Assembly: GCF_020480685.1 (NCBI RefSeq)
Contig: NZ_JAJAFU010000003.1
Coordinates: 1 to 64,000, forward strand
Length of the DNA stretch: 64,000 nucleotides
Reading direction: 5' to 3'
From: Deferrivibrio essentukiensis
Lineage (GTDB): Bacteria; Chrysiogenota; Deferribacteres; Deferribacterales; Deferrivibrionaceae
In this document: one piece after another, positions 1 through 64,000 of the stretch
How positions within the stretch are numbered: the first letter of the stretch is position 1
How the letters are laid out: each line of letters starts with the position of its first letter
Translations under genes and position numbers: made by a program
The notes under the pieces: generated by a model
The model's input: only the letters and a program-made list of their open reading frames with translations
What the model was told of the DNA's origin: nothing
Databases searched by the model: none

Positions 1-1314
1 TTTTTTATTTTTTTTGTTTGAAAAATGAAAAAATTCGTTTCTCGATAACTATCTGATAAAGTTTCAAAAATAATCGAAACTAATTGATTTAAAGTAAAAG
101 GCTTTTGCAAAAATTTTACTTCTTCAACAAAAATCCCTCTTTCGCTAACAAGTTCTTCATTATAGCCCGACATAAAAATGACTTTTATATCAGGCAAATA
201 ATCCCTGATAGTATCTACAAGTGCTCTCCCACTCATACCAGGCATTATCACATCAGTAATTATCAAGTCAATATTTTTACCATTCTCCCTTACAATATCA
301 AGAGCATCTTCAGGGGATGTTGCTGGAAAAACATTATAACCTATTTTATTCAGAGTATCCTTAAATGCTTCATTTAAAATCTCATCGTCTTCCACAAGGA
401 GTATATTTGCAGCTTTTTCAGCTTTCATACCAAAAACAAATTTCTCTGTGTGTTTTTGTTTATTTTCTTCCCCCTCTTTCTCAATAGCCGGAAAATAAAT
501 TCTAAATGTCGTACCCACTCCTAACTCACTATAAACATTAATAAAGCCGTTATGCTGTTTAACAATACCATAAACAGTTGACAGCCCAAGCCCTGTCCCT
601 TTCCCAACCTCCTTGGTAGTAAAAAATGGTTCAAATATGTTTTTTATTAATGCCTTATCCATCCCACAGCCATTGTCAGTAACTGACAAACATACAAAAT
701 TTCCAGGAGTAAAACCTGAGTGTGTTTTACAATATTGTTCATCTATAAATACATTTTCTACATTGATAATAATTTTCCCTATTCCATTTATGGCATCTTT
801 TGCATTAATACATAAATTAAGCAAAATTTGCTCTATCTGCCCCTTATTCCCTTTAACAAAAGAAATATTTTCACCTTTATTAATAATAAGCTCTATCTCT
901 TCACCTATAAGCCTTTTAAGCATATTTTCAAAAGAATTAATCACATCTGCAATATTAATATTTTCAACAACTGTTGGCTTTTTACGTGCAAAAATCAGCA
1001 ACTTTTCGGTAAGATTAGCTGCTCTTTCTGTGGCAGCCATAATATTATCAAGATATGCAGGTAAAGCATTTTTATTATCAATCTGCAATTTTGCAAGCTC
1101 CACATAACCCATTATTGCTGATAAAATATTATTAAAATCGTGAGCAACACCGCCTGCCAACTGCCCTATAGAGTCAAGCTTTTGAGTCTGATTTAGCTGC
1201 TCTTGCAGTTGTTTCTTTTCGGTAATATCTTCTTTTACTGCAACTATTTTAAACACCTTACCATGTTTATCAACAATAGGGGTAATTATTGCATTCTCAA
1301 AATATAACTCGCCA
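1..1314 (-). pseudogene. Hybrid sensor kinase, C-terminal part (HisKA-HATPase-receiver), separated by frameshift
   Basis: This stretch continues the upstream PAS-GAF-PAS fragment in a different frame. Reading leftwards it gives the end of a PAS domain, a HisKA box with the phospho-acceptor motif VAHDFNNIL (about 1130-1150), an HATPase domain with DNGCGMD and GTGLGLSTVYG motifs, and a receiver domain with phospho-Asp in LIITDVIMPG (about 245-275) and the conserved Lys in LQKPF. The frame stays open to base 1, so the stop lies just outside the window. The frame break maps to a run of seven T on the + strand (1315-1321); eight would restore one protein of roughly 800 residues. Whether this is a true mutation or a read error cannot be told from sequence alone. 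Confidence 0.8.
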
Positions 1315-2416
1315 TTTTTTTCTTATTTACTATCTCAGAAGTAAAACTTTTGCCAGAAAGCAAAGTATTCCACATATCTTCATAAAATTTTTGGTCTTCC
1401 TTACCTGACTTTAAAATTCTTGGGTTATTACCTATTAACTCTTCCCTTTCATACCCCGTCATTTTACAGTAAACAGGATTTACATATTCCATTTCACCAT
1501 CTACATTAGTAATTAATACGCCTGCGACATTTTGCTCAATAACTTCATTAAAAATCTGTAACCTTTCTTCTAATCTCTTCTTTTCGATTACCTCCCAAAC
1601 AATGTCTGCAAGATATTCCAAAGTCCTTACATCAGAATCAGTATAGTCAAAAGGTTTATTACCTACACCAATTATCGCAACAACATTATCCCCTCTTATA
1701 ACAGGGCTTACAAGCTCTCTGACTACCTCAGCATGCCCATATGGGAGCCCTTTTTTATTTTCTATATTTTGATAATCATTATGAATGAAAGATTTTTTAT
1801 AACGAACACAATCTGCCCAAATCCCTGCCTTATCTACATCATAATGATAATTTTCAGGTAGAGCATTACAAAATTTCTCTTTAGTTGCAGTTGACCACGC
1901 CTGAAACGACAAGGTTTTCTGGTCTGATTCAACAAAATGCAAAAAAGATATTTTACTGTTTAAAATCTTTTCAATTGCATCAAGGGCAAAAGTTAGAATC
2001 TCATTTATTGTATGCTCTTTTGCATAAAGATATAAATTTAACCTTAGAAGATTTGTTTGCTCCCGCATTATTTTATTAGATATATTCCTTACAAGACTAA
2101 TAGCATACTCTTTTTTATCTAATTCTATAACCTTAACACTTACTTCAACATCAATAATTTCACCGAATTTTGATAAATGTTTTGACAAAAATTTCAGTTG
2201 CCCTTCTTCTTTGATTTTTCTAATTATGTCTTCAATAAATCCAGGTTTATTACTATGAACGATTTTTGATACTTTATGGCCAATAATTTCATCTTTACTA
2301 TAACCTAAATATTTGCAGGCAACTTCATTGACATAGATAAACTTTTCAAAATCATGGATAAACACAGCATCAGAAAGCAATTCTGCTAATTCGAAAAGCT
2401 TAAATAGTCTTTCCAT
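1286..2416 (-). pseudogene. Hybrid sensor kinase, N-terminal part (PAS-GAF-PAS), truncated by frameshift
   Basis: The 376-residue reading frame has an N-terminal PAS domain (about 10-120), a GAF domain (about 145-285, with the motif REL-SPVI-GD typical of kinase GAFs) and the first part of a second PAS domain (about 290-365, with MTGYEREELIGNNPRIL). It then ends in about ten residues unrelated to any PAS domain. The expected continuation (NGELYFENAII) is present one frame away, which marks the frameshift at 1315-1321. No signal peptide or membrane segment is visible, so the intact ancestor was a cytoplasmic sensor. The ligand is unknown. The gene stands alone downstream of the FtsX permease on the same strand. 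Confidence 0.8.
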
Positions 2417-2456
2417 TTAAAATTATAGCACATAATATAGCCGGCTGCAAAAAAAC

Positions 2457-4958
2457 TTATTCAAAACTTGCAAATTTTTTAGGGTCGAGTTGTTTAATAG
2501 TTTTGATAGGCAATAGCCCCGCAAAAATTACAAACAGCACAAGGACTAAGAGTAAAAGTGATGTTTTTAAAAAACTGACATGATACTCAATTGACCAGCC
2601 AAAAGATTTTGTATTTACCACTTTGATGATTATTACACTTAAAACACTTCCAAGTAAGACTCCGTAAAAAACACCAAAAAAACCGATTACAGCTGCAGAC
2701 AGTGTGTAGATTTTAGATAAAAGTCTGTTATTTGCACCTAAATATTTTAAAATGCTAATCTCTTTTCTTCTCTCAAGGGCTACTGCATAGAGCATATTCC
2801 CCACACCAAGCAGTGATACAATAAGAGCTATCCCCTGAATAGCATATGTAATAGCAAAGCTCTTATCAAAGATTTTGATAACCTTTTTCCTGATAACATC
2901 GTTATTGAAAATATCTAAACTTCCATCTTGATTAATTAAGCTTTCTAATTTGCTGATAACACTATCTGAATCAACCCCTTTTTTGAGATAAATACTGACC
3001 TGAGTAAATTTTAATTCGTCCCAATACCTTTTTTGAAAAGAGTTATCAAAGATTATAAATCCATTTACAGTAGAATAACTTGTAAAAATTTCTCTGATTT
3101 TAAATTTTCCCTTCCCCTTTGGCGTATCAATTTCTATAAAATCCCCTACTTTTAAACCGTATCTAATTTTAAAATACTCTGAAACAGCGATACTTTTTGT
3201 TACTTCAAAATTATCGATACCGTTATGATACTTTTTAACAACCTTTTCCTCTCCAAAACCTAAAAGAATCTCTTTCCCTTTAAAAGTCCCCGGCATAGCA
3301 CGAAAAGTGCTAACAGCTTCAACCCCATCAACAGTTTTGATTTCATATAAAATATTTTCATCAAGGGGCTCAAAACAAAAATTGGACGAACAACTTGCGG
3401 ACTTGATAAAAATATCTGCTCTAAGGTTGTTATCTATCCATTTTGTGAGTGAAATTTTAAAGGAATCTATTAAAGTAACCATGCTGATAACAAGCGCCGT
3501 TGAAATGGCTACGCTTATTAAAGCGATGGCAAACCTGTATGAACTGCTGAAAATATCTGCAAAAGATATGAAGCCAGCCGTCTTAAAAATTTTTTTCATT
3601 ATTTTTTCCACAATAAGGATAAGCCTCTCAAGATACAAAAAGGCAGCAGCACAAAAACCAATAAGTATAAAAAAAACTCCTACATAGGATAGATAAGGAT
3701 ACTCAGAAACATTGTAGTAATAATCAAAAAAGCTAAACAGTATTCCTAATCCAATAAAGAAAAGCCCAACAAAAAACCAAATCAAATAATATTTTTTAAA
3801 TTTGAGCTCAAAAGTCCCCCGCCTTACAGTTTCCACAGGATTTACCTTACTTGCTTCAATTGCAGGAAAAATAGAAGATAGCAAAGATATACAAATACCT
3901 AAAAAAACTGCGTAAAAAGAATATGAATTAAAAACAAAAATACTTTTTATATACACAGGTTTAAAAATAGTGCTTATTGTATCTTCGACTACTGCAGAGG
4001 AATAAATACTCAAAATCTGTCCCAATAATAGCCCCAAAATTGAACCTAAAGCGCCAAGAAGAAATGATTGAAAGATAAATAGAAATAAAATCTGAGATTT
4101 TGAACTCCCTAACGCCCTCAAAGTGCCAATTTGCTCCCTTTTTTTGACAACGGTAATAAAAATAGTATTAAATAGCATAAAGAATCCTACTAAAAAAGCT
4201 ATAGAGCTTATAAAATAAAGGTTCATCTTGAACGATTTTAAGATTTCCCCCTGATTTTTTATAAGGACAGATTTCTTTTGCAAAAGCAGATTTTCCGGCA
4301 ACAATGGTTTAATTTCATCAACTTGTTTATCTGTTAAGTTTACATCTATCCTTGACACTTTGCCCAAAAAATTAAACTTTTCTTGAAAATTTCCAATATC
4401 CTGATAAAGGCCTGACGGGACTTGGTCGGAATTTAAAATCCCTGCAACATAAAATTTTTTTATACCGCCAGCAGTTAAGTAAAGTCCATCACCTATTTTT
4501 ACTTTTAGTCTTTTAGCAATATCATCAGTTATAAATACTGCATTTTGTTTTTGAAAAAAACTCTGCAAATCTAAATTTGATTCTGTTATGTTAATATTAC
4601 TGTTTTTTATTACTTTAAGTGAATCTATTGCAAATATAGGGATAACTAATCTTTCTCTTTCTGATTGAGCATTTATTTTAATGAGTGGGTAATTTCTTAT
4701 CTGTTTACCATTTAAAATTTTAATTATACTTTCGTCAAAAGGTTTGCCAAATTTGTCATTTATCTCATAATTTGCTATTGGATTTAATTTTTCAATATCA
4801 CTTGACATACTTTTTATTGCACTTTGGGTGGAATTCAAAATAGATAAAAACAAACCCACTCCAAGAGCTACACCAAAAATGGATATAAGGCTAAAGAGCT
4901 TTTCCTCTTTTAGATTTCTCAAGGCAAAAATAAATATAAGTCTTAAACTGTTAATCAC
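2457..4958 (-). CDS. ABC transporter permease with two FtsX domains (AttF/AttG- or MacB-like)
   Basis: This 833-residue inner-membrane protein has one N-terminal membrane helix (about 12-32), a periplasmic domain, three helices around 240-370, more helices around 385-450, a second periplasmic domain, and three final helices after about residue 700. This tandem FtsX arrangement is typical of lipoprotein- or lipid-handling ABC permeases. The C-terminal FtsX block contains the usual ERRKEISILKYLGA coupling segment, and the first block has KKREQIGTLRALGSS. It overlaps the end of the ATPase gene by 8 bp, so the two are translationally coupled and probably form one complex. The AttH-like gene just upstream suggests an AttEFGH-like system. 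The substrate is unknown. Confidence 0.85.
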   Translation of the reverse strand: MINSLRLIFIFALRNLKEEKLFSLISIFGVALGVGLFLSILNSTQSAIKSMSSDIEKLNPIANYEINDKFGKPFDESIIKILNGKQIRNYPLIKINAQSERERLVIPIFAIDSLKVIKNSNINITESNLDLQSFFQKQNAVFITDDIAKRLKVKIGDGLYLTAGGIKKFYVAGILNSDQVPSGLYQDIGNFQEKFNFLGKVSRIDVNLTDKQVDEIKPLLPENLLLQKKSVLIKNQGEILKSFKMNLYFISSIAFLVGFFMLFNTIFITVVKKREQIGTLRALGSSKSQILFLFIFQSFLLGALGSILGLLLGQILSIYSSAVVEDTISTIFKPVYIKSIFVFNSYSFYAVFLGICISLLSSIFPAIEASKVNPVETVRRGTFELKFKKYYLIWFFVGLFFIGLGILFSFFDYYYNVSEYPYLSYVGVFFILIGFCAAAFLYLERLILIVEKIMKKIFKTAGFISFADIFSSSYRFAIALISVAISTALVISMVTLIDSFKISLTKWIDNNLRADIFIKSASCSSNFCFEPLDENILYEIKTVDGVEAVSTFRAMPGTFKGKEILLGFGEEKVVKKYHNGIDNFEVTKSIAVSEYFKIRYGLKVGDFIEIDTPKGKGKFKIREIFTSYSTVNGFIIFDNSFQKRYWDELKFTQVSIYLKKGVDSDSVISKLESLINQDGSLDIFNNDVIRKKVIKIFDKSFAITYAIQGIALIVSLLGVGNMLYAVALERRKEISILKYLGANNRLLSKIYTLSAAVIGFFGVFYGVLLGSVLSVIIIKVVNTKSFGWSIEYHVSFLKTSLLLLVLVLFVIFAGLLPIKTIKQLDPKKFASFE

Positions 4959-5607
4959 TTATCTCATCTCTAATATGGCCATCTTTAATACAGATTACTC
5001 TATCGGTAAATTTTGCAATCTCTTCGTTGTGAGTAACCATAACAATTGTAGTATTATATTTTTCATTTAAACTCTTTAAAATGTTTAAGATTTTTTCACC
5101 AGTGAGTGTATCAAGGCTTCCTGTTGGCTCATCAGCCAAAATAATTTTAGGCCTTTTTATTATTGTGCGTGCTATTGCAACTCTTTGCTGCTCACCACCT
5201 GATAGTTGATGTGCAAAATTGTTTATTTTATGTTTAATATCAAGAATATCTAATATTTTTTCTATCTCATCTTCTTTATTAATACCATTTATCAAAAGTG
5301 GGATTAAGACATTTTCATAAACTGTAAGATTGTTGAATAAATTAAAAAACTGAAAAATAAAACCTATATACTTTTTTCTAAATTCAGTTAATTCTTCTTC
5401 ATTAAAATTTGTAATATTTATACCATTAATTATAACTTCTCCAGTATCAGGTTTATCCATTGCACCTATTATATTTAAAAGTGTGGATTTGCCTGAGCCA
5501 GATGGACCCATTATTGACAAAAATTCTCCTTCTTTGATATGTAAATTGATATCTTTTAAAACTTTTGTTTCACCATAACTTTTATATACATTTTTAAGAG
5601 CTATCAT
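4951..5607 (-). CDS. ABC transporter ATP-binding protein, LolD/MacB-type
   Basis: A 218-residue ATPase with Walker [10 protein letters not shown] (34-42), Q-loop around residue 86, signature LSGGEQ (135-140), Walker B IILADEPT (155-162) and the switch His in VTHNEE. Sequence style and length match the LolD/MacB/FtsE group, which works with FtsX-type permeases by mechanotransmission rather than classical transport. A good Shine-Dalgarno GGAGA precedes the ATG. It sits between the AttH-like gene and the tandem FtsX permease and overlaps the latter, so it is its likely motor. Confidence 0.92.
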
Positions 5608-5634
5608 CTATTTCTCCAGCATTTTTACTATATT

Positions 5635-6669
5635 TCAATATCCCGTAAGCTCCATATAGGCTTTTCCATTCAAATCCCCATAAACCTTACAAGCACCTTC
5701 ATAATAATAATTAAAAGTTGATTTTGAAGCTACAAACTCTTGATTCTTAACAAGGGATTCCACAAAAATCTTTTTATTGTTTATCTTAATTTCCCATTTT
5801 ATAGGATATTTTGCAGAAGTTATTTTAGATTTGTAAAATTCTAAAGGTTTTAGTTTTACTTTATCAAAATCAAGATTAATTTTATTACCATTTTTATCAA
5901 TAATTGCCGCGTATGAGCTTTTGTCAATTTTACCATCTTTATCTTTAATTTGATAAATGATAATCTCTCTGCCATCATCAAGCATAATTGAAAACCAGTC
6001 CCAACCTTTTAATTTATCGGTGCTGTAATCTGAATTAATTTCTCTGTCAAACCAGCTTTCCCCCGAAACTGAATATTTTTTCTCATCAATCTGTAAATAT
6101 CCGGTCGTTTTCATCCTTGTAATTGAAAAATATAATGAAGCACATTCTTCACATCCGTAAATCTTATTTGAATAACCGTTTTCCCCGTTTAAAATAGGAT
6201 TTTTGGTAGGTATCAAGTTAATATCAATACTAAAATTTTCAGCTTTTGCTTTTATGTCAAATTGTTCAATACTACCGGTAACCAAATCATCAAAAACCTT
6301 TACATACAATTTATTATCACTTGCTGCAGCTTCATTATAAGCTCCTCTTGATGTATCATCTTCAAAGTAATACTTTTGATTGTTTATATCTGTTATTGCA
6401 AAATGAGAAATATAAATCCTGTTTAGCCCAAATTTGCTTTTATAATTTTTCTTATTCACATTTACTACAAATATTGTAAGCTCATAGCCAAATTTTTTTC
6501 CATCGTTTGAATTCAAATGCCCTGTAAAATACCACCACTGACTTACAAAATTATCTTTATAATAAAGGTCATTAGGCAGATTTACACGGTCAGTTGCCTT
6601 TAATTTTACAAAGTCTGACGCAAAAGCAAAATTTGTAAACAAAAGTAATATCAAAATAACTATTCTCAA
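5635..6669 (-). CDS. AttH-like secreted protein (CrtC/lipocalin-like family)
   Basis: The 344-residue protein begins with a short cleavable signal peptide (hydrophobic residues 3-14, then FAFA-S) and carries the SQWWYFTGHL motif near residue 45 that defines the AttH / carotenoid 1,2-hydratase-like (COG5621) family. A second family signature, SGESWFDREI followed by GWDWFSI, is near 203-230. Members have a double beta-barrel fold. Those linked to FtsX/LolD-type ABC genes, as here, are thought to handle lipids or lipoproteins at the periplasmic side, but the biochemical role is not established. The start overlaps the photolyase stop (ATGA), indicating co-transcription. Confidence 0.8.
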   Translation of the reverse strand: MRIVILILLLFTNFAFASDFVKLKATDRVNLPNDLYYKDNFVSQWWYFTGHLNSNDGKKFGYELTIFVVNVNKKNYKSKFGLNRIYISHFAITDINNQKYYFEDDTSRGAYNEAAASDNKLYVKVFDDLVTGSIEQFDIKAKAENFSIDINLIPTKNPILNGENGYSNKIYGCEECASLYFSITRMKTTGYLQIDEKKYSVSGESWFDREINSDYSTDKLKGWDWFSIMLDDGREIIIYQIKDKDGKIDKSSYAAIIDKNGNKINLDFDKVKLKPLEFYKSKITSAKYPIKWEIKINNKKIFVESLVKNQEFVASKSTFNYYYEGACKVYGDLNGKAYMELTGY

Positions 6670-8000
6670 GCACCAACCCTCATAAGATATCTATTCATAT
6701 CAAATTTCCTTTTAAGGCCATTTTCTGACATATATCTTATTTTACCAAAAATTTCTCTCTCTTTAAATGCTCTGTCATGCATTCCAAAACACCATGCAAT
6801 ACCTGCATAACCGTTTGAATCTCTTCCATCAAGAGCATATTTGTCATTTAAAAAGATTAGATTTTCGTAAGCAGACTTCAACGACTCAGACCACTCTATA
6901 ACTTTTTTGCCCCAATACATACGCATATAATTATGAATTTTACCTTTATTTATAAGCTCATATTGGGCTGCATTCCAAAACTTATCATGAGTTTTACAAC
7001 CTTCTAACTCATTTAAAGTATAAATATATTCTCTTTTATCTTTTTCATGGGTTTTTAATGTATTTTTAGACCACTCAGGTAAAAATGTGTAAAGATTATG
7101 AATATCATCAGTATAGTAAGTAAAGTTGTGGGCTAATTCCCTTCTTACAACAAGCTGCTCAAATAGGGTTTCATAATTTTCAGGATTAGTTTCTATTTTT
7201 AAAGCTTCTTTTAAGATTTTAATAGGACTGATAAATCCAAAATGTAGATAAAAACTCAAATTTGACTCAAAATCAAAGGCTGGATCTCCTCTTTTTTCTG
7301 CAAAGTTATCATACTTTTCATTTAAAAAATCTCTCAGCAGCTTATCTGCCTCACTTTCTCCACCTTTGAAATCAACTGTTTTGATGTAATGAACTGATTT
7401 TAATTTTTCATCAATAATCAAGCTATCTAAATCATTTTCCAACACAAAATTATTATCCCTATAATCAAAAAACACAAAATCGTTTAAAATTTTTTCTTTT
7501 AATTTATTAATTTTAGGTCTTATCGTATATGCTCCGTATTCACACTTTGAGCTTGCAACCTGTACAGGCACCACAAGATTTGTATCAACCTCATAAATAT
7601 TAACATCATTATTTTTATAAATTTTATTTCTCACATCTTTAAGCCATTTTATGTATGCCTTATCTGTTATAAGCGTGTTGGCATCGTTTAGATATTGAGG
7701 CAGAATTTCTGTAAAAGGGCCTACTTTAACATGGAAAGATATCTTTAAATCATTAAATTTTTCTACAAGCTCCAAAATACCGTCGATAAAAAATTTAAAA
7801 TGCCTGTAATTGGCATCTTTATAGTTAAAATCGACCACTACCAAAACTTTCAACGGCAAATTTTTATTTATTGCCAAATATTTTGCAAACTCAAGGCTGT
7901 GGTTATATTCTACTCTGAAAGCACCCTGCATCCAATAAAGTATATAATACCCTTTTTTGGATGATTTTTTTACACAAGTAACCCTTTCAAGATAATTCAT
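6666..8000 (-). CDS. phr: Class II CPD deoxyribodipyrimidine photolyase
   Basis: This 444-residue flavoprotein would repair UV-induced cyclobutane pyrimidine dimers using light. Class II membership is clear from the N-terminal YWMQ..FRVEYN segment, the antenna-domain RHF motif, and the C-terminal block with RRELAHNF, KFWNAAQYELINKGKIHNYM and DGRDSNGYAGIAWCFGMHDR, which forms the FAD and DNA site. The length is normal for the class. It overlaps the SDR gene upstream by 14 bp and the AttH-like gene downstream by 4 bp. Photolyases next to SDR/DUF2867 genes recur in bacterial genomes, but the partner's contribution is not known. Presence of the gene implies at least occasional light exposure. Confidence 0.95.
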   Translation of the reverse strand: MNYLERVTCVKKSSKKGYYILYWMQGAFRVEYNHSLEFAKYLAINKNLPLKVLVVVDFNYKDANYRHFKFFIDGILELVEKFNDLKISFHVKVGPFTEILPQYLNDANTLITDKAYIKWLKDVRNKIYKNNDVNIYEVDTNLVVPVQVASSKCEYGAYTIRPKINKLKEKILNDFVFFDYRDNNFVLENDLDSLIIDEKLKSVHYIKTVDFKGGESEADKLLRDFLNEKYDNFAEKRGDPAFDFESNLSFYLHFGFISPIKILKEALKIETNPENYETLFEQLVVRRELAHNFTYYTDDIHNLYTFLPEWSKNTLKTHEKDKREYIYTLNELEGCKTHDKFWNAAQYELINKGKIHNYMRMYWGKKVIEWSESLKSAYENLIFLNDKYALDGRDSNGYAGIAWCFGMHDRAFKEREIFGKIRYMSENGLKRKFDMNRYLMRVGA

Positions 8001-9408
8001 TCGCCTGCCTGATTATATCTTTTTGCATAAGTTTGAATATAATTTTATGAAATGGGAGCATTAAATACCAGTAGATTCTTCCCGCAAGCCCCTTTGGATA
8101 AAAATATGCTGTAATTGTAAAATCATCATCTAAAATTGAAAATTCTAACCACGCCTTGCCGGGTAACTTCATCTGTGCTTCAAGTAAAAGCCTTTTATTT
8201 TCAACAATATCTATTACCTTCCAAAAATCTATACTATCCCCTATTCGCAAGTCCCCTTTTCTTCTTCCTCTATTAAGCCCATACCCGCCAACAAGTTTAT
8301 CAATCAAACCTCTAATCCCCCAAAGAAAATTCAATGCAAACCATCCATTTTCGCCACCTGCTGATTTGCACACCTGAAAAAGGTTATAAGCCTTTTCTTC
8401 ATCTATTTTTGTGAAATATCTGTCCGCATAAATTGCCATTGACACTTCCGGCACAAAAGGGACATCGCAAACTTGTGATTTGCTACTGTCACACCATCTG
8501 CTAATCACCTGATTTTTTTTAATCTCTTCTATGGATAGCCTTACAGCTTCTTCAAATTCTGTAACCTTTACATCAGGGAAAATCTCTTTTGCATTACTAT
8601 TTTCAATAATACTTTCATGTTTGAGCCCCATTACAAGCTCTTTTGCTATATCAAAATTTACAGGAGAAAAAAGTATTAACCAGTATGATGATAATCTCGG
8701 AGTTAATAATGGGACAGAGACAATATACCTTTTAAGCCCCAATACTTTTGCAGTCTTTAACACCATATCTTTGAAAGTCATAGGCGGCATACCTATATCA
8801 ATCTGGGCTGTTTTATAATAATCAGACAAAATTGCAGATTTTAAATATTTAATTACATCACCAATATATACTGGTGATGTAAGTGTATTTACCCATTTTG
8901 GTGCAACCATTACAGGCAATTTTTCTACAAGACTTCGAATTATTTCAAAACTTGCACTTCCTGAGCCAATTATTACCCCAGCCCTAAACCATATACATGA
9001 AACTTTAGGTGAGCTGCTTAAAATCTCACCTGTAATATATCTGCTTTTTAGATGAACGCTTAAATTTTCTTTATTGCCAAGACCACCCATATAAATAATT
9101 CTTTTAACAGATAGCTTTTCACAAATCTTGATAAAATTTTCAGCACTCTTTTTTTCAGCCTCCAAATAATCCTTATCACTACCCATCATATGAATAAGAT
9201 AAACCGCCGTATCAACACCTTCCAAAGCTTTTTCAAGAATCTCAGTATTAAAGGTATCCCCTTCAAATACATTACATCTGCTTTTAAACTTTTCTTCTAA
9301 TTTATTGGAGTTTCTTACTAAAAGATTAATTTCAATGTTTTCGTTAAATAGCTCTTCAGCAAGTCTTCTGCCTACAAATCCTGTCACACCGGTTAATAGT
9401 ATTTTCAT
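7987..9408 (-). CDS. SDR-family NAD(P)-binding protein with C-terminal DUF2867
   Basis: The 473-residue protein starts with a Rossmann dinucleotide-binding motif TGVTGFVG (residues 6-13) and atypical SDR features (VYLIHMM around 90, GLGNKENLS around 108-116), resembling YbjT-type nucleoside-diphosphate-sugar epimerase-like proteins. The last ~170 residues match the DUF2867 style (GGENGWF, GLNRGRRKGDLRIGDSIDFWKV, LPGKAWLEF), a domain of unknown function often fused to this SDR type. It is the first gene of the five-gene minus-strand operon ending with the FtsX permease. The substrate cannot be read from sequence. Confidence 0.85.
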   Translation of the reverse strand: MKILLTGVTGFVGRRLAEELFNENIEINLLVRNSNKLEEKFKSRCNVFEGDTFNTEILEKALEGVDTAVYLIHMMGSDKDYLEAEKKSAENFIKICEKLSVKRIIYMGGLGNKENLSVHLKSRYITGEILSSSPKVSCIWFRAGVIIGSGSASFEIIRSLVEKLPVMVAPKWVNTLTSPVYIGDVIKYLKSAILSDYYKTAQIDIGMPPMTFKDMVLKTAKVLGLKRYIVSVPLLTPRLSSYWLILFSPVNFDIAKELVMGLKHESIIENSNAKEIFPDVKVTEFEEAVRLSIEEIKKNQVISRWCDSSKSQVCDVPFVPEVSMAIYADRYFTKIDEEKAYNLFQVCKSAGGENGWFALNFLWGIRGLIDKLVGGYGLNRGRRKGDLRIGDSIDFWKVIDIVENKRLLLEAQMKLPGKAWLEFSILDDDFTITAYFYPKGLAGRIYWYLMLPFHKIIFKLMQKDIIRQANELS

Positions 9409-9516
9409 ATTTATAACTTACCATAATTATATTAAAAAATAAACTTGTAATGATTTTAAATTAGATTTTTATAGACTTTAATTTTTTTATATATATTTTA
9501 CTTAAAAGAGGTGAAA

Positions 9517-10449
9517 ATGGATCCTGTTACTCATATTGGAAGCGGACTTTTAGGCGGCTCATATTTAAAAGATAAAAAAAGTGACAAAAGTATATACATA
9601 ATTTCAGTGATAGGCGCACTTTTGCCGGATATTGATAATATCATTGGACTTGCTAATAATCCTCAGCTTTATCTTATTCATCATCGCGGGATAACTCACT
9701 CTTTTTTAGGTGCTATTCTACTTTCATTCATTTCAGCACTCTTATTAAAATATATTTTTTTTCGCAAAACAGATTTTAAAAAGATATTTTTAATATTTAC
9801 ATTTTTCAGCTTTGTTCACATATTTTTGGATTTAATTACAAGTTACGGCACACAGATAGCTCTCCCATTTACAAATGAAAGATATACTCTTGAGTGCACA
9901 TTTATAATAGATCCTATTTTTACAGTCACTATATTGATATTCTTTTTCATTTCAAAAAAACTTACTTCTAAAAAAATTAGATTAATATTGTTTAGCTTTA
10001 TCTTTGTTTATCCTCTGTCAAATTTAGCACTTAAAGCTATTTATACAAATATGTTAGAATCAAGATACCCTGATAAAAAGGTTTATTTAAGCCCCTCACC
10101 TTTTACACCGATTTTTTGGAAAGTGATAATGGAAGATAATTCTTCATATTATGTTGCCACAAAGACATTATTCGCTGATACAAACTTAAATGATTTTCAA
10201 AAATACACTTCATTAAAAACCAACAATTTATCTACTCTATTTACTGTAGATGGTTTTTTAAAAACTTACTACTGGTTTACTAAGTATCCTATCATTCAAA
10301 AAATAGGTAAAAACACTTATAAAATTTCAGATTTAAGATTTATGTTTACCTTGAAGAGCTTAAATATCAAAAGGGAAGCCCCTTTCAGCATTATATTAAC
10401 TACCAATGATGACTATTCAAAAATATTAAATTATAAATACGGTTTTTAA
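9517..10449 (+). CDS. YdjM/DUF457-family inner-membrane metal-dependent hydrolase-like protein
   Basis: Residues 1-60 carry the family hallmark MDPVTHIGSGLLGG, GALLPDIDN and HHRGITHS, whose His and Asp residues are predicted metal ligands. Several membrane helices follow (about 60-80, 90-110, 130-150, 155-175), then a C-terminal soluble region of about 120 residues. I prefer ATG at 9517 over the in-frame GTG at 9511 because the Shine-Dalgarno AAGAGGTG overlaps that GTG and because the family starts with this MDP-TH sequence. The gene converges on, and overlaps by 4 bp, the MFS gene on the other strand. The enzymatic activity of the family is unproven. Confidence 0.82.
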   Translation: MDPVTHIGSGLLGGSYLKDKKSDKSIYIISVIGALLPDIDNIIGLANNPQLYLIHHRGITHSFLGAILLSFISALLLKYIFFRKTDFKKIFLIFTFFSFVHIFLDLITSYGTQIALPFTNERYTLECTFIIDPIFTVTILIFFFISKKLTSKKIRLILFSFIFVYPLSNLALKAIYTNMLESRYPDKKVYLSPSPFTPIFWKVIMEDNSSYYVATKTLFADTNLNDFQKYTSLKTNNLSTLFTVDGFLKTYYWFTKYPIIQKIGKNTYKISDLRFMFTLKSLNIKREAPFSIILTTNDDYSKILNYKYGF

Positions 10450-11786
10450 CTTAGCTTCCCAACCTTTTTAATATCACTTGTACCTTTTAAAATTTTAAAT
10501 GTAGCGATTAAAATAATTGTAAATAAAATTATAAAATACCAATTAAACCAGCCAATTGAAGCCATAAATGCTTTATTTTCTGCAATTTTATGAGATATTT
10601 CAGGGTTTACAAGTTTCAATATATCACGATATATTCCAAAAAAGATTGAGTAAAAAAAGCCAATAAGACCGTAAGATAAGTTAAAACTTAAACCTTTAAA
10701 ACTAAGCACTGTAGCCCTTTTGTCCGAAGAAGTTTCATTATTCAAATAGTGGCTCAAGAAAAAACCGTTCATCATAAAGGCTGCAAATAAAACCACCATA
10801 GGAGCAATACCATAAAATGGGACAAAAAGTGAGATTCCGTAAAATCCAACAATAGTCATAACGGTAAGTATAATCATATTTTTTAAAGGGGTAAATTTTT
10901 CAGTCATCACTCTGGATATTTTTGGAATAAACAGGCCAATTACAGAAATAGCAGAGCCTATCACTCCAAACAGCGCTTCAGGAATCATAATAAGACGATA
11001 ATACTGGCTTGTAAGAGTAACAACCATCCTTATACTATGATCAAATAACATTCCAAAAAGTATAACAGAAAAAACAAACGGACTTTTTATAACCCATTTA
11101 CCTGTAGACATTGTGTGTTTTAATGTAGCAATAGATGTTTTAAAAAATCCACTCACCTGTAATTTTTCTTTATTATCAAGTTCAGGTTCTTTCATTCTTA
11201 AAACAGCCGTAAAAGCTATCAATGAAGACATCAATGTCAGATAAAGTGGAAATCTCATCGTTTGCTGTTGAGTTAAGACAATATTAAAACCTAAAAAGTC
11301 CAACACTTTATTCACCATATTTGGATCATAAATAAAAGAACCTAAAGTCATAGCTACAATAAATCCCACAGACTGCAATTTCATCTGGATTTCCAACACT
11401 CGCCCCCATTCATCAGTCTGCCCTGTAAGCACAAGTGTATCATAGGCAATAGCTTCATCCGCTCCACTTGCCATCGCCTCGGCAATACCGCTTAAAATTC
11501 TGTTAATCAAAAATACTGCAAATATAAGGTTTCCATTTCCAAGAGGGACAAAACTTATAAGCATAAGCTCAATAATCATTATTACACAAGTACTTACCAA
11601 GAGTTTTTTTCGACCTAAAATATCAGCTAAGGCACCTGACGGCACTTCCACTAATACTATGGTAATTGCCCACACCACATTAAGCATCGCAAATTGTTCA
11701 ATCGTTAAACCGTAATCTAAAAATAAAACAGTAAATACCGGATAATAAAAACGGGCATTATAAAGCACCCGTAATATAATAAACAT
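10446..11786 (-). CDS. Major facilitator superfamily transporter
   Basis: A 446-residue polytopic protein with about 12 predicted membrane helices. The loop between helices 2 and 3 has the MFS signature GALADILGRKKLL (near residues 55-68), which drives conformational change in the family. The N-terminal RVLYNARFYYPVFT resembles uncharacterised MFS proteins of anaerobes, so I do not assign a substrate. It is monocistronic, followed by the converging YdjM-like gene, with the multi-PAS kinase upstream on the same strand after a 160 bp gap. Confidence 0.88.
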   Translation of the reverse strand: MFIILRVLYNARFYYPVFTVLFLDYGLTIEQFAMLNVVWAITIVLVEVPSGALADILGRKKLLVSTCVIMIIELMLISFVPLGNGNLIFAVFLINRILSGIAEAMASGADEAIAYDTLVLTGQTDEWGRVLEIQMKLQSVGFIVAMTLGSFIYDPNMVNKVLDFLGFNIVLTQQQTMRFPLYLTLMSSLIAFTAVLRMKEPELDNKEKLQVSGFFKTSIATLKHTMSTGKWVIKSPFVFSVILFGMLFDHSIRMVVTLTSQYYRLIMIPEALFGVIGSAISVIGLFIPKISRVMTEKFTPLKNMIILTVMTIVGFYGISLFVPFYGIAPMVVLFAAFMMNGFFLSHYLNNETSSDKRATVLSFKGLSFNLSYGLIGFFYSIFFGIYRDILKLVNPEISHKIAENKAFMASIGWFNWYFIILFTIILIATFKILKGTSDIKKVGKLS

Positions 11787-11945
11787 CTTGATATTTGTTA
11801 GTTTAAAGGGGGAAATATTTAAATCAGTAATAAGCTAACCTCATAAATTTACTAATGCTAAAATAGGTTAATATAATTTTTAAATTTTAAAAAGAAAAAT
11901 TTTGGCAATTTTAAAACTGTTTAACAAAAAGATAAGCAAGATAGA

Positions 11946-14567
11946 TTACTTGCCATACAATTCATTATAAATCTTTAAAGTTAAATCTCTTATGTCATAA
12001 GGTTTTTGTATAAAACTTCCGTTAACAATTCCTATCTTCATATCTTCCAACATTTTCTCACTGTGACCTGAAGAAAATATAATTTTTATATCAGGGTTAA
12101 TTTCTCTTGCCCTTTTTGCAAACTCTAAACCGTCCATTTCAGGCATTACCATATCAGTTATAATTAACTTTATTTCATCCTTATGAGTTTGTAAAAGCTC
12201 TAAGGCACTTAACGGACTGGCAGAGTGAAACACTTTATAGTTTAACATTTCAAGTATCGATTTCACGCTATCTAAAACACTCTCTTCATCCTCTACCAAC
12301 AGTAAACCTTCCCCTTGCCCCTGGACAAATTCAGTATTTTTTACTTGAGATTTAAACTCGTTACCTTCAAAATGCGCCGGCAAAAATATTTTAAAAGTCG
12401 TCCCTACACCCTCTTCACTTTCCACATAAATATTCCCCTTGTTTTGCTTTACAATACCAAATACTGTCGCAAGTCCAAGCCCTGTCCCCTTTCCCACATC
12501 CTTTGTAGTAAAAAAAGGCTCAAATATTTTATCTAACAATTCTTTTTTTATCCCTTCTCCGGTATCTGAAACTGATATAAGCACATACTGACCTTCTTGA
12601 AGGCCAGGATAACTTGGAAGGTAATAATCGTTTATTTCGATATTTTTAAGTTTAATTTCAATCTTTCCTATACCTTTAATTGCATCTTTTGCATTTATAA
12701 GCAAATTTGTCATTACTTGATTCAACTGTGTAGCATCAGCTTTAATATTATTTATATTTTCTTCACTTTTAAATATCACATCAATATTTTCACCAACCAA
12801 AACCTTAAACATCTTTATATGATTATCAAAAAAATCTTTTAAATCTATTACAACAGGCCTTATTGGCTGTTTTCTTGCAAAGCTCAAAAGTTGCCTGGTA
12901 ATATCAGCTGCATGCTCCGCTGCCCTTCTAATTCGCATTAAATACTCTTTTAGCTCACTTTCAGGAGCTGTTTTTAAAATGGATAATTCTATATAGTTTA
13001 AAATAATTGTCATCATATTGTTGTATTCATGAGCAACACCGCCAGCAAGCCTTCCCAGAGCCTCAAGTTTTTGACTATGTCTTAGCTTTTCTTCAATCAG
13101 TTTTTTCTCTGTAATGTCAATGGCAGTCCCCAAAGCTGCGGGTTTACCATCCCACATAATTCTATCAGCGGTAAAATCTACCCACCTTTCTTCGCCATTT
13201 TTTGTAATAATCTTAAATTCATAACGATTAGGGATATTTTCTCCACGCTGTCTTCTAAGCCCTCTATCTCTAATCATTTCCATATATTCCGGATGCACAA
13301 TACTCCAAAATTGAGCACCAACAATTTCCTCAGGGCTATAGCCTGTGACCTCTTCAAACTCATTGTTTGCAAAGATAAATTTATCACCCGAATATACAAA
13401 GATAGCAGCAGATGTAGTGTTAGTAAGAGCCCTAAATTTTGCTTCACTCTCTTCTAACGTCCTTTTATCAGTCATATGCTCGGTAACATCAACCAATATC
13501 CCAAAAACCGTATTTCTTTCTGCATCATAAGTTGCAATAGAAAATACATCTTTAATCTCACCGTTTGAAGCATCTTTTATCTTAAAATTAACCTCATACT
13601 TCTCACCGTTTTCAATAAGGTTTTTCAAAGCCCTATCCAAAGTAGGTCTATATTCCAATAAAGGAATATATTTTACATACTCATACTCAAACTCTTCCCC
13701 CTCAATACCGTAAATACGCCTTGCCCCCACTGAGCCATAAATCTTTCCGGTAGAAAGGTTTAATTCCCAACAGCCAAATTTAGCAACCACTTCAGCTCTG
13801 TTTAACATATCTACTGTTTCTTTTAACTTAAACTCTAACTCTTTTCTTTCTGTAATATCAAAAGCTGTCCCTATCACTGAAGGCTTACCGTTATAAATTA
13901 CGGGCTTACCCATATATTCTGACCACAACACACGTCCATCTCTTGTTAAAAGCTTTACCTCATACTTTGCAGGAACATCTTCCCCTTTCTGTCTTGCAAA
14001 GCCTCTAACTTTAACTATTTCACGATAATCAGGATGAATGATATCCCAAAATTTTAATTTATTATAAAACTCATCCTCAAAATATCCAAAGGTATCAACC
14101 ATCTTTTTATTTACATAGGCAAAATTTTCACCGGAAAATATAAAAACTGCGGCATCTATAAAATCTGTCAAAATAGAAAATATATCAGAAGATTTATGAG
14201 AGTTTGCTACCCTTTTTTCGGTAATATCTCTAACACTACCTGCAACATATAAGAATTTACCATTATCAAAAACAGATTTTTTCTGGTCAACGACATATCT
14301 TACTTCACCACTTTTAGTAATAATTCTGTAATACTGAGTTATCTGTATCGGTTTTTCAGAAAGTATTTCAGATTCTTTCAAGACTCTTTCTACGTCATCT
14401 TTATGAATTATATCTATCCAATTTATCTTACCACTTTTAAACTCTTCTAACGCATATCCTGATATCTTTTCACTACCACTTATTACATCCACTGACCAGT
14501 CAGGATTGCCCTTGTAAATAATAACATCTAATTCACTTAGCAGGCTGATTATGTCAGAATTTTCCAT
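11946..14567 (-). CDS. Multi-PAS hybrid histidine kinase with C-terminal receiver domain
   Basis: The 873-residue cytoplasmic protein has four PAS/PAC modules (about 5-125, 134-240, 255-365, 385-490), a HisKA domain with phospho-His in VAHEYNN (about residue 512), an HATPase domain (DTGEGI, FTTKDVGKGTGLGLATVFG) and a receiver with phospho-Asp in LIITDMVMPEMDG (about 805). Modules 2 and 4 are strikingly alike (both have A-IF-YSG/FSG, HP-Y, GE--P-RYE/KYE, GTA-DITE), pointing to internal duplication. No membrane segment is visible. There is no cognate output regulator nearby, so the partner is unknown. Unlike the first kinase in the window this one is intact, and it shares that kinase's HisKA-HATPase-REC architecture. 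Confidence 0.9.
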   Translation of the reverse strand: MENSDIISLLSELDVIIYKGNPDWSVDVISGSEKISGYALEEFKSGKINWIDIIHKDDVERVLKESEILSEKPIQITQYYRIITKSGEVRYVVDQKKSVFDNGKFLYVAGSVRDITEKRVANSHKSSDIFSILTDFIDAAVFIFSGENFAYVNKKMVDTFGYFEDEFYNKLKFWDIIHPDYREIVKVRGFARQKGEDVPAKYEVKLLTRDGRVLWSEYMGKPVIYNGKPSVIGTAFDITERKELEFKLKETVDMLNRAEVVAKFGCWELNLSTGKIYGSVGARRIYGIEGEEFEYEYVKYIPLLEYRPTLDRALKNLIENGEKYEVNFKIKDASNGEIKDVFSIATYDAERNTVFGILVDVTEHMTDKRTLEESEAKFRALTNTTSAAIFVYSGDKFIFANNEFEEVTGYSPEEIVGAQFWSIVHPEYMEMIRDRGLRRQRGENIPNRYEFKIITKNGEERWVDFTADRIMWDGKPAALGTAIDITEKKLIEEKLRHSQKLEALGRLAGGVAHEYNNMMTIILNYIELSILKTAPESELKEYLMRIRRAAEHAADITRQLLSFARKQPIRPVVIDLKDFFDNHIKMFKVLVGENIDVIFKSEENINNIKADATQLNQVMTNLLINAKDAIKGIGKIEIKLKNIEINDYYLPSYPGLQEGQYVLISVSDTGEGIKKELLDKIFEPFFTTKDVGKGTGLGLATVFGIVKQNKGNIYVESEEGVGTTFKIFLPAHFEGNEFKSQVKNTEFVQGQGEGLLLVEDEESVLDSVKSILEMLNYKVFHSASPLSALELLQTHKDEIKLIITDMVMPEMDGLEFAKRAREINPDIKIIFSSGHSEKMLEDMKIGIVNGSFIQKPYDIRDLTLKIYNELYGK

Positions 14568-14928
14568 AACAAAAATCTCGTTAAATTATATTTATCAATA
14601 AAATTATATTAGAACAATTTTAATAAATCAATATAATTTGCTCTAATAAAGTCTTCATGCTTTCTTAACTAAACTACTTTACTTATAACTGTTATCCCCC
14701 TCATTTTATCAGGATATCCCATTAATACATAAGGACTAACCAAGTCTTTTACTTAAGAAAATCAAAAGAAATCTCAAAAAAAGTGATATTTTTTTATCAT
14801 ATATAATTTTTTATTATCTATAACATAAAAAAAGAGACTGAAGGATAATAACTTCTTGACAAAAAGATTTAATTTGAGGTATTTGTCTAGAACATTGTTT
14901 CATATGCACAGAAATGGAGGTGGCTGGG
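14568..14928. other. Intergenic region upstream of the antiporter operon
   Basis: This is the longest gene-free stretch in the window. It separates the divergent multi-PAS kinase and the Mrp operon and must hold both promoters. The only convincing element I see is a TTGACA box close to the operon start (listed separately). A short TGATA/TATCA dyad around a T-tract (14784-14799) is too weak to call. I find no open reading frame, tRNA or recognisable riboswitch fold. Confidence 0.6.
14856..14885 (+). promoter_or_regulatory. Candidate sigma-70-type promoter of the Mrp operon
   Basis: A perfect -35 box TTGACA (14856-14861) is followed after 18 bp by TATTTG (14880-14885), a weak -10. It lies about 45 bp before the chosen start of the first antiporter gene, a normal leader length. 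The -35 match is strong and the -10 match is poor, hence moderate confidence. Confidence 0.45.
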
Positions 14929-15402
14929 GTGTTGAGTTATATATTTAGTTTTTTAGTGCTTCTTAGTTTTTGGCTGGTTTTATCTGGACACTTTCATACA
15001 CTTTTAATAGTTCTTGCTCTTTTGTCCTCTCTAATTGTAGTCTATTTAACTAACGATATGTTTTTTCCTAACAAAAAAGTTAATCTAAAATTAATAGTGA
15101 AAATATTTTTATATGTACCTTTATTGCTAAAAGAAATCATATTATCTAATATTCAAATCTTAAAAATACTCTTAAGAAAAGATATTAGAAATACAATTAA
15201 CCCTATAATGGTTGAATTTGAACCTAAAGTTAAGTCTGACATTGGGGTTACTTTGCTTGGCAATTCAATAACACTTACCCCTGGGACTGTTACAATATTT
15301 GCATCCGATAAGCAGTTTTTAGTGCATGCAATCGATAAAGGCTTTGAGTCAGGGATATACTCATTGCAAGAAAAGGTTGAAGAGGTAGAGAAAGCCATAT
15401 GA
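14929..15402 (+). CDS. mrpE: Monovalent cation/H+ antiporter subunit E (MrpE/MnhE)
   Basis: A small membrane protein with two or three N-terminal helices and the family's C-terminal block (NSITLTPGTVTIF, then SGIYSLQEKVEEVEKAI). MrpE is an accessory subunit of multi-subunit Na+/H+ antiporters. I chose GTG at 14929 because GGAGG (14916-14920) sits eight bases before it. The upstream in-frame ATG at 14914 overlaps that Shine-Dalgarno sequence and would add residues that do not look like a membrane-protein start; TTG at 14932 is a third option. It heads the operon and overlaps mrpF by 4 bp. Confidence 0.9.
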   Translation: MLSYIFSFLVLLSFWLVLSGHFHTLLIVLALLSSLIVVYLTNDMFFPNKKVNLKLIVKIFLYVPLLLKEIILSNIQILKILLRKDIRNTINPIMVEFEPKVKSDIGVTLLGNSITLTPGTVTIFASDKQFLVHAIDKGFESGIYSLQEKVEEVEKAI

Positions 15403-15656
15403 TTTTTAAATTAAGTATTATAATAATACTTCTAGCATCATTTACAGCAATTTACAGATTAGTAAAAGGCCCTACTTTTTTTGACAGAGTATTAACAGTA
15501 AATTTAATAGGTACTAAAGTCGTTGTTCTTTTAGTACTGATAGATTTCTTATACAATAGACCAGAATTTGTTGACATTTCAATTTCTTATGCTCTAATAA
15601 ACTTTATTGGCACTATTGCCATTTTAAAACTTAAGGAAAAGGGGAAGCTGGATTGA
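15399..15656 (+). CDS. mrpF: Monovalent cation/H+ antiporter subunit F (MrpF/MnhF)
   Basis: 85 residues with three predicted helices and the motif YRLVKGPTFFDRVLTVNLIGTK split over the first loop (residues about 20-42), diagnostic of MrpF. It is a small subunit of the antiporter complex, needed for assembly or activity in known Mrp systems. Start and stop overlap its neighbours (ATGA at the mrpE end, TTG/TGA at the mrpG start), consistent with tight translational coupling. Confidence 0.92.
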   Translation: MIFKLSIIIILLASFTAIYRLVKGPTFFDRVLTVNLIGTKVVVLLVLIDFLYNRPEFVDISISYALINFIGTIAILKLKEKGKLD

Positions 15657-15961
15657 ACTTCATTACTGGTTTTTTTATAATTTTAGGTTCGTTGCTTATT
15701 CTGGTATCAACAATAGGTCTTATAAGGATGCCAGGGTTTTACACAAGAATACACGCTGCCGGCAAGACAGATACTTTAGGTCAAATGCTAATTATTTTTG
15801 GATTAATTCTTTATGAAGGTTTTTCTCTTATATCTTTAAAGTTAATTATTCTCACGACATTCATATTTATTGCAAACCCTACAGCAACTCATGCATTAGC
15901 AAGAGCTGCTTACATTAAGGGTGTAAAATGGTGGAGTAGACAAAGTGACAATTCTAATTGA
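15653..15961 (+). CDS. mrpG: Monovalent cation/H+ antiporter subunit G (MrpG/MnhG)
   Basis: 102 residues, three helices, with the MrpG signature GLIRMPGFYTRIHAAGKTDTLG (residues about 23-44) and NPTATHALARAAY near the C-terminus. The start is TTG, overlapping the mrpF stop and preceded by GGGGAAG. The gene runs into the DUF4040 gene by 17 bp. It is part of the membrane arm of the antiporter. Confidence 0.92.
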   Translation: MNFITGFFIILGSLLILVSTIGLIRMPGFYTRIHAAGKTDTLGQMLIIFGLILYEGFSLISLKLIILTTFIFIANPTATHALARAAYIKGVKWWSRQSDNSN

Positions 15962-16475
15962 CATAATGTTTTTAACATTTTTAATTTTAGCTGCGTTTTT
16001 ATCTATACATTTTAAAAATTTGCTTAACTCTGTTATTGTATTAGGAGCTTATTCGTTATATGTGGCTGTACTGTGGACTACCCTTAATGCAATTGATGTA
16101 GCTTTTACCGAAGCTGCTGTAGGAGCTGGAATAAGTACAGTGTTATTTCTTGCGGTTTTTACAAAGGTAGAATACGAGGATAAATCTCTAGTTAGAAAAG
16201 ATAGAAAAATACTCGCTCTTGGAATACTATTTTTTCTAGGATACCTTCTCATACTTGGTGTTACAGATATGCCAAACTTTGGTGATCCAAACTGGGTTAC
16301 CAATACTTACCTTATTCCTGATTTTATTGCACGAGCTAAAACAGAAACAGGAGCTGATAATATTGTTACTGCCGTACTGGGAAGCTACAGGGGGTTTGAT
16401 ACAAATGGTGAAACAGCTGTTATATTTATAGCGGGTCTTTGTACATATTTGATATTGAACAGGGGTGAGAGTTGA
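15945..16475 (+). CDS. Antiporter subunit with DUF4040 (MbhD-like) and MbhE-like domains
   Basis: 176 residues. The first ~80 match DUF4040/MbhD (AIDVAFTEAAVGAGISTVLFLAVF), and the last ~50 match MbhE (NIVTAVLGSYRGFDTNGETAV). In classical MrpA these two regions form the C-terminal end of one very large subunit; here they stand alone as a separate gene, as in archaeal and thermotogal Mbh/Mbx operons. GTG at 15945 has GGAG eight bases upstream and is preferred over ATG at 15966. Stop overlaps the TTG start of mrpB. Confidence 0.85.
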   Translation: MTILIDIMFLTFLILAAFLSIHFKNLLNSVIVLGAYSLYVAVLWTTLNAIDVAFTEAAVGAGISTVLFLAVFTKVEYEDKSLVRKDRKILALGILFFLGYLLILGVTDMPNFGDPNWVTNTYLIPDFIARAKTETGADNIVTAVLGSYRGFDTNGETAVIFIAGLCTYLILNRGES

Positions 16476-16894
16476 ATAATGATACAATATTAAAAACTAC
16501 TACTAGGATAATTGTTCCTTTTATTCTTATGTTCTCTTTATATGTATTAGCACATGGAGAAATAAGTCCCGGTGGAGGATTCCAAGGTGGAGTAATATTT
16601 GCAGCCGGACTTATCTTATATGCAATGGTATTTGGAATTGAAAAGTTTTATAAAATTATCAGTAAAAGAATGGTTATCTTCTTAACGGCACTTGGTGTTT
16701 CAGTTTATACCGGTGTAGGTTTTATTACCATGTTAAATGGTGGTAAATTTTTGGAGTACGCAAAGTTGCCAGGGCTTGATATGAAATCAGGTAACTCCAT
16801 GGGTCTGCTTTTTATCGAAACAGGGGTTTTCATTACCGTATTCAGTGTAATGATATTATTATTTATAGAGGTAGCTAAAAAATATGATAATTGA
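16472..16894 (+). CDS. mrpB: Monovalent cation/H+ antiporter subunit B (MrpB/MnhB)
   Basis: 140 residues and four helices. The segment HGEISPGGGFQGGVIFAAG (about 28-46) is the MrpB signature, and NSMGLLFIETGVFITVFSVM is the conserved last helix pair. A TTG start follows AGGGGTGAG. The gene overlaps mrpC by 11 bp. It functions with MrpC and the large subunits in the membrane arm. Confidence 0.92.
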   Translation: MNNDTILKTTTRIIVPFILMFSLYVLAHGEISPGGGFQGGVIFAAGLILYAMVFGIEKFYKIISKRMVIFLTALGVSVYTGVGFITMLNGGKFLEYAKLPGLDMKSGNSMGLLFIETGVFITVFSVMILLFIEVAKKYDN

Positions 16895-17267
16895 TTTTTT
16901 AATATACAAATACAACTATCTGGCAACAGTCATACTAATATTGATAGGTCTTTACAGTGTTATCGTAAATGGCAATCTTTTAAAAAAGGTAATCGGTCTT
17001 AATATTCTTTCTACATCTGTCATTCTTTTTTACATTAGTATTTCAAAAGTAACTGATGGCTCAGCTCCTATATACGCAAATGATGTTGTCAGATATGATA
17101 ACCCTTTGCCTCATGTTTTAATGCTTACTGCAATAGTGGTTGGGGTAGCAATTACAGCGGTAGCATTATCTGTAGTTTTAAAGATTAAAGAAACTTATGG
17201 AACTATTGAAGAAGATGAAATAATCAAGATAGATGAAGATGAAAAAGATATGGTGAACAATAAATGA
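16884..17267 (+). CDS. mrpC: Monovalent cation/H+ antiporter subunit C (MrpC, NuoK-like)
   Basis: 127 residues with three helices. LKKVIGLNILSTSVILFYIS and PLPHVLMLTAIVVGVAITAVA are typical of MrpC and its complex I homologue NuoK, including the membrane Glu/His-rich region used in proton relay. The C-terminal tail is acidic (EEDEIIKIDEDEKD). The gene overlaps mrpD by 4 bp (ATGA). Confidence 0.92.
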   Translation: MIIDFLIYKYNYLATVILILIGLYSVIVNGNLLKKVIGLNILSTSVILFYISISKVTDGSAPIYANDVVRYDNPLPHVLMLTAIVVGVAITAVALSVVLKIKETYGTIEEDEIIKIDEDEKDMVNNK

Positions 17268-18751
17268 ATTTAGAAATGAATTTACCTGCACTTGTTGTTG
17301 TATTCCCATTTTTTAGTGCGATGCTTATGGTTGCTATCGGGGTATTTTATAAAGAAATAGTCCAAATAATGTTTCAGGTAACCGCACTTATAACTGCATA
17401 TCTTTCAATTTTGTTATTTTTGAAGGTTTATGAAAGTGGCCCTATTCGATATTTTTTTGGCAATTGGGCGCCTCCTGTTGGGATAGAGTATTATGTAGAC
17501 TATACGAATATCTTTTTTATTACCATAATAACGGTACTCTTGTTTATAATGAGCATCTACTTTCCAAAAAGTGTTAAAAAAGAAATCCCGGAATCAAAAC
17601 AATATATCTTTTACTCAGTTACAATGCTTTTTGCATCAGGGCTTTTAGGGATAACCATTACAGGTGACTTATTTAATATTTATGTCTTTACTGAAATTTC
17701 ATCTATTACCGCATATGCTCTTATTGCAATCGGTGGGACAAAAAAGTCTTACAGGGCAAGCTTTAACTATTTGATACTTGGTACAATTGGAGCTACTTTT
17801 ATTGTACTTGGGATAGGTTATCTTTACATGGCAACAGGAACACTAAACCTTTTGGATATGCAACAAAGACTTATGCCAATGTATAGCTCTAAAGTTGTGA
17901 TAGTTGGCTCAGCCTTTATAGTAGTAGGTTTAAGTATGAAGATGGCACTTTTTCCACTTCATACCTGGTTACCAGGTGCTTATACACACTCCCCGTCAAC
18001 TATTAGCGCTTTTATGTCTGCTACCAGCACCAAAGTGATGGCATATTTACTTATCAGGTTTTTTTACACAATTCTTACACCTAACTTTGTTGCCAAAACA
18101 ATACCATTAACTGAAGTTTTATTTTATATTTCTCTTATTGCTATTTTAGCAGGCTCTTTTTTAGCTCTAGGACAAAAAGATTTAAAAATGATGTTTGCAT
18201 ACTCATCTGTTGGTCAAATCGGGTATATTGTTTTCGGAGCAACATTAGTAAGTACATATGGACTTATTGGCTCTATGTACCATTTTCTTTCTCATGCTGT
18301 AGTTAAAGGTGGGCTTTTCCTTGTTGCAGGCATTATATTTTATTTTACTACTTGCACTAAGATTGAAAACCTAGATGGACTTTATAAGAGAATGCCATTC
18401 ACTTCATTTGCTTTTCTTATTTTTGCATTATCTATGATAGGCATACCTGTTACATCTGGGTTTATAAGCAAATGGTATCTTGTTTTAGGAGCAATAAATT
18501 CTGGCAAATGGTTGGGTGTTATAGTTATTTTGATAAGCTCCCTATTAACTGCTGTCTATTTTTGGAGAATTGTTGACAGAATCTTTTTTACCAACTCCGA
18601 TAATAAGGTAAACAGAATTAAAGAGCCTTTGAGCATGTTAATACCAACATATACGCTTGTAGCTATAACTATATATTTTGGAATATTTCCTGCCAAGCTT
18701 GTTAAATATACTGAAATAGCAGCAAATTTGCTTATGGAGACAATTAAATGA
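17264..18751 (+). CDS. mrpD: Monovalent cation/H+ antiporter subunit D (MrpD), first copy
   Basis: 495 residues with about 14 helices of the NuoL/M/N-MrpA/D family. The conserved ion-channel features are visible: Glu in the fifth helix (IYVFTEISSI, about residue 142), Lys in the seventh helix (GLSMKMALFPLHTWLPGAYTHSPS, about 222-245) and the later Lys/His-rich helix (YHFLSHAVVKGGLF). These predict a proton or cation translocating subunit. It directly precedes a second homologue, with overlapping ATGA. Confidence 0.93.
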   Translation: MNLEMNLPALVVVFPFFSAMLMVAIGVFYKEIVQIMFQVTALITAYLSILLFLKVYESGPIRYFFGNWAPPVGIEYYVDYTNIFFITIITVLLFIMSIYFPKSVKKEIPESKQYIFYSVTMLFASGLLGITITGDLFNIYVFTEISSITAYALIAIGGTKKSYRASFNYLILGTIGATFIVLGIGYLYMATGTLNLLDMQQRLMPMYSSKVVIVGSAFIVVGLSMKMALFPLHTWLPGAYTHSPSTISAFMSATSTKVMAYLLIRFFYTILTPNFVAKTIPLTEVLFYISLIAILAGSFLALGQKDLKMMFAYSSVGQIGYIVFGATLVSTYGLIGSMYHFLSHAVVKGGLFLVAGIIFYFTTCTKIENLDGLYKRMPFTSFAFLIFALSMIGIPVTSGFISKWYLVLGAINSGKWLGVIVILISSLLTAVYFWRIVDRIFFTNSDNKVNRIKEPLSMLIPTYTLVAITIYFGIFPAKLVKYTEIAANLLMETIK

Positions 18752-20229
18752 CTGAAGCACTGAACTCTCCTCTTCCGTTAATTGCAGTTATTATTCCTCT
18801 TTTGATAACATTACCAATCCTGTTAGCAAAAAAGAACCCAAATACTCGTGATTTTTTTAGTATAGCTGGTGCATTTACAACCTTTTTAGTTGTTTTCAAT
18901 ATCTACTTAAAAGTAAAAAATGGAGAAATTCTTGAATTTCAGCTTATAGAGTTTTTACCTGGCCTTGTCTTAAAATTTAAAGTGGATGCATTCGGTGTCT
19001 TCTTTGCGTTAATGGCATCTTTTTTATGGTTTGTAACAACATTTTACTCAATTGGGTATATGCGTGGCAATAACGAAAAAAATCAGACCAGATTTTTTGT
19101 TTTCTTTGCTATTTCAATGTTTGCAGCTATCAGCGCTGCCTTTTCCGGCAACTTAATTACTCTTTATCTATTTTATGAAATAATTACATTTGCAACGTAT
19201 CCACTTGTTGCTCACAAGCAGACAAAAGAAGCGATACAGGGTGCAAGAAGGTATCTTTCTTATTTGTTACTCACATCTGTTATGTTTTTTCTACCTGCGT
19301 TAATTTATATCTATACAACGACAGGAAATTTAGATTTCACATTAGGAGGAGTATTAAACTCTGCGAATGATATAGACAAGTCAGTGTTAGGTATTATGTT
19401 ATTATTTTTTGTATTCGGTTCGGCCAAAGCTGCTGTGATGCCTTTTCATCTATGGCTACCATCTGCTATGGTTGCTCCTACCCCTGTCAGTGCATTGTTA
19501 CATGCAGTAGCTGTTGTCAAAACTGGAGTATTTGTTATTGTAAGAGTATTTGTATATATTTATGGAATTGACTTTTTAAAAGGTATATCTACGTCAAATT
19601 TAGTTACCATTTTTGCTGCATTTACGATTATAGTTGCATCTATGGTTGCCCTCAGACAGGACAATATTAAAGCAAGATTGGCTTACTCAACGATTAGTCA
19701 ATTATCCTACATTGTACTATCTGTTTCGCTTCTAAGTATTACTGGAGCAATAGGAGCTATAATGCATATTGTTGCTCATGGTTTTGCCAAGATAACTCTT
19801 TTCTTCTGGGCAGGTGCTGTTTATGTAGCCAACCATAAGACTAAAGTAAGTGAACTTAATGGTATAGCCAAGTATATGCCTTACAGTATGGCTGCTTTTA
19901 CTGTTGGTGCGCTTTCTATGATAGGTTTTCCTCCAATGGCTGGACTTATCAGCAAATGGTTTATTGCAAATGGTGCAGTTGAAGGTGGAAAAGCTTGGGT
20001 AATAGGGATACTTGTTATTAGTGCCCTTTTAAATGCTGGATATTTTGTGCCAATATTTATAAACGCTTACCTAAAGCCAGCACAACATACTGATAACCAT
20101 CACTTACATGAAGCACCATTAATGATGCTTATTCCAATAATGGTTACCTCGATACTTACAATTGCTATTTTTCTTTATCCTGATATGTTTTTAAACTTGG
20201 CTAAAATGGCACTTGGAATTGGAGGATAA
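18748..20229 (+). CDS. Second MrpD/NuoM-like antiporter subunit
   Basis: 493 residues, about 14 helices, same superfamily as the preceding gene but clearly diverged. Key features are FYEIITFATYPLVAHKQT (helix-5 Glu), SAKAAVMPFHLWLPSAMVAPTPVSALLHAV (helix-7 Lys and loop) and MHIVAHGFAKITLFFWAG. Having two MrpD-type genes in tandem plus a third homologue gives this complex more putative pumping modules than the canonical two of Mrp. It overlaps the mrpD stop by 4 bp and the next small gene's leader. Confidence 0.88.
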   Translation: MTEALNSPLPLIAVIIPLLITLPILLAKKNPNTRDFFSIAGAFTTFLVVFNIYLKVKNGEILEFQLIEFLPGLVLKFKVDAFGVFFALMASFLWFVTTFYSIGYMRGNNEKNQTRFFVFFAISMFAAISAAFSGNLITLYLFYEIITFATYPLVAHKQTKEAIQGARRYLSYLLLTSVMFFLPALIYIYTTTGNLDFTLGGVLNSANDIDKSVLGIMLLFFVFGSAKAAVMPFHLWLPSAMVAPTPVSALLHAVAVVKTGVFVIVRVFVYIYGIDFLKGISTSNLVTIFAAFTIIVASMVALRQDNIKARLAYSTISQLSYIVLSVSLLSITGAIGAIMHIVAHGFAKITLFFWAGAVYVANHKTKVSELNGIAKYMPYSMAAFTVGALSMIGFPPMAGLISKWFIANGAVEGGKAWVIGILVISALLNAGYFVPIFINAYLKPAQHTDNHHLHEAPLMMLIPIMVTSILTIAIFLYPDMFLNLAKMALGIGG

Positions 20230-20230
20230 G

Positions 20231-20479
20231 TTGAAAAAAGAATTTGATTTCTTTGACAAAAAAGAAAATATAGAAAAACTTAAAATTATTTTTTATATCG
20301 TGTTAGTCGTTTTAGTGTTGTTGGATTTAGTAGTACACAAACATCCCCATTATGCATGGGAAAATTTCTTTGGTTCATATGCAATTTATGGCTTTATGGC
20401 CTGTGTAGTGATTGTTGTTGTATCAAAATTGTTAGGAAAATTATTTTTACAAAGACCCGAGGATTACTATGATAGGTAG
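20231..20479 (+). CDS. Small two-helix membrane protein in the antiporter operon
   Basis: 82 residues: a charged N-terminus (KKEFDFFDKKENIEKLK), one helix (about 18-37), a His-rich short loop (HKHPHYAWENF), a second helix (about 50-70) and a tail ending PEDYYDR. I do not recognise a characterised family; similar small proteins occur in Mrp/Mbh-like operons. TTG at 20231 with GGAGG five bases upstream is preferred; the frame stays open upstream to a TTG at 20213 inside the previous gene. It overlaps the next gene by 11 bp, so it is probably a complex subunit. Confidence 0.7.
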   Translation: MKKEFDFFDKKENIEKLKIIFYIVLVVLVLLDLVVHKHPHYAWENFFGSYAIYGFMACVVIVVVSKLLGKLFLQRPEDYYDR

Positions 20480-22247
20480 TTTACCGATTTTTACACTTTT
20501 CTTTTTAGGTGCGATTTTACTTGCCTTTACCAAAGGTAAAATGCACAAGGCTCTTTTTATTGCTATTCCTGCTATTGCTTTTGTAGCTCTAATATACACA
20601 CCTGTAAATGTTGAATTTGGCGGAAGTTTTCTAGGACTTAACTTGAAATTTATATTTATTGATAAATTAAGTAAAGTGTGGGGTTATATTTTTGCCATTA
20701 TGGCGTTCTCGTCCGCAATATTTGCATATCACAATGACGATTATAAAGAAAACATATATGCTACATTATATATTGGAAGTTCCTATGGTGTTGTCTTCGC
20801 AGGCAACTTACTGACATTATTTATTTTCTGGGAACTAATGGCTATTTTTTCTACAATGATTATATTTGCCAGAAAAACTGATACTTCTACAAAAGCAGGT
20901 TTTAGATATCTTTTAGTTCACGCTTTTGGTGGACAGCTATTATTTGCAGGAATGATACTATATTACTTTAAGACAGGCAGTCTTGATTTTGGATATATAG
21001 GGCTTCAAAATATAGCATCCGTCTTAATAATGCTTGGCTTTGCAGTTAATGCTGCAATCCCTCCTTTCTCTGCTTGGCTTTCAGACTCCTACCCTGAATC
21101 TACCGTAACTGGTACTGTTTTTTTAAGTGCATACACAAGTAAAACTGCTGTTTATGTTTTAGCTAGAAGTTTTCCGGGTGAAGAGATTCTTCTTTATGCT
21201 GGTGCAATAATGACAGTATATGGAATAATTTACGCTATATTAGAAAATGATATGAGAAGAGTATTATCTTACAGCATTATTAACCAGGTAGGATTTATGA
21301 TTGCAGGAGTGGGAATTGGGACTCAAATGGCAATAAACGGTGCTGCAGCTCATGCATTTGCCCATATTCTTTATAAGGCTCTTTTAATGATGGGAGCAGG
21401 AGCAGTATTATATAGGACAGGTATCAGTAAAACTTCAAGACTTGGCGGACTTTATAAAACCATGCCATATACCCTTATCTTCAGCTGTATTGGAGCAGCT
21501 GCAATTTCTGCTTTCCCTCTAACAAGTGGCTTTACATCAAAATCACTTATAATCGCCGCTTCTTTAGAAGAACATAAAACTATAGTATATCATATACTAC
21601 TTTTAGCTTCTGCTGGTGTATTTTTACACGCCGGTATTAAATTTCCTTACTTTGTTTTCTTTCAAAAAGATTCTGGACTAAGACCTAAGGAAGCACCTTT
21701 TAATATGCTAATAGCCATGGGATTTGTTAGTTTTCTTTGTATTCTTCTCGGAGTAAAACCAGAATTATTATACAGTATACTACCATATGAAGTTAACTTT
21801 GAGCCGTACACTCCTTCTCATGTATTATTGCAGCTACAGATACTCATGTTTTCAGCTGCTGCATTCTTTTTTATGTTACCTATGTTAAAAAGAACTGAAA
21901 CTATTACTCTTGATACTGATTGGTTTTATAGAAAAGGGGCAAAACTGTTTATAATTTTTGTTGACAAAGTGGTAATTTATATTGGAAGTAATATAAAAAG
22001 CTATTTGTTTGACAAAATACCGTCAAAAGCATCATACTTTTTCACTAATCCTGCTGGTTACATTAAGACTGTATACAATATTATTTACTACAAAGTTTTT
22101 GAAGATAACCCAATAAAACTAGAAGAAAATTTATCTAAATTGAATGACATTAGGTCTGTTAAAACTGATGTTCATTTAGGGAACTCAATGATTTGGGTTA
22201 CCGTTTTTATCGTTTTTTATCTCTTAATCTATTATTTTAGCATATAA
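20469..22247 (+). CDS. NuoL/MrpA-like antiporter subunit
   Basis: 592 residues, about 15-16 helices. Conserved channel residues appear in LLTLFIFWELMAIFSTMII (helix-5 Glu), AVNAAIPPFSAWLSDSYPESTVTG (helix 7/8 loop) and AAAHAFAHILYKALLMMGAGAVL (Lys in the broken helix). After the 14-helix core there is a C-terminal region with an amphipathic stretch and a final membrane anchor (about 570-590), recalling the lateral helix of NuoL. It lacks the DUF4040/MbhE tail of a canonical MrpA, which here is the separate gene at 15945. It is the last gene of the operon. Confidence 0.88.
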   Translation: MIGSLPIFTLFFLGAILLAFTKGKMHKALFIAIPAIAFVALIYTPVNVEFGGSFLGLNLKFIFIDKLSKVWGYIFAIMAFSSAIFAYHNDDYKENIYATLYIGSSYGVVFAGNLLTLFIFWELMAIFSTMIIFARKTDTSTKAGFRYLLVHAFGGQLLFAGMILYYFKTGSLDFGYIGLQNIASVLIMLGFAVNAAIPPFSAWLSDSYPESTVTGTVFLSAYTSKTAVYVLARSFPGEEILLYAGAIMTVYGIIYAILENDMRRVLSYSIINQVGFMIAGVGIGTQMAINGAAAHAFAHILYKALLMMGAGAVLYRTGISKTSRLGGLYKTMPYTLIFSCIGAAAISAFPLTSGFTSKSLIIAASLEEHKTIVYHILLLASAGVFLHAGIKFPYFVFFQKDSGLRPKEAPFNMLIAMGFVSFLCILLGVKPELLYSILPYEVNFEPYTPSHVLLQLQILMFSAAAFFFMLPMLKRTETITLDTDWFYRKGAKLFIIFVDKVVIYIGSNIKSYLFDKIPSKASYFFTNPAGYIKTVYNIIYYKVFEDNPIKLEENLSKLNDIRSVKTDVHLGNSMIWVTVFIVFYLLIYYFSI

Positions 22248-22288
22248 GCACTAAACAAGAAAATTAAATTTTATTTAACCTTTTGCTT

Positions 22289-22307
22289 GAATTTTTCAGA
22301 AAAATTC
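22289..22307. promoter_or_regulatory. Perfect 9-bp dyad upstream of the TrpXYZ-type importer
   Basis: GAATTTTTC, one central A, then GAAAAATTC form a perfect inverted repeat 36 bp before the start codon of the binding-protein gene. A single-base spacer cannot form an RNA hairpin loop, so a DNA-binding-protein operator is the likelier reading. There is no terminator-like T-tract. Its regulator is unknown. Confidence 0.4.
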
Positions 22308-22342
22308 ATTAAGAATCTATAGTTTAAAATTGGAGGATGAAT

Positions 22343-23296
22343 ATGAAGAAAATTTTAAGTATTGCTTTACTTTTTTTGCTTTTAACTACTATTTCTTTTG
22401 CTAAGACAATTAATGTGGGGATTTCTCAAATTGTAGAGCACCCTGCTCTTGATGCATGCAGGCAGGGAATCATTGATAAGTTAAAAGAATTAGGATATGA
22501 GGAAGGTAAAAATATTCACTACGATATTCAGATTGCTCAAGGTAACGTTGCTACGGCAAATCAAATAGCTAAAAACTTTGTAGGTGACAAAAAAGACCTC
22601 ATTATAGCTATAGCAACCCCTACTGCACTTGCAGTTGCAAACGCAACAAAACATATTCCGATAGTAATTTCAGCTATAACTGACCCTGTTGGTGCAAAGC
22701 TTGTTAAATCTCTTGAAAAGCCCGGCACAAATGTAACAGGGACAACCGATATGAGTCCGGTAAAAGAGCAACTTGCACTTTTTAAAGAGTTGGGACTTAA
22801 TGTAAAAAGTGTAGGAATCATTTACAACGCAGGTGAGGCTAACAGCAGGACACTTGTTAATCTGGCAAAAAAGGCTGCAAAAGATTTAAATATAGATATC
22901 TTTGAGGCAACAGTTACAAACAGCAGCGGTGTACTTTTGGCTGCAAAATCACTTGTAGGTAAAGTTGACGGTATATATATCCCTACTGATAATACTGTTG
23001 TTTCAGCCCTTGAATCTGTACTTCAGGTATCTTATGACAATAAAATCCCTGTCATCACAGGCGATACAGATTCTGTTGAAAGGGGCTCACTTGCATCACT
23101 CGGTATGAATTATTACAAACTTGGCCTTCAAACCGGTGAAATAGCATATAAAGTATTAAATGGTGCAAATCCTGCAGAAACTCCGGTAGAAACATTGAAA
23201 GATTTAGAACTTTTCATAAACCTTAAAACTGCCAAAAAAATAGGTGTAAACATTCCTGAAGAAATGACAAAAAAGGCTGCCAAGGTAATTAAATAA
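22343..23296 (+). CDS. ABC transporter substrate-binding protein (COG2984, TrpX-like)
   Basis: The 317-residue protein has a clear signal peptide (KK, hydrophobic 4-18, cleavage after SFA) and the COG2984 pattern: VGISQIVEHPALDACRQG, then AIATPTALAVANAT and NVTGTTDMSP. This family binds amino acids such as tryptophan or tyrosine in some Firmicutes; other substrates are possible. ATG at 22343 is chosen because the Shine-Dalgarno TGGAGG (22331-22336) touches the in-frame ATG at 22337. It is the first gene of a three-gene importer operon. Confidence 0.88.
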   Translation: MKKILSIALLFLLLTTISFAKTINVGISQIVEHPALDACRQGIIDKLKELGYEEGKNIHYDIQIAQGNVATANQIAKNFVGDKKDLIIAIATPTALAVANATKHIPIVISAITDPVGAKLVKSLEKPGTNVTGTTDMSPVKEQLALFKELGLNVKSVGIIYNAGEANSRTLVNLAKKAAKDLNIDIFEATVTNSSGVLLAAKSLVGKVDGIYIPTDNTVVSALESVLQVSYDNKIPVITGDTDSVERGSLASLGMNYYKLGLQTGEIAYKVLNGANPAETPVETLKDLELFINLKTAKKIGVNIPEEMTKKAAKVIK

Positions 23297-24187
23297 ATGA
23301 GTTTATACGCTTTTTTAGGTTCACTTGAACAAGGATTTGTTTTTGCAATAATGGCTCTGGGGGTGTATATCACCTTCAGAGTCCTTGATTTTCCTGACCT
23401 TTCCGTTGATGGGACTTTCCCTCTCGGTGCAGCAGTTTCTGCAGTATTAATAGTAAAAGGGGTAAACCCTTTTGTTACCGTGGCAATAGCCACATTAGCA
23501 GGTATGGTAGCAGGAGGTATTACCGCTATTTTAAATACCAAACTTAAAATTTTAAACCTTTTAGCAGGTATTTTAATGATGATTGCCCTTTATTCTGTAA
23601 ATATAAGGGTGATGGGGCAACCAACTACAGCACTGCTTGGATATGATACAATATTTACACCGTTTGAAGCACTTGGAATAGAAAAATATATTTTAACCCC
23701 CATAATTTTTGGAATAATACTCATCGTCATCGCTATAATTCTTGTATGGTTTTTGCATACAGATATTGGACTTGCAATGCGTGCAACGGGAAACAATATG
23801 AAGATGGTAAAAGCACAAGGGGTAAGCACAAACAGGATGATACTTTTTGGTGTTGCATTTTCAAACGGCCTTGTAGCATTGTCAGGTGCTCTGGTAGCTC
23901 AAAGCCAAGGCTCAGCAGATGTAAATATGGGGATAGGTACAATCGTTGCCGGCCTTGCATCTGTAATCTTAGGTGAAGCTATTATTCAGGATAGGACTGT
24001 TTTTAGAGCCGTAGTAGGAGTTATTTTAGGCTCAGTCCTTTATAGAATTGCCATAGCTGTGGCACTTTCATTTAAGATTGGTGCATTACAGATGACACCT
24101 TCTGATTTGAATTTAATGACTTCAGCACTTGTTACTATTGCACTTGTATTTCCCGGAATTAGAAAGAAAATAGGTTTAAAAATATGA
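23297..24187 (+). CDS. ABC transporter permease (COG4120, TrpY-like)
   Basis: 296 residues with about eight helices of the branched-chain-type permease fold. Signatures are FRVLDFPDLSVDGTFPLGAAV (residues 28-48), TDIGLAMRATGNN (cytoplasmic coupling region, about 155-167) and GLASVILGEAI. It starts directly after the binding-protein stop codon and overlaps the ATPase gene by 4 bp. Confidence 0.9.
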   Translation: MSLYAFLGSLEQGFVFAIMALGVYITFRVLDFPDLSVDGTFPLGAAVSAVLIVKGVNPFVTVAIATLAGMVAGGITAILNTKLKILNLLAGILMMIALYSVNIRVMGQPTTALLGYDTIFTPFEALGIEKYILTPIIFGIILIVIAIILVWFLHTDIGLAMRATGNNMKMVKAQGVSTNRMILFGVAFSNGLVALSGALVAQSQGSADVNMGIGTIVAGLASVILGEAIIQDRTVFRAVVGVILGSVLYRIAIAVALSFKIGALQMTPSDLNLMTSALVTIALVFPGIRKKIGLKI

Positions 24188-24978
24188 TAAATCTTGAAAA
24201 TATCGTTAAAATTTTTCATAAAAATACAATTAATGAAAATAAAGCTATAAAGGGTATTAATCTTAATATTCAAAAAGGCGATTTTATAACTGTAATAGGA
24301 AGTAACGGTGCAGGAAAATCAACTCTGCTAAATATTATTGCAGGTAATTTAATCCCTGATGAAGGCAAAATTTTTATTAATAACAAAGACGTAACAAAAA
24401 TTCCTGACTACAAACGTGCAGCTTTTATAGGTCAGGTTTTTCAAGACCCCCTTTCAGGCACAGCGGGTAATCTTACTATCGAAGAAAATCTTGCAATTGC
24501 TCAAAAAAGGGGAAAAAAGAGATGGTTTGGCAGAGGGGTAAAAAATAGTGACAGGAAAGAGTTTAAAAAATCTCTTCAAGTTTTGGGATTGGGACTTGAA
24601 AATAGATTAAAAGATAAGGTAGGTCTATTATCCGGTGGGCAAAGACAATCTTTGACACTACTCATGGCAACTCTTGTAAAACCTGAAATATTGCTTTTAG
24701 ATGAACACACAGCGGCTCTTGACCCTAAGACTGCTGCTAAAATCATTGAATTAACGGAATATTTTGTCGACGAATATAATCTTACCGCACTTATGGTCAC
24801 CCACAATATGAAACAAGCCTTAAGCCTTGGCAATAGAACAATTATGATGCATGAAGGGGAAATAATACTTGATATCAAATCTCCAGAAAGGGATAAGCTC
24901 ACAGTCAAAGACTTACTTGAAATGTTCTCAAAAGTAAGGGGCGAAGAAATCGTCGATGACAAGATGTTACTAAATTAA
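24184..24978 (+). CDS. ABC transporter ATP-binding protein (COG1101, TrpZ-like)
   Basis: 264 residues. Walker A is GSNGAGKST (near 40-48), the signature is LSGGQRQSLTLLMA and Walker B is ILLLDEHTAALDPKTA; DEHTA in place of DEPTA is characteristic of this COG1101 group. The switch His is in VTHNMKQAL. It is the last gene of the importer operon, meeting the LysO-type genes tail to tail after 21 bp. Confidence 0.92.
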   Translation: MINLENIVKIFHKNTINENKAIKGINLNIQKGDFITVIGSNGAGKSTLLNIIAGNLIPDEGKIFINNKDVTKIPDYKRAAFIGQVFQDPLSGTAGNLTIEENLAIAQKRGKKRWFGRGVKNSDRKEFKKSLQVLGLGLENRLKDKVGLLSGGQRQSLTLLMATLVKPEILLLDEHTAALDPKTAAKIIELTEYFVDEYNLTALMVTHNMKQALSLGNRTIMMHEGEIILDIKSPERDKLTVKDLLEMFSKVRGEEIVDDKMLLN

Positions 24979-24999
24979 TTCGGTTAGTATAAAATCTCT

Positions 25000-25593
25000 T
25001 TATAAAAAAATCGGGACAATAACCGGGACAAGTGCACTTAAAATAAATCCGTGAGCAAACGCAACAATTGCAGCGCTCTCACCTGCGTATTTTTCGATTA
25101 TAGGGAGTGTCGTATCCATTGTTGTGGCACCGCCAGGGACAATTGAAACGTATGGACCCACCCTTTTTGCGATAATAGGTATCAAGAGAATACTTAAAAG
25201 CTCACGAAAAACATTTGCTAAAAACGCAATGCTACCAAGGTCTGCACTCTTCATTTTTGTAATTATTACTGCCGATAATGAATACCATCCAAAACCGGCT
25301 GATACAGCCAAACTGTCATTTGCACTTAAATTTATAAATAACGAAGCGATAAGCCCACCGATTAATGTCCCTATTACTGTCCCAAAAGGGACGAGGAAAG
25401 CAAATTTATCTTTAGTTATTAGTCTAATAACAGCATCTTTATCCCTGCCAATATCATAGCCTACAATAAGGAGCAAGAGATACAAAGAATACTCGGTAAT
25501 GCTACCAGATTGCTCTACTAAATTATCAGGCAACACTCCAAACTGTGCTGTAAAAATACCAAGTAAAGTAAAAATAACCATTAAAAAAATCAT
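25000..25593 (-). CDS. lysO: LysO-type lysine exporter, C-terminal core as a separate gene
   Basis: 197 residues with about seven helices: VGYDIGRDK near 45, PFGTVIGTLIGGLIASL, then SAGFGWYSLSAVIIT and PGGATTMDTTLPII (about 153-166), which match the conserved DUF340/LysO core including the periplasmic-facing Asp/Thr region. E. coli LysO (YbjE, about 300 residues) combines this core with an N-terminal half that here is encoded by the next upstream gene. Overlap of one base with that gene suggests coupled translation and a two-chain transporter. Confidence 0.8.
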   Translation of the reverse strand: MIFLMVIFTLLGIFTAQFGVLPDNLVEQSGSITEYSLYLLLLIVGYDIGRDKDAVIRLITKDKFAFLVPFGTVIGTLIGGLIASLFINLSANDSLAVSAGFGWYSLSAVIITKMKSADLGSIAFLANVFRELLSILLIPIIAKRVGPYVSIVPGGATTMDTTLPIIEKYAGESAAIVAFAHGFILSALVPVIVPIFL

Positions 25594-25868
25594 TATTTTG
25601 AATGTCTCCTAAAAGCTCTAACCATTATAAAAACAACAATTATACTAAACAAAATACTAAATGATGAAATAACTAAAGCATTAAGCCCAAAATTTGCAAT
25701 TTTTGATTTAAGGTCAGGGTCTTTCCCAATCCCAACACCCATAAAAAAAAGCAGGCATAGGACACTTATCGACATTAAAATATTTTTTATTTTTTTGACT
25801 CCATTAATCTCAGGAGCAAAAATACCAAAAAGTATACCGATACTCAAAAAAATTAGATACTTAACCAT
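25593..25868 (-). CDS. LysO-type exporter, N-terminal half as a separate gene
   Basis: 91 residues with three helices (MVKYLIFLSIGILFGIF, NILMSISVLCLLFFMGVGIG, ALVISSFSILFSIIVVFIMV) separated by the conserved FFMGVGIGKD motif of the LysO/DUF340 N-terminal domain. ATG at 25868 fits the family and has GGTG a few bases upstream; a longer frame to 25913 is possible but looks non-native. The stop overlaps the first base of the following core gene. Basic C-terminus (RAFRRHSK) fits a cytoplasmic end. Confidence 0.72.
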   Translation of the reverse strand: MVKYLIFLSIGILFGIFAPEINGVKKIKNILMSISVLCLLFFMGVGIGKDPDLKSKIANFGLNALVISSFSILFSIIVVFIMVRAFRRHSK

Positions 25869-26025
25869 ATTTTCACCGAGAGGTATATTAATTAACAATG
25901 AAATAAAAAACAAGGGATAAAATTATTGTATCTATTATTTTCAGCAGCCCTTTTACCTCGTATGGTATGCTTAAAATTTAATTCGAATATTAACATCTAC
26001 ACATCTATTTTTAAGCATCTTCATT

Positions 26026-27402
26026 TCAAAATTCGAGATTTTTAGGTGTCCTTGGGAAAGGTATTACGTCCCTAATATTAGAAACACCCGTAACAAACAT
26101 TAAAAAGCGCTCAAATCCTAAACCAAAGCCTGAGTGAGGCACAGTGCCATATTTCCTTAACTCCAAATACCACCAATAATCTTCTTCATTCATACCTAAA
26201 TCATTAATAGCCTTTTTCAGCAAATCAAGCCTATCTTCACGCTGTGAGCCTCCAATCAATTCTCCAACACCCGGCACAAGTAAATCCATCGCAGCTACAG
26301 TTTTTTTGTCATCATTTTGATACATATAAAAAGGCTTAATAGTCTTAGGATAGTTAATCACAAATACTGGCTTTTTAAAATACTCTTCCGTTAAATATCT
26401 CTCATGCTCTGTTTGCAAATCCTTACCATATCCAACTTCAAACTCAAATTTTTTACCTGATTTTTCAAGTATTTTTATGGCATCTCTATATTCAAGCCTT
26501 TCAAATGAAGAATCTAACACGTTATTAAGCTTGCCTTCTAATCCCTTATCAACAAAGTTAAAAAATAGCTCCAAATCTTCTCGGCTGTATTTTAGTAAAT
26601 AAGAAATAAGGTATTTGACAAAATCTTCAGCCAATTCCATATTTTCCTTTAAAGTTGCAAAAGCCACTTCCGGCTCAATCATCCAAAATTCAGAAGCATG
26701 TTTTGGAGTATTAGAGTTTTCAGCTCTAAAAGTAGGCCCAAATGTATATACTTTTCCAAGTGAACAGGCAAAATTTTCAACATTTAGCTGACCTGACACT
26801 GTCAAATAGGCAGCTTTACCAAAGAAATCATCCTTTAAACCTTCAGGAGTTATTTTTTCCCCCTCTTTCAACGTCGTTACTCTAAACATCTCTCCGGCAC
26901 CTTCACAATCTGAGCCGGTTATAATCGGTGTATGAATATAGTAAAAGCCCCTTTCTCTAAAAAAATTATGAACTGCAAAAGATGCTTCTGAGCGTATCCT
27001 GAATATTGCACCATATTTGTTAGTCCTTGGTCTTAAGTGCGCAATTTGCCTTAAAAATTCATCGGAATGACGCTTTTTTTGAAGAGGGTATACTTCAGGA
27101 TCAGCTTCTCCGATAAGTACAATTTTGTTTGCCTTAACCTCCCACTTTTGCCCTTTCCCGAGAGATTCAATTAAATCTCCATATATATTAACAGATGCAC
27201 CTGTATTAATATTTTTGATATTTTCATAACCTTCTATCCCCTCATCTGCTACAACCTGTAAATTTTTTATACAAGAACCATCATTTATTTCAAGAAAACA
27301 AAAATGTTTATTATCCCTTTTAGTCCTAACCCAACCTTTAACCACAATTGAATTTATACTTGATTCAGAGTTTAAAAACTCTTTAACAGATTTATAAACC
27401 AT
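26026..27402 (-). CDS. asnS: Asparaginyl-tRNA synthetase
   Basis: 458 residues. An N-terminal OB-fold anticodon-binding domain (to about 110; [22 protein letters not shown]) precedes the class IIb catalytic domain with motif 2 ([25 protein letters not shown]) and motif 3 ([12 protein letters not shown]). The sequence [12 protein letters not shown] and the ending [10 protein letters not shown] are typical of AsnRS rather than AspRS. ATG at 27402 with GGAGAG eight bases upstream is preferred over the longer frame to 27429. It charges tRNA-Asn in the cytoplasm. Confidence 0.96.
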
Positions 27403-27557
27403 AAACACACTCTCCAAAAAAATTTTCAACTATATAATGCTACTTTTTTTATAAATCAACAGCATATACTAAAATAATCAATAATGATCGACTTTATATT
27501 AAATCAGTTACATCACCCTGTTTATAAAAAACTATGCCTATACACAACAGTTTTTTC

Positions 27558-27586
27558 TTGACAAATCAGTGTAATTTAAATATAAG
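27558..27586 (+). promoter_or_regulatory. Promoter of tRNA-Leu
   Basis: TTGACA (27558-27563), a 17-bp spacer and TATAAG (27581-27586) form a near-consensus sigma-70 promoter whose predicted start lies about 18 bp before the tRNA. It is one of the strongest promoters in the window, as expected for a stable RNA gene. Confidence 0.8.
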
Positions 27587-27611
27587 TCCTTTCACTTGAA
27601 AATAAGTTGTT

Positions 27612-27697
27612 GCCTGGGTGGTGGAACTGGTAGACACGCAGGACTAAGGATCCTGTGGGAGTAATATCCTGTGGGGGTTCGAGTCCCCCCTCAGGCA
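27612..27697 (+). tRNA. tRNA-Leu, anticodon AAG
   Basis: 86 nt with a 7-bp acceptor (GCCTGGG with CTCAGGC, one G-T pair), a D arm with GGTAGAC, an anticodon stem CAGGA/TCCTG around loop CTAAGGA, a long variable arm typical of class II tRNA, a 5-bp T stem (GGGGG/CCCCC) with TTCGAGT, and discriminator A. CCA is not encoded. The loop places AAG at positions 34-36, decoding CUU and perhaps other CUN codons if A34 is deaminated to inosine. Most bacteria use GAG here. Confidence 0.92.
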
Positions 27698-27866
27698 TTT
27701 TTATTTTAGCTTTTTAACAATTTTCCGATATTAACTCAAATAGCTAAATTTTATAGACAAAGCTCCCAAACCGCAAAAATATTTATTCCTTTAAAATAAA
27801 TTACAAAGGCTGATACAAATTTTATACCGGCCATTGAGATAATTATCTAAAATAACTTATCAAGAA

Positions 27867-30098
27867 TCACTTACTTTCAGCTTCTACCTGCGCAACTGTC
27901 CCTACAACCGCGACAACCTTTTTATTTTCTTTAATAGCTTTACATTTAATTTTTATTGTCAATTTCTCATCTTTTGGCGTGTTGTAATTAAAAATCAATT
28001 CAAAAGGTGTGCCCTTTTTAACAGCCTTGTCCCAAGATGTTTTAAATAAATCAGGTTTATCTACATTCTCTATAACTTTATTCATATATTTTGAAGCATC
28101 TTCCCTAAAATTAGCTGTCTTAAAACCAAATACATTGTAAGTCCCTTTTGTCCAATATATACGGTTTTCTAAAACATCAAAATACCAACCGGAAATTTTA
28201 TAATTATCACTGATTGAAGAAAGTATATGGTATTTTGCTTTAAGAAAATGTTTTTCTTCTTTTATATCAGTAATGTCTTCAAATTTTATTATAACTCCAT
28301 GTTTTACTTCGTATAACCCTAATTCCATAAAAGAAGAGGTTATTTTATAATATTTCCCACCTTCAGTTTTTACTTCAATTTCAATATCTTCCTGATTTTT
28401 AATAATATTTCTAAAAATCTCATAAATATCCAAATCAACAATATTATGATTTATATGCTCTATACTTCTGCCAATATCTGAATCGATTATTTTAAAAATA
28501 TCTTTTATCTTTGGTGAATATCTTTTTATCGTTAATTGATTATCTAAAATTAGCAAACCTGTTTCTGAATGCTTTAAAAGATTTTCAAGATAGGTTTGAA
28601 TTTCTGCCTTTTCTAAAATTTTTTCTTGTAACTCTGCATTTACAGTATAAAGCTCTTCATTTGTGCTTTGCAATTCTTCGTTAGTAGACTGAAGCTCTTC
28701 ATTACTTGCCAAAAGTTCTTCATTTGCAGCTTGTAGCTCTTCATTTGCAGTTTCAAGCTCTTCTATCGTAGCCTGAAGATTTTCCTTTGTAATTTGCAAT
28801 TCTTGCTCAAGCTCTTTGTAAAAAGTTTCTTTTTCTAAACTCAAATCAATCTCTTTCGCATTTATTACTTTCTTTTCTTCACCCTCTACTATTACCATAA
28901 TCACATAAGGTATTTTTTTAGGGGATTCCATGTAAATAAAATCTATCGATATATTTATTTTACTATTATCGTGAGTAAATATTGTATTAACCCTGTAGTT
29001 TTTCTTTGTATTAAGAACCTTTCTTATTGCACTTATTACATGCACCGAAAATTGATTATTTAAAATATTAGATAAATTAAGACTTGGACTTCCTGACGGG
29101 AATTTAAAGTATGGTATTGCATCACCTTCTATATATATCAAATCAAAATTTTCGTTTACTATGGCAAGTAATTTAAAATAATTTTCTACAATACTTTTAA
29201 CTGAATACCCGGGCAACCTTTCAATTTCTCTACTATAATCTATATTATTGTAAAGCTGCATTTCAGATACTTCTCTATTTTTGGATGGCTTATCTTTTAA
29301 TCTATCACTTGTTAAAATTTTAGTACGGCCAATAGTTTCATATATCTTAACCTTAGCATTAATAGGTCTAAATCTTTTATCATCACCTACATTTTCACTT
29401 GTGCCTAATACTAAGATGCCACTTTCCTTTAAAGAAAAATGAAAAATATCAAACACTTTACGTTGTGCATCAGGTTTTAGGTATATTAAAAGGTTTCTAC
29501 AGCTTATCATATGAAGATTAGTAAAAGGCGGGTCATTTAACAGGTTATGCTCGGCAAATACAATAGATTCCCTTATTTTTTTTGATATCAAATACTGATT
29601 ACCTTGCTTAATAAAATATTTGCCTAAGTAATAATTAGGGATATTAGAAACAATACTTTCAGGGAAAAGCCCCTTTGATGCAGTCTGAAGAGCCGACTTA
29701 TCAATGCCAGTAGCAAATACCTTTATATTTTTTGCCAAGCTATTTTTCTCTAAGTAATCATTTATTAACAAGCAAAGACTGTAAGCTTCCTCTCCTGTTG
29801 AGCAGCCGGGCACCCATACCCTTATTTCGCTATCACTTTCCGTGCGTTTTACAAGCTCAGGGATAATATCTGTCTTTAAAACCTCAAAAGCCTCTTCATC
29901 TCGGAAGAAATTTGTAACACCTATTAAAAATTCTCTAAAAAGGATATGGACTTCACTTGGATTATTAAGAATATACTTATAATATTCATCAACATCAGCA
30001 CATTTTGTAACAGCAAGTCGTCTTGCAATTCTTCTGCCCACAGTTGAAGGCTTATACTCTTTTAAAATCAACACCGTGTTTATTTTTAATGTGGTCAA
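27867..30098 (-). pseudogene. CheR methyltransferase-coiled coil-PAS, C-terminal part of a frameshifted CheB-CheR protein
   Basis: The frame encodes a CheR N-domain (YKPSTVGRRIARRL), the CheR methyltransferase domain with the AdoMet-binding GCSTGEEAYS motif (about residue 97) and TNFFRDEEAF, a long coiled coil of repeated NEELQ units (about 450-510), then two PAS-like domains to the end. This is the layout of CheB-CheR-PAS fusion proteins. Homology starts only at KEYKPSTV near 30062, in the frame entered if one A is removed from AAAA at 30060-30063. The formal start is a TTG without a good Shine-Dalgarno. The protein would methylate chemoreceptor or sensor glutamates. It is the last gene of the cluster. 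Confidence 0.82.
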
Positions 30099-30744
30099 AA
30101 ATTTTATTTAAAATAGTATCTGATAACTCAATTCCATCTAAATCTTTTTTGGTAGAAGGGTGTCTTAAAATCACTTCAAGCTGAGAAGGCATTTCAGAAG
30201 GGTGCATAATAAAATCAACTATGCCTGTATTAATAGCAGCATTTGGCATACCATCAAATTTAGCTGACTTAGGGTCTTGAACAAATACTATTCCTCCATT
30301 CTGCTTAATAGCCCTGATACCTCTTGTGCCATCCGAGCCTGTGCCTGACAATATTATACCTACAGCATTTTTATCCTGGTCATCTGCCAAAGACCTTAAA
30401 AATATATCTATAGGAAAGTTTATACCCGTAGAATAATCAGGCTCTGTTAGCATAAATTTTCCATTTTCAATCTTCAAATTTTTTCTTGGTGTGTTCAAAT
30501 ATATATTCCCTGCTTCAGCAACCATGCCATCTTCTACCTTTTGCACAGGCAGTTGTGTCTTTTTAGATAAAATTTCGGTCATCATACTTTTATAGTCAGG
30601 GGAAAGGTGTTGGATTATAATAATAGCGTATTTACATTCTGCAGGCTCAGGAAGATTAATAATAAATTGCTCGATTGCCTCTAATCCACCTGCAGATGCA
30701 CCAATACCTACATAAAATTCAGGCTCTCTATACGTTTTTTTCAT
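30052..30744 (-). pseudogene. CheB methylesterase domain, N-terminal part of a frameshifted CheB-CheR protein
   Basis: 230 residues of CheB catalytic domain without a receiver: active Ser in GASAGG (Ser17), His in IIIQHLSPDY (His46), Asp in GTGSDGTRG (Asp138). It then enters the linker KIFDHIKNKHGVDFK that in fusion proteins leads straight into CheR, but here ends after two more residues at a TAA (30052-30054). The CheR sequence resumes in the next frame with KEYKPST. The CheB domain itself is complete and might fold and act alone. The start overlaps the end of the upstream kinase gene by 17 bp. Confidence 0.82.
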
Positions 30745-32357
30745 CTAAACCTCCCTTTACGATTGGCAGATAAATATCTACAGTAGTGCCTTCCCCTTCT
30801 TTAGATGTAATCTCGATACGTCCTTTGTGGGATTCAATTATACCCTTAGCGCATGGAAGGCCTAATCCTTGAGTATGTGCCATCTCTTCTGTTGTAAAAA
30901 ATGGTTCAAAAGCTTTTGCAAGGACATCTTTTGACATCCCTACACCATTATCTATTATTGAAATTTTTAAAGTATCATTATTTATCTTAGTTACCCTAAA
31001 TATAATAGAGCCCTTATAATCACTTATATTTAAATCATATTTTTTTGCTACAGCTTTATTTGCATTACTCAATATATTTGAAATCGCTTCAGCAATAAGT
31101 GCTGTATCGATATTAAGCATAATATCTTTACAACTATCGTCAATTTCAAATTTAATATTATTTCCTGTAAGCTCGTTAAAATAAAGACGATTTTCTTCAA
31201 AAAAATTATAAAATTTGATTTCTTTTTCAAACATCCAATAGTTTTTTGTATATTTTAATAGATTTGAAACCAAAGATGCTATCCTTTCAACTGATTTTGA
31301 TAGAATATCCAAATTTTTCTTTAACGATTTATCAGTAATTGTCATCTCAAGAAAATCCGCAGTGGCAAGAATTGGGGTAAGAAAATTATTTATATTGTGT
31401 GCAATCCCGCCGGTAAGATTGGACTAATGACTTTAGCCTTTCATTCTCCTCTTTTTTCTTAATAAGTTCAATTTTACTTGTAATATCAAGCATTATACCT
31501 ACAAAATTAACCACGTTTCTATTTTTATCTAAAACAGGTAAAATATAAACATCAGCATGAAAAACCCTACCATCTTTAGTATTATTAATGAGGACACCAT
31601 TCCAACTTTCCCCTGCCAAAAGTTTATCCCGCACCTGCCTGTATTTATCTGAAGGAGTTTCACATGAAAAAAGTATACTTGGCTTGAGTCCTACTACTTC
31701 TTCTCTGTCATAACCTGTTAACTAACTAAAAAAGCTATTAACATATTCAATGTTATTATCTTTATCTGTAATAATAACTGCTACTTGAGCATTTTCTATA
31801 ATATCATAATATGTTTTTAATTTTAAATTGGTTAAGTAACAGTTTGTAATATCGTTTATCGTTAACCATAACCCTTCACTGCCATCAGGCAGTGTTGTAG
31901 ATTTACCGTAAAGGGAAATATATTTGAGTTTACTTGATTTTAATCTTAACTCCAACCTTGTCACAAAAGGTTTTTTAAAGTAGTCTCTGTAGATAGCAGC
32001 AAGTTTATCTCTATTATCTTCATCGATAAAATTAAAAAAAGATGTATACCCTTTTCTGATAGGAGCATATTCTATGATATCTGTAAACGTGCTATTATAC
32101 TCTAAGATAATACCTTTGTCATTTAGCGTCACATAACCTGCGGGAGCTTTATCATAGAGCTCAAAATATTTATTTCTCGCATCTTCAAGCTCTTGCTGTT
32201 TTAATTTTAATTCCTCGTTTTGTATTTCAAGCTCTTTTTGATGTACGATAATCTCATGTATTAATTCAAACACATCTTTATCTAAGTATTCACTTTTAGC
32301 ACCTTCAGAATTGAATTTGCTTAAAAGTGCCTCAGCTTTTTCTCTAAGTTTTGACAT
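30728..32357 (-). pseudogene. PAS-PAS histidine kinase inactivated by a nonsense codon and a frameshift
   Basis: From ATG at 32357 (GGGAGCG upstream) comes a coiled-coil lead with QKELEIQNEELKLKQQELE, a PAS domain (about 65-175) and the start of a second PAS, cut by TAG at 31722-31724 in VNSFFS-stop-LTGYDREEVVG. The same frame continues to 31386 (WNGVLINNTKDGRVFHADV, VGIMLDIT), then shifts near 31415-31425, where the HisKA box LTGGIAHNINNFLTPI follows in another frame. That frame runs to 30728 with HATPase motifs DNGVGMS and TQGLGLPCAKG. The first PAS resembles those of other chemosensory kinases. Two independent lesions make a functional protein unlikely. It leads the cluster with CheB and CheR. 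Confidence 0.85.
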
Positions 32358-32448
32358 AATCGCTCCCAATGACTATAACAGCATAATACATTTTATACCT
32401 ATTTGAGAATATAATCAACTTAAAGAAAAAGATAATTTTATTCTAATC

Positions 32449-32922
32449 TTAAAGCTTTCTATCGATTCTCTTCTGTTTTCGTTTTCTCTTTTTTAATTTT
32501 TTACCCGGAAGAGAATAATCATCAAACTCTAAAATCTCTTCCCCTTTAACCGCACTGTAAAGGGCTTCTTCAAGCTTCATTGCAAACTTTTCCGACCTGA
32601 TGGCCGTCACGCCCAATGCAGAAACGTAATTTATAATTTCATTGTCTGAAGTCACAACTACAACACCTCTATCTTTTGTTGCATAGTCCATAATATATCT
32701 ATCAGCACTGACACCTGCATCGGTAAAAACTACACTGACCCCTTTTATCTGAAACTTATCAGCCCGCTCTCCGTCAAAAACCAACATGATTTTATGTTTT
32801 TTTATCTTTTTATAACTAAAGAGCATTTCAGCCAGATAGTCCCTTTCCTCCTCAAGAATCGAAAATGGTTCTTTATGAAAAATCTTAAAAAGTAGATTGT
32901 AACCATCAATGACAAGCTTCAC
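32449..32922 (-). CDS. YacP-like NYN (PIN-like) domain protein
   Basis: 157 residues beginning MKLVIDGYNLLFKIF, the NYN-domain opening with its catalytic Asp6. Further acidic positions lie in VFDGERADK, DAGVSADRYI and VVTSDNEI, as in Rae1/YacP endoribonucleases. The C-terminus is a strongly basic tail (KKLKKRKRKQKR) likely to bind RNA. It overlaps the 3' end of the YigZ-like gene by 17 bp. A ribosome-linked ribonuclease role is known only for Bacillus Rae1, so function here is inferred. Confidence 0.8.
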   Translation of the reverse strand: MKLVIDGYNLLFKIFHKEPFSILEEERDYLAEMLFSYKKIKKHKIMLVFDGERADKFQIKGVSVVFTDAGVSADRYIMDYATKDRGVVVVTSDNEIINYVSALGVTAIRSEKFAMKLEEALYSAVKGEEILEFDDYSLPGKKLKKRKRKQKRIDRKL

Positions 32923-33472
32923 AAGCGCTTTTAACCTCCTTTACCAATTGCTCTTTGCCTAATATTTCCAAAACTACCCCATCTGGCACATAGTCCTGTT
33001 TGACAACCGTCAAAGCAAATTTTTCAATAAGATAAAAAATATGTTGGGTCTTAGAAAAAGGGACAACAATAGTCGCTTTATAAACTTCCGCGGTATCAAT
33101 CACCTTACAATTTTTCAAAGCAAGATTTGCTGCATCCGAGTATGCCTTTACTAGCCCCCCTGTACCAAGCAAAATCCCTCCGAAGTAACGAACCGTAAAA
33201 ATTGCCACATTGTCTATTCCACTATAACTGAGCACATTTAATGTCGGTTTGCCTGCTGTCCCTTTCGGCTCTCCATCATCCGTAGATTTAAGATCAACAT
33301 TGCCATATTCATCTGTCTTTTTATATGCCCACACAATATGCCGTGCTTTTGGATGCTCTTGTTTTAATAAATTCAATTTACTTTCAAAATAATCTACATG
33401 AACGGCATATGACAAAAACTTTGATTTTTTTACTTCTATTTCCGCAAAACCTTCTTCCGCTAAAATAATCAT
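32906..33472 (-). CDS. YigZ/IMPACT family protein
   Basis: 188 residues with the UPF0029/IMPACT signature spread over ARHIVWAY, STDDGEPKGTAGKP and FGGILLGTGGLVKAYSDAA (about 45-115), followed by a short ferredoxin-like C-terminal domain. The bacterial proteins are conserved but functionally unclear; relation to translation factors and nucleic-acid binding has been proposed. The gene is divergent from ribF with only about 65 bp between the two starts. Confidence 0.88.
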   Translation of the reverse strand: MIILAEEGFAEIEVKKSKFLSYAVHVDYFESKLNLLKQEHPKARHIVWAYKKTDEYGNVDLKSTDDGEPKGTAGKPTLNVLSYSGIDNVAIFTVRYFGGILLGTGGLVKAYSDAANLALKNCKVIDTAEVYKATIVVPFSKTQHIFYLIEKFALTVVKQDYVPDGVVLEILGKEQLVKEVKSACEACH

Positions 33473-33537
33473 ATCACTTGTCTTATATTTTAATTTTTTA
33501 TTGTAAACTTATAGTCTTTGTAATATATTCCTGCAAG

Positions 33538-34458
33538 ATGAAACTGTATAGAGACCTTGAAAAATTTAACACTACAACAGATACTGTTATAACCATAGGA
33601 AACTTTGACGGTGTCCACATAGGCCATCAAAAAATTATCGGTAAAGTTGTAGAGCTTTCTAAGAAATATAGTTTTGAGCCTGTGTTGTTTACATTTAACA
33701 ATCATCCCATGAGCCATTTTGGTGCAGATATAGAGCTGATTATGCCTGAAAGCAAAAAAATGCAGCTAATCTTTGATAAAGGGATAAAACATCTTATAAG
33801 CATAGATTTTACGGATGAATTTGCAAGCATGCCTGCGGAGCTTTTTGTCAGAGAACTGCTCGTTAAGAAATTAAAAGCCAGATATATCGTCGTAGGATAC
33901 GATTACAGATTTGGCAAAAAAAGACAGGGCGATTTTAACCTGCTTCATATGCTTTCGGCAAAATATGGTTATAACGCCATAAAAATCGATAAAGTTGAAA
34001 TAGACAACATAACCGTTTCAAGCACCAATATCAGAAAGCTCATAAAGGAAGGTAATATTGAGCTTGCCAATAAAATGCTCGGAAGAGAATTTGATATGGA
34101 AGGGGTCGTTACCGATGGAGACAATCTTGGAAAACTAATAGGATACCCAACGGCAAATATCAATCATAACAATTATATAATCCCCAAGTATGGGGTCTAT
34201 ATCACAAAAACATTTATCGGGCAGCAGGAATACCCTTCTCTAACAAATGTAGGAATTAGGCCGACAATCGTGGATAAAAACGAACTAAGGATAGAAACAT
34301 ACATCCTTAACTTTGACAAAGATATTTATGGTAAAAATGTCAAAATATCCTTTCTCAAATACTTAAGGGAAGAGATGAAGTTTGACTCTTTTAACCAATT
34401 GAAAATGAAAATTGACGAAGATGTAAAAATTGCCAAGGAGTTTTTTAAATTAAAATGA
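33538..34458 (+). CDS. ribF: Bifunctional riboflavin kinase / FAD synthetase
   Basis: 306 residues. The N-terminal FMN adenylyltransferase domain (to about 170) has GNFDGVHIGHQKII, TFNNHPMSHF, VGYDYRFGKKRQGD and SSTNIRKLI. The C-terminal riboflavin kinase domain has GREFDMEGVVTDGDNLGKLIGYPTANI in its first part and ETYILNFDKDIYG further on. It makes FMN and FAD in the cytoplasm. I start at ATG 33538 since the family begins just before KLYRDLE, although the upstream Shine-Dalgarno is weak. It overlaps rimO by 4 bp. Confidence 0.95.
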   Translation: MKLYRDLEKFNTTTDTVITIGNFDGVHIGHQKIIGKVVELSKKYSFEPVLFTFNNHPMSHFGADIELIMPESKKMQLIFDKGIKHLISIDFTDEFASMPAELFVRELLVKKLKARYIVVGYDYRFGKKRQGDFNLLHMLSAKYGYNAIKIDKVEIDNITVSSTNIRKLIKEGNIELANKMLGREFDMEGVVTDGDNLGKLIGYPTANINHNNYIIPKYGVYITKTFIGQQEYPSLTNVGIRPTIVDKNELRIETYILNFDKDIYGKNVKISFLKYLREEMKFDSFNQLKMKIDEDVKIAKEFFKLK

Positions 34459-35753
34459 AAATAGCTTTAGTTAGTTTAGGATGTCCTAAAAATCAAACAG
34501 ATCTCGAATATCTTGTAGGGGATTTAAAGGAAGAAAGTTTTGAAATAACAAACAGCATACCTGAAGCCGATGCAGTAATAGTAAACACATGCGGATTCAT
34601 TGAACCTGCGGTAAATGAAGCGATTGAAAATATTTTACAAGTAAGCAGAGAAAAGAAAAAAGATGCAAAGTTGATTGTAACAGGGTGCATGGTAGAAAGA
34701 TACAAGGATGAATTTTCAAAAGAGTTTCCGGAAGTTGATTTTTTCACAGGGGTCGGAACCCTTTATAAAGTGAAAGATTTTCTTCAAAGTAAAGACAGTA
34801 AGGGTGAAGAGAAAAGATTTTACAGCAATAACAGATTGCTCCTCAATACCCCATATTACGCCTTTTTAAAAATCTCCGAAGGGTGCAACAATAACTGCTC
34901 CTACTGCACAATCCCTTCCATAAGGGGGAGGCTTGCAAGCAGAAACTTTAATGAAATTGTAGAAGAAGCAAAAAATCTGATAAAAAATAATGTAAAAGAA
35001 ATTATCATAATATCACAGGACACTACCAAATATGGAATTGATATTTATAAAAAACCTCAAATAAAAGAGCTTTTAACCGAGATAACAAAAATTGAAGGGG
35101 ACTTTAAAGTCAGGTTGTTATACCTTAACCCTGACGGTATAGATAATTCTTTTATAGATTTTGTTATAGGCAATGATAAAATTTTAAATTATTTTGAAAT
35201 ACCGATACAACATTTTAGCGATAAAATCCTTAATCTTATGAACAGAAAATCTGACTCGAATAAGATAAAACAGGTTTTTGAATATATCAGGGATAAAGAT
35301 AGCTCATCCATCATCAGGACAACTGCAATCATAGGTTTTCCGCAGGAAACAGAAGAGGATTTTCTAAAATTGTATAATTTTATTGAAGACTATAAACCTG
35401 ATTTTGCAGGTTTTTTCCCATACTATAAAGAAGATGGAACAAAAGCTGCCACCATGGAAAATCCAAATAGCAAAAGAGTTGTAAACAACAGACTCTCAAG
35501 AATAAAAAAGTTGCAAAAAAAGAATACAATGAATACGCTTAAAAAGCTGAAAAGAGGAACAATCCAATGTTATGTTGAAAAAACAAATGATGATTTTGAA
35601 TTTATTTTGGAAGGCAGAGCTCTTTTTCAAGCACCTGAAATTGACGGGAAAGCATATTTTATTGATGGAATTGCAGACAAAGGTGTAGGACCCTACACTT
35701 GTAAGATAAAAAAAATTGTATATCCCGATATATATTGTCAAATATTAAATTGA
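34455..35753 (+). CDS. rimO: Ribosomal protein S12 (Asp89) methylthiotransferase
   Basis: 432 residues. The N-terminal domain holds the three Cys (10, 46, 78) of the auxiliary 4Fe-4S cluster; the radical-SAM cluster ligands are Cys144, 148 and 151 in EGCNNNCSYC. IPSIRGRLASR and the C-terminal TRAM region identify RimO rather than MiaB. It adds a methylthio group to S12 in the cytoplasm using two AdoMet, in strictly reducing conditions. The start overlaps the ribF stop (ATGA). Confidence 0.95.
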   Translation: MKIALVSLGCPKNQTDLEYLVGDLKEESFEITNSIPEADAVIVNTCGFIEPAVNEAIENILQVSREKKKDAKLIVTGCMVERYKDEFSKEFPEVDFFTGVGTLYKVKDFLQSKDSKGEEKRFYSNNRLLLNTPYYAFLKISEGCNNNCSYCTIPSIRGRLASRNFNEIVEEAKNLIKNNVKEIIIISQDTTKYGIDIYKKPQIKELLTEITKIEGDFKVRLLYLNPDGIDNSFIDFVIGNDKILNYFEIPIQHFSDKILNLMNRKSDSNKIKQVFEYIRDKDSSSIIRTTAIIGFPQETEEDFLKLYNFIEDYKPDFAGFFPYYKEDGTKAATMENPNSKRVVNNRLSRIKKLQKKNTMNTLKKLKRGTIQCYVEKTNDDFEFILEGRALFQAPEIDGKAYFIDGIADKGVGPYTCKIKKIVYPDIYCQILN

Positions 35754-35800
35754 CTGTTATAATGGCAAATTTAAAGATAAACTGAAATTTAGGGGAAATT

Positions 35801-36559
35801 ATGAATAAGATTTTTTTAGTTATGGCATTGACTCTTTTAATCATTGTTGGTTGCGGGAAAAAACCGGAGCCCAATAAATCCGCAGACGTTTGGCTAAAAG
35901 AGGGTTTAACATATTTTGAGAAGGGGAAATACAAGAAAGCAGCAGAGGCTTTCGAACAGTCTATTTTAGAGGCTGACAACCCGGAAATTGCCGCACAGGC
36001 TCAGCTTTTCCTTGCTGACTCATATTTTTTTCTAAATCAGTTTGATGAAGCGATTCCATCTTACGAGGAGTATTTAGATATATATCCTGATAATGAATAT
36101 GCTAAGCAGGCCTTATATAGACTTGCACTTTGTTATTACAAACAGATTGACACAATAGACAGAGATCAAACAAACACAATCAAAGCCCTTGAAAATTTTC
36201 AAAAGCTTAAAGATAGATTCCCGGAATATGCAAAGACGGTAGAAACCAACGCTAAAATTAAAGAGCTGAGAGAGATGCTTGCGGAAAGGGAATACTATGT
36301 AGCAAAATTTTATTTGAGGACTAAAAAGTTTAGAGCGGCAGAAATGAGATTTAAAACTGTGCTTGAGAAATACCCTGACACCGAGATATTCCCAAAAGCA
36401 GCAATTGATTACGCAGAATATATTGTTGAACATTCAAACAACAAAACTGAAGCTATAGCAATACTTACCCAAGCTCTAAAAAATGAAAACGGTAAGAAAT
36501 ATTTAAAAAGCGTTAGCAACCTTTTAGGCAAGTTACAAGAAGAATTAAAAGTAAATTAA
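35801..36559 (+). CDS. BamD-like TPR outer-membrane lipoprotein
   Basis: 252 residues with a lipoprotein signal peptide ending in a lipobox (IIVGC, Cys19), then TPR repeats from about 30 (WLKEGLTYFEKGKYKKAAEAFEQSI, with later copies near 65-100 and 165-195). Size and organisation match BamD/ComL/YfiO, the TPR lipoprotein of the beta-barrel assembly machine. No other bam gene is nearby, so a different TPR lipoprotein role remains possible. A good Shine-Dalgarno (AGGGGAAA) precedes the ATG. Confidence 0.75.
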   Translation: MNKIFLVMALTLLIIVGCGKKPEPNKSADVWLKEGLTYFEKGKYKKAAEAFEQSILEADNPEIAAQAQLFLADSYFFLNQFDEAIPSYEEYLDIYPDNEYAKQALYRLALCYYKQIDTIDRDQTNTIKALENFQKLKDRFPEYAKTVETNAKIKELREMLAEREYYVAKFYLRTKKFRAAEMRFKTVLEKYPDTEIFPKAAIDYAEYIVEHSNNKTEAIAILTQALKNENGKKYLKSVSNLLGKLQEELKVN

Positions 36560-36571
36560 TAAGGTATTAAA

Positions 36572-38547
<1,976 letters not shown>

Positions 38548-38548
38548 A

Positions 38549-39220
38549 ATGGCAACAATTTTTTTAATGCCAAATCCTATAAATTCAGATTTAGAGTTTA
38601 TAGGAAGGAAAGTTAAAGATATATTAAAATCTTCTGATTTTGTTATTGGAGAAGAAAGAAAAAACACATTAAGATTTCTTGCCGGTATTGACCTTCGTGG
38701 TAAAGATTTTTACCTTCTTAACGAGCATACAGATTATGATGAAAAATTTAAGCTTGCAAAAAAAGTTTCTGAGTCAAATTCTGCTGTGCTTTTCAGCGAC
38801 GCCGGGACACCTTGTGTAAGCGACCCGGGATATGACTTTATTGACCTTTGTTATAGCCTTAATATCAAAGTAAAGACTCTTTGCTTTGAATCATCAATAA
38901 TGGCTGCATTATCCGCCTCCGGATTTTATGCTGAAAAGTTTGTTTATGCAGGTTTTCCACCGATAAAAGGGGATGAAAGAAAGAATTTTTTTAAAAATCT
39001 GCCAATAAATAACATGACGACTATTTTCCTTGAAAGGCCCTATTCTATAAAAAAAATTACTGATGAGCTTAAGGTTGTAAAAAATAGAATCTTCATACAT
39101 CAAAATATTGGATTCAAAGAAGAAACTTTTTTACGGGGCTTTTACAAGGAGATAGAAAAGAAAAGGGATTTGCTCACTAAAGCACCTTTTGCTGTTGTCA
39201 TTGAGGGGAATAATGCATAA
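38549..39220 (+). CDS. RsmI-like tetrapyrrole-methylase-family SAM methyltransferase
   Basis: 223 residues of the tetrapyrrole methylase fold. Hallmarks are IFLMPNPI at the start, EHTDYDE, FSDAGTPCVSDPGYDF (about 88-103) with the AdoMet-site GTP, and FLERPYSIKKI. RsmI (16S rRNA C1402 2'-O-methyltransferase) is the closest known family, but those proteins are near 280 residues and this one lacks the C-terminal domain. It may belong to the shorter, uncharacterised branch. It starts 1 bp after serS. Confidence 0.78.
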   Translation: MATIFLMPNPINSDLEFIGRKVKDILKSSDFVIGEERKNTLRFLAGIDLRGKDFYLLNEHTDYDEKFKLAKKVSESNSAVLFSDAGTPCVSDPGYDFIDLCYSLNIKVKTLCFESSIMAALSASGFYAEKFVYAGFPPIKGDERKNFFKNLPINNMTTIFLERPYSIKKITDELKVVKNRIFIHQNIGFKEETFLRGFYKEIEKKRDLLTKAPFAVVIEGNNA

Positions 39221-39653
39221 ACTTTTTGTAATACTCCTTTTAGTGTTGGCTGGTTCATTTGTATCGCTTCAAGCAAGCATAAATGCCAGACTTGCAAAGC
39301 ATGTCGGATTTTTAGAAAGTGCATTTATATCTTTTTTTATAGGCACCCTAACACTTTTAATAATCATGCTCTTCAAAGGGGAAAACAATTTAAAAAATAT
39401 AACAGAAGTACCTGCAATTTACCTTACAGGGGGCTTACTTGGAGCAATTTTTGTTTACAGCATAACATATTCAATACACATTACAGGGGTAACAACAGCG
39501 CTTGCAATAACCATTGGAGTTCAGCTTTTAGTAGGTATTATTCTTGATAAATTTGACCCTATGAATGTTATAAAGCTTAACATAAGCCTTACAAATATAT
39601 TAGGTATAATTCTGATTATTATCGGTGTAATACTTACAACATGGAGGAAATAG
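39213..39653 (+). CDS. DMT-type small membrane transporter (DUF606/YdcZ-like)
   Basis: 146 residues with five helices. The first segment (LVLAGSFVSLQASINARLAKHVG) with QASINARLA is the DUF606 signature, usually found in half-size transporters of the drug/metabolite superfamily. ATG at 39213 has GAGGG six bases upstream and slightly overlaps the RsmI-like stop. The longer frame to 39189 lies wholly inside the previous gene. The substrate is unknown. Confidence 0.8.
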   Translation: MHKLFVILLLVLAGSFVSLQASINARLAKHVGFLESAFISFFIGTLTLLIIMLFKGENNLKNITEVPAIYLTGGLLGAIFVYSITYSIHITGVTTALAITIGVQLLVGIILDKFDPMNVIKLNISLTNILGIILIIIGVILTTWRK

Positions 39654-39654
39654 A

Positions 39655-40248
39655 TTGAGTGATTTGGTACTTATTTATACACAAGCAATAGTTACCTTCT
39701 TTCTTGTTATAGACCCGCCGGGACTTATCCCTGTTTTTCTTGCTATAACAAAAGGGATGACAGAAAAAGAAAGGCTTAGCCTTCTAAACAAATCTATAGT
39801 TGTAGGATTTGTATTACTGATAATTTTTACAATATTCGGCAGTACGATTTTATGGCTTTTTGGTATAGATGTACATGATTTCAGGGTAGCAGGTGGTTTT
39901 TTACTTTTGATAGTTAGTCTTCAAATAGTCTTTACTAACCAAGAAAAGGATTTAAGCAATTCAAAACCCGGTGTCGTCCCTTTTGCTACCCCATTAATGG
40001 TAGGCCCCGGGGTAGTAACTGCAACAATTGTATTAAGCGGAACAGTAGGCATCTTTAAAACACTCATAGCCGGAGCAGTTGCTTTTTTACTTGCATACCT
40101 TGTGCTGTATTTTGGTAAAAAACTTTTTAGTATACTGGGTAAAGATATTACTGATGTAATTACAAAAGTTATCGGGCTTATTTTAGCTGCAATATCGGTA
40201 AGATACATTAGAGAAGGTTTTATCGGCATAATGCAAAATTTTGGATAA
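39655..40248 (+). CDS. MarC/UPF0056 family membrane protein
   Basis: 197 residues and six helices. FFLVIDPPGLIPVFLAITKGM (about 13-33), VPFATPLMVGPGVVTATIVL (about 105-124) and the last helix with KVIGLILAAISVRYIREGF are the conserved MarC elements. Despite its name the family has no proven role in drug resistance. A TTG start with GGAGG eight bases upstream is used. It begins one base after the preceding gene's stop, so the two may be expressed together. Confidence 0.9.
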   Translation: MSDLVLIYTQAIVTFFLVIDPPGLIPVFLAITKGMTEKERLSLLNKSIVVGFVLLIIFTIFGSTILWLFGIDVHDFRVAGGFLLLIVSLQIVFTNQEKDLSNSKPGVVPFATPLMVGPGVVTATIVLSGTVGIFKTLIAGAVAFLLAYLVLYFGKKLFSILGKDITDVITKVIGLILAAISVRYIREGFIGIMQNFG

Positions 40249-40332
40249 AATCTTTAAAAGTTGTCAAAAAAAGAAATAAACTTTTTATAACAATAACATA
40301 TGAAAAATTGGATACAATCTAAAAATTTTTGC

Positions 40333-40360
40333 TTGACTTTTCACTTTTTATAGATATATT
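40333..40360 (+). promoter_or_regulatory. Promoter of the initiator tRNA
   Basis: TTGACT (40333-40338), a 16-bp spacer and TATATT (40355-40360) lie 14 bp before the tRNA. This is close to consensus and similar in style to the tRNA-Leu promoter. Confidence 0.65.
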
Positions 40361-40373
40361 CATTAACTCCTGA

Positions 40374-40450
<77 letters not shown>

Positions 40451-40477
40451 ATTGCTTTTTATCTTGTTAATATAAAT

Positions 40478-40551
40478 GGCGGATTAGCTCAGGTGGTTAG
40501 AGCATGCGGCTCATATCCGCAGTGTCCGGGGTTCAAGTCCCTGATCCGCCA
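40478..40551 (+). tRNA. tRNA with anticodon CAT, probably elongator tRNA-Met
   Basis: 74 nt without encoded CCA: acceptor GGCGGAT/ATCCGCC, anticodon stem TGCGG/CCGCA around loop CTCATAT, T loop TTCAAGT and discriminator A. A CAT anticodon outside the initiator class means either elongator Met or the tRNA-Ile whose C34 is converted to lysidine by TilS. Sequence alone leaves this open; I lean to Met. It lies 27 bp behind the initiator tRNA and is probably co-transcribed with it. Confidence 0.88.
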
Positions 40552-40685
40552 CTCTGACAAACCTTCCAAAAAATTAAACTAAACTTTCATCATTTTGAAC
40601 CCACTCATAAGTTTTGCAATTAAAAAACATTTGATTTTTTGCCTATTTTCTAATATTTTAATTTTACTAAACTTGGGGGTATAGT

Positions 40686-41747
40686 ATGAACATATTAATA
40701 ATAGACCCTGGCTCCACATCTACTAAGGTTGGAATATTTAATGACAACCAATTAATAAAAGAAAATTTTAAACATGATAGAAGTGAAATTGAACAGTTTA
40801 AAACGATTATAGACCAGCTTAATTACAGGTTTAATATTATTAAACATTTTATACAAAACAACCACCCTTCCCTATCATTTAGCGCTGTCATCGGCAGAGG
40901 TGGACTGATTCACCCTGTTGAAGGGGGTGTTTATAGGGTTAATGATAAAATGTTGGAAGACTTGAAAGCCGGAATAAATGGTCAACACGCCTCAAACCTT
41001 GGTGGAATAATAGCAAAAAAATTTGCTGAGCAATATAATTGTGAGGCATTTATAGCTGACCCGGTAGTGGTTGATGAAATGATGCCTCTTGCAAAATATT
41101 CTGGACTTAAAGGGATAGAAAGAAAAAGTATTTTCCATGCTTTAAACCATAAAGCAACTGCAAGAAAAGTTGCAGAAAAAATAGGCAAATCTTATGAAGA
41201 GGTAAACTTTATAGTAGCTCATTTGGGTGGCGGTATATCAATTGGTATTCACAGCAAAGGGAAAGTTATCGACGTAAACAATGCGCTTGATGGTGACGGT
41301 CCATTCTCCCCTGAAAGAGCCGGGGGCTTGCCTGTATCTGGAATAAAGGATTATCTCTCAAAAAACAATATATCTATTGGTGAGCTCACTAAAATTGTGT
41401 CAAAACAAGCTGGGCTGATGTCCTACATCGGTAGCGTAGATATGATAAAAATAGAGGAAGATATAAAAAATTCTGATAAATACAAGGAAGAAGTTATTAG
41501 TGCGATGGCGTATCAAATTGCAAAAGAAATTTGCTCTCTTACTGCTGCAGTAAATGGACAGATAGATGGAATAATTCTCACAGGTGGCCTTGCTCATAGT
41601 AAATACCTAATTGACTTGATATCCAAAAGGGTGTCTTTTTTAGGTAAAATATATGTGGAGCCGGGTGAAAATGAAATTGAATCACTTTTGATGAGTGCAA
41701 AACTTGCTCTTCAAAATAAAATCCAAGTAAAGGAGTATCGGGGGTAG
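40686..41747 (+). CDS. buk: Butyrate kinase
   Basis: 353 residues of the acetate/butyrate kinase (ASKHA) fold. DPGSTSTKVGIF (residues 7-18) is the N-terminal phosphate loop; GRGGLIHPVEGGVY, VAHLGGGISIG and TGGLAHSKYLI identify butyrate rather than acetate kinase. It interconverts butyryl phosphate (or a branched-chain acyl phosphate) and ADP with the acid and ATP in the cytoplasm. The next gene, 2 bp downstream, carries the matching phosphotransbutyrylase domain, so the pair forms a complete acyl-CoA to acid module. Confidence 0.95.
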   Translation: MNILIIDPGSTSTKVGIFNDNQLIKENFKHDRSEIEQFKTIIDQLNYRFNIIKHFIQNNHPSLSFSAVIGRGGLIHPVEGGVYRVNDKMLEDLKAGINGQHASNLGGIIAKKFAEQYNCEAFIADPVVVDEMMPLAKYSGLKGIERKSIFHALNHKATARKVAEKIGKSYEEVNFIVAHLGGGISIGIHSKGKVIDVNNALDGDGPFSPERAGGLPVSGIKDYLSKNNISIGELTKIVSKQAGLMSYIGSVDMIKIEEDIKNSDKYKEEVISAMAYQIAKEICSLTAAVNGQIDGIILTGGLAHSKYLIDLISKRVSFLGKIYVEPGENEIESLLMSAKLALQNKIQVKEYRG

Positions 41748-41749
41748 TT

Positions 41750-43237
41750 ATGAGTATTGGTAATAACATCAAAAAAGTTTTATCCGAAAAAAACATAACA
41801 ATTGAAAACCTATCTAAATTTACAGGAATCGACGTATATCAACTATCAGATTACATAAATGAAAAATCCAGCCCCTCCGTATCAGACCTGTTGAAAATAG
41901 CATCTTGCCTTGATACCGATATATACTCCTTCATATACGGTCAAGAGTTTGAAGGGAAAAAGGCTCAAAAAACTACACCTGCTACAAGAGTAAAAATAAG
42001 TCGTAAAGATGCTTACTCTTATGAAAGTCTTGCCCCTCTTTACCCCGGAAAACATATTGAACCGTTTATTGTAGAAATTGAAAAAAAGGAGAATCCCGAA
42101 ATAAGCATCCATTCAGGTGAAGAGTTTCATTATGTTTTAGCAGGAAAACTAAAAATAACAGTGGGTGAAGAAGAGTTTATACTTGATGAAGGAGATAGCC
42201 TCTATTTTGACTCATCTGTTGCACATAGCATCAATTCCATAACTGAAAAATCAAGAATACTTGCTACGATATACAATAGCAGCTCAATGTCGCAACTAAC
42301 TAAAGGTTCAAAAATGAGAGATTTAATTCAGGCAGCCAAATTACTTAAGAAGCAATCTATTTGTTTAATCTGTCCTGACAAGACATCTGCCGGAGCCTGC
42401 AAGGTGGCAATAGATGAGAATATAATAGATAAAGTTGTGTTTGTGGGGGATAAAAAAATATCAGAAGCCCTTTTGAAAGATACCCGCATAAATGAAAAAA
42501 AGGTAATTTTAGTGGATATACCCCAATCTGATATATATGAAACAGACTGTGCCAGAAAAGGGGTCGAAATAATTAAGAATAAAGAAGCGACTTTGATAAT
42601 GAAGGGTAAAATCAACACTGCAAACTTTGTAAAAGCAATTTTGGATAAAGAGCGAGGCATTGCATCAGGGAGAAGGATGTCGCTGGTAAGCATTTTTGAA
42701 GTGCCAAATGTTAACAGGCTGATATTCCTTACGGACCCCGGCATAAACCCGACACTTTTTGTAGAAAATGATTTAAATGCAAGTATAGAAATCATTAAAA
42801 ATGCCATTGATGTTGCCAAATCTATGGGGGTAACAAGACCAAAGGTTGCACTTCTTGATGCTAATGAAGTCCCTTCAGCAAAATTACCAACCACACTGCA
42901 TGAAGATAAACTGTCTAAAATGGATTGGGAAGATGCGGATGTTTACGGACCACTTTCATATGACCTTGCACTCTATGAGGAAGCAGTTAAAAAGAAGGGG
43001 TTAACAGATAACCCGGTAGCAGGAAAAGCCGATATTATTGTGGTGCCTCACATAGAAGGTGGAAACTTCCTTTATAAGGCGTGGGTAATGACAATGGGAG
43101 CAGAAGTCGCAAATATTGTTTTGGGAGCTACCGTTCCAATAATACTTACCTCAAGAAGCGACAGTGATATGACAAAGTTTTTGACTATTTGTGCAAGTGC
43201 TATTTATGGGGAATATTTAAAAAGTACAAATAATTGA
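41750..43237 (+). CDS. HTH (XRE)-cupin-phosphate butyryltransferase fusion protein
   Basis: 495 residues in three parts. Residues 1-63 are an XRE-type helix-turn-helix (IKKVLSEKNITIENLSKFTG). Residues about 90-175 are a cupin with HSGEEFHYVLAG (His121, Glu125, His127) and AHSI (His159), in the manner of PuuR-type regulators. Residues about 190-490 are a phosphate acetyl/butyryltransferase with ICLICPDKTSAGACKVA, LIMKGKINTANFVKA, FLTDPGINPTL and NIVLGATVPIILTSRSDS. The enzyme part looks complete. The HTH-cupin part suggests DNA binding responsive to a small ligand, perhaps acting on its own operon (inference). I see no stop or frameshift between domains. Confidence 0.9.
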   Translation: MSIGNNIKKVLSEKNITIENLSKFTGIDVYQLSDYINEKSSPSVSDLLKIASCLDTDIYSFIYGQEFEGKKAQKTTPATRVKISRKDAYSYESLAPLYPGKHIEPFIVEIEKKENPEISIHSGEEFHYVLAGKLKITVGEEEFILDEGDSLYFDSSVAHSINSITEKSRILATIYNSSSMSQLTKGSKMRDLIQAAKLLKKQSICLICPDKTSAGACKVAIDENIIDKVVFVGDKKISEALLKDTRINEKKVILVDIPQSDIYETDCARKGVEIIKNKEATLIMKGKINTANFVKAILDKERGIASGRRMSLVSIFEVPNVNRLIFLTDPGINPTLFVENDLNASIEIIKNAIDVAKSMGVTRPKVALLDANEVPSAKLPTTLHEDKLSKMDWEDADVYGPLSYDLALYEEAVKKKGLTDNPVAGKADIIVVPHIEGGNFLYKAWVMTMGAEVANIVLGATVPIILTSRSDSDMTKFLTICASAIYGEYLKSTNN

Positions 43238-43366
43238 GTTTAGTTTTATTTTAAATGTTTTACCTGACAGCACACAGAGTAAGAAGGAATTTGTGAATTG
43301 TAAGCGGTGGATTGTAGATAAATGATAACTTCTATAAAGATTGTATAGGTTGTTAAGGTTTTATAA

Positions 43367-43421
43367 ACTTAGCACTTAACACTTAATACTAACTTTGAAC
43401 CTTAAACGTCTAACATTGAAC
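43367..43421. repeat. Degenerate heptamer tandem repeat
   Basis: Eight consecutive units, seven of 7 bp and one of 6 bp: ACTTAGC, ACTTAAC, ACTTAAT, ACTAAC, TTTGAAC, CTTAAAC, GTCTAAC, ATTGAAC. Most end in AAC and share pyrimidine-rich starts. The array lies in non-coding DNA 110 bp before the arsR-type gene. It might be decayed tandem repeat or an array of protein sites; I cannot tell. Confidence 0.55.
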
Positions 43422-43466
43422 TTTTTATATAAAGATGCCAAAAATCGTGTGACGGCACCTCATATT

Positions 43467-43509
43467 TTGGTTGATAAATTTTAGTTTGTATAATAACATT
43501 TACATACAA
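43467..43509 (+). promoter_or_regulatory. Promoter and candidate ArsR operator
   Basis: A perfect -10 TATAAT (43489-43494) has a weak -35 TTGGTT (43467-43472) 16 bp upstream. Overlapping the -10 is an inverted repeat TTGTAT (43486-43491) and ATACAA (43504-43509) with a 12-bp centre, the size and position expected for an ArsR-family autoregulatory operator. Confidence 0.5.
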
Positions 43510-43532
43510 TAAAAACTAATTACGGTGGGATA

Positions 43533-43874
43533 ATGCACAACCTAAAAGAGGTATCAAAAGTATTAAAATCTCTCTCAGAAGAGAACAGATTGCGAATTAC
43601 CATAATGCTTCTTAAGCGGGACTTGTGTGTATGTGAAATTAATGAAGTGCTTCATATCGCCTTATCTACAATATCTGCTCATCTTAAAAACTTAAAGTAT
43701 ACCGGCGTAATTGAAGACTCAAAAGATGGCAGATGGGTAGTGTACAAACTGACTGAAAACAAACATGTAAGAGAAATCGTTAACTTCCTCTACGAAAAAG
43801 TAAAAGATGATAAAATCATAAAAGAAGATTTGGAAAAAGTTGATAAAATAGACAGATACTCTTGCTCTATTTAA
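43533..43874 (+). CDS. ArsR/SmtB-family metalloregulator
   Basis: 113 residues with a winged helix. RDLCVCEINEVL (Cys32 and Cys34) is the classic alpha-3 ELCVCDL metal site that senses As(III), Sb(III), Cd(II) or Pb(II), and STISAHLKNLKYTGVI is the recognition helix. A third Cys (111) at the C-terminus could complete a site. No arsenic or heavy-metal resistance gene adjoins it; the RNA methyltransferase follows 12 bp later. GGTGGGA precedes the ATG. It probably represses its own promoter until metal binds. Confidence 0.9.
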   Translation: MHNLKEVSKVLKSLSEENRLRITIMLLKRDLCVCEINEVLHIALSTISAHLKNLKYTGVIEDSKDGRWVVYKLTENKHVREIVNFLYEKVKDDKIIKEDLEKVDKIDRYSCSI

Positions 43875-43886
43875 CACGATATAGAG

Positions 43887-45233
43887 ATGTTAGAAGATTT
43901 TATATCAAAATATAAAAGTATTTTCCAAAAAGACTTCGATATTTTCTTTAAATCACTTGAAAAGACAGATAAAAAATACTTTAGGCTGAATGTAGCGCGT
44001 GGTGTAAACTATATTAAAGAATTTGAAGAAAGTTCGAATATTGAAAAAGTTAAGGACTTCAACGCATATCAATACAATGAAAACCAAACAAACATTGTCA
44101 AGTCTATCGGATTTTTAACGGGTGGACTTTACATTCAAAATATATCTTCCCTCTTTCCGCCCAAAATATTATACGACAATTTAACAAATAAAGATAATCC
44201 TATAATACTTGATATGTGTGCTGCACCCGGCGGAAAAACCACATATCTAAGTGAATTATTAGACAGGAAGGGCCTAATTATTGCCAATGAAATCTCTTCA
44301 AAAAGGCTTAAGGCACTCAACTTTAATATTTCAAAATATGGCGCTTACAACGTAAAGACAGTCAGTTTGGACGGCAGACTTGCCTCTAAAAAGTTACCTG
44401 CAGTTTTTGATGCTGTCATGCTTGATGCCCCTTGCAGCAATGAAAACAAAATTCTCAAAAACGACACAGTTAAAAACTTTTGGTCAGAAGAGTTTATATT
44501 AAATATGCAAAGCATCCAAAAAGACTTGTTATATAATGCTTTTAATCTTATCAAGCCTGGAGGGTTAATCGCCTATTCAACATGCACTTTTTCAATCGAA
44601 GAAAACGAAATGGTTTTAGAAGATTTTTTATCTAAACATCCAGATGCCAGATTAGTCGATATAAACAATGGTAATTTCCCTGCCGGAATATCTGGAAATA
44701 AAACAATAGACAATAGAGTAATAAGAGTATTACCACACATAATGGAGTATGACGGTTTCTTCATCGCACTTATTCAAAAAGTTGGTGAGTGTAGCAATAA
44801 TTTAATTACTAAAAATAAAAATTTATTTGGTACTAAACTCGATATCTTTCAAGATGATTATTTTAAAAATTATAAATTTTACGAAAGAAATAGCAAAATA
44901 TATATGGACATTATCGCTAACTTCGGCGACAAAATTTTTAAAAAAATTAGATTTCAAAATAATGACTTCTTTATGGGCCAAAATTTAAAAGAATTTTCTA
45001 TTTCCACTGAAGCATCATGGGAGTTTGGAGCAAAAATAAAAGATAATTACAGATTAGAGATTGATTACAAAGAAAGTATTGAATATTTGGATGGTTATGA
45101 TATAAATCACATTTCTAAAAACATTAAAAATGGTGTATTATATTACAAAGACATACCTGTGGGACCTTTTAAGGTTGTAAACGGTGCAATTAAAAACAAA
45201 CTGGACAGATATTTTATATATAATAGAGTATAA
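43887..45233 (+). CDS. RNA cytosine-C5 methyltransferase (RsmB/RsmF, NOL1/NOP2/Sun family)
   Basis: 448 residues. The AdoMet motif CAAPGGKTTYLSELL (about 112-126) is followed by motif IV DAPCSNE with one conserved Cys and motif VI YSTCTFSIEENE with the nucleophilic Cys. The C-terminal ~140 residues resemble the RNA-binding extension of RsmF rather than the N-terminal NusB-like domain of RsmB, which is absent. Its target is probably rRNA. It lies between the ArsR gene and the diguanylate cyclase, 3 bp before the latter. Confidence 0.88.
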   Translation: MLEDFISKYKSIFQKDFDIFFKSLEKTDKKYFRLNVARGVNYIKEFEESSNIEKVKDFNAYQYNENQTNIVKSIGFLTGGLYIQNISSLFPPKILYDNLTNKDNPIILDMCAAPGGKTTYLSELLDRKGLIIANEISSKRLKALNFNISKYGAYNVKTVSLDGRLASKKLPAVFDAVMLDAPCSNENKILKNDTVKNFWSEEFILNMQSIQKDLLYNAFNLIKPGGLIAYSTCTFSIEENEMVLEDFLSKHPDARLVDINNGNFPAGISGNKTIDNRVIRVLPHIMEYDGFFIALIQKVGECSNNLITKNKNLFGTKLDIFQDDYFKNYKFYERNSKIYMDIIANFGDKIFKKIRFQNNDFFMGQNLKEFSISTEASWEFGAKIKDNYRLEIDYKESIEYLDGYDINHISKNIKNGVLYYKDIPVGPFKVVNGAIKNKLDRYFIYNRV

Positions 45234-45236
45234 ATC

Positions 45237-46517
45237 ATGAAAAAAGTTTTGGTAGTAGAGGATAGTAATTTCTTTCAAGAAGTTTTGACAAAAGAGCTCG
45301 AAGATCTAAATCTTAAACCTTTTGTCGCATCTAACATTAAAGAAGCCAAAAAACTTTTACAAGATAACTATTTTGACTTTATAACAATGGATGTTAACCT
45401 CCCTGATGGTAACGGGCTTGATTTTTGTAGAGAATTAAAACAAAACAATCAGTTATATAAATCTCAAATCATCATAATATCTTCAGAAGATGATGATTTA
45501 CTTAAAAAAGCAAGTTTTGATGCAGGTGCTTTTAGCTATTTTCATAAAGACTATGTTGGAGGAAATCTAAGAAAATTTTTAAAAACCACAATTTCTATGG
45601 CACAAATCATTACAAGCTCCGCAAACCCGGTAGTGCTCATAGAAGATAGCGAATTTCAAAGTAAATATATAAAAAGTCTTTTTGACTTTGCAAATATAAG
45701 TGTTATATCTTTTAATGATGTCAAAAGTTCATTGGACTTTTTCTCCAATGATAATAATATCGACTTAATAATAGTAGACTATTACCTTAATGACCAAACT
45801 TGCGAAGGCTTGATTGAAAAAATAAGAAAAAATAAATTTTATGATAAAGTGCCTATAATTGTAACCACAGTTTTGGAGGAAAAAGATAAAAAATACGATT
45901 TGTTTCTGTTAGGGGTAAATGATTTTGTTCAAAAGCCATTTGACCCAAGCGAATTTTTCCTCAGAATAAGAAGTCATCTAAGGATAAAAAGCCTGATGGA
46001 TATGCTTGATGCTAAAAATAAGCTACTATCTATTAAGGCCATTACCGATGAATTAACAGGACTTTTTAACAGACGCTTCTTTTGGGAAACTTTAATCAGA
46101 GAGGACAATAGAGCAAAAAGGGCAAAACAGCCTTATTCAATTTTGATGTTTGATATTGATAACTTTAAGCTTGTTAATGACAAATATGGACACTTAAATG
46201 GTGATAAGGTGCTTGTTAGTCTGGCTGATGAATTGAAAAAGTGTATAAGAAAATTTGACACCCTTGCACGATTTGGCGGGGAAGAGTTTATTATGCTGTT
46301 GCCAAATAGTGACAAGGGTCAGGCTTCTGTTGTTGCAGAAAAAATTTTAAATATCGCAAGAAATATCAAATATGAGTTTACAGACAATCCTATTACAGTA
46401 AGTATTGGTATTGCTGATTCAACGGAATGCACTTCGTTTGAAGAAATAATACATTTAGCTGATGACAGACTGTATAAGGCAAAGAAAAACGGTAAAAATC
46501 GTTTTGAACTTAAATAA
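45237..46517 (+). CDS. PleD-like diguanylate cyclase with two receiver domains
   Basis: 426 residues: receiver 1 (phospho-Asp52 in FITMDVNLPDG), receiver 2 (Asp181 in LIIVDYYLND) and a GGDEF domain with active-site GGEEF (347-351). The inhibitory I-site RxxD (RKFD, 338-341) sits the usual five residues upstream, so product feedback by c-di-GMP is expected. Receiver 2 keeps the conserved Thr and Lys (VTT, VQKPF), so both receivers could be functional. It makes c-di-GMP in the cytoplasm; the cognate kinase is not nearby. Confidence 0.93.
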   Translation: MKKVLVVEDSNFFQEVLTKELEDLNLKPFVASNIKEAKKLLQDNYFDFITMDVNLPDGNGLDFCRELKQNNQLYKSQIIIISSEDDDLLKKASFDAGAFSYFHKDYVGGNLRKFLKTTISMAQIITSSANPVVLIEDSEFQSKYIKSLFDFANISVISFNDVKSSLDFFSNDNNIDLIIVDYYLNDQTCEGLIEKIRKNKFYDKVPIIVTTVLEEKDKKYDLFLLGVNDFVQKPFDPSEFFLRIRSHLRIKSLMDMLDAKNKLLSIKAITDELTGLFNRRFFWETLIREDNRAKRAKQPYSILMFDIDNFKLVNDKYGHLNGDKVLVSLADELKKCIRKFDTLARFGGEEFIMLLPNSDKGQASVVAEKILNIARNIKYEFTDNPITVSIGIADSTECTSFEEIIHLADDRLYKAKKNGKNRFELK

Positions 46518-46533
46518 AAGTTTGGAGGAGTAA

Positions 46534-47598
46534 ATGAAAAGGTTGTTAACTATTTTTGTAATGGCAGTTTTTTTAAGTTTAAGCTTTAATGTTTTTGCAA
46601 AGGACATTAAAGCAGGTTTCGTCTATGTTGGTCCTGTTGGTGATGGTGGTTGGACATATGCTCATGATTTAGGTAGAAAAGAGATGGAAAAGCTCCCTTA
46701 TGTAAAGCCATCTACCTACATTGAGTCAGTCCCTGAAGGGAGCGATGCCGCAAGGGTAATCACTAATCTTGTAAAAAAAGGGCATAATGTTATTTTTACT
46801 ACCAGTTTTGGATTTATGGACCCTACTATCAACGTTGCAAAAAGATTTAAAGATGTCATTTTTATGCACTGTTCAGGTTATAAGACAGCTGAAAATGTTG
46901 GCACATATTTTGGAAGGATGTATGAACCAAGATACCTCAGCGGTATCATTGCCGGCAGTATGACAAAAAGCAATATTATCGGCTATGTTGCAGCTTTCCC
47001 TATTCCTGAAGTTATCAGAGGTATCAATGCCTTTACACTCGGTGTAAGATCTGTAAACAAAAATGCGGTTGTCAAGGTAGTATGGACTCAAACCTGGTTT
47101 GACCCGGGGACAGAACGAAACGCTGCTGAAAGTTTACTTGATGTTGGTGCCGATGTGCTTGCTATGCACCAAGATACACCTGCTACCCTTCAAGCTGCTG
47201 AAAATAGGGGAAAATATGTTATTGGTTACAACTCAGACATGAGAAGCTATGCTCCGAAGGGATTTTTAACAGCTCCCGTTTGGAATTGGGGTGCAATATA
47301 TAAATATATTGCTGAAAATGTGCACAACGGAACATGGAAATCAGAGCAGATTTGGTGGGGTATGGATAAAGGTGCTATTGCACTTGCACCTATTAGTGAT
47401 ACTGTCCCTGCAGAAATAAAAAGTAAGGTTATGAAAGTAAAGGATGAAATTGTGCAGGGGAAATTTAAAATATTCAGCGGACCTATAAAAGATCAGTCAG
47501 GTAAACTTATCCTTGAGAAAGGAAAAACCTTTACAGACAGCGAACTTTTGGGTATGAACTTCTTTGTAGAAGGTGTTCAAGGAAACTTAAACAATTAA
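46534..47598 (+). CDS. BMP/PnrA-like nucleoside ABC transporter substrate-binding protein
   Basis: 354 residues with a signal peptide (MKRLLTI, hydrophobic 8-21, cleavage after VFA). The Bmp family features are clear: GFVYVGPVGDGGWTYAHDLG, IFTTSFGFMD, YFGRMYEPRYLSGIIAG and the repeated GADVLAMHQDTPA. It carries no lipobox Cys, so it would be a soluble periplasmic receptor. Binding of purine nucleosides is known for the family, and the downstream xpt gene supports purine uptake. GGAGGAG precedes the ATG. Confidence 0.9.
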   Translation: MKRLLTIFVMAVFLSLSFNVFAKDIKAGFVYVGPVGDGGWTYAHDLGRKEMEKLPYVKPSTYIESVPEGSDAARVITNLVKKGHNVIFTTSFGFMDPTINVAKRFKDVIFMHCSGYKTAENVGTYFGRMYEPRYLSGIIAGSMTKSNIIGYVAAFPIPEVIRGINAFTLGVRSVNKNAVVKVVWTQTWFDPGTERNAAESLLDVGADVLAMHQDTPATLQAAENRGKYVIGYNSDMRSYAPKGFLTAPVWNWGAIYKYIAENVHNGTWKSEQIWWGMDKGAIALAPISDTVPAEIKSKVMKVKDEIVQGKFKIFSGPIKDQSGKLILEKGKTFTDSELLGMNFFVEGVQGNLNN

Positions 47599-47606
47599 AA
47601 ATCTTA

Positions 47607-47635
47607 ACACCCTGGAAATCCAGGGTGTTTTTTTT
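47607..47635 (+). terminator. Intrinsic terminator between receptor and ATPase genes
   Basis: A 9-bp perfect stem (ACACCCTGG with CCAGGGTGT, loop AAAT) is followed by eight T. It lies inside an operon, so it likely works as a partial terminator giving much more receptor than transporter, as in other ABC importer operons. Confidence 0.9.
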
Positions 47636-47643
47636 GAGGTTAT

Positions 47644-49149
47644 ATGTCATCCTGTATTTTAAAAGTCCAAAATATTTCTAAGTCTTTCGCAGGGTTTGTT
47701 GCCAATGAGAATATATCTCTTGAAATATTCAAAGGTGAAATACATACAATCTTAGGCGAAAATGGTGCAGGCAAAAGCACACTGATGAATATTCTAACGG
47801 GACTTTACAAACCTGATTCCGGTGAGATTTATATTGACAATAAAAAAGTCACAATAAAATCACCAAAAGATGCACTAAACTACAAAATAGGGATGGTTCA
47901 TCAACATTTTATGCTTGTAAACAACCATTCTGTTTTTGAAAATATTTTGTTAAGTATTAAGCTTGATTCATTTATTATTAATAAAAACACATTAAAATCA
48001 AAAGTACTAAAATTTATTGAAGAGTTTGAGTTGAATATTGATATAGAGCAACCGGTCTGGAAACTTTCCATTGGTCAGCAGCAGTGGATAGAGCTAATAA
48101 AGCTTTTAGTAAGAGATTCACAAATTCTTATTCTTGATGAGCCAACTGCGGTTTTGACCCCTCAGGAATCAGAGTTTTTGTTCACTTTTTTGTCCAAATT
48201 AAAAGAGCAAGGGAAAGCAATTATATTTATCTCACACAAAATGAAAGAGGTTATGAGCCTATCTGATAAAGTCACCATTTTGAAAAAAGGGAGAACAGTA
48301 GCAACCCTAAAAAAAGGGGAATTTGACGAACAAAAGCTTGCTGAACTTATGATAAGCAGCACTGAGCCCGTTCAACTTAACAAAATAAATAAAGTCTTTA
48401 ATAATCACATTCTTGAAATTCAAAATCTCAATGTTAAAAACGATAAAGGGCTTTCCGATTTAACAGACTTTTCCTTAAATCTTTACGAAGGGGAAATTTT
48501 AGGCATCGCAGGGATTACAGGGAACGGTCAGAAAGCTTTGGCTGAGGTGCTGACTGGGCTTAAAAAACCTAATTCAGGTAAAATTTTAGTCAAAGGTGAA
48601 GATTTAACCTATTCGACATCTAAGTCAAAATATATCTCAGGGATTGCACATATACCTGAGGACAGAAAAACAATGGGGATTGCTCCTGATTTGTCAATTG
48701 ATGAAAATCTTATTCTTAAAAATTATTCATCCAATAAGTTTACCAATATGTTCTTTCTCAGCAAATCAAAGATAAGGGAAAATGCAATAGAGCAAATAAA
48801 GAAATATTCCATAAAAACTGGCTATGATGGGATACCTGTAAGACTGCTTTCCGGAGGTAATATACAAAAAGTAATCATAGCAAGGGAGTTATCTGAAAAT
48901 CCTCTCATATTGGTTGCCCTTTACCCCACAAGGGGCCTTGATATAGGCTCTGCTGAGTATGTATATAAAGTGTTATTGGACGCCCGGGAAAAAGGGATGA
49001 GCACGATACTTATATCTGAAGATTTAGATGAGCTGTTAAAAATATCCGACAGAATAGCAGTTATGTTTAGAGGTAAAAATATGGGGTATCTTGAACCTGA
49101 CAAAACATCTAAAACAGAAATCGGACTTTTGATGAGTGGGAAAAGATGA
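47644..49149 (+). CDS. Nucleoside ABC transporter ATP-binding protein (two ATPase domains)
   Basis: 501 residues with duplicated ATPase domains. Domain 1 has Walker A GENGAGKST (about 39-47), the unusual signature LSIGQQQWIEL and ILDEPTAVLTP. Domain 2 has GITGNGQKAL as a degenerate P-loop, the signature LSGGNIQKVI and, at the Walker B position, LVALYPTRGLDIGSAEYV. This pattern is typical of YufO/RbsA-like proteins of the Bmp/nucleoside class. The start overlaps no gene but follows the terminator by 9 bp; the stop overlaps the next permease (ATGA). Confidence 0.93.
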   Translation: MSSCILKVQNISKSFAGFVANENISLEIFKGEIHTILGENGAGKSTLMNILTGLYKPDSGEIYIDNKKVTIKSPKDALNYKIGMVHQHFMLVNNHSVFENILLSIKLDSFIINKNTLKSKVLKFIEEFELNIDIEQPVWKLSIGQQQWIELIKLLVRDSQILILDEPTAVLTPQESEFLFTFLSKLKEQGKAIIFISHKMKEVMSLSDKVTILKKGRTVATLKKGEFDEQKLAELMISSTEPVQLNKINKVFNNHILEIQNLNVKNDKGLSDLTDFSLNLYEGEILGIAGITGNGQKALAEVLTGLKKPNSGKILVKGEDLTYSTSKSKYISGIAHIPEDRKTMGIAPDLSIDENLILKNYSSNKFTNMFFLSKSKIRENAIEQIKKYSIKTGYDGIPVRLLSGGNIQKVIIARELSENPLILVALYPTRGLDIGSAEYVYKVLLDAREKGMSTILISEDLDELLKISDRIAVMFRGKNMGYLEPDKTSKTEIGLLMSGKR

Positions 49150-50204
49150 AATTTAAATTAGTTAAGAAATCGCCTGTAAGTGGCATAAAATCTATTTTAA
49201 CAACCCTGCTATCTATATTCATAGCTCTTTTGATAAGTGGTATTTTTCTCACATTTGCTGATATAAATCCTATTAGTGCTTACAAGGATATGCTTATAGA
49301 GTCAGTCGGCTCTGTTTACGGCATTACCGAAACCCTTGTAAAAACTACACCGCTTATTTTTTGCGGGCTTGGTGTAGCAGTTGCTTTTAGAATGCATCTG
49401 TGGAATATCGGTGCTGAAGGGCAGCTTTACATGGGTGCTTTTGGTGCATCTTTAGTAGCACTACACCTCAATACCGACAGCCATTTTGTAATGATTACAT
49501 TGATGTTTATTTCGGCAATATTTTTTGGCGGACTTTGGGCACTAATCCCCGGAGCTTTAAAAGCCATATACAATGTAAATGAAACAATTGTAACGCTTTT
49601 AATGAATTATATTGCAATCTTGTGGGTGGACTTTTTAATCTATGGAGCATGGAAAGACCCCAAAGGGTTTAACTTCCCAATCTCAGCCGAATTTACAAGT
49701 GCAGCAAGATTGAGTGAATATTTTGATTCAAGACTGCACTCAGGTTTTTTCCTTGCTCTATTATGTGCATTACTGGTTTTCATTATTATAGAAAAAACTG
49801 TCTGGGGTTATGAAATTAAAGTAATAGGGAGTAACCCAAAGGCCGCTATGTATGCTGGTATAAATATAAAAAAGAATATAATACTGGTAATGTTTATAAG
49901 CGGTGCGTTAAGTGCAATTGCAGGATTTTCTGAGCTTGCAGGGGTACAGCATAGGCTTCAGCATGCAATCTCTCCGGGCTACGGTTATACGGCAATTATA
50001 ATTGCATGGCTTGCAAAAAGGAGTGCCTTTGGAGTGGTAATAGTTTCCTTTCTTATGGGGATGCTTTTTGTAGGCAGCGACTCTATGCAAATATATTATC
50101 AGTTGCCTGTAGCAATGGTAAGTGTATTTCAAGGGCTCATACTTTTCTCCCTTATTGTTGCTGAATTTTTTAAAGAACATAAAATTGTCATGGTGAAAGA
50201 GTAA
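49146..50204 (+). CDS. Nucleoside ABC transporter permease 1 (YufP/NupP-like)
   Basis: 352 residues with about ten helices. LIFCGLGVAVAFRMHLWNIGAEGQLYMGAFGA (in pieces about 74-105) is the hallmark of this permease type, along with NETIVTLLMNYIA and the coupling loop GSNPKAAMYAGIN. It forms the channel together with the following permease; their shared base at 50204 couples them. Confidence 0.93.
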   Translation: MKFKLVKKSPVSGIKSILTTLLSIFIALLISGIFLTFADINPISAYKDMLIESVGSVYGITETLVKTTPLIFCGLGVAVAFRMHLWNIGAEGQLYMGAFGASLVALHLNTDSHFVMITLMFISAIFFGGLWALIPGALKAIYNVNETIVTLLMNYIAILWVDFLIYGAWKDPKGFNFPISAEFTSAARLSEYFDSRLHSGFFLALLCALLVFIIIEKTVWGYEIKVIGSNPKAAMYAGINIKKNIILVMFISGALSAIAGFSELAGVQHRLQHAISPGYGYTAIIIAWLAKRSAFGVVIVSFLMGMLFVGSDSMQIYYQLPVAMVSVFQGLILFSLIVAEFFKEHKIVMVKE

Positions 50205-51124
50205 TGATTTCAATAATAATCGATGCAACTATCAGAGCCGGAACTTCCATACTTTATGCTACTCTCGGTGAAATTATTATAGAGCGCTCAGGAATCATAA
50301 ATTTAGGGATAGAAGGGCTTATGTTAATAGGCGCCCTTGCCGGATTTTATACTACTTACACCACTCAAAGTCTTATTCTGGGTGTTTTTGCGGCTGTATT
50401 TGCGGCAGGACTTGCCGGTCTAATTCATGGTATACTTTGCACATATTTCAAAGGTAACCAAATAGTAAGTGGACTTGCTCTCACAATGTTTGGAGTCGGG
50501 ATTACGGCGGTTTTAGGAAAAAGCATGGTGGGGCAAACCATTGTTGGTTTTAAGAGAATAGAAATACCTGTGCTTTCAAAAATACCAATCATAGGTAACT
50601 CCCTTTTTAACCAAGATATTTTAGTATACCTAAGTATTCTTCTTGTATTTTTAATCTCATTTTTTCTTTACAGAACAGTATGGGGATTAAACTTAAGAAC
50701 TGTAGGTGAAAACCCTTATGCTGCTGATGTGTCAGGAATAGACACATACAAATATCGCCTTGTAGCTACCTTTATAGGCTCAGGACTTGCAGGGCTCGGG
50801 GGTGCTTACCTTTCACTTGCATATACCCCTTTATGGATAGAAAATATGACAGCGGGGCGTGGCTGGATTGCAGTTGCATTAGTAATATTTTCATCATGGT
50901 CATGTAAAAGGGCACTTTTTGGAGCCTATTTCTTCGGCGGCATAAGTGCCATTCAACTACGATTTCAAGCGATGGGGACAACCATTTCTGCTCATATTTT
51001 ACAAATGCTCCCCTACATATTTACAATAATTGTACTTATTATTGCGACCATTAAAATAGAAAAAGGTTCTTCAAGTCAACCTGAGTCTTTGGGGCTTGTT
51101 TATGACAGAGAGGACAGGAAATAA
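50204..51124 (+). CDS. Nucleoside ABC transporter permease 2 (YufQ/NupQ-like)
   Basis: 306 residues, about nine helices. TLGEIIIERSGIINLGIEGLMLIGA (about 20-44), GNQIVSGLALTMFG and the coupling region RTVGENPYAADVSGID match the second permease of Bmp-type nucleoside importers. It overlaps the preceding stop by one base (TAATG). Confidence 0.93.
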   Translation: MISIIIDATIRAGTSILYATLGEIIIERSGIINLGIEGLMLIGALAGFYTTYTTQSLILGVFAAVFAAGLAGLIHGILCTYFKGNQIVSGLALTMFGVGITAVLGKSMVGQTIVGFKRIEIPVLSKIPIIGNSLFNQDILVYLSILLVFLISFFLYRTVWGLNLRTVGENPYAADVSGIDTYKYRLVATFIGSGLAGLGGAYLSLAYTPLWIENMTAGRGWIAVALVIFSSWSCKRALFGAYFFGGISAIQLRFQAMGTTISAHILQMLPYIFTIIVLIIATIKIEKGSSSQPESLGLVYDREDRK

Positions 51125-51125
51125 A

Positions 51126-51650
51126 ATGACAGCAAAAGAGATGCTCCTTAAGCTAATTAAAGATGAGGGGAGTGTTAAAGGAAGCGTAATAAATGTGGAA
51201 AGATTTATTAATCATAAGGTATCTTATTTACTTTATGATAAAATTGCGAATGCTTTTATCGAGCATTTCCCTACCGACTCTTTTGATAAAATATTGACCG
51301 TAGAGTCAAGTGGCATAATTTTAGCAAGTTTTATTGCAGCTAAATCTCAAAAAGACTTTATCTTTTTAAAGAAAAAAAAGCCTCTAACAATGAATGAATA
51401 CTACAGTGAGAGGAGCTACTCATTTACCAAGCAAGCCGAAACTGAGCTATTCCTTTCAAAAACAGTTGTAGAAAAAGGGGAAAAACTTCTTTTTGTCGAT
51501 GATTTTTATGCAAATGGTAGCACGTCCGCCTCAGCAAAAAAGCTTATTGAAAAAGCCGGTTGCGAGATATCTGGCATCGGAGTAATTATTGACAAAAGTA
51601 ACAATAATGATATCTTTTCCATACTTAAGCTCAAGGATATAAAAGAGTAA
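51126..51650 (+). CDS. xpt: Xanthine phosphoribosyltransferase
   Basis: 174 residues aligned in pattern to Bacillus Xpt: VINVERFINHKVSYLL, TVESSGIILASFIA, AETELFLSKT and the PRPP-binding loop LLFVDDFYANGSTSASA (about 120-136) with IGVIIDKS. It converts xanthine and PRPP to XMP. Its place in the nucleoside importer operon links uptake to salvage. ATG at 51126 with AGGACAGGAA upstream is preferred over the frame to 51096, which would overlap the permease. Confidence 0.87.
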   Translation: MTAKEMLLKLIKDEGSVKGSVINVERFINHKVSYLLYDKIANAFIEHFPTDSFDKILTVESSGIILASFIAAKSQKDFIFLKKKKPLTMNEYYSERSYSFTKQAETELFLSKTVVEKGEKLLFVDDFYANGSTSASAKKLIEKAGCEISGIGVIIDKSNNNDIFSILKLKDIKE

Positions 51651-53173
51651 TGGTAAATCTTCTCAGAAAAAAACCTAAATACTTTAGTTTAAAATTAAAA
51701 ATAAATATTCTTATATTTGCTGTAATGATTTCCATATCCTTTATCGTTTCAGGATATCTTACATACAATGCTGAAAAAAAGGCTATGGAAATGGCAAAAT
51801 CATACATCAAAACTATACCGTCGATTATAGACAGCTCTATCAACAATTTTATGACTGCCGGTGACAAGGAGATTGTGAGAAAACTCATATTGGAGCTTTC
51901 AAATGTTGAAAATGTTATAGGGATTCATATTTTCAATCCATCGGGTGATATTTCGTGCAACTATTCCAACTTTAAAACTGAAGCACCTTCAAAATATATC
52001 AACCTTGTATACCAGTACTTTAGCCTTACTGAAAAATTACAGGAAATTAATACTAAAGATGTTAAAATGCTGTCCTATTACAGACCTTATGAAAATAAAC
52101 CTGAATGTAAAAAGTGTCATACAGATAGTGGCAATATTATAGGGGTGTTGAATATAAATGTAAGCACTGCGGGTATTTCAGAAATGCTAAGCAGTGAAAT
52201 AAAGACCGTCAATATCATTATGTTGATATCTTCACTAATTGTCAGTATTCTCTTGTCAATTTTAATAAACAAACTGGTAGTAAACCCTCTGAAAAAGCTT
52301 GAAGAAGGTATGCATAAGGTAAGTGAGAATGACTTTAACAGCAAAGTAACTATTAACTCAAGAGATGAATTTGAGCTGATATCGAACTATTTCAACAATA
52401 TGGTATCATCTTTAAAACTGGTAAATGAGACAATAGACAACATGCACAAAAACTTAATACATTCAGACAGATTAACTACAATTGGTCAATTGACTGCATC
52501 ATTAAGCCATGAAATAAAAAATCCTTTAAACTCAATTATGATAACATCTGACCTTCTTGCCATGAAGTGCGAAATGGCTAAAAACGGCAAATCTGTAAAT
52601 ATTGATGACACGTTAAAGCATATAGATAACATCATTAATGACACACTTCGTATAAAAAACATAATTGACCAGACTCTTAATTTTTCAAGGCTTAACATGG
52701 AGCAGAAACAGATAGTATCTGTCAACTCATTCCTTGAAAGTATAAATATTTATGTAAAAAGAATACTATTTGATTACGAAAAGGTTAATTTTAAGTTGGA
52801 AAAGACTTCAGAAAAAGGTGACTGTCTTTTAAACATAAACAAAACGAATATTGAACAGGTCTTTATAAATATTCTTAAAAATGCTATGGAAAGTATACCG
52901 GAAAACAGTCATGGTAATATTATACTTAATGTATCTTGCTCCACAGACCATGAGTATGTTGTGTTTAAAATTATTGATGACGGTGTAGGGATACCTGATG
53001 AACAATTAGATAAAATATTTAACGAATTTTATACAACAAAAAAGAGTGGTACAGGCCTTGGTTTGCCTATTGCAAAAGATTTGCTTGAACAGCATAATGG
53101 TAAACTTAAAATCGAGTCAAAAGTTGGTTTAGGGACAACTGTGACAATAATGCTCCCTACTGTTAAAATTTAA
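51650..53173 (+). CDS. Membrane sensor histidine kinase with periplasmic c-type heme motif
   Basis: 507 residues: membrane helix 1 (17-38), a periplasmic domain of about 150 residues holding CKKCH (Cys153, Cys156, His157), helix 2 (about 187-208), HAMP (to about 262), HisKA with His287 in LSHEIKNPLNS, and HATPase with DDGVGI and KSGTGLGLPIAKDL. The CxxCH sits just before helix 2 in PECKKCHTDSGNIIGVLNIN, a layout seen in sensors of metal-reducing bacteria where one covalent heme c could sense redox, O2 or NO. It shares a base with xpt. No response regulator gene is adjacent. Confidence 0.88.
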   Translation: MVNLLRKKPKYFSLKLKINILIFAVMISISFIVSGYLTYNAEKKAMEMAKSYIKTIPSIIDSSINNFMTAGDKEIVRKLILELSNVENVIGIHIFNPSGDISCNYSNFKTEAPSKYINLVYQYFSLTEKLQEINTKDVKMLSYYRPYENKPECKKCHTDSGNIIGVLNINVSTAGISEMLSSEIKTVNIIMLISSLIVSILLSILINKLVVNPLKKLEEGMHKVSENDFNSKVTINSRDEFELISNYFNNMVSSLKLVNETIDNMHKNLIHSDRLTTIGQLTASLSHEIKNPLNSIMITSDLLAMKCEMAKNGKSVNIDDTLKHIDNIINDTLRIKNIIDQTLNFSRLNMEQKQIVSVNSFLESINIYVKRILFDYEKVNFKLEKTSEKGDCLLNINKTNIEQVFINILKNAMESIPENSHGNIILNVSCSTDHEYVVFKIIDDGVGIPDEQLDKIFNEFYTTKKSGTGLGLPIAKDLLEQHNGKLKIESKVGLGTTVTIMLPTVKI

Positions 53174-53187
53174 ACTTTGGAGTAAAA

Positions 53188-53898
53188 ATGCACGAGATAT
53201 CATTTGTTATACCGGTTTATAATGAAGAGGGAAATATCAAACCTCTTTATAAGGAAGTAAAAAATATTGCAGATACCATTGCATCCTCATATGAGATAAT
53301 TTTTGTTGATGATGCCAGCACTGATAACAGTTTCGATGAAATCAAAGACATTGCTTTGGTTGACAAATGTGTAAAGTATATTTCATTTCTAGAAAATAGA
53401 GGGCAATCTGCAGCACTTTATGCAGGATTTCAAAAAGCCGAAAAAGAAGTAATAATTACAATGGATGCGGACTTACAAAATGATCCAAAAGACTTGATTG
53501 AAATGATAAAGCTATATGGACAATATGATATGGTTAATGGCTGGAGAAAAAACAGACAGGATACTATTTCAAAAAAGATTGGGAGTAAAATAGGAAATTT
53601 TGTCAGGAATAAAATGACAAATGAAACTATTCACGATACCGGTTGTGCTTTAAAGATTATGAAAGCAAGCATTTTGAAAAAAATTAAGATGTTTAGAGGA
53701 TTGCATAGGTTTTTGCCAACGCTTATGCGGCTTGAAGGTGCTAAGGTGGTAGAAGTCCCGGTCAATCACAGAAAACGGGAAGTCGGCGTATCTAAATATA
53801 ATAATCTTAACAGAGCTATAGAAGGTTTTTACGATTTAATTGCAGTAAGGTGGATGATTAAACGTTACCTTGATATTAAGATAAAGGAAGAGAGATGA
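53188..53898 (+). CDS. Family 2 glycosyltransferase (DPM1/ArnC-like, soluble)
   Basis: 236 residues of GT-A fold: FVIPVYNEEGNI (6-17), FVDDASTDNSFDE, TMDADLQNDP with the metal-binding DAD, and HRKREVGVSKYNN. It would transfer a sugar to a polyprenyl phosphate at the inner face of the membrane. ArnC-type enzymes have two C-terminal helices, but this protein ends without them. Downstream LAB_N and GT39 genes overlap or adjoin, so the three likely form a sugar-lipid modification pathway. Confidence 0.88.
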   Translation: MHEISFVIPVYNEEGNIKPLYKEVKNIADTIASSYEIIFVDDASTDNSFDEIKDIALVDKCVKYISFLENRGQSAALYAGFQKAEKEVIITMDADLQNDPKDLIEMIKLYGQYDMVNGWRKNRQDTISKKIGSKIGNFVRNKMTNETIHDTGCALKIMKASILKKIKMFRGLHRFLPTLMRLEGAKVVEVPVNHRKREVGVSKYNNLNRAIEGFYDLIAVRWMIKRYLDIKIKEER

Positions 53899-54173
53899 AT
53901 TTAACGGAAACAACACTTTTGGTAATAGGTTTTACAGGACAATTTTTCTTTTTCATGAGATTTTTTGTGCAATGGATATACTCTGAAAAACAAAGAAAGA
54001 GTGTGATTCCGGTAGCCTTTTGGTATTTTAGCTTACTCGGCAGTGTATGCCTTTTAACTTATGCCATTTTGCGAAAGGACATAGTCTTTATAGTTGGCCA
54101 ATCCACAGGATTTATAATTTATATCAGAAACTTATATTTTATCAAAAAAGAAAGAGCAAAATTAAATGCGTAA
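53895..54173 (+). CDS. LAB_N (lipid A biosynthesis N-terminal) domain protein
   Basis: 92 residues with three helices and the LAB_N sequence FFMRFFVQWIYSEKQRKSVIPVAFWYFS (in pieces, about 18-46), then LLTYAILRKDIVFIVGQ and YIRNLYF. The domain occurs as a small stand-alone membrane protein next to glycosyltransferases of lipid A or polyprenyl sugar metabolism. It overlaps the GT2 stop (ATGA) and the GT39 start by 8 bp. Confidence 0.87.
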   Translation: MNLTETTLLVIGFTGQFFFFMRFFVQWIYSEKQRKSVIPVAFWYFSLLGSVCLLTYAILRKDIVFIVGQSTGFIIYIRNLYFIKKERAKLNA

Positions 54174-55758
54174 TAAAAATATTTATTGGTTCATCATTAT
54201 TTATTTTATTATTGCGGCATTCCCAATTAACAACATACCTCTTTTTGAAACTACCGAAGCCAGATATGCTGAAATTGCATGGGAGATGGCTGCTTCAGGA
54301 AATTATTTGGAGCCTCATTTTAACGGGATAAAGCATTTTCATAAACCACCTTTTACCTACTGGATTAATGCGCTTGGGATAAAGCTATTTGGCGTTAACG
54401 GCTTTGGCGTTAGAATCTTTGGAGTGCTTGCTTCCGCTTTAATACTCTTTATAACTTACAAATTAGCTAATATTTTATTAAAAGATAAAGTCAAAGCTGA
54501 AAATTCCGTTTATATACTTTCAGCTTCACTTTTGTTTATAGCTGTTTCAAGAATAGTCTCTACGGACATATATCTGACACTTTTTACAGTCTTATCTCAG
54601 TACTTCCTTTTTAACCAGATTTATGGAAAAAAATCATCATTGAATGCTGTATGGTATGGCTTATTTTTGGGGTTTGGCTTTATAACAAAAGGGCCGATAA
54701 TTTTTCTTTTTACACTGCTCCCTTTTTTAGTTGGAAAAGTATTCTTCAAATCTCATAGAAAGGTTTTTACTTTAAAGGATATCGCTTTTGGTATTTTGAC
54801 ATTTCTAATTATTTCACTGCCTTGGTATATCGCCGTAATTATTAAAAATCCTGAACTGCTCAATTACTTTTTAAAAGTACAAACAGTCGATAGAGTTGTA
54901 ACCAACAGATTCCATCGCAACAAACCATTTTACTTTTTTATACTTACATTTGCCGGGACTTTTTTCCCTTTTATAATTATTTTTGTCAAAGATTTAATCA
55001 AACATGTAAAACCAGTTACTGAAAAATTGGCCCCTTATTTTTATGTAATTGTGCCCTTTATAATTTTCTCACTTGCCAAAAGTAAGCTTGCAACTTACAT
55101 TTTGCCTTTTTACCCTATCGCCGGCATCATTGTGGCGGACTCTATAGACGCTAAGATTTTTAACACCAAATATTTTAGAATCCCAACATTAATCTTCGCA
55201 GGATTACTACCGTTTGCCTTTATTGCTGCAATATTTGTTTATCCTGTCCTTAAAGGTTACTTACTAACTATACTGATTTTCTTTATTTTGACACTATTGC
55301 TTTTTATAAATCTTTACAAACGTTTTAATCTTTTAAACTTTAGTGTGTATATTATTTTTATATCTTTTTGTATCTACTCAACATTGCCGATATTAGGTCC
55401 TGAAATAAAAGGTTTCAAAGAAATGACCGAAGAAATTAACAAATTAGACAAAGATAAAAGATTTGAAGTGCTTACCTATAAAACATTTATCCCTTCCATC
55501 TCCTTCTACCGTCAAAAAATAACTGTTGCGGCTTTAGGAAAAGAGAGAGAAACACAATTTCAATACGACGATAGTTACAAAAAGTATTACATAAAAAATA
55601 TGACTGAACTTTCAGATTTTTTAGACACTCAAAAAACACTCTTTGTTGTCACAAAAGCAGGTAATATTAATGATATGTCAAAATTTGGTTTTAGTTGCAA
55701 AAATTATTTTAACCAAAGAAAATACTCACTTTATCTTTGCACTAAACTAAACAAGTAA
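54166..55758 (+). CDS. ArnT-like GT39 glycosyltransferase
   Basis: 530 residues with about eleven to thirteen helices. The N-terminal periplasmic loop has FETTEARYAEIAWEMAASG (about 24-42; acidic residues Glu/Glu of the catalytic loop) and FNGIKHFHKPPFTYWINALG, the signature of the dolichyl-phosphate-mannosyltransferase/ArnT (GT39) group. A C-terminal soluble domain follows residue ~440. It would transfer a sugar from polyprenyl phosphate to a lipid or protein at the periplasmic side. Whether the sugar is Ara4N is unknown, as no arnA/arnB gene is seen here. Confidence 0.88.
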   Translation: MRNKNIYWFIIIYFIIAAFPINNIPLFETTEARYAEIAWEMAASGNYLEPHFNGIKHFHKPPFTYWINALGIKLFGVNGFGVRIFGVLASALILFITYKLANILLKDKVKAENSVYILSASLLFIAVSRIVSTDIYLTLFTVLSQYFLFNQIYGKKSSLNAVWYGLFLGFGFITKGPIIFLFTLLPFLVGKVFFKSHRKVFTLKDIAFGILTFLIISLPWYIAVIIKNPELLNYFLKVQTVDRVVTNRFHRNKPFYFFILTFAGTFFPFIIIFVKDLIKHVKPVTEKLAPYFYVIVPFIIFSLAKSKLATYILPFYPIAGIIVADSIDAKIFNTKYFRIPTLIFAGLLPFAFIAAIFVYPVLKGYLLTILIFFILTLLLFINLYKRFNLLNFSVYIIFISFCIYSTLPILGPEIKGFKEMTEEINKLDKDKRFEVLTYKTFIPSISFYRQKITVAALGKERETQFQYDDSYKKYYIKNMTELSDFLDTQKTLFVVTKAGNINDMSKFGFSCKNYFNQRKYSLYLCTKLNK

Positions 55759-55808
55759 ATACCTATTCATTGTAAAACAGCGTTTACAAAAAATAAGTTA
55801 CGTTATTT

Positions 55809-55841
55809 GTATAGTATTCGGTTTACGAATACTATACTTTT
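55809..55841. promoter_or_regulatory. Perfect 12-bp inverted repeat after the GT39 gene
   Basis: GTATAGTATTCG and CGAATACTATAC flank the loop GTTTA, with TTTT directly after. It may be a weak intrinsic terminator for the glycosyltransferase operon, though the stem is A/T-rich and the T-tract is short, or an operator upstream of sdh. Confidence 0.55.
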
Positions 55842-55885
55842 CAGCAATTAATAGGCTGAACAAGGCAAGTATTTATTACCTGTGT

Positions 55886-55901
55886 ATATTGTATACAATA
55901 T
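55886..55901. promoter_or_regulatory. Perfect 16-bp palindrome upstream of sdhC
   Basis: ATATTGTATACAATAT is perfectly self-complementary, with core TTGTATACAA. It ends two bases before a TTGACA -35 box, an ideal place for a repressor or activator of the sdh operon. The core resembles sites used by some GntR/FadR-type regulators (weak inference). Confidence 0.65.
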
Positions 55902-55903
55902 CA

Positions 55904-55932
55904 TTGACAGTTCTAATATTTTGTGTTATCCC
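55904..55932 (+). promoter_or_regulatory. Candidate promoter of sdhCDAB
   Basis: TTGACA (55904-55909), a 17-bp spacer and TATCCC (55927-55932). The -35 is perfect and the -10 poor, compatible with a regulated promoter. It is about 58 bp from the sdhC start codon. Confidence 0.5.
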
Positions 55933-55989
55933 TTTATTAGTTAAATTTTAACGCTGTTTGTTTGTCAATAAAATTAGTCGAGGTGTAAG

Positions 55990-56343
55990 ATGCCAAGAAA
56001 AGATTTAGTCACCTATCCAAAAAAAGTTTCCTACAGGAAACACACAGGAATGGTGGCCTGGTTGCTTCACAGAATCTCTGGAGTAATCATAGGCCTTTAC
56101 TTGATTTTCCACATACTTGGGAAATCAGGGGTTGCAGAGTGGTTTACCTCTCTTACGGCAAATCCTGTTGCGAGGATAATTGTTCTCTTAGCTTTTACTT
56201 TCCATGCTTTTAATGGCTTCAGGATTGTGTTAATCGATTTTGCCACAGGTTCTGAAAAAGAAGTATTCTCAAAACAGTTTATGGTTGTTCTTTTCTTAAC
56301 CGTAGTAGTGCTTATTATTGGCGCTTTTCCAATTTTTTCTTAG
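55990..56343 (+). CDS. sdhC: Succinate dehydrogenase/fumarate reductase cytochrome b subunit
   Basis: 117 residues with three helices. HTGMVAWLLHRISGVIIGLYLIFHI contains the HRxSG quinone/heme motif (His29, Arg30, Ser32) and a second His in the helix; FTFHAFNGFRIVL gives a further His. It anchors the complex in the membrane and binds heme b with SdhD. GAGGTG precedes the ATG. The operon order C-D-A-B is the common one. Confidence 0.92.
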   Translation: MPRKDLVTYPKKVSYRKHTGMVAWLLHRISGVIIGLYLIFHILGKSGVAEWFTSLTANPVARIIVLLAFTFHAFNGFRIVLIDFATGSEKEVFSKQFMVVLFLTVVVLIIGAFPIFS

Positions 56344-56355
56344 AGGAGGGACCAC

Positions 56356-56673
56356 ATGAAACAATTTAAGTTTAACGGTTCAAGTGATAGCGGTGTTTTT
56401 GAATGGCTGCTTCAGAGAGTGTCCGGTGTTATTTTAATATTAGTTATTTTTATCCACTTCTTCTCAATGATTAAGTCTGGTGATTGGGGGCTTAAAAAGA
56501 TTGTATTAGGACCTCTTTTTGCTTTCGGTATATTCCATACCCTTAACGGGTTTAAAATGATTACCGACGATTATGTAGCAAGCACAACTTGGAGAGCTAT
56601 TATTCTTGCAATATATTGGATAGTCGGAGTTACTCTTGCAGTATTAGCTCTCAGTGTAGTTTCAAGTTTATAA
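56356..56673 (+). CDS. sdhD: Succinate dehydrogenase membrane anchor subunit
   Basis: 105 residues with three helices. FEWLLQRVSGVILILVIFIHFFSM has the anchor Arg-x-Ser-Gly and a heme-ligand His, and GIFHTLNGFKMI provides a second His. SdhC and SdhD together carry electrons between the iron-sulfur subunit and the quinone pool. GAGGAGGG precedes the ATG. It is 12 bp after sdhC. Confidence 0.9.
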   Translation: MKQFKFNGSSDSGVFEWLLQRVSGVILILVIFIHFFSMIKSGDWGLKKIVLGPLFAFGIFHTLNGFKMITDDYVASTTWRAIILAIYWIVGVTLAVLALSVVSSL

Positions 56674-56694
56674 AAAATAAAGAGAGGTTAAGAT

Positions 56695-58464
56695 ATGTCT
56701 GTAAAAGTAGAGTATCATAAATTTGATGTTGTCGTCCTTGGTGCTGGTGGGGCTGGACTTAATGCAGCTCAAGTAGCATCTCAATATTGTAGTACTGCAG
56801 TAATTTCAGAAGTATATCCTACACGTAGCCATACCATTTCTGCACAAGGCGGTATTTCTGCTGCACTTGGTAACTTGGAAGAGGATCACTGGCATTGGCA
56901 TATGTATGACACTGTAAAAGGTAGTGATTATCTTGCTGACCAAGATTCATGTGAGTATATGACTAAACTTGCTCCACAATATGTAATTGAGCTTGAACAC
57001 ATAGGTGTTCCATTCAGTAGAACTCCTGATGGGAAAATTGCTCAAAGGCCATTTGGAGGCCACACTGCGGAGTTCGGTAAGAGACCTGTAAAGAGGGCTT
57101 GCTATGCAGCTGACAGAACAGGTCACGTAATGCTTCAGACTCTTTATGAGAAGGCTGTTGCACAAAAGACTCAATTTTTTAGTGAATTTTATGCATTAGA
57201 GCTTCTCGTAAATGATGGTGCCGTAAATGGTGTATTATGCTGGGATATTCAAAATGGCGGATTCCATCTTTTTCATGCCAAATCTGTTGTATTTGCTACC
57301 GGTGGTTGTTCAAGATTTTATAAAACCACATCCAATGCACACATTAATACCGGTGATGGTCTTACTCTTGCAATGAGAAAGGGTTTCTCCTGGTCTGACC
57401 CTGAATTTATACAGTTCCACCCCACAGGGATTTATATTGCTGGAAACCTTATTACAGAAGGTGTTAGAGGTGAAGGTGGTATTCTTCTTAACGCTAACGG
57501 CGAAAGATTTATGGAAAAGTATGCACCAACTATTAAAGACCTTGCACCAAGAGATATCGTTTCCCGCTCAATGGTTAAAGAAGTTTTAGCTGGACGTGGT
57601 GTTGGTCCTAAAAAAGACCACGTACTTTTAAAAATAGATCATATCGGTGCAGATGCAATTATGGAAAAACTTCCGGGCATTCATGAGCTTACACTTGTTT
57701 TTGCTGGTGTTGATTGTACTAAAGAGCCAATCCCTGTAATGCCTACTGCTCACTATCAAAATGGTGGTATACCAACTAACTATAAAACTCATGTAATCAA
57801 GGCTTTTGGTGAAAACCCAGAAGAGACAGTGCCTGGGTTCTTTGCCGCCGGTGAAGTAGCTTCAGCTTCTGTCCATGGTGCTAACAGACTTGGAACTAAC
57901 TCTCTTCTTGACCTTGTAGTATTTGGTAGGACTGCCGGTGAGGAGGCTGCAAAATATGCAAAAGATAACGGATTTGTACCACTTGCAGAAGATGCTGGGA
58001 AAGAAGGGATTGAATTATTGCAAAAATTCTTAAACGCTAATGGTGAATATACTTTTGGACCTGTTTATACTGAACTTACTGAGACTATGGAAAAGAATGT
58101 TGGAGTTTTCAGGACTGAAGAAACTATGACTCAAGCAAAAGCTGATTTGGCAGAATTGGCTAAAAAGATGGAAAACTTTAGAGTTAATGATAAATCTAAC
58201 ATCTATAATTTAGAGCTCATTGAAGCCCTTGAACTAAATAATATGATAATTAATGCAAGAGCATTAACTGAGTCAGCTCTACTTAGGAAAGAATCAAGAG
58301 GTGGTCACGCAAGAGAAGATTATCAAGAGAGAGATGATGCCAACTTCCATAAACATAGTGAAGTAACACTTGATAAAGAAGGAAACGTGATCGTTGGATA
58401 CAGACCGGTTAGGATGAAACCACTTACTGTTGAAACTTTCCCACCAAAGCCAAGGGTATATTAA
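56695..58464 (+). CDS. sdhA: Succinate dehydrogenase flavoprotein subunit
   Basis: 589 residues. The FAD-binding [13 protein letters not shown] (13-25) is followed by [18 protein letters not shown], whose His carries covalent FAD in the family. The dicarboxylate site shows [22 protein letters not shown] and [15 protein letters not shown]; the capping-domain Arg is in [11 protein letters not shown]. Covalent flavinylation is normally aided by SdhE, for which a homologue lies at 59247. Sequence does not settle whether it works as succinate oxidase or fumarate reductase. Confidence 0.96.
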
Positions 58465-58476
58465 GAGGAGGGCAAA

Positions 58477-59187
58477 ATGAGTAAATTTGTAACTTTTGAA
58501 ATTTTTAGATACGACCCAGAGAAGGATAAAGAGCCATACTACCAGTCTTATAAAGTAGAAATCAGAAGGCCAGGTATGCTAATGCTTGAAGGCCTTAACC
58601 AGATTAAATGGGAGCAGGATACTACACTTGCATTCAGACGTTCCTGCCGCGAAGGTGTTTGTGGATCTGACGGTATAAATGTCAACGGTGTAAACATGCT
58701 ATCTTGCATGACAAAGATTGAAGACTTAGGTTCTGATCATCTCGTAATTCAGCCTTTGCCTGGTATGCCGGTAATGAGAGACTTGGTGACTGATGTTGAT
58801 GATTTTTTTGAAAAGTTTATTACAGTTAAGCCTTACCTTATCAGAAAATCTCCTGCTCCAGACAAAGAGTATTATCAGTCTCCTGAAGACAGGAAAAAAT
58901 TGGATGGTCTTTACGAATGTATTCTATGCGGATGCTGTTCATCCTCTTGCCCATCTTACTGGGCTGACAAAAAATATTTGGGACCTAACGCCTTCTTAAG
59001 AGCTTATAGATATTTAATTGACTCAAGGGATGAAGGTGCTGAAGAAAGATTGCCTATTTTAAACGACAAAAACGGCGTATGGCGTTGTCACACAATCTAC
59101 AATTGTGTGGAAGCTTGTCCTAAAGAACTTAATCCGACTAAAGCTATTGTTGGCATTCGCCAAATGCTTCTTGAAAGGAAATATTAA
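58477..59187 (+). CDS. sdhB: Succinate dehydrogenase iron-sulfur subunit
   Basis: 236 residues with the three clusters: 2Fe-2S in CREGVCGSDGINVNG plus the later Cys in MLSCM, 4Fe-4S in CILCGCCSSSCPSYW and 3Fe-4S in CHTIYNCVEACPKELNP. It passes electrons from FAD to the quinone. AGGAGGG lies before the ATG and the stop is 4 bp from the terminator stem. Confidence 0.96.
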   Translation: MSKFVTFEIFRYDPEKDKEPYYQSYKVEIRRPGMLMLEGLNQIKWEQDTTLAFRRSCREGVCGSDGINVNGVNMLSCMTKIEDLGSDHLVIQPLPGMPVMRDLVTDVDDFFEKFITVKPYLIRKSPAPDKEYYQSPEDRKKLDGLYECILCGCCSSSCPSYWADKKYLGPNAFLRAYRYLIDSRDEGAEERLPILNDKNGVWRCHTIYNCVEACPKELNPTKAIVGIRQMLLERKY

Positions 59188-59191
59188 TAAA

Positions 59192-59217
59192 AAGCCCGCC
59201 GAAAGGCGGGTTTTTTT
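59192..59217 (+). terminator. Intrinsic terminator of sdhCDAB
   Basis: AAGCCCGCC and GGCGGGTTT enclose the stable tetraloop GAAA, with seven T at the end. It ends the sdh operon and stands before the converging SdhE-like gene. Confidence 0.95.
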
Positions 59218-59246
59218 ATTTATATTTCATCTTTTATTTTTTATTT

Positions 59247-59549
59247 TTATTTTGATTTAACCTTATCTCTTACAGTTTTGGCAAATATTTCTATATCTTT
59301 CAGAAACTTGTACTCATACTGCTCTTTATAATCTTCAGCGGTTTTATTTCCCATTATTATATCAAACAAGTCATTATCGTATATATCTTTCAAAAATATA
59401 TTAAATCTATCCAAATCATCTATCGAGTAGTTATTAATTACAAAACTATTTAAGAAATCTTTAAGAAAATACTCATTTTCAAGCATTGCCCGTCTGGCGC
59501 ATTGAAATGCACATTTTTTAAATTCCTTTGTTTCTTTTATATTATCCAT
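59247..59549 (-). CDS. sdhE: SdhE-like FAD assembly factor (divergent)
   Basis: 100 residues. CARRAMLENEYFLKDFLN (Arg19, Arg20, Ala21, Glu24) lies where SdhE/Sdh5 has the RRGxxE motif, and the following helices with DLFDIIMGNKTAEDYKEQYE match the DxDLxxWLxG region. The glycine that contacts the flavoprotein in known SdhE is Ala here. Family members assist covalent FAD attachment to SdhA. Its position, converging on sdhCDAB and 60 bp away, supports the call. Known SdhE proteins are about 80-90 residues; this one has short extensions at both ends. Confidence 0.75.
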   Translation of the reverse strand: MDNIKETKEFKKCAFQCARRAMLENEYFLKDFLNSFVINNYSIDDLDRFNIFLKDIYDNDLFDIIMGNKTAEDYKEQYEYKFLKDIEIFAKTVRDKVKSK

Positions 59550-59565
59550 TATTTCCCTCTATAAT

Positions 59566-59593
59566 AAAAAGTCCGCATAAAAGCGGACTTTTT
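59566..59593 (-). terminator. Intrinsic terminator of the sucCD-kor operon
   Basis: AAAAAGTCCGC and GCGGACTTTTT enclose the loop ATAAAA. On the minus strand the stem is followed by a run of T derived from the A-tract at 59566-59570. It lies between korC and the SdhE-like gene, so these are separate transcription units. Confidence 0.88.
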
Positions 59594-59599
59594 AAATTA

Positions 59600-60139
59600 T
59601 TACATATTTTTTTTGGCAAGCTCCATACCAGCGTAAAGAGCCTTTTTATTGAGCTCTTCAGTCCCTTTTGGTACTTTACTTAGCACACCTTTTTCCAGTT
59701 TATCAACATCCAGCAGATTGGTAATTTGATTTACAACACCCAATGTTACAATGTTTGCTACCATCGACTTTCCAATATCTTCTGCTGCTGTCTTTATGAT
59801 TGGTAATGCATATACTTTAAAATTCCCCTTTGGAAGATCTTTTACAAGCATACTATCAACTATCACAACGCTACCTTCTTTAGCATCACCAATAAACTTA
59901 TCACATGCTTCTTGAGTAAGAGCAACGAGGACATCTGATTTTAAAACTTTTACATAGTTAATATCTTCATCACTTATTACGACCTCACCTCTGGCTGCGC
60001 CACCTCTTGCCTCAGGTCCATATGATTTTGTCTGCACAGCCTTTTTACCTGCAAATACAGCAGCATAGCCTAAGATTGCTGCTGCAGTAATAGTTCCTTG
60101 TCCACCTGAACCACCTAATCTTATATCAACTCTTGCCAT
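59600..60139 (-). CDS. korC: 2-oxoglutarate:ferredoxin oxidoreductase subunit gamma
   Basis: 179 residues. GGSGGQGTITAAAILGYAA (residues 8-26) and QTKSYGPEARGGAARGEVVIS are diagnostic of the gamma subunit of 2-oxoacid:ferredoxin oxidoreductases, and VDSMLVKDLP is a conserved mid-region. It is the last gene of the operon, 9 bp after korB. With the alpha, beta and delta subunits it interconverts 2-oxoglutarate, CoA and oxidised ferredoxin with succinyl-CoA and CO2. Confidence 0.92.
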   Translation of the reverse strand: MARVDIRLGGSGGQGTITAAAILGYAAVFAGKKAVQTKSYGPEARGGAARGEVVISDEDINYVKVLKSDVLVALTQEACDKFIGDAKEGSVVIVDSMLVKDLPKGNFKVYALPIIKTAAEDIGKSMVANIVTLGVVNQITNLLDVDKLEKGVLSKVPKGTEELNKKALYAGMELAKKNM

Positions 60140-60148
60140 CTTATACTC

Positions 60149-60958
60149 CTATTTTTTTAATCCAACAGTTGCATCATATGTTTCAATATACTCTGGTTTC
60201 TCTTCCTTATGAAGAACACCAATAGTAAACTTTCCAGCCAGTTCTTCTTCAGACATCTTCTTAGCTTTTTCAATATTAACTGCACTGTCTTTCATCCATA
60301 AAAGCATTGATGTAGGAGTCTTAAATTTATTCTTTCTACCAAAACCGGTTGGGCATGCGTTGATAATTTCAACTACACTTAAACCTTTATGTTGGAACGC
60401 TTCCTTCATTGTTTTTTCACAATGTGCAACATGGTATGCTGTAGTTCTTGCAACAAAGGTCGCTCCAGCACCAATTGCAAGGTCAGTAATTGTAAAGTTA
60501 TTTTCAGTCATACCATATGGTGCAGTTGTTGCCCATGCACCCTTTGGAGTTGTAGGAGAATATTGGGCACCGGTCATACCATAAATATTATTATTAAATA
60601 CAAACACCGTCATATCAATATTCCTTCTGCAAGCATGGATAAAATGATTACCGCCTATAGCAGTCATATCACCGTCTCCACCCATTGCAAGAACTTTCAA
60701 GTTTGGATTTGCCAACTTTATACCGGTAGCAAACGCAATTGATCTACCATGGGTAGTATGTAAAGTGTTAAAATCAACATATCCGGGCAAACGGCTTGCA
60801 CATCCAATACCTGAAACTATTGCAACATCATTTTTATCCCACTGTAAGGAACCTATTGCTCTGATGAGAGATTTCAATACGATACCGTATGTACAGCCTG
60901 CACACCAAATATGCGGCAGTTTCCCTTTTCTCAAATATTTAGCGTAATCGTAAGCCAT
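60149..60958 (-). CDS. korB: 2-oxoglutarate:ferredoxin oxidoreductase subunit beta
   Basis: 269 residues. WCAGCTYGIVLKSL (about 18-31) holds Cys ligands for a 4Fe-4S cluster, and the thiamine diphosphate and Mg site is GGDGDMTAIGGNHFIHACRRN followed by VFNNNIYGMTGAQ (about 93-130), with the GDGD...NNN pattern. The gene begins immediately after the korA stop. This type (separate alpha, beta, gamma, delta) fits KorABCD. The succinyl-CoA ligase genes upstream support 2-oxoglutarate rather than another 2-oxoacid. Confidence 0.93.
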   Translation of the reverse strand: MAYDYAKYLRKGKLPHIWCAGCTYGIVLKSLIRAIGSLQWDKNDVAIVSGIGCASRLPGYVDFNTLHTTHGRSIAFATGIKLANPNLKVLAMGGDGDMTAIGGNHFIHACRRNIDMTVFVFNNNIYGMTGAQYSPTTPKGAWATTAPYGMTENNFTITDLAIGAGATFVARTTAYHVAHCEKTMKEAFQHKGLSVVEIINACPTGFGRKNKFKTPTSMLLWMKDSAVNIEKAKKMSEEELAGKFTIGVLHKEEKPEYIETYDATVGLKK

Positions 60959-62095
60959 TTATACAAACCTCCTGATTTTTTCCAGGATTTCCCCGGGAAG
61001 GATAGGATCAAGCATTAAGCTATAAAGCCCCTCTACCCCACAGCGACCTTTTGCAACTCTTTGGACCTCAAAAGTCATCTGACCTAAGTTCATTTCAGGA
61101 ACTACGATACCTTTTACATTATTCTTGGATAATAACTTATCAAGATGTTTTTCCGGGAAAGGCCAAATTGTCAATGGTCTGACAAGGCCTGCTTTAATAC
61201 CCTGATTTCTTGCCTCAACTACTGCATGCTTAGCTGATCTTGCAGTAACCCCAATAGCAAATACAAGTACCTCTGCATCATCAGTCATAAATTCTTCTAC
61301 TTTAACTATATCATCATAGTTTTTATTTAGTTTTTCAATAAGTCTTACAGTATTTTTAGTATGAAGTTCAGGATCATTTGTGGGGAAACCATCTGCTGCG
61401 TGGTGTAAACCTGTTATGTGATACCTATATCCGGAACCAAAAGGTGGCATTGGATTAACATCTTTATCCATGTCATATGGCAGATACTCTTCCGGTTTAC
61501 AGTCAGGCATAAGTCTATCAACAACTTCCAATTCACCCGGTTCAGGGATAACTAATTGCTCCATCATTTGCCCTATGATTGAATCTGTAAGCACAAAAAC
61601 AGGACATCTATATTTTTCTGCGAGATTAAATGCCCTAACCGTTTCATCAAATTGCTCTTGAACAGATGCAGGAGTTACTGCTATAACTGGGTGGTCTCCA
61701 TGAGTACCCCATTTTGCCTGCATAATGTCTGACTGACTTGGGCCGGTTGGCATACCTGTAGAAGGTCCACCTCTCATTACATCAACAATTACACATGGAA
61801 TCTCACAAAGCATCGCATAACCAATATTTTCCTGCTTTAGTGAAAATCCCGGACCACTTGTAGCAGTCAAAGCTTTTGCACCTGCAATTGATGCACCTAT
61901 TACTGAAGCCATTGCAGCAATCTCATCTTCCATCTGTATAAACCTTCCACCAACTTGAGGTAACCTTTCAGCCATTCTTTCTGCTACTTCTGTTGAAGGT
62001 GTAATCGGGTATCCGCCAAAAAACTTGCAACCAGCATACAGTGCCCCTTCTGCGATTGCATAGTTACCCATCATAAATTCTACTTTTTTAGCCAC
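60959..62095 (-). CDS. korA: 2-oxoglutarate:ferredoxin oxidoreductase subunit alpha
   Basis: 378 residues: FFGGYPITPSTEVAE (about 25-39), TSGPGFSLKQENIGYAMLCEIP and DVMRGGPSTGMPTGPSQSD are characteristic of the KorA/PorA alpha subunit, and FVLTDSIIGQMMEQL and the C-terminal VPEMNLGQM are typical of the 2-oxoglutarate branch. The enzyme is oxygen-sensitive in most organisms, so a low-oxygen lifestyle is likely. It follows korD by 16 bp. Confidence 0.94.
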   Translation of the reverse strand: MAKKVEFMMGNYAIAEGALYAGCKFFGGYPITPSTEVAERMAERLPQVGGRFIQMEDEIAAMASVIGASIAGAKALTATSGPGFSLKQENIGYAMLCEIPCVIVDVMRGGPSTGMPTGPSQSDIMQAKWGTHGDHPVIAVTPASVQEQFDETVRAFNLAEKYRCPVFVLTDSIIGQMMEQLVIPEPGELEVVDRLMPDCKPEEYLPYDMDKDVNPMPPFGSGYRYHITGLHHAADGFPTNDPELHTKNTVRLIEKLNKNYDDIVKVEEFMTDDAEVLVFAIGVTARSAKHAVVEARNQGIKAGLVRPLTIWPFPEKHLDKLLSKNNVKGIVVPEMNLGQMTFEVQRVAKGRCGVEGLYSLMLDPILPGEILEKIRRFV

Positions 62096-62111
62096 GTGTA
62101 TCCCCCTTAAT

Positions 62112-62315
62112 TTACTCTTTCTCTTTCTTATAAACTACAATTGCAAAATCAGGACATCTCAGTTCACACTGCATACAAGCAATACACTTTTCCAAGTCCT
62201 TTACGGCAACTTTAAAGTCAACCATTTCAATTGCATTTGTAGGGCAAAGCTCAACACATATCTCACAACCTTTGCACCATTTTTTATTAATCTCTATTCT
62301 TTCTGCTTTAGCCAT
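62112..62315 (-). CDS. korD: Ferredoxin-like subunit delta of 2-oxoglutarate:ferredoxin oxidoreductase
   Basis: 67 residues with two 4Fe-4S motifs: CKGCEICVELCP (Cys14, 17, 20, 24) and CIACMQCELRCP. Sequences like KKWCKGCEICVELCPTNA are the delta subunit of KorABCD, which passes electrons from the beta subunit to ferredoxin. It lies between sucD and korA. Confidence 0.93.
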   Translation of the reverse strand: MAKAERIEINKKWCKGCEICVELCPTNAIEMVDFKVAVKDLEKCIACMQCELRCPDFAIVVYKKEKE

Positions 62316-62329
62316 CTACTACTCCTTAA

Positions 62330-63199
62330 TTATTTAAGAATTTTAGCAACTGTTTCACCAATATCTGCCGGACTCACAACGACATGAACACCTGCCGCTG
62401 TCAAAGCATCCATTTTTTCTTTGGCAGTCCCTTTACCACCGGAAATGATAGCACCTGCATGCCCCATTCTTTTACCTTTAGGAGCAGTCTGTCCGGCTAT
62501 AAATGCTACTACCGGTTTTTTTATATTTTTCTTAATAAATTCAGCTGCTTCTATCTCCAAAGTACCACCTATTTCACCAATCATAACTATTGCTTTGGTT
62601 TCAGGGTCTTCTTCAAACATAGGAAGCAAATCTTTATAACTTAATCCGATAATTGGGTCCCCACCAATTCCAACGGCTGTAGTCACACCAAAACCTGCTT
62701 TAACTACCTGGTTACTTGCTTCATAAGTCAAAGTACCTGATTTGGAAATTAGTCCAACAGGTCCTTTCTTAAAGATAAATCCGGGCATAATTCCGATTTT
62801 GCACTCTTCAGACGTAATAATTCCCGGACAGTTAGGTCCAATCATCTTCATACCTTTTTTGACTGCATAGGCCTTAGCATACATCATATCTTTTACAGGT
62901 GTGCCCTCAGTAATTGTAACAGCAAGCTCGATACCGGCATCAGCAGCTTCCATAACAGCATCAGCAACAAATGCAGGTGGAACAAATATCAAACTAACTG
63001 TTGCACCGGTAGCCTCAACAGCTTCTTCAACGGTATTGAAGACAGGTTTACCAAGATGAGTCTGCCCACCCTTACCAGGAGTAACACCGCCAACTATCTT
63101 AGTGCCATACTCCATACATTGCTCGGCATGAAAAGTACCTTCCCTTCCGGTAAAGCCTTGAACTATTACTTTTGTGTCTTTATTAACAAGAATGCTCAT
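62330..63199 (-). CDS. sucD: Succinyl-CoA ligase (ADP-forming) subunit alpha
   Basis: 289 residues. The CoA-binding Rossmann start has [21 protein letters not shown] (in pieces, 14-34) and the phospho-histidine loop is [14 protein letters not shown] (His near 243). [19 protein letters not shown] and the SGTLTYEA nucleotide-side motif are present. It converts succinyl-CoA, ADP and phosphate to succinate, CoA and ATP, reversibly. It shares one base with the sucC stop (ATAA junction at 63199). Confidence 0.96.
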
Positions 63200-64000
63200 T
63201 ATTTACCCCCTTTAGCTGCGCTAACAACTTTTTTAGCGCCATCTTTAAGATCATTGGCTGATATAATATTTTCAATTCCTGAATTGTTAAGTATTTCAGA
63301 GGCTTCTTCTGCATTTGTACCATCAAGTCTTACTACCACAGGCACATCAACTTTTGTAAGTTTGGTTGCTTCAAGAATACCGTTTGCTACTCTATCGCAT
63401 CTTACTATACCACCAAAAATATTCACAAAAATTGCCTTCACGTTTGGATCTCTTAAAATTATCTCAAAACCCTTAGCAACAGTTTCAGCACTTGCTCCGC
63501 CGCCAACATCCAAAAAGTTTGCAGGCTGACCACCTTCATGCTTTATAATATCCATAGTTGCCATTGCAAGCCCTGCACCATTAACCATACAGCCTACATT
63601 GCCATCAAGCTTAATATAACTTAAGCCGTACTTTCCGGCCTCTATCTCTGTAGGCTCTTCTTCAGTTAAATCTCTCATAGCAAGAATTTCAGGTTGTCTG
63701 TACAGTGCGTTGTCATCAAATCCCATTTTAGCGTCAAGAGCTACAAACTTCTTATCTTTTGTGCGGATTAATGGGTTTATTTCGATAAGATTTGCATCGT
63801 AATCCATATATACGTGATAAAGTGCCTGAGCAAAACTTATAAATTTATTTACCTGATCTTTAGAAAGACCAAGACCAAATGCAAGTTTTCTACCGTGAAA
63901 TCCCTGAAAACCGATTGCAGGATCTATTTCAACCTTGATGATCTTTTCCGGGGTTTTAGCTGCAACCTCTTCTATCTCCATTCCACCTTCAGTGGAAGCC
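63199..64000 (-). CDS. sucC: Succinyl-CoA ligase (ADP-forming) subunit beta, 5' part beyond the window
   Basis: Only the last 267 codons are present; the family is near 390 residues. The frame is open to the window edge, reading [20 protein letters not shown], which belongs to the middle of SucC, so the first Met inside is not the start. [19 protein letters not shown] holds metal-binding Asn and Asp, and [18 protein letters not shown] plus [15 protein letters not shown] are the conserved C-terminal block. It forms the nucleotide-binding half of the enzyme with SucD. Confidence 0.95.

What the first reader, a model, noticed from the sequence alone, without database searches (positions are those of the whole stretch)
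41750..43237. Transcription-regulator-like HTH and cupin fused to phosphotransbutyrylase
A DNA-binding domain, a small-molecule-binding cupin and a complete acyltransferase occur in one chain, directly after butyrate kinase. This could be a regulator that senses acyl-CoA or acid through its own enzyme domain (a self-regulating enzyme), or an enzyme gated by the cupin. It is the most system-like oddity in the window.
Basis: partly seen in the sequence, partly recalled or inferred. Interest (0 to 1): 0.7.

Follow-up and report, generated by a model that had tools for sequence, protein, structure and literature searches.

The report
Butyryltransferase carrying a retired gene regulator
The gene after butyrate kinase really encodes a gene-regulator-like front end joined to an acyltransferase enzyme; the join is conserved in bacteria of three groups, but its DNA-reading part looks worn out, so it is more likely an enzyme with a built-in metabolite sensor than a regulator of its own gene.

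Summary
ORF 41750-43237 is one 495-aa chain: XRE-type HTH (aa 1-66), cupin (about 95-178) and phosphotransbutyrylase (about 190-492). The same uninterrupted chain (50-92% identical) occurs in 19 other genomes of Deferribacterota, a Desulfurellales group and Spirochaetota, following buk in all but one spirochaete. In Deferribacterota, Buk occurs in exactly the nine genomes with the fusion.

The self-regulator reading is weakened. The fused HTH is acidic (mean net charge -2.7; unfused XRE-cupins +2.8) and is the least conserved domain. Its recognition helix changes between sister species, while five unfused XRE-cupins in the same genomes keep theirs unchanged. An operator-like palindrome, TTTAGT-NNN-ACTAAA, does sit on the buk promoter. 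It recurs upstream of an operon encoding an intact XRE-cupin, a 2-oxoacid:ferredoxin oxidoreductase, Buk and the fusion. A separate XRE-cupin (paralogue C5b, helix intact in all three families checked) is the better candidate binder.

Best reading: a working Ptb for 2-oxoacid fermentation or acid activation, whose N-terminal half is a captured regulator kept as a ligand-sensing or assembly module after losing DNA recognition. Gating is inferred, not tested. New variant of a known kind.

The parts
40631..40659 (+). Putative promoter of buk-fusion: -35-like TTGATT (40631-40636), 17-base spacer, -10-like TATTTT (40654-40659)
   Evidence: TTGATTTTT lies at the same distance (55-58 bases) upstream of the buk start in seven genomes of two families; hexamers read by eye, transcription start not mapped
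40657..40672 (+). Operator-like palindrome TTTAATTTTACTAAAC, overlapping the -10 (family consensus TTTAGT-NNN-ACTAAA; the left arm has one mismatch here)
   Evidence: Same position in 7 genomes. Strict pattern TTTARTTNNRCTAAAC hits only 9 places in 7 genomes, 5 of them upstream of or within the buk locus and 3 upstream of ald. Same motif on the VOR operon promoter in Desulfurellales
40686..41747 (+). Butyrate kinase (buk)
   Evidence: TIGR02707, 453.8 bits against cut-off 289.1; adjacent to the fusion in 19 of 20 genomes
41750..43237 (+). HTH-cupin-Ptb fusion protein, 495 aa
41750..41947 (+). XRE-type HTH domain (aa 1-66), five predicted helices, acidic and fast-evolving
   Evidence: Pfam; helices at pLDDT 82-89 for aa 1-40; charge and conservation
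41825..41863 (+). Recognition-helix region GIDVYQLSDYINE (aa 26-38), not conserved between sister species
42032..42283 (+). Cupin domain (aa 95-178) with invariant H121, G123-E124-E125-F126, Y152-F153-D154-S155-S156 and H159
   Evidence: Pfam; invariant in 20 of 20
42317..43225 (+). Phosphotransbutyrylase domain (aa 190-492)
   Evidence: Pfam and NCBIfam, PDB 7vg9 E 6e-46, active-site residues

Best explanation
It is a functional phosphotransbutyrylase (acyl-CoA + Pi <-> acyl-phosphate + CoA) that works with the adjacent butyrate kinase. Its N-terminal half is an XRE-cupin transcription regulator captured by gene fusion from the lineage that controls 2-oxoacid:ferredoxin oxidoreductase operons. 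After the fusion the HTH lost DNA recognition but kept its fold, while the cupin kept its binding pocket; the pair now most likely serves as a ligand-sensing or assembly module that tunes the enzyme. Transcription of the operon is more likely controlled by a separate, intact XRE-cupin at the palindrome TTTAGT-NNN-ACTAAA. SHOWN: fusion, its conservation, the Buk partner, conserved catalytic and cupin residues, acidic and unconstrained recognition helix, shared palindrome. INFERRED: no DNA binding, ligand binding, gating, direction of the pathway, and which protein binds the palindrome.
For: Enzyme: Ptb is the most conserved domain (27% invariant columns against 21% cupin and 5% HTH). Residues of the Clostridium acetobutylicum enzyme (PMC9706017) D217, K228, N250, K254, S279, R280 and D282 are invariant in 20 of 20. 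Buk is present in exactly the 9 of 51 Deferribacterota genomes that hold the fusion; no unfused Ptb showed up in these genomes among the matches listed. HTH retired: net charge -2.65 against +2.82 and pI 5.2 against 9.2 for 22 unfused XRE-cupins. Within the genus, five unfused XRE-cupins keep a 13-residue recognition region identical in three genomes, while the fusion reads GIDVYQLSDYINE / GIDTQQLVDYLEE / GIEVSRLKDFITE and the buk palindrome stays nearly the same. In Desulfurellales the VOR-operon XRE-cupin HTH is 82-92% identical where the fusion HTH is 43-71% (three genome pairs plus further pairs). HTH is still under purifying selection (omega 0.03-0.24 in most pairs), so it is kept for something. 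Sensor: H121, E125, H159 and YFDSS are invariant in 20 of 20. Pathway: operons XRE-cupin - VOR/POR gamma - oxidoreductase - PorA - PorB - buk - fusion (L095) and iorA - iorB - ptb - buk - fusion (L093, L094). Origin: fused HTH-cupins form one clade (100/99) whose nearest rows are the VOR-operon regulators and the own-genome paralogue C5b (92/91).
Against: No binding, activity or structure was measured. The charge and conservation comparisons use related sequences, not independent events, and an acidic HTH can still bind DNA. The buk palindrome is nearly unique to this operon in family f2, as expected of a local autoregulator. The Ptb domain does not reach the TIGR02706 equivalog cut-off (218.2 against 410.5 bits), and K186, S283, E285 and T286 of the clostridial enzyme are not kept throughout, so the substrate is uncertain. 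The AlphaFold model is poor overall (mean pLDDT 56) and says nothing on domain contacts.
Confidence: 0.6

Rival explanations
1. Autoregulatory bifunctional enzyme: the HTH binds the palindrome on the buk promoter and the cupin and/or the Ptb domain decide when it lets go, as in NadR- or PutA-like regulator-enzymes.
For: A conserved palindrome sits on the promoter at the same position in two families and in f2 strict matches in promoters occur only there. XRE-cupins usually regulate neighbouring genes and bind palindromes as dimers (PMC7901475). HTH_3 is still recognised in 18 of 20 members and the HTH is under purifying selection.
Against: Acidic HTH; recognition helix changes in sister species while the operator barely does; the HTH is the least conserved domain; the same palindrome stands before an operon with its own intact XRE-cupin, and C5b with the helix GFSKALISQIENNV is kept in all three families.
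Confidence: 0.2
2. Passive fusion: the HTH-cupin half only helps folding, thermostability or oligomerisation of Ptb and senses nothing.
For: HTH under weak constraint; XRE-cupins act as dimers (PMC7901475) and the clostridial Ptb is built of dimers (PMC9706017); some HTH-cupin enzymes are known without regulation (methylphosphonate synthase 6b9s appears as a weak match).
Against: The cupin pocket residues H121, GEEF, YFDSS and H159 are invariant in 20 of 20 sequences of three groups, more than scaffolding needs.
Confidence: 0.15
3. The cupin is itself a second catalytic site, giving a bifunctional enzyme in acyl metabolism.
For: H121-x3-E125...H159 is spaced like a two-His-one-carboxylate metal site (spacing as recalled for HppE; a lead from memory), and the residues are invariant.
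Against: The same residues are common in unfused XRE-cupin regulators of the same genomes; no operon gene calls for an oxygenase-like step in these anaerobes.
Confidence: 0.05

Closest known systems
XRE-cupin transcription regulators (PuuR, PauR, ErfA, PsdR; PMC7901475)
   Same: Same HTH-cupin order, spacing and cupin pocket; regulators of this kind stand beside metabolic enzymes; nearest sequence relatives are unfused XRE-cupins of 2-oxoacid oxidoreductase operons
   Different: Fused to a 300-aa enzyme; HTH acidic with an unconstrained recognition helix
Phosphate butyryltransferase (Ptb; C. acetobutylicum 7vg9, Listeria 3tng, PMC9706017)
   Same: Full domain, most active-site residues, partner Buk
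   Different: Extra 190-residue N-terminal half; below the TIGR02706 equivalog cut-off
Bifunctional enoyl-CoA hydratase/phosphate acetyltransferase (NF006045)
   Same: A Ptb/Pta domain with an unrelated N-terminal domain fused to it; 209 bits over the Ptb part
   Different: The N-terminal partner there is a second enzyme, here a regulator-type sensor
Regulator-enzymes / trigger enzymes (NadR, PutA, BirA; from general knowledge)
   Same: HTH or other DNA-binding domain and metabolic enzyme in one chain
   Different: Those bind DNA at their own genes; here the evidence points to loss of DNA recognition
HTH-cupin enzymes (methylphosphonate synthase 6b9s; HppE from memory)
   Same: XRE-like helical domain plus cupin in an enzyme; weak sequence match (E 1.4e-4)
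   Different: There the cupin is the catalytic site; here a separate Ptb domain is

Membership tests
XRE-cupin transcription regulators | HTH_3/HTH_26 followed by Cupin_2 in one chain | tested here: met
   18 of 20 members for HTH_3, 20 of 20 for Cupin_2
XRE-cupin transcription regulators | Conserved, DNA-competent recognition helix in orthologues | tested here: not met
   Helix differs among three sister genomes while five unfused paralogues are identical; acidic HTH
XRE-cupin transcription regulators | Palindromic operator near its own operon | tested here: inconclusive
   Palindrome present, but shared with an operon that has its own intact regulator; the binder is unknown
XRE-cupin transcription regulators | Binds DNA and represses | not testable with these tools
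   Needs gel shift or DAP-seq
Phosphate butyryltransferase | PTA_PTB domain over its length | tested here: met
   PF01515 positions 29-315 of 319
Phosphate butyryltransferase | Active-site residues of the solved enzyme | tested here: met
   7 of 11 listed residues invariant in all 20 (D217, K228, N250, K254, S279, R280, D282); K186, S283, E285, T286 vary
Phosphate butyryltransferase | NCBIfam equivalog TIGR02706 cut-off | tested here: not met
   218.2 against 410.5 bits; exact substrate therefore open
Phosphate butyryltransferase | Butyrate kinase partner | tested here: met
   Adjacent in 19 of 20 genomes
Regulator-enzymes (trigger enzymes) | Same chain catalyses and controls transcription | not testable with these tools
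   Indirect evidence speaks against DNA binding

The most novel reading that the evidence does not exclude
Regulator capture: the sensor half of a repressor that governs a 2-oxoacid fermentation operon was fused to that pathway's last-but-one enzyme and lost its DNA-reading function, so that one kind of effector could control the pathway twice, through an intact XRE-cupin at the promoter and through the fused copy at the enzyme.
Probability: 0.35. Interest if true: 0.65.

Novelty: new variant of a known kind. Interest (0 to 1): 0.5.

Why it matters
If true, it gives a natural, testable example of a transcription-factor ligand module being turned into an allosteric enzyme module, with the un-fused relative still present in the same genomes and, in some bacteria, in the same operon. 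Comparing the two would show which ligand the family senses, and would show that an HTH found next to an enzyme should not be taken as proof of autoregulation.

Tried and rejected
Frameshift or start error: rejected, 20 genomes with one chain. Chance fusion in one strain: rejected. Conserved wider gene cluster: rejected in Deferribacterota, where only buk-fusion is shared between families. Regulon search with TTTAGTTNAACTAAA at two mismatches: uninformative, fewer hits than the reversed control in most genomes. Exact TTTAGTNNNACTAAA: several further hits are inside genes or in a repeated element of G010. AlphaFold from seven sequences: low confidence outside the HTH, so no fold search was run on it. 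A deeper model was not tried, because the allowed input named other sources than genome-search loci. Plasmid collection: 191 records with a Ptb-like match, none covering 80% of the query, so no fusion. Papers on Ptb with cupin and HTH, or with XRE family and fused: none found.

Full report
WHAT IS THERE. ORF 41750-43237 is a 495-aa chain two bases behind buk. It has an XRE-type HTH, a Cupin_2 domain and a complete PTA_PTB domain, all above Pfam cut-offs. The best solved relatives are clostridial phosphate butyryltransferase 7vg9 (E 6e-46) for the C-terminal part and a regulator of the HTH_3 family, 1y9q (E 1e-5), for the N-terminal part.

HOW WIDESPREAD. The same chain occurs in 9 of 51 Deferribacterota genomes (three families; 53-92% identical), 7 of 25 genomes of the Desulfurellales group and 4 of 393 Spirochaetota genomes, with no internal stops. 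These groups were reached through a scan that used peptides of the window protein, so other phyla may hold more distant members that were missed. No plasmid record carries it. Buk is adjacent in 19 of 20; the exception is spirochaete G332, where the fusion follows leuA. In Deferribacterota, Buk is found in exactly the nine genomes with the fusion, so the fusion is probably their working Ptb.

THE ENZYME HALF. Ptb is the most conserved part: 27% invariant columns against 21% in the cupin and 5% in the HTH. Using the residues listed for the clostridial enzyme (PMC9706017), D217, K228, N250, K254, S279, R280 and D282 are invariant in all 20; K186, S283, E285 and T286 vary. The domain scores below the TIGR02706 equivalog cut-off, so the acyl group is not settled.

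PATHWAY. In Desulfurellales genome G066 (L095) the order is XRE-cupin, PorC/VOR-type gamma subunit, NAD(P)-binding oxidoreductase with ferredoxin-like end, PorA/VOR alpha, 3-methyl-2-oxobutanoate/pyruvate oxidoreductase beta, buk, fusion. In spirochaetes G447 and G453 it is iorA, iorB, an unfused ptb, buk, fusion. This points to oxidation of 2-oxoacids from amino acids to acyl-CoA, then acid and ATP. A described relative, Deferrivibrio metallireducens, ferments proteinaceous substrates and also uses butyrate (PMC11896075), so the reverse direction, acid activation, is equally possible. That the window genome belongs near this genus is inferred from the titles of its relatives.

THE HTH HALF IS NOT BEHAVING LIKE A DNA READER. 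The HTH carries a mean net charge of -2.65 (pI 5.2) against +2.82 (pI 9.2) in 22 unfused XRE-cupins of related genomes; the rows are related, so the rank test given there overstates significance. In the window's genus, five unfused XRE-cupins keep a 13-residue recognition region identical across three genomes, while the fusion reads GIDVYQLSDYINE, GIDTQQLVDYLEE and GIEVSRLKDFITE. In Desulfurellales, the operon's unfused XRE-cupin has an HTH 82-92% identical between genomes in which the fused HTH is 43-71% identical; in the closest pair both are 97%. The HTH still evolves under purifying selection, but usually faster than the rest, and its helices are predicted with good confidence in an otherwise poor model. 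A domain kept for its fold, not for its DNA contacts, fits this best.

THE CUPIN. H121, G123-E124-E125-F126, Y152-F153-D154-S155-S156 and H159 are invariant in 20 of 20. The pocket is therefore maintained; the ligand is unknown.

THE SITE UPSTREAM. The buk promoter carries a palindrome at the same place in seven genomes of two families, TTTAATTTTACTAAAC at 40657-40672 in the window. The strict family pattern hits 9 places in seven genomes: five in the buk locus, three before alanine dehydrogenase in the window's genus, one inside a gene. One of the five (G013:C41, reverse strand) is the overlapping reverse reading of the buk site. The same arms, TTTAGT-NNN-ACTAAA, sit on the promoter of the VOR operon in G064, its only exact genome-wide match, and with one mismatch in G066 and G062 (p about 0.01 each against first-order resampled sequence; these p-values are per region and not corrected). 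That operon begins with an intact XRE-cupin. Its relative C5b, with the helix GFSKALISQIENNV, is present in all three fusion-bearing Deferribacterota families and lies nearest the fusion in the HTH-cupin tree together with the VOR regulators. I therefore assign the site to the intact regulator, as a hypothesis.

VERDICT. Real and conserved; not shown to be a self-regulator; most likely an enzyme with a captured, DNA-blind regulator module. Earlier description of this architecture was not found in the open library, which lacks most subscription journals.

Noticed in passing
G000:C5:124032-124047 (locus L109, 5033-5048): Perfect palindrome TTTAGTTTAACTAAAC just upstream of alanine dehydrogenase in the window's genus, the same motif as on the buk promoter: a possible small amino-acid fermentation regulon.
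   Followed up: partly
L093 7923-8819 and L094 4612-5508: Spirochaete operons iorA-iorB-ptb-buk-fusion encode two Ptb proteins side by side, one unfused and one HTH-cupin fused.
   Followed up: no
L092 5061-8265: In spirochaete G332 the fusion follows 2-isopropylmalate synthase (leuA) instead of buk; its buk lies on another contig.
   Followed up: no
L010 378-3274, L011 3078-5979, L096 2354-5279: In another Desulfurellales subgroup buk-fusion follows a phosphoglycerate-mutase-like histidine phosphatase, a LUD-domain protein and a DUF815 ATPase.
   Followed up: no
window 59600-62095 (-): A 2-oxoacid:acceptor oxidoreductase (alpha subunit passes the NF006412 cut-off) lies about 16 kb from the fusion, on the other strand.
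   Followed up: no
G010:C2:119488, C5:366106, C7:2437, C8:179453, C10:102 and C10:62090: Six identical TTTAGTATCACTAAA copies, next to transposase-like ORFs in the two copies looked at, probably part of a repeated mobile element.
   Followed up: partly

Follow-up and report, generated by a model that had tools for sequence, protein, structure and literature searches.

An SdhE/Sdh5-family protein with alanine at the conserved glycine position, encoded beside sdhCDAB in Deferrivibrio essentukiensis

E. coli SdhE increases the rate of SdhA flavinylation nearly 20-fold (PMC9557727). In the structure of E. coli FrdA with SdhE, Gly16 forms a bond through its backbone carbonyl with the flavin-ligating His (PMC5773532), and the same carbonyl-to-His contact is described for Gly78 of human SDHAF2 and for SdhE (PMC9557727). 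The substitutions named as tested in the accessible part of PMC8621075 are Gly to Arg, which results in loss of function, and Glu to Ala. E. coli SdhA is also able to self-flavinylate with fumarate, and autocatalytic flavinylation occurs in organisms that have no SdhE (PMC9557727). The range of SdhE was given in a Serratia paper of 2016 as the α-, β- and γ-proteobacteria and the eukaryotes (PMC5042078).

The DNA analysed here (the window) is a stretch of 64,000 nucleotides from Deferrivibrio essentukiensis. The sdhE-like open reading frame begins with ATG and its coordinates in Table 1 include the stop codon. Its product, P0001, matches the Pfam family Sdh5/SdhE (PF03937) with 38.8 bits (E 9.2e-10) against a cut-off of 27, and a profile search of the genome found this gene as the sole PF03937 match. 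Since the Pfam score lies above the cut-off and 39 of the 50 phylum genomes searched encode a homologue, the reading frame is not a chance one. The motif of P0001 is CARRAMLENE, with RAMLE where the family has RGxxE. No NCBIfam model matched P0001, including NF008130, the model for the FAD assembly factor SdhE of the E. coli type, to which E. coli SdhE itself scores 198.4 bits. With Ala at the Gly position, the strict label of an RGxxE SdhE is unsuited to P0001, and because the curated whole-profile cut-off was passed, the protein is taken as a variant inside the Pfam family despite the Ala. The Sdh5 model was matched by all 19 family members that were scanned. When a profile of 19 relatives was compared with solved structures, its best five matches were all SdhE, Sdh5 or SDHAF2 proteins (4e-7 to 9e-4): yeast Sdh5 (2lm4, 4.3e-7), human SDHAF2 (8dyd, 3e-5; 6vax, 4.7e-5) and two further entries, which we take to be the Vibrio and Neisseria homologues. 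A tblastn search of a plasmid collection with P0001 gave no match. P0001 is an SdhE/Sdh5-family protein.

Table 1. Features of the sdhE locus in the window, by position.
Feature	Position	Strand	Basis or remark
sdhC, membrane anchor / cytochrome b556 subunit, 117 aa	55990..56343	+	NCBIfam TIGR02970 over cut-off
sdhD-like membrane anchor, 105 aa	56356..56673	+	TIGR02968 27.7 bits, below cut-off 41.8
sdhA, 589 aa, presumed client	56695..58464	+	TIGR01816; His46 codon 56830-56832
sdhB, iron-sulfur subunit, 236 aa	58477..59187	+	NF004616 over cut-off
Terminator-like hairpin between convergent sdhB and sdhE	59189..59216	+	Hairpin pattern scan and folding
sdhE-like gene, 100 aa	59247..59549	-	Sdh5/SdhE family
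RAMLENE motif, residues 20-26, replaces RGxxE	59472..59492	-	Ala21 codon GCA 59487-59489
Terminator-like hairpin with U-rich tail, korC-sdhE gap	59565..59594	-	-17.7 kcal/mol, z -7.0; from folding, absent from pattern-scan list
korC-like, 2-oxoacid:ferredoxin oxidoreductase gamma subunit, upstream neighbour of sdhE	59600..60139	-	Family match
korB, korA, korD of same oxidoreductase	60149..62315	-	Family matches
sucD and sucC	62330..63981	-	Named by eye from translation; synteny

The departure at the Gly position extends to every homologue found. Ala occupies it in all 39 Deferribacterota proteins, the window's included, in a scan that left this position free, and R20, Ala21, E24, N25 and E26 of RAxxENE are each present in 39 of 39; the scan and tally patterns preset R20, E24 and N25, the alignments preset no residue, and two rows of the 39-homologue alignment (L035 and L060) were read separately. 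Ala is therefore neither a sequencing error nor a result of local drift, and it is fixed across the order. All four Ala codons are used (GCT 16, GCG 11, GCA 8 and GCC 4), so that silent positions change and the residue does not. Gly was read at this position in all 13 Pseudomonadota SdhE proteins compared, namely E. coli SdhE and 12 plasmid- or chromid-borne ones selected from 36 record matches, and also in the five solved homologues with printed alignments (yeast, human in two entries, Vibrio and Neisseria). On rescoring of P0001 against the Pfam model, replacement of Ala21 by Gly gained 4.3 bits, which indicates a deviation from the family at a position that carries weight; Ser gained 0.2 bits and Arg lost 2.8, while loss of the motif Glu cost 7.4 bits and loss of the motif Arg 5.4. 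By this scoring, Ala appears as a notable departure, yet a milder one than loss of the motif Arg or Glu. The original prediction of an SdhE-like factor with Ala for Gly is thus borne out by the reading frame, the Pfam score and the 39 homologues alike.

The distribution of the family in the phylum was determined with two profiles. PF03937 was detected in 39 of 50 Deferribacterota genomes at E values up to 0.01, with 38 over the cut-off, and a profile built from 19 family members returned the same count. All 39 genomes fall among the 45 of the window's order, Deferribacterales, and their homologues span eight family-level groups; none was found in the five phylum genomes outside the order (G001-G005). 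The homologue of G049 is highly divergent (21 bits) and still carries KRAILENE. A literature search, whose scope took in few subscription papers, returned none linking an SdhE factor to Deferribacteres or Deferribacterota and none pairing SdhE with G16A. One paper in which SdhE co-occurs with Deferribacter (PMC3578206) uses that name for another protein, a membrane subunit of type E. Within the literature searched, the suggestion that the family was overlooked in this lineage is a fair one, given the range to which the accessible part of PMC5042078 limits SdhE, and the lineage of P0001 extends that described range beyond proteobacteria and eukaryotes.

The presumed client of P0001 is present in the window with its flavin-ligating His46 intact. 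SdhA scores 855.8 bits with TIGR01816, an SdhA equivalog model with a cut-off of 727, and its closest solved entry is 6lum, presumably from Mycobacterium smegmatis, followed by mitochondrial SDHA. A close SdhA (66-100% identity) is encoded in 41 of the 50 genomes, and by alignment SHTISAQGG with the flavin-ligating His is kept in 42 of 42 close SdhA sequences (41 fetched and the window's own), a count that omits eight more distant SdhA-like rows, among which the alignments of G001 and G002 do not cover the site. Of the 41 genomes that encode a close SdhA, 37 also have SdhE; seven genomes have neither (G001-G005, G015 and G048). A close SdhA with no SdhE found was seen in G030, G031, G036 and G045 (78, 88, 95 and 57% complete), and SdhE with no SdhA found in G046 and G047 (75 and 86%). 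Five of these six mismatched genomes are less than 90% complete. The exception is G036, in which SdhA is encoded close to a contig start; the sister genomes G033-G035 carry sdhE on that side of the SdhA gene, so that a contig break may explain the missing gene.

G032 encodes SdhA twice, both copies full and with 69 and 68% identity to that of the window. G048 and G049 have an SdhA-like protein that shares about 41% identity with the window's and reads RPHSVCAEGG at the flavin site; in G049 it occurs besides a close SdhA. Outside the order, all five genomes are without SdhE and have only distant SdhA-like proteins. Those of G003, G004 and G005 still have His at the flavin site, and flavin attachment there would accordingly have to proceed with no SdhE.

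In the window, sdhE converges on sdhCDAB (55990-59187, plus strand), as originally described, with 59 bp between the stop codons of sdhE and sdhB. Terminator-like hairpins stand both in the korC-sdhE gap and in the interval separating the sdhB and sdhE stops, so that a promoter of its own is possible for sdhE; the strong hairpin in the korC-sdhE gap suggests that the gene is uncoupled from the kor transcript. The neighbourhoods of the 39 homologues were counted by hand in flanks of up to 7 kb, shorter at contig ends. Of the 39 sdhE genes, 19 adjoin korC, 10 have sdhCDAB inside the fetched flank, and 6 converge directly with sdhB. Altogether sdhE is near sdh or kor genes in 22 genomes and away from both in 17 (12 of group f5, 3 of f2 and 2 of f6). 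Conservation of the gene near sdh, whose lack had been put forward as refuting the idea, is thus partial: it holds in 10 of the 39 genomes, while in the remaining 29 no sdhCDAB was seen in a flank of up to 7 kb.

In the f2 group (L034, L042, L049 and L035), sdhE comes after a gene that by eye resembles one for glucosamine-6-phosphate synthase. In G008 (L035), sdhE is located between this gene and korC. From the gene order, this arrangement is possibly a step in the move of sdhE away from the kor genes.

The fold of P0001 was addressed with an AlphaFold2 model made from two sequences. It has a pLDDT of 70, with the motif region among its weakest parts, and helices at residues 8-15, 26-40, 43-57, 61-66, 71-74 and 80-99. 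Foldseek gave three matches with this model, none of them significant (best E 8.6). When the six top Foldseek chains were aligned with VIA-align, the first three were E. coli SdhE, with Z scores of 6.0, 5.9 and 5.8 over 82-83 residues; these are 6c12, in which SdhE is in complex with SdhA, and two entries of free E. coli SdhE, and the next chain had a Z score of 3.4. The model of a relative (L031, from a Deferribacteraceae MAG) had a pLDDT of 53, too poor for a fold search. A resemblance to the five-helix SdhE fold thus shows in the alignment ranking and not in the Foldseek statistics. The predicted model agrees with this fold, but a Z score near 6 is modest for a helical bundle, and the structural support is weak.

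These results are best explained by P0001 being a genuine SdhE/Sdh5 assembly factor that works as an ordinary SdhE, a joint reading of family and function to which we assign a probability of about 0.8. By analogy with the studied homologues, P0001 probably binds SdhA, makes the carbonyl contact and promotes flavinylation. It would bind newly made SdhA carrying non-covalent FAD, in the site later taken by SdhB, and would speed the covalent attachment of FAD to His46. Through its backbone carbonyl, the residue that stands in the Gly position would act on the His. Since Ala keeps this carbonyl and adds only one small group, it would serve equally, which makes an ordinary, working SdhE the most likely reading of the Ala protein. 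The concern that Ala endangers function was over-stated, as the contact reported in the accessible parts of PMC5773532 and PMC9557727 is of the backbone and the loss-of-function change named in that of PMC8621075 is Gly to Arg. Ala would have been fixed before the order diversified, with the RAxxENE motif kept by selection, and RAxxE is best read as an order-wide class of working SdhE. We consider it unlikely that Ala is preferred over Gly and not simply tolerated, in an order-wide RAxxENE SdhE with a tuned mechanism. Such tuning could, for example, alter the rate or the ligand requirement to suit a succinate dehydrogenase that may run in both directions beside a 2-oxoglutarate:ferredoxin oxidoreductase.

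The main rival to a working SdhE is a protein that keeps the fold and binds SdhA and is weak or inactive in flavinylation, with SdhA self-flavinylating and SdhE stabilising apo-SdhA as a chaperone. The autocatalytic reactions described above, including that of E. coli SdhA with fumarate (PMC9557727), would allow this, as would the four genomes with SdhA and no SdhE found, and Gly to Arg does inactivate the known SdhE proteins (PMC8621075). However, those genomes are mostly incomplete drafts, the reported His contact uses the backbone carbonyl, and the motif Arg, Ala and Glu, unchanged in all 39 homologues, speak against relaxed selection at the site; we regard this chaperone role as quite unlikely. 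A CptB-type antitoxin, partner of the membrane toxin YgfX/CptA, was considered because an antitoxin role has been reported for YgfY, the homologue in E. coli (PMC8621075), and was dropped as very improbable when YgfX/CptA (PF07254) was detected in none of the 50 phylum genomes by a search that did detect the E. coli control. An unrelated small helical protein with a chance RxxxE run, which the lack of a significant Foldseek match and of any NCBIfam match would permit, is hardly credible against the Pfam E value, the Sdh5 matches of all 19 scanned members and the five SdhE, Sdh5 or SDHAF2 structures that head the lineage profile's matches.

The Deferribacterales bear on the role of the motif Gly, whose carbonyl is proposed in structural papers to orient the flavin-ligating His. 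The Gly to Arg change swaps in a large Arg and cannot separate the effect of the carbonyl from that of the absent side chain, whereas a lineage with Ala throughout its eight family-level groups offers a natural experiment on what the Gly is for. If the Ala protein works, the requirement is a carbonyl and a small residue.

P0001 shares with SdhE (YgfY) of E. coli and Serratia the Pfam Sdh5 family, a similar length, the motif Arg and Glu, and a presumed SdhA client with the flavin-ligating His. It differs from them in having Ala for Gly and ENE for ELD after the motif, in having no YgfX partner and in being unmatched by NF008130. Mitochondrial Sdh5/SDHAF2 proteins are the best solved matches of the lineage profile, and EN follows the motif in the human protein too; yeast and human have KRG where P0001 has RRA, and P0001 is without the mitochondrial targeting part. 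With respect to gene order, sdhE had been said to lie only rarely next to sdh. This does not hold for the proteobacterial plasmid and chromid loci compared, as sdhA and sdhB were beside sdhE in at least 4 of 12 (two in Paraburkholderia and one each in Xanthomonas and Neisseria; flanks of 2-5 kb). In these sdhCDAB-sdhE groups sdhE adjoins sdhB, as it does in the window. There, however, sdhE is co-directional with sdh, whereas here it is convergent and sits on the opposite strand, downstream of the kor genes.
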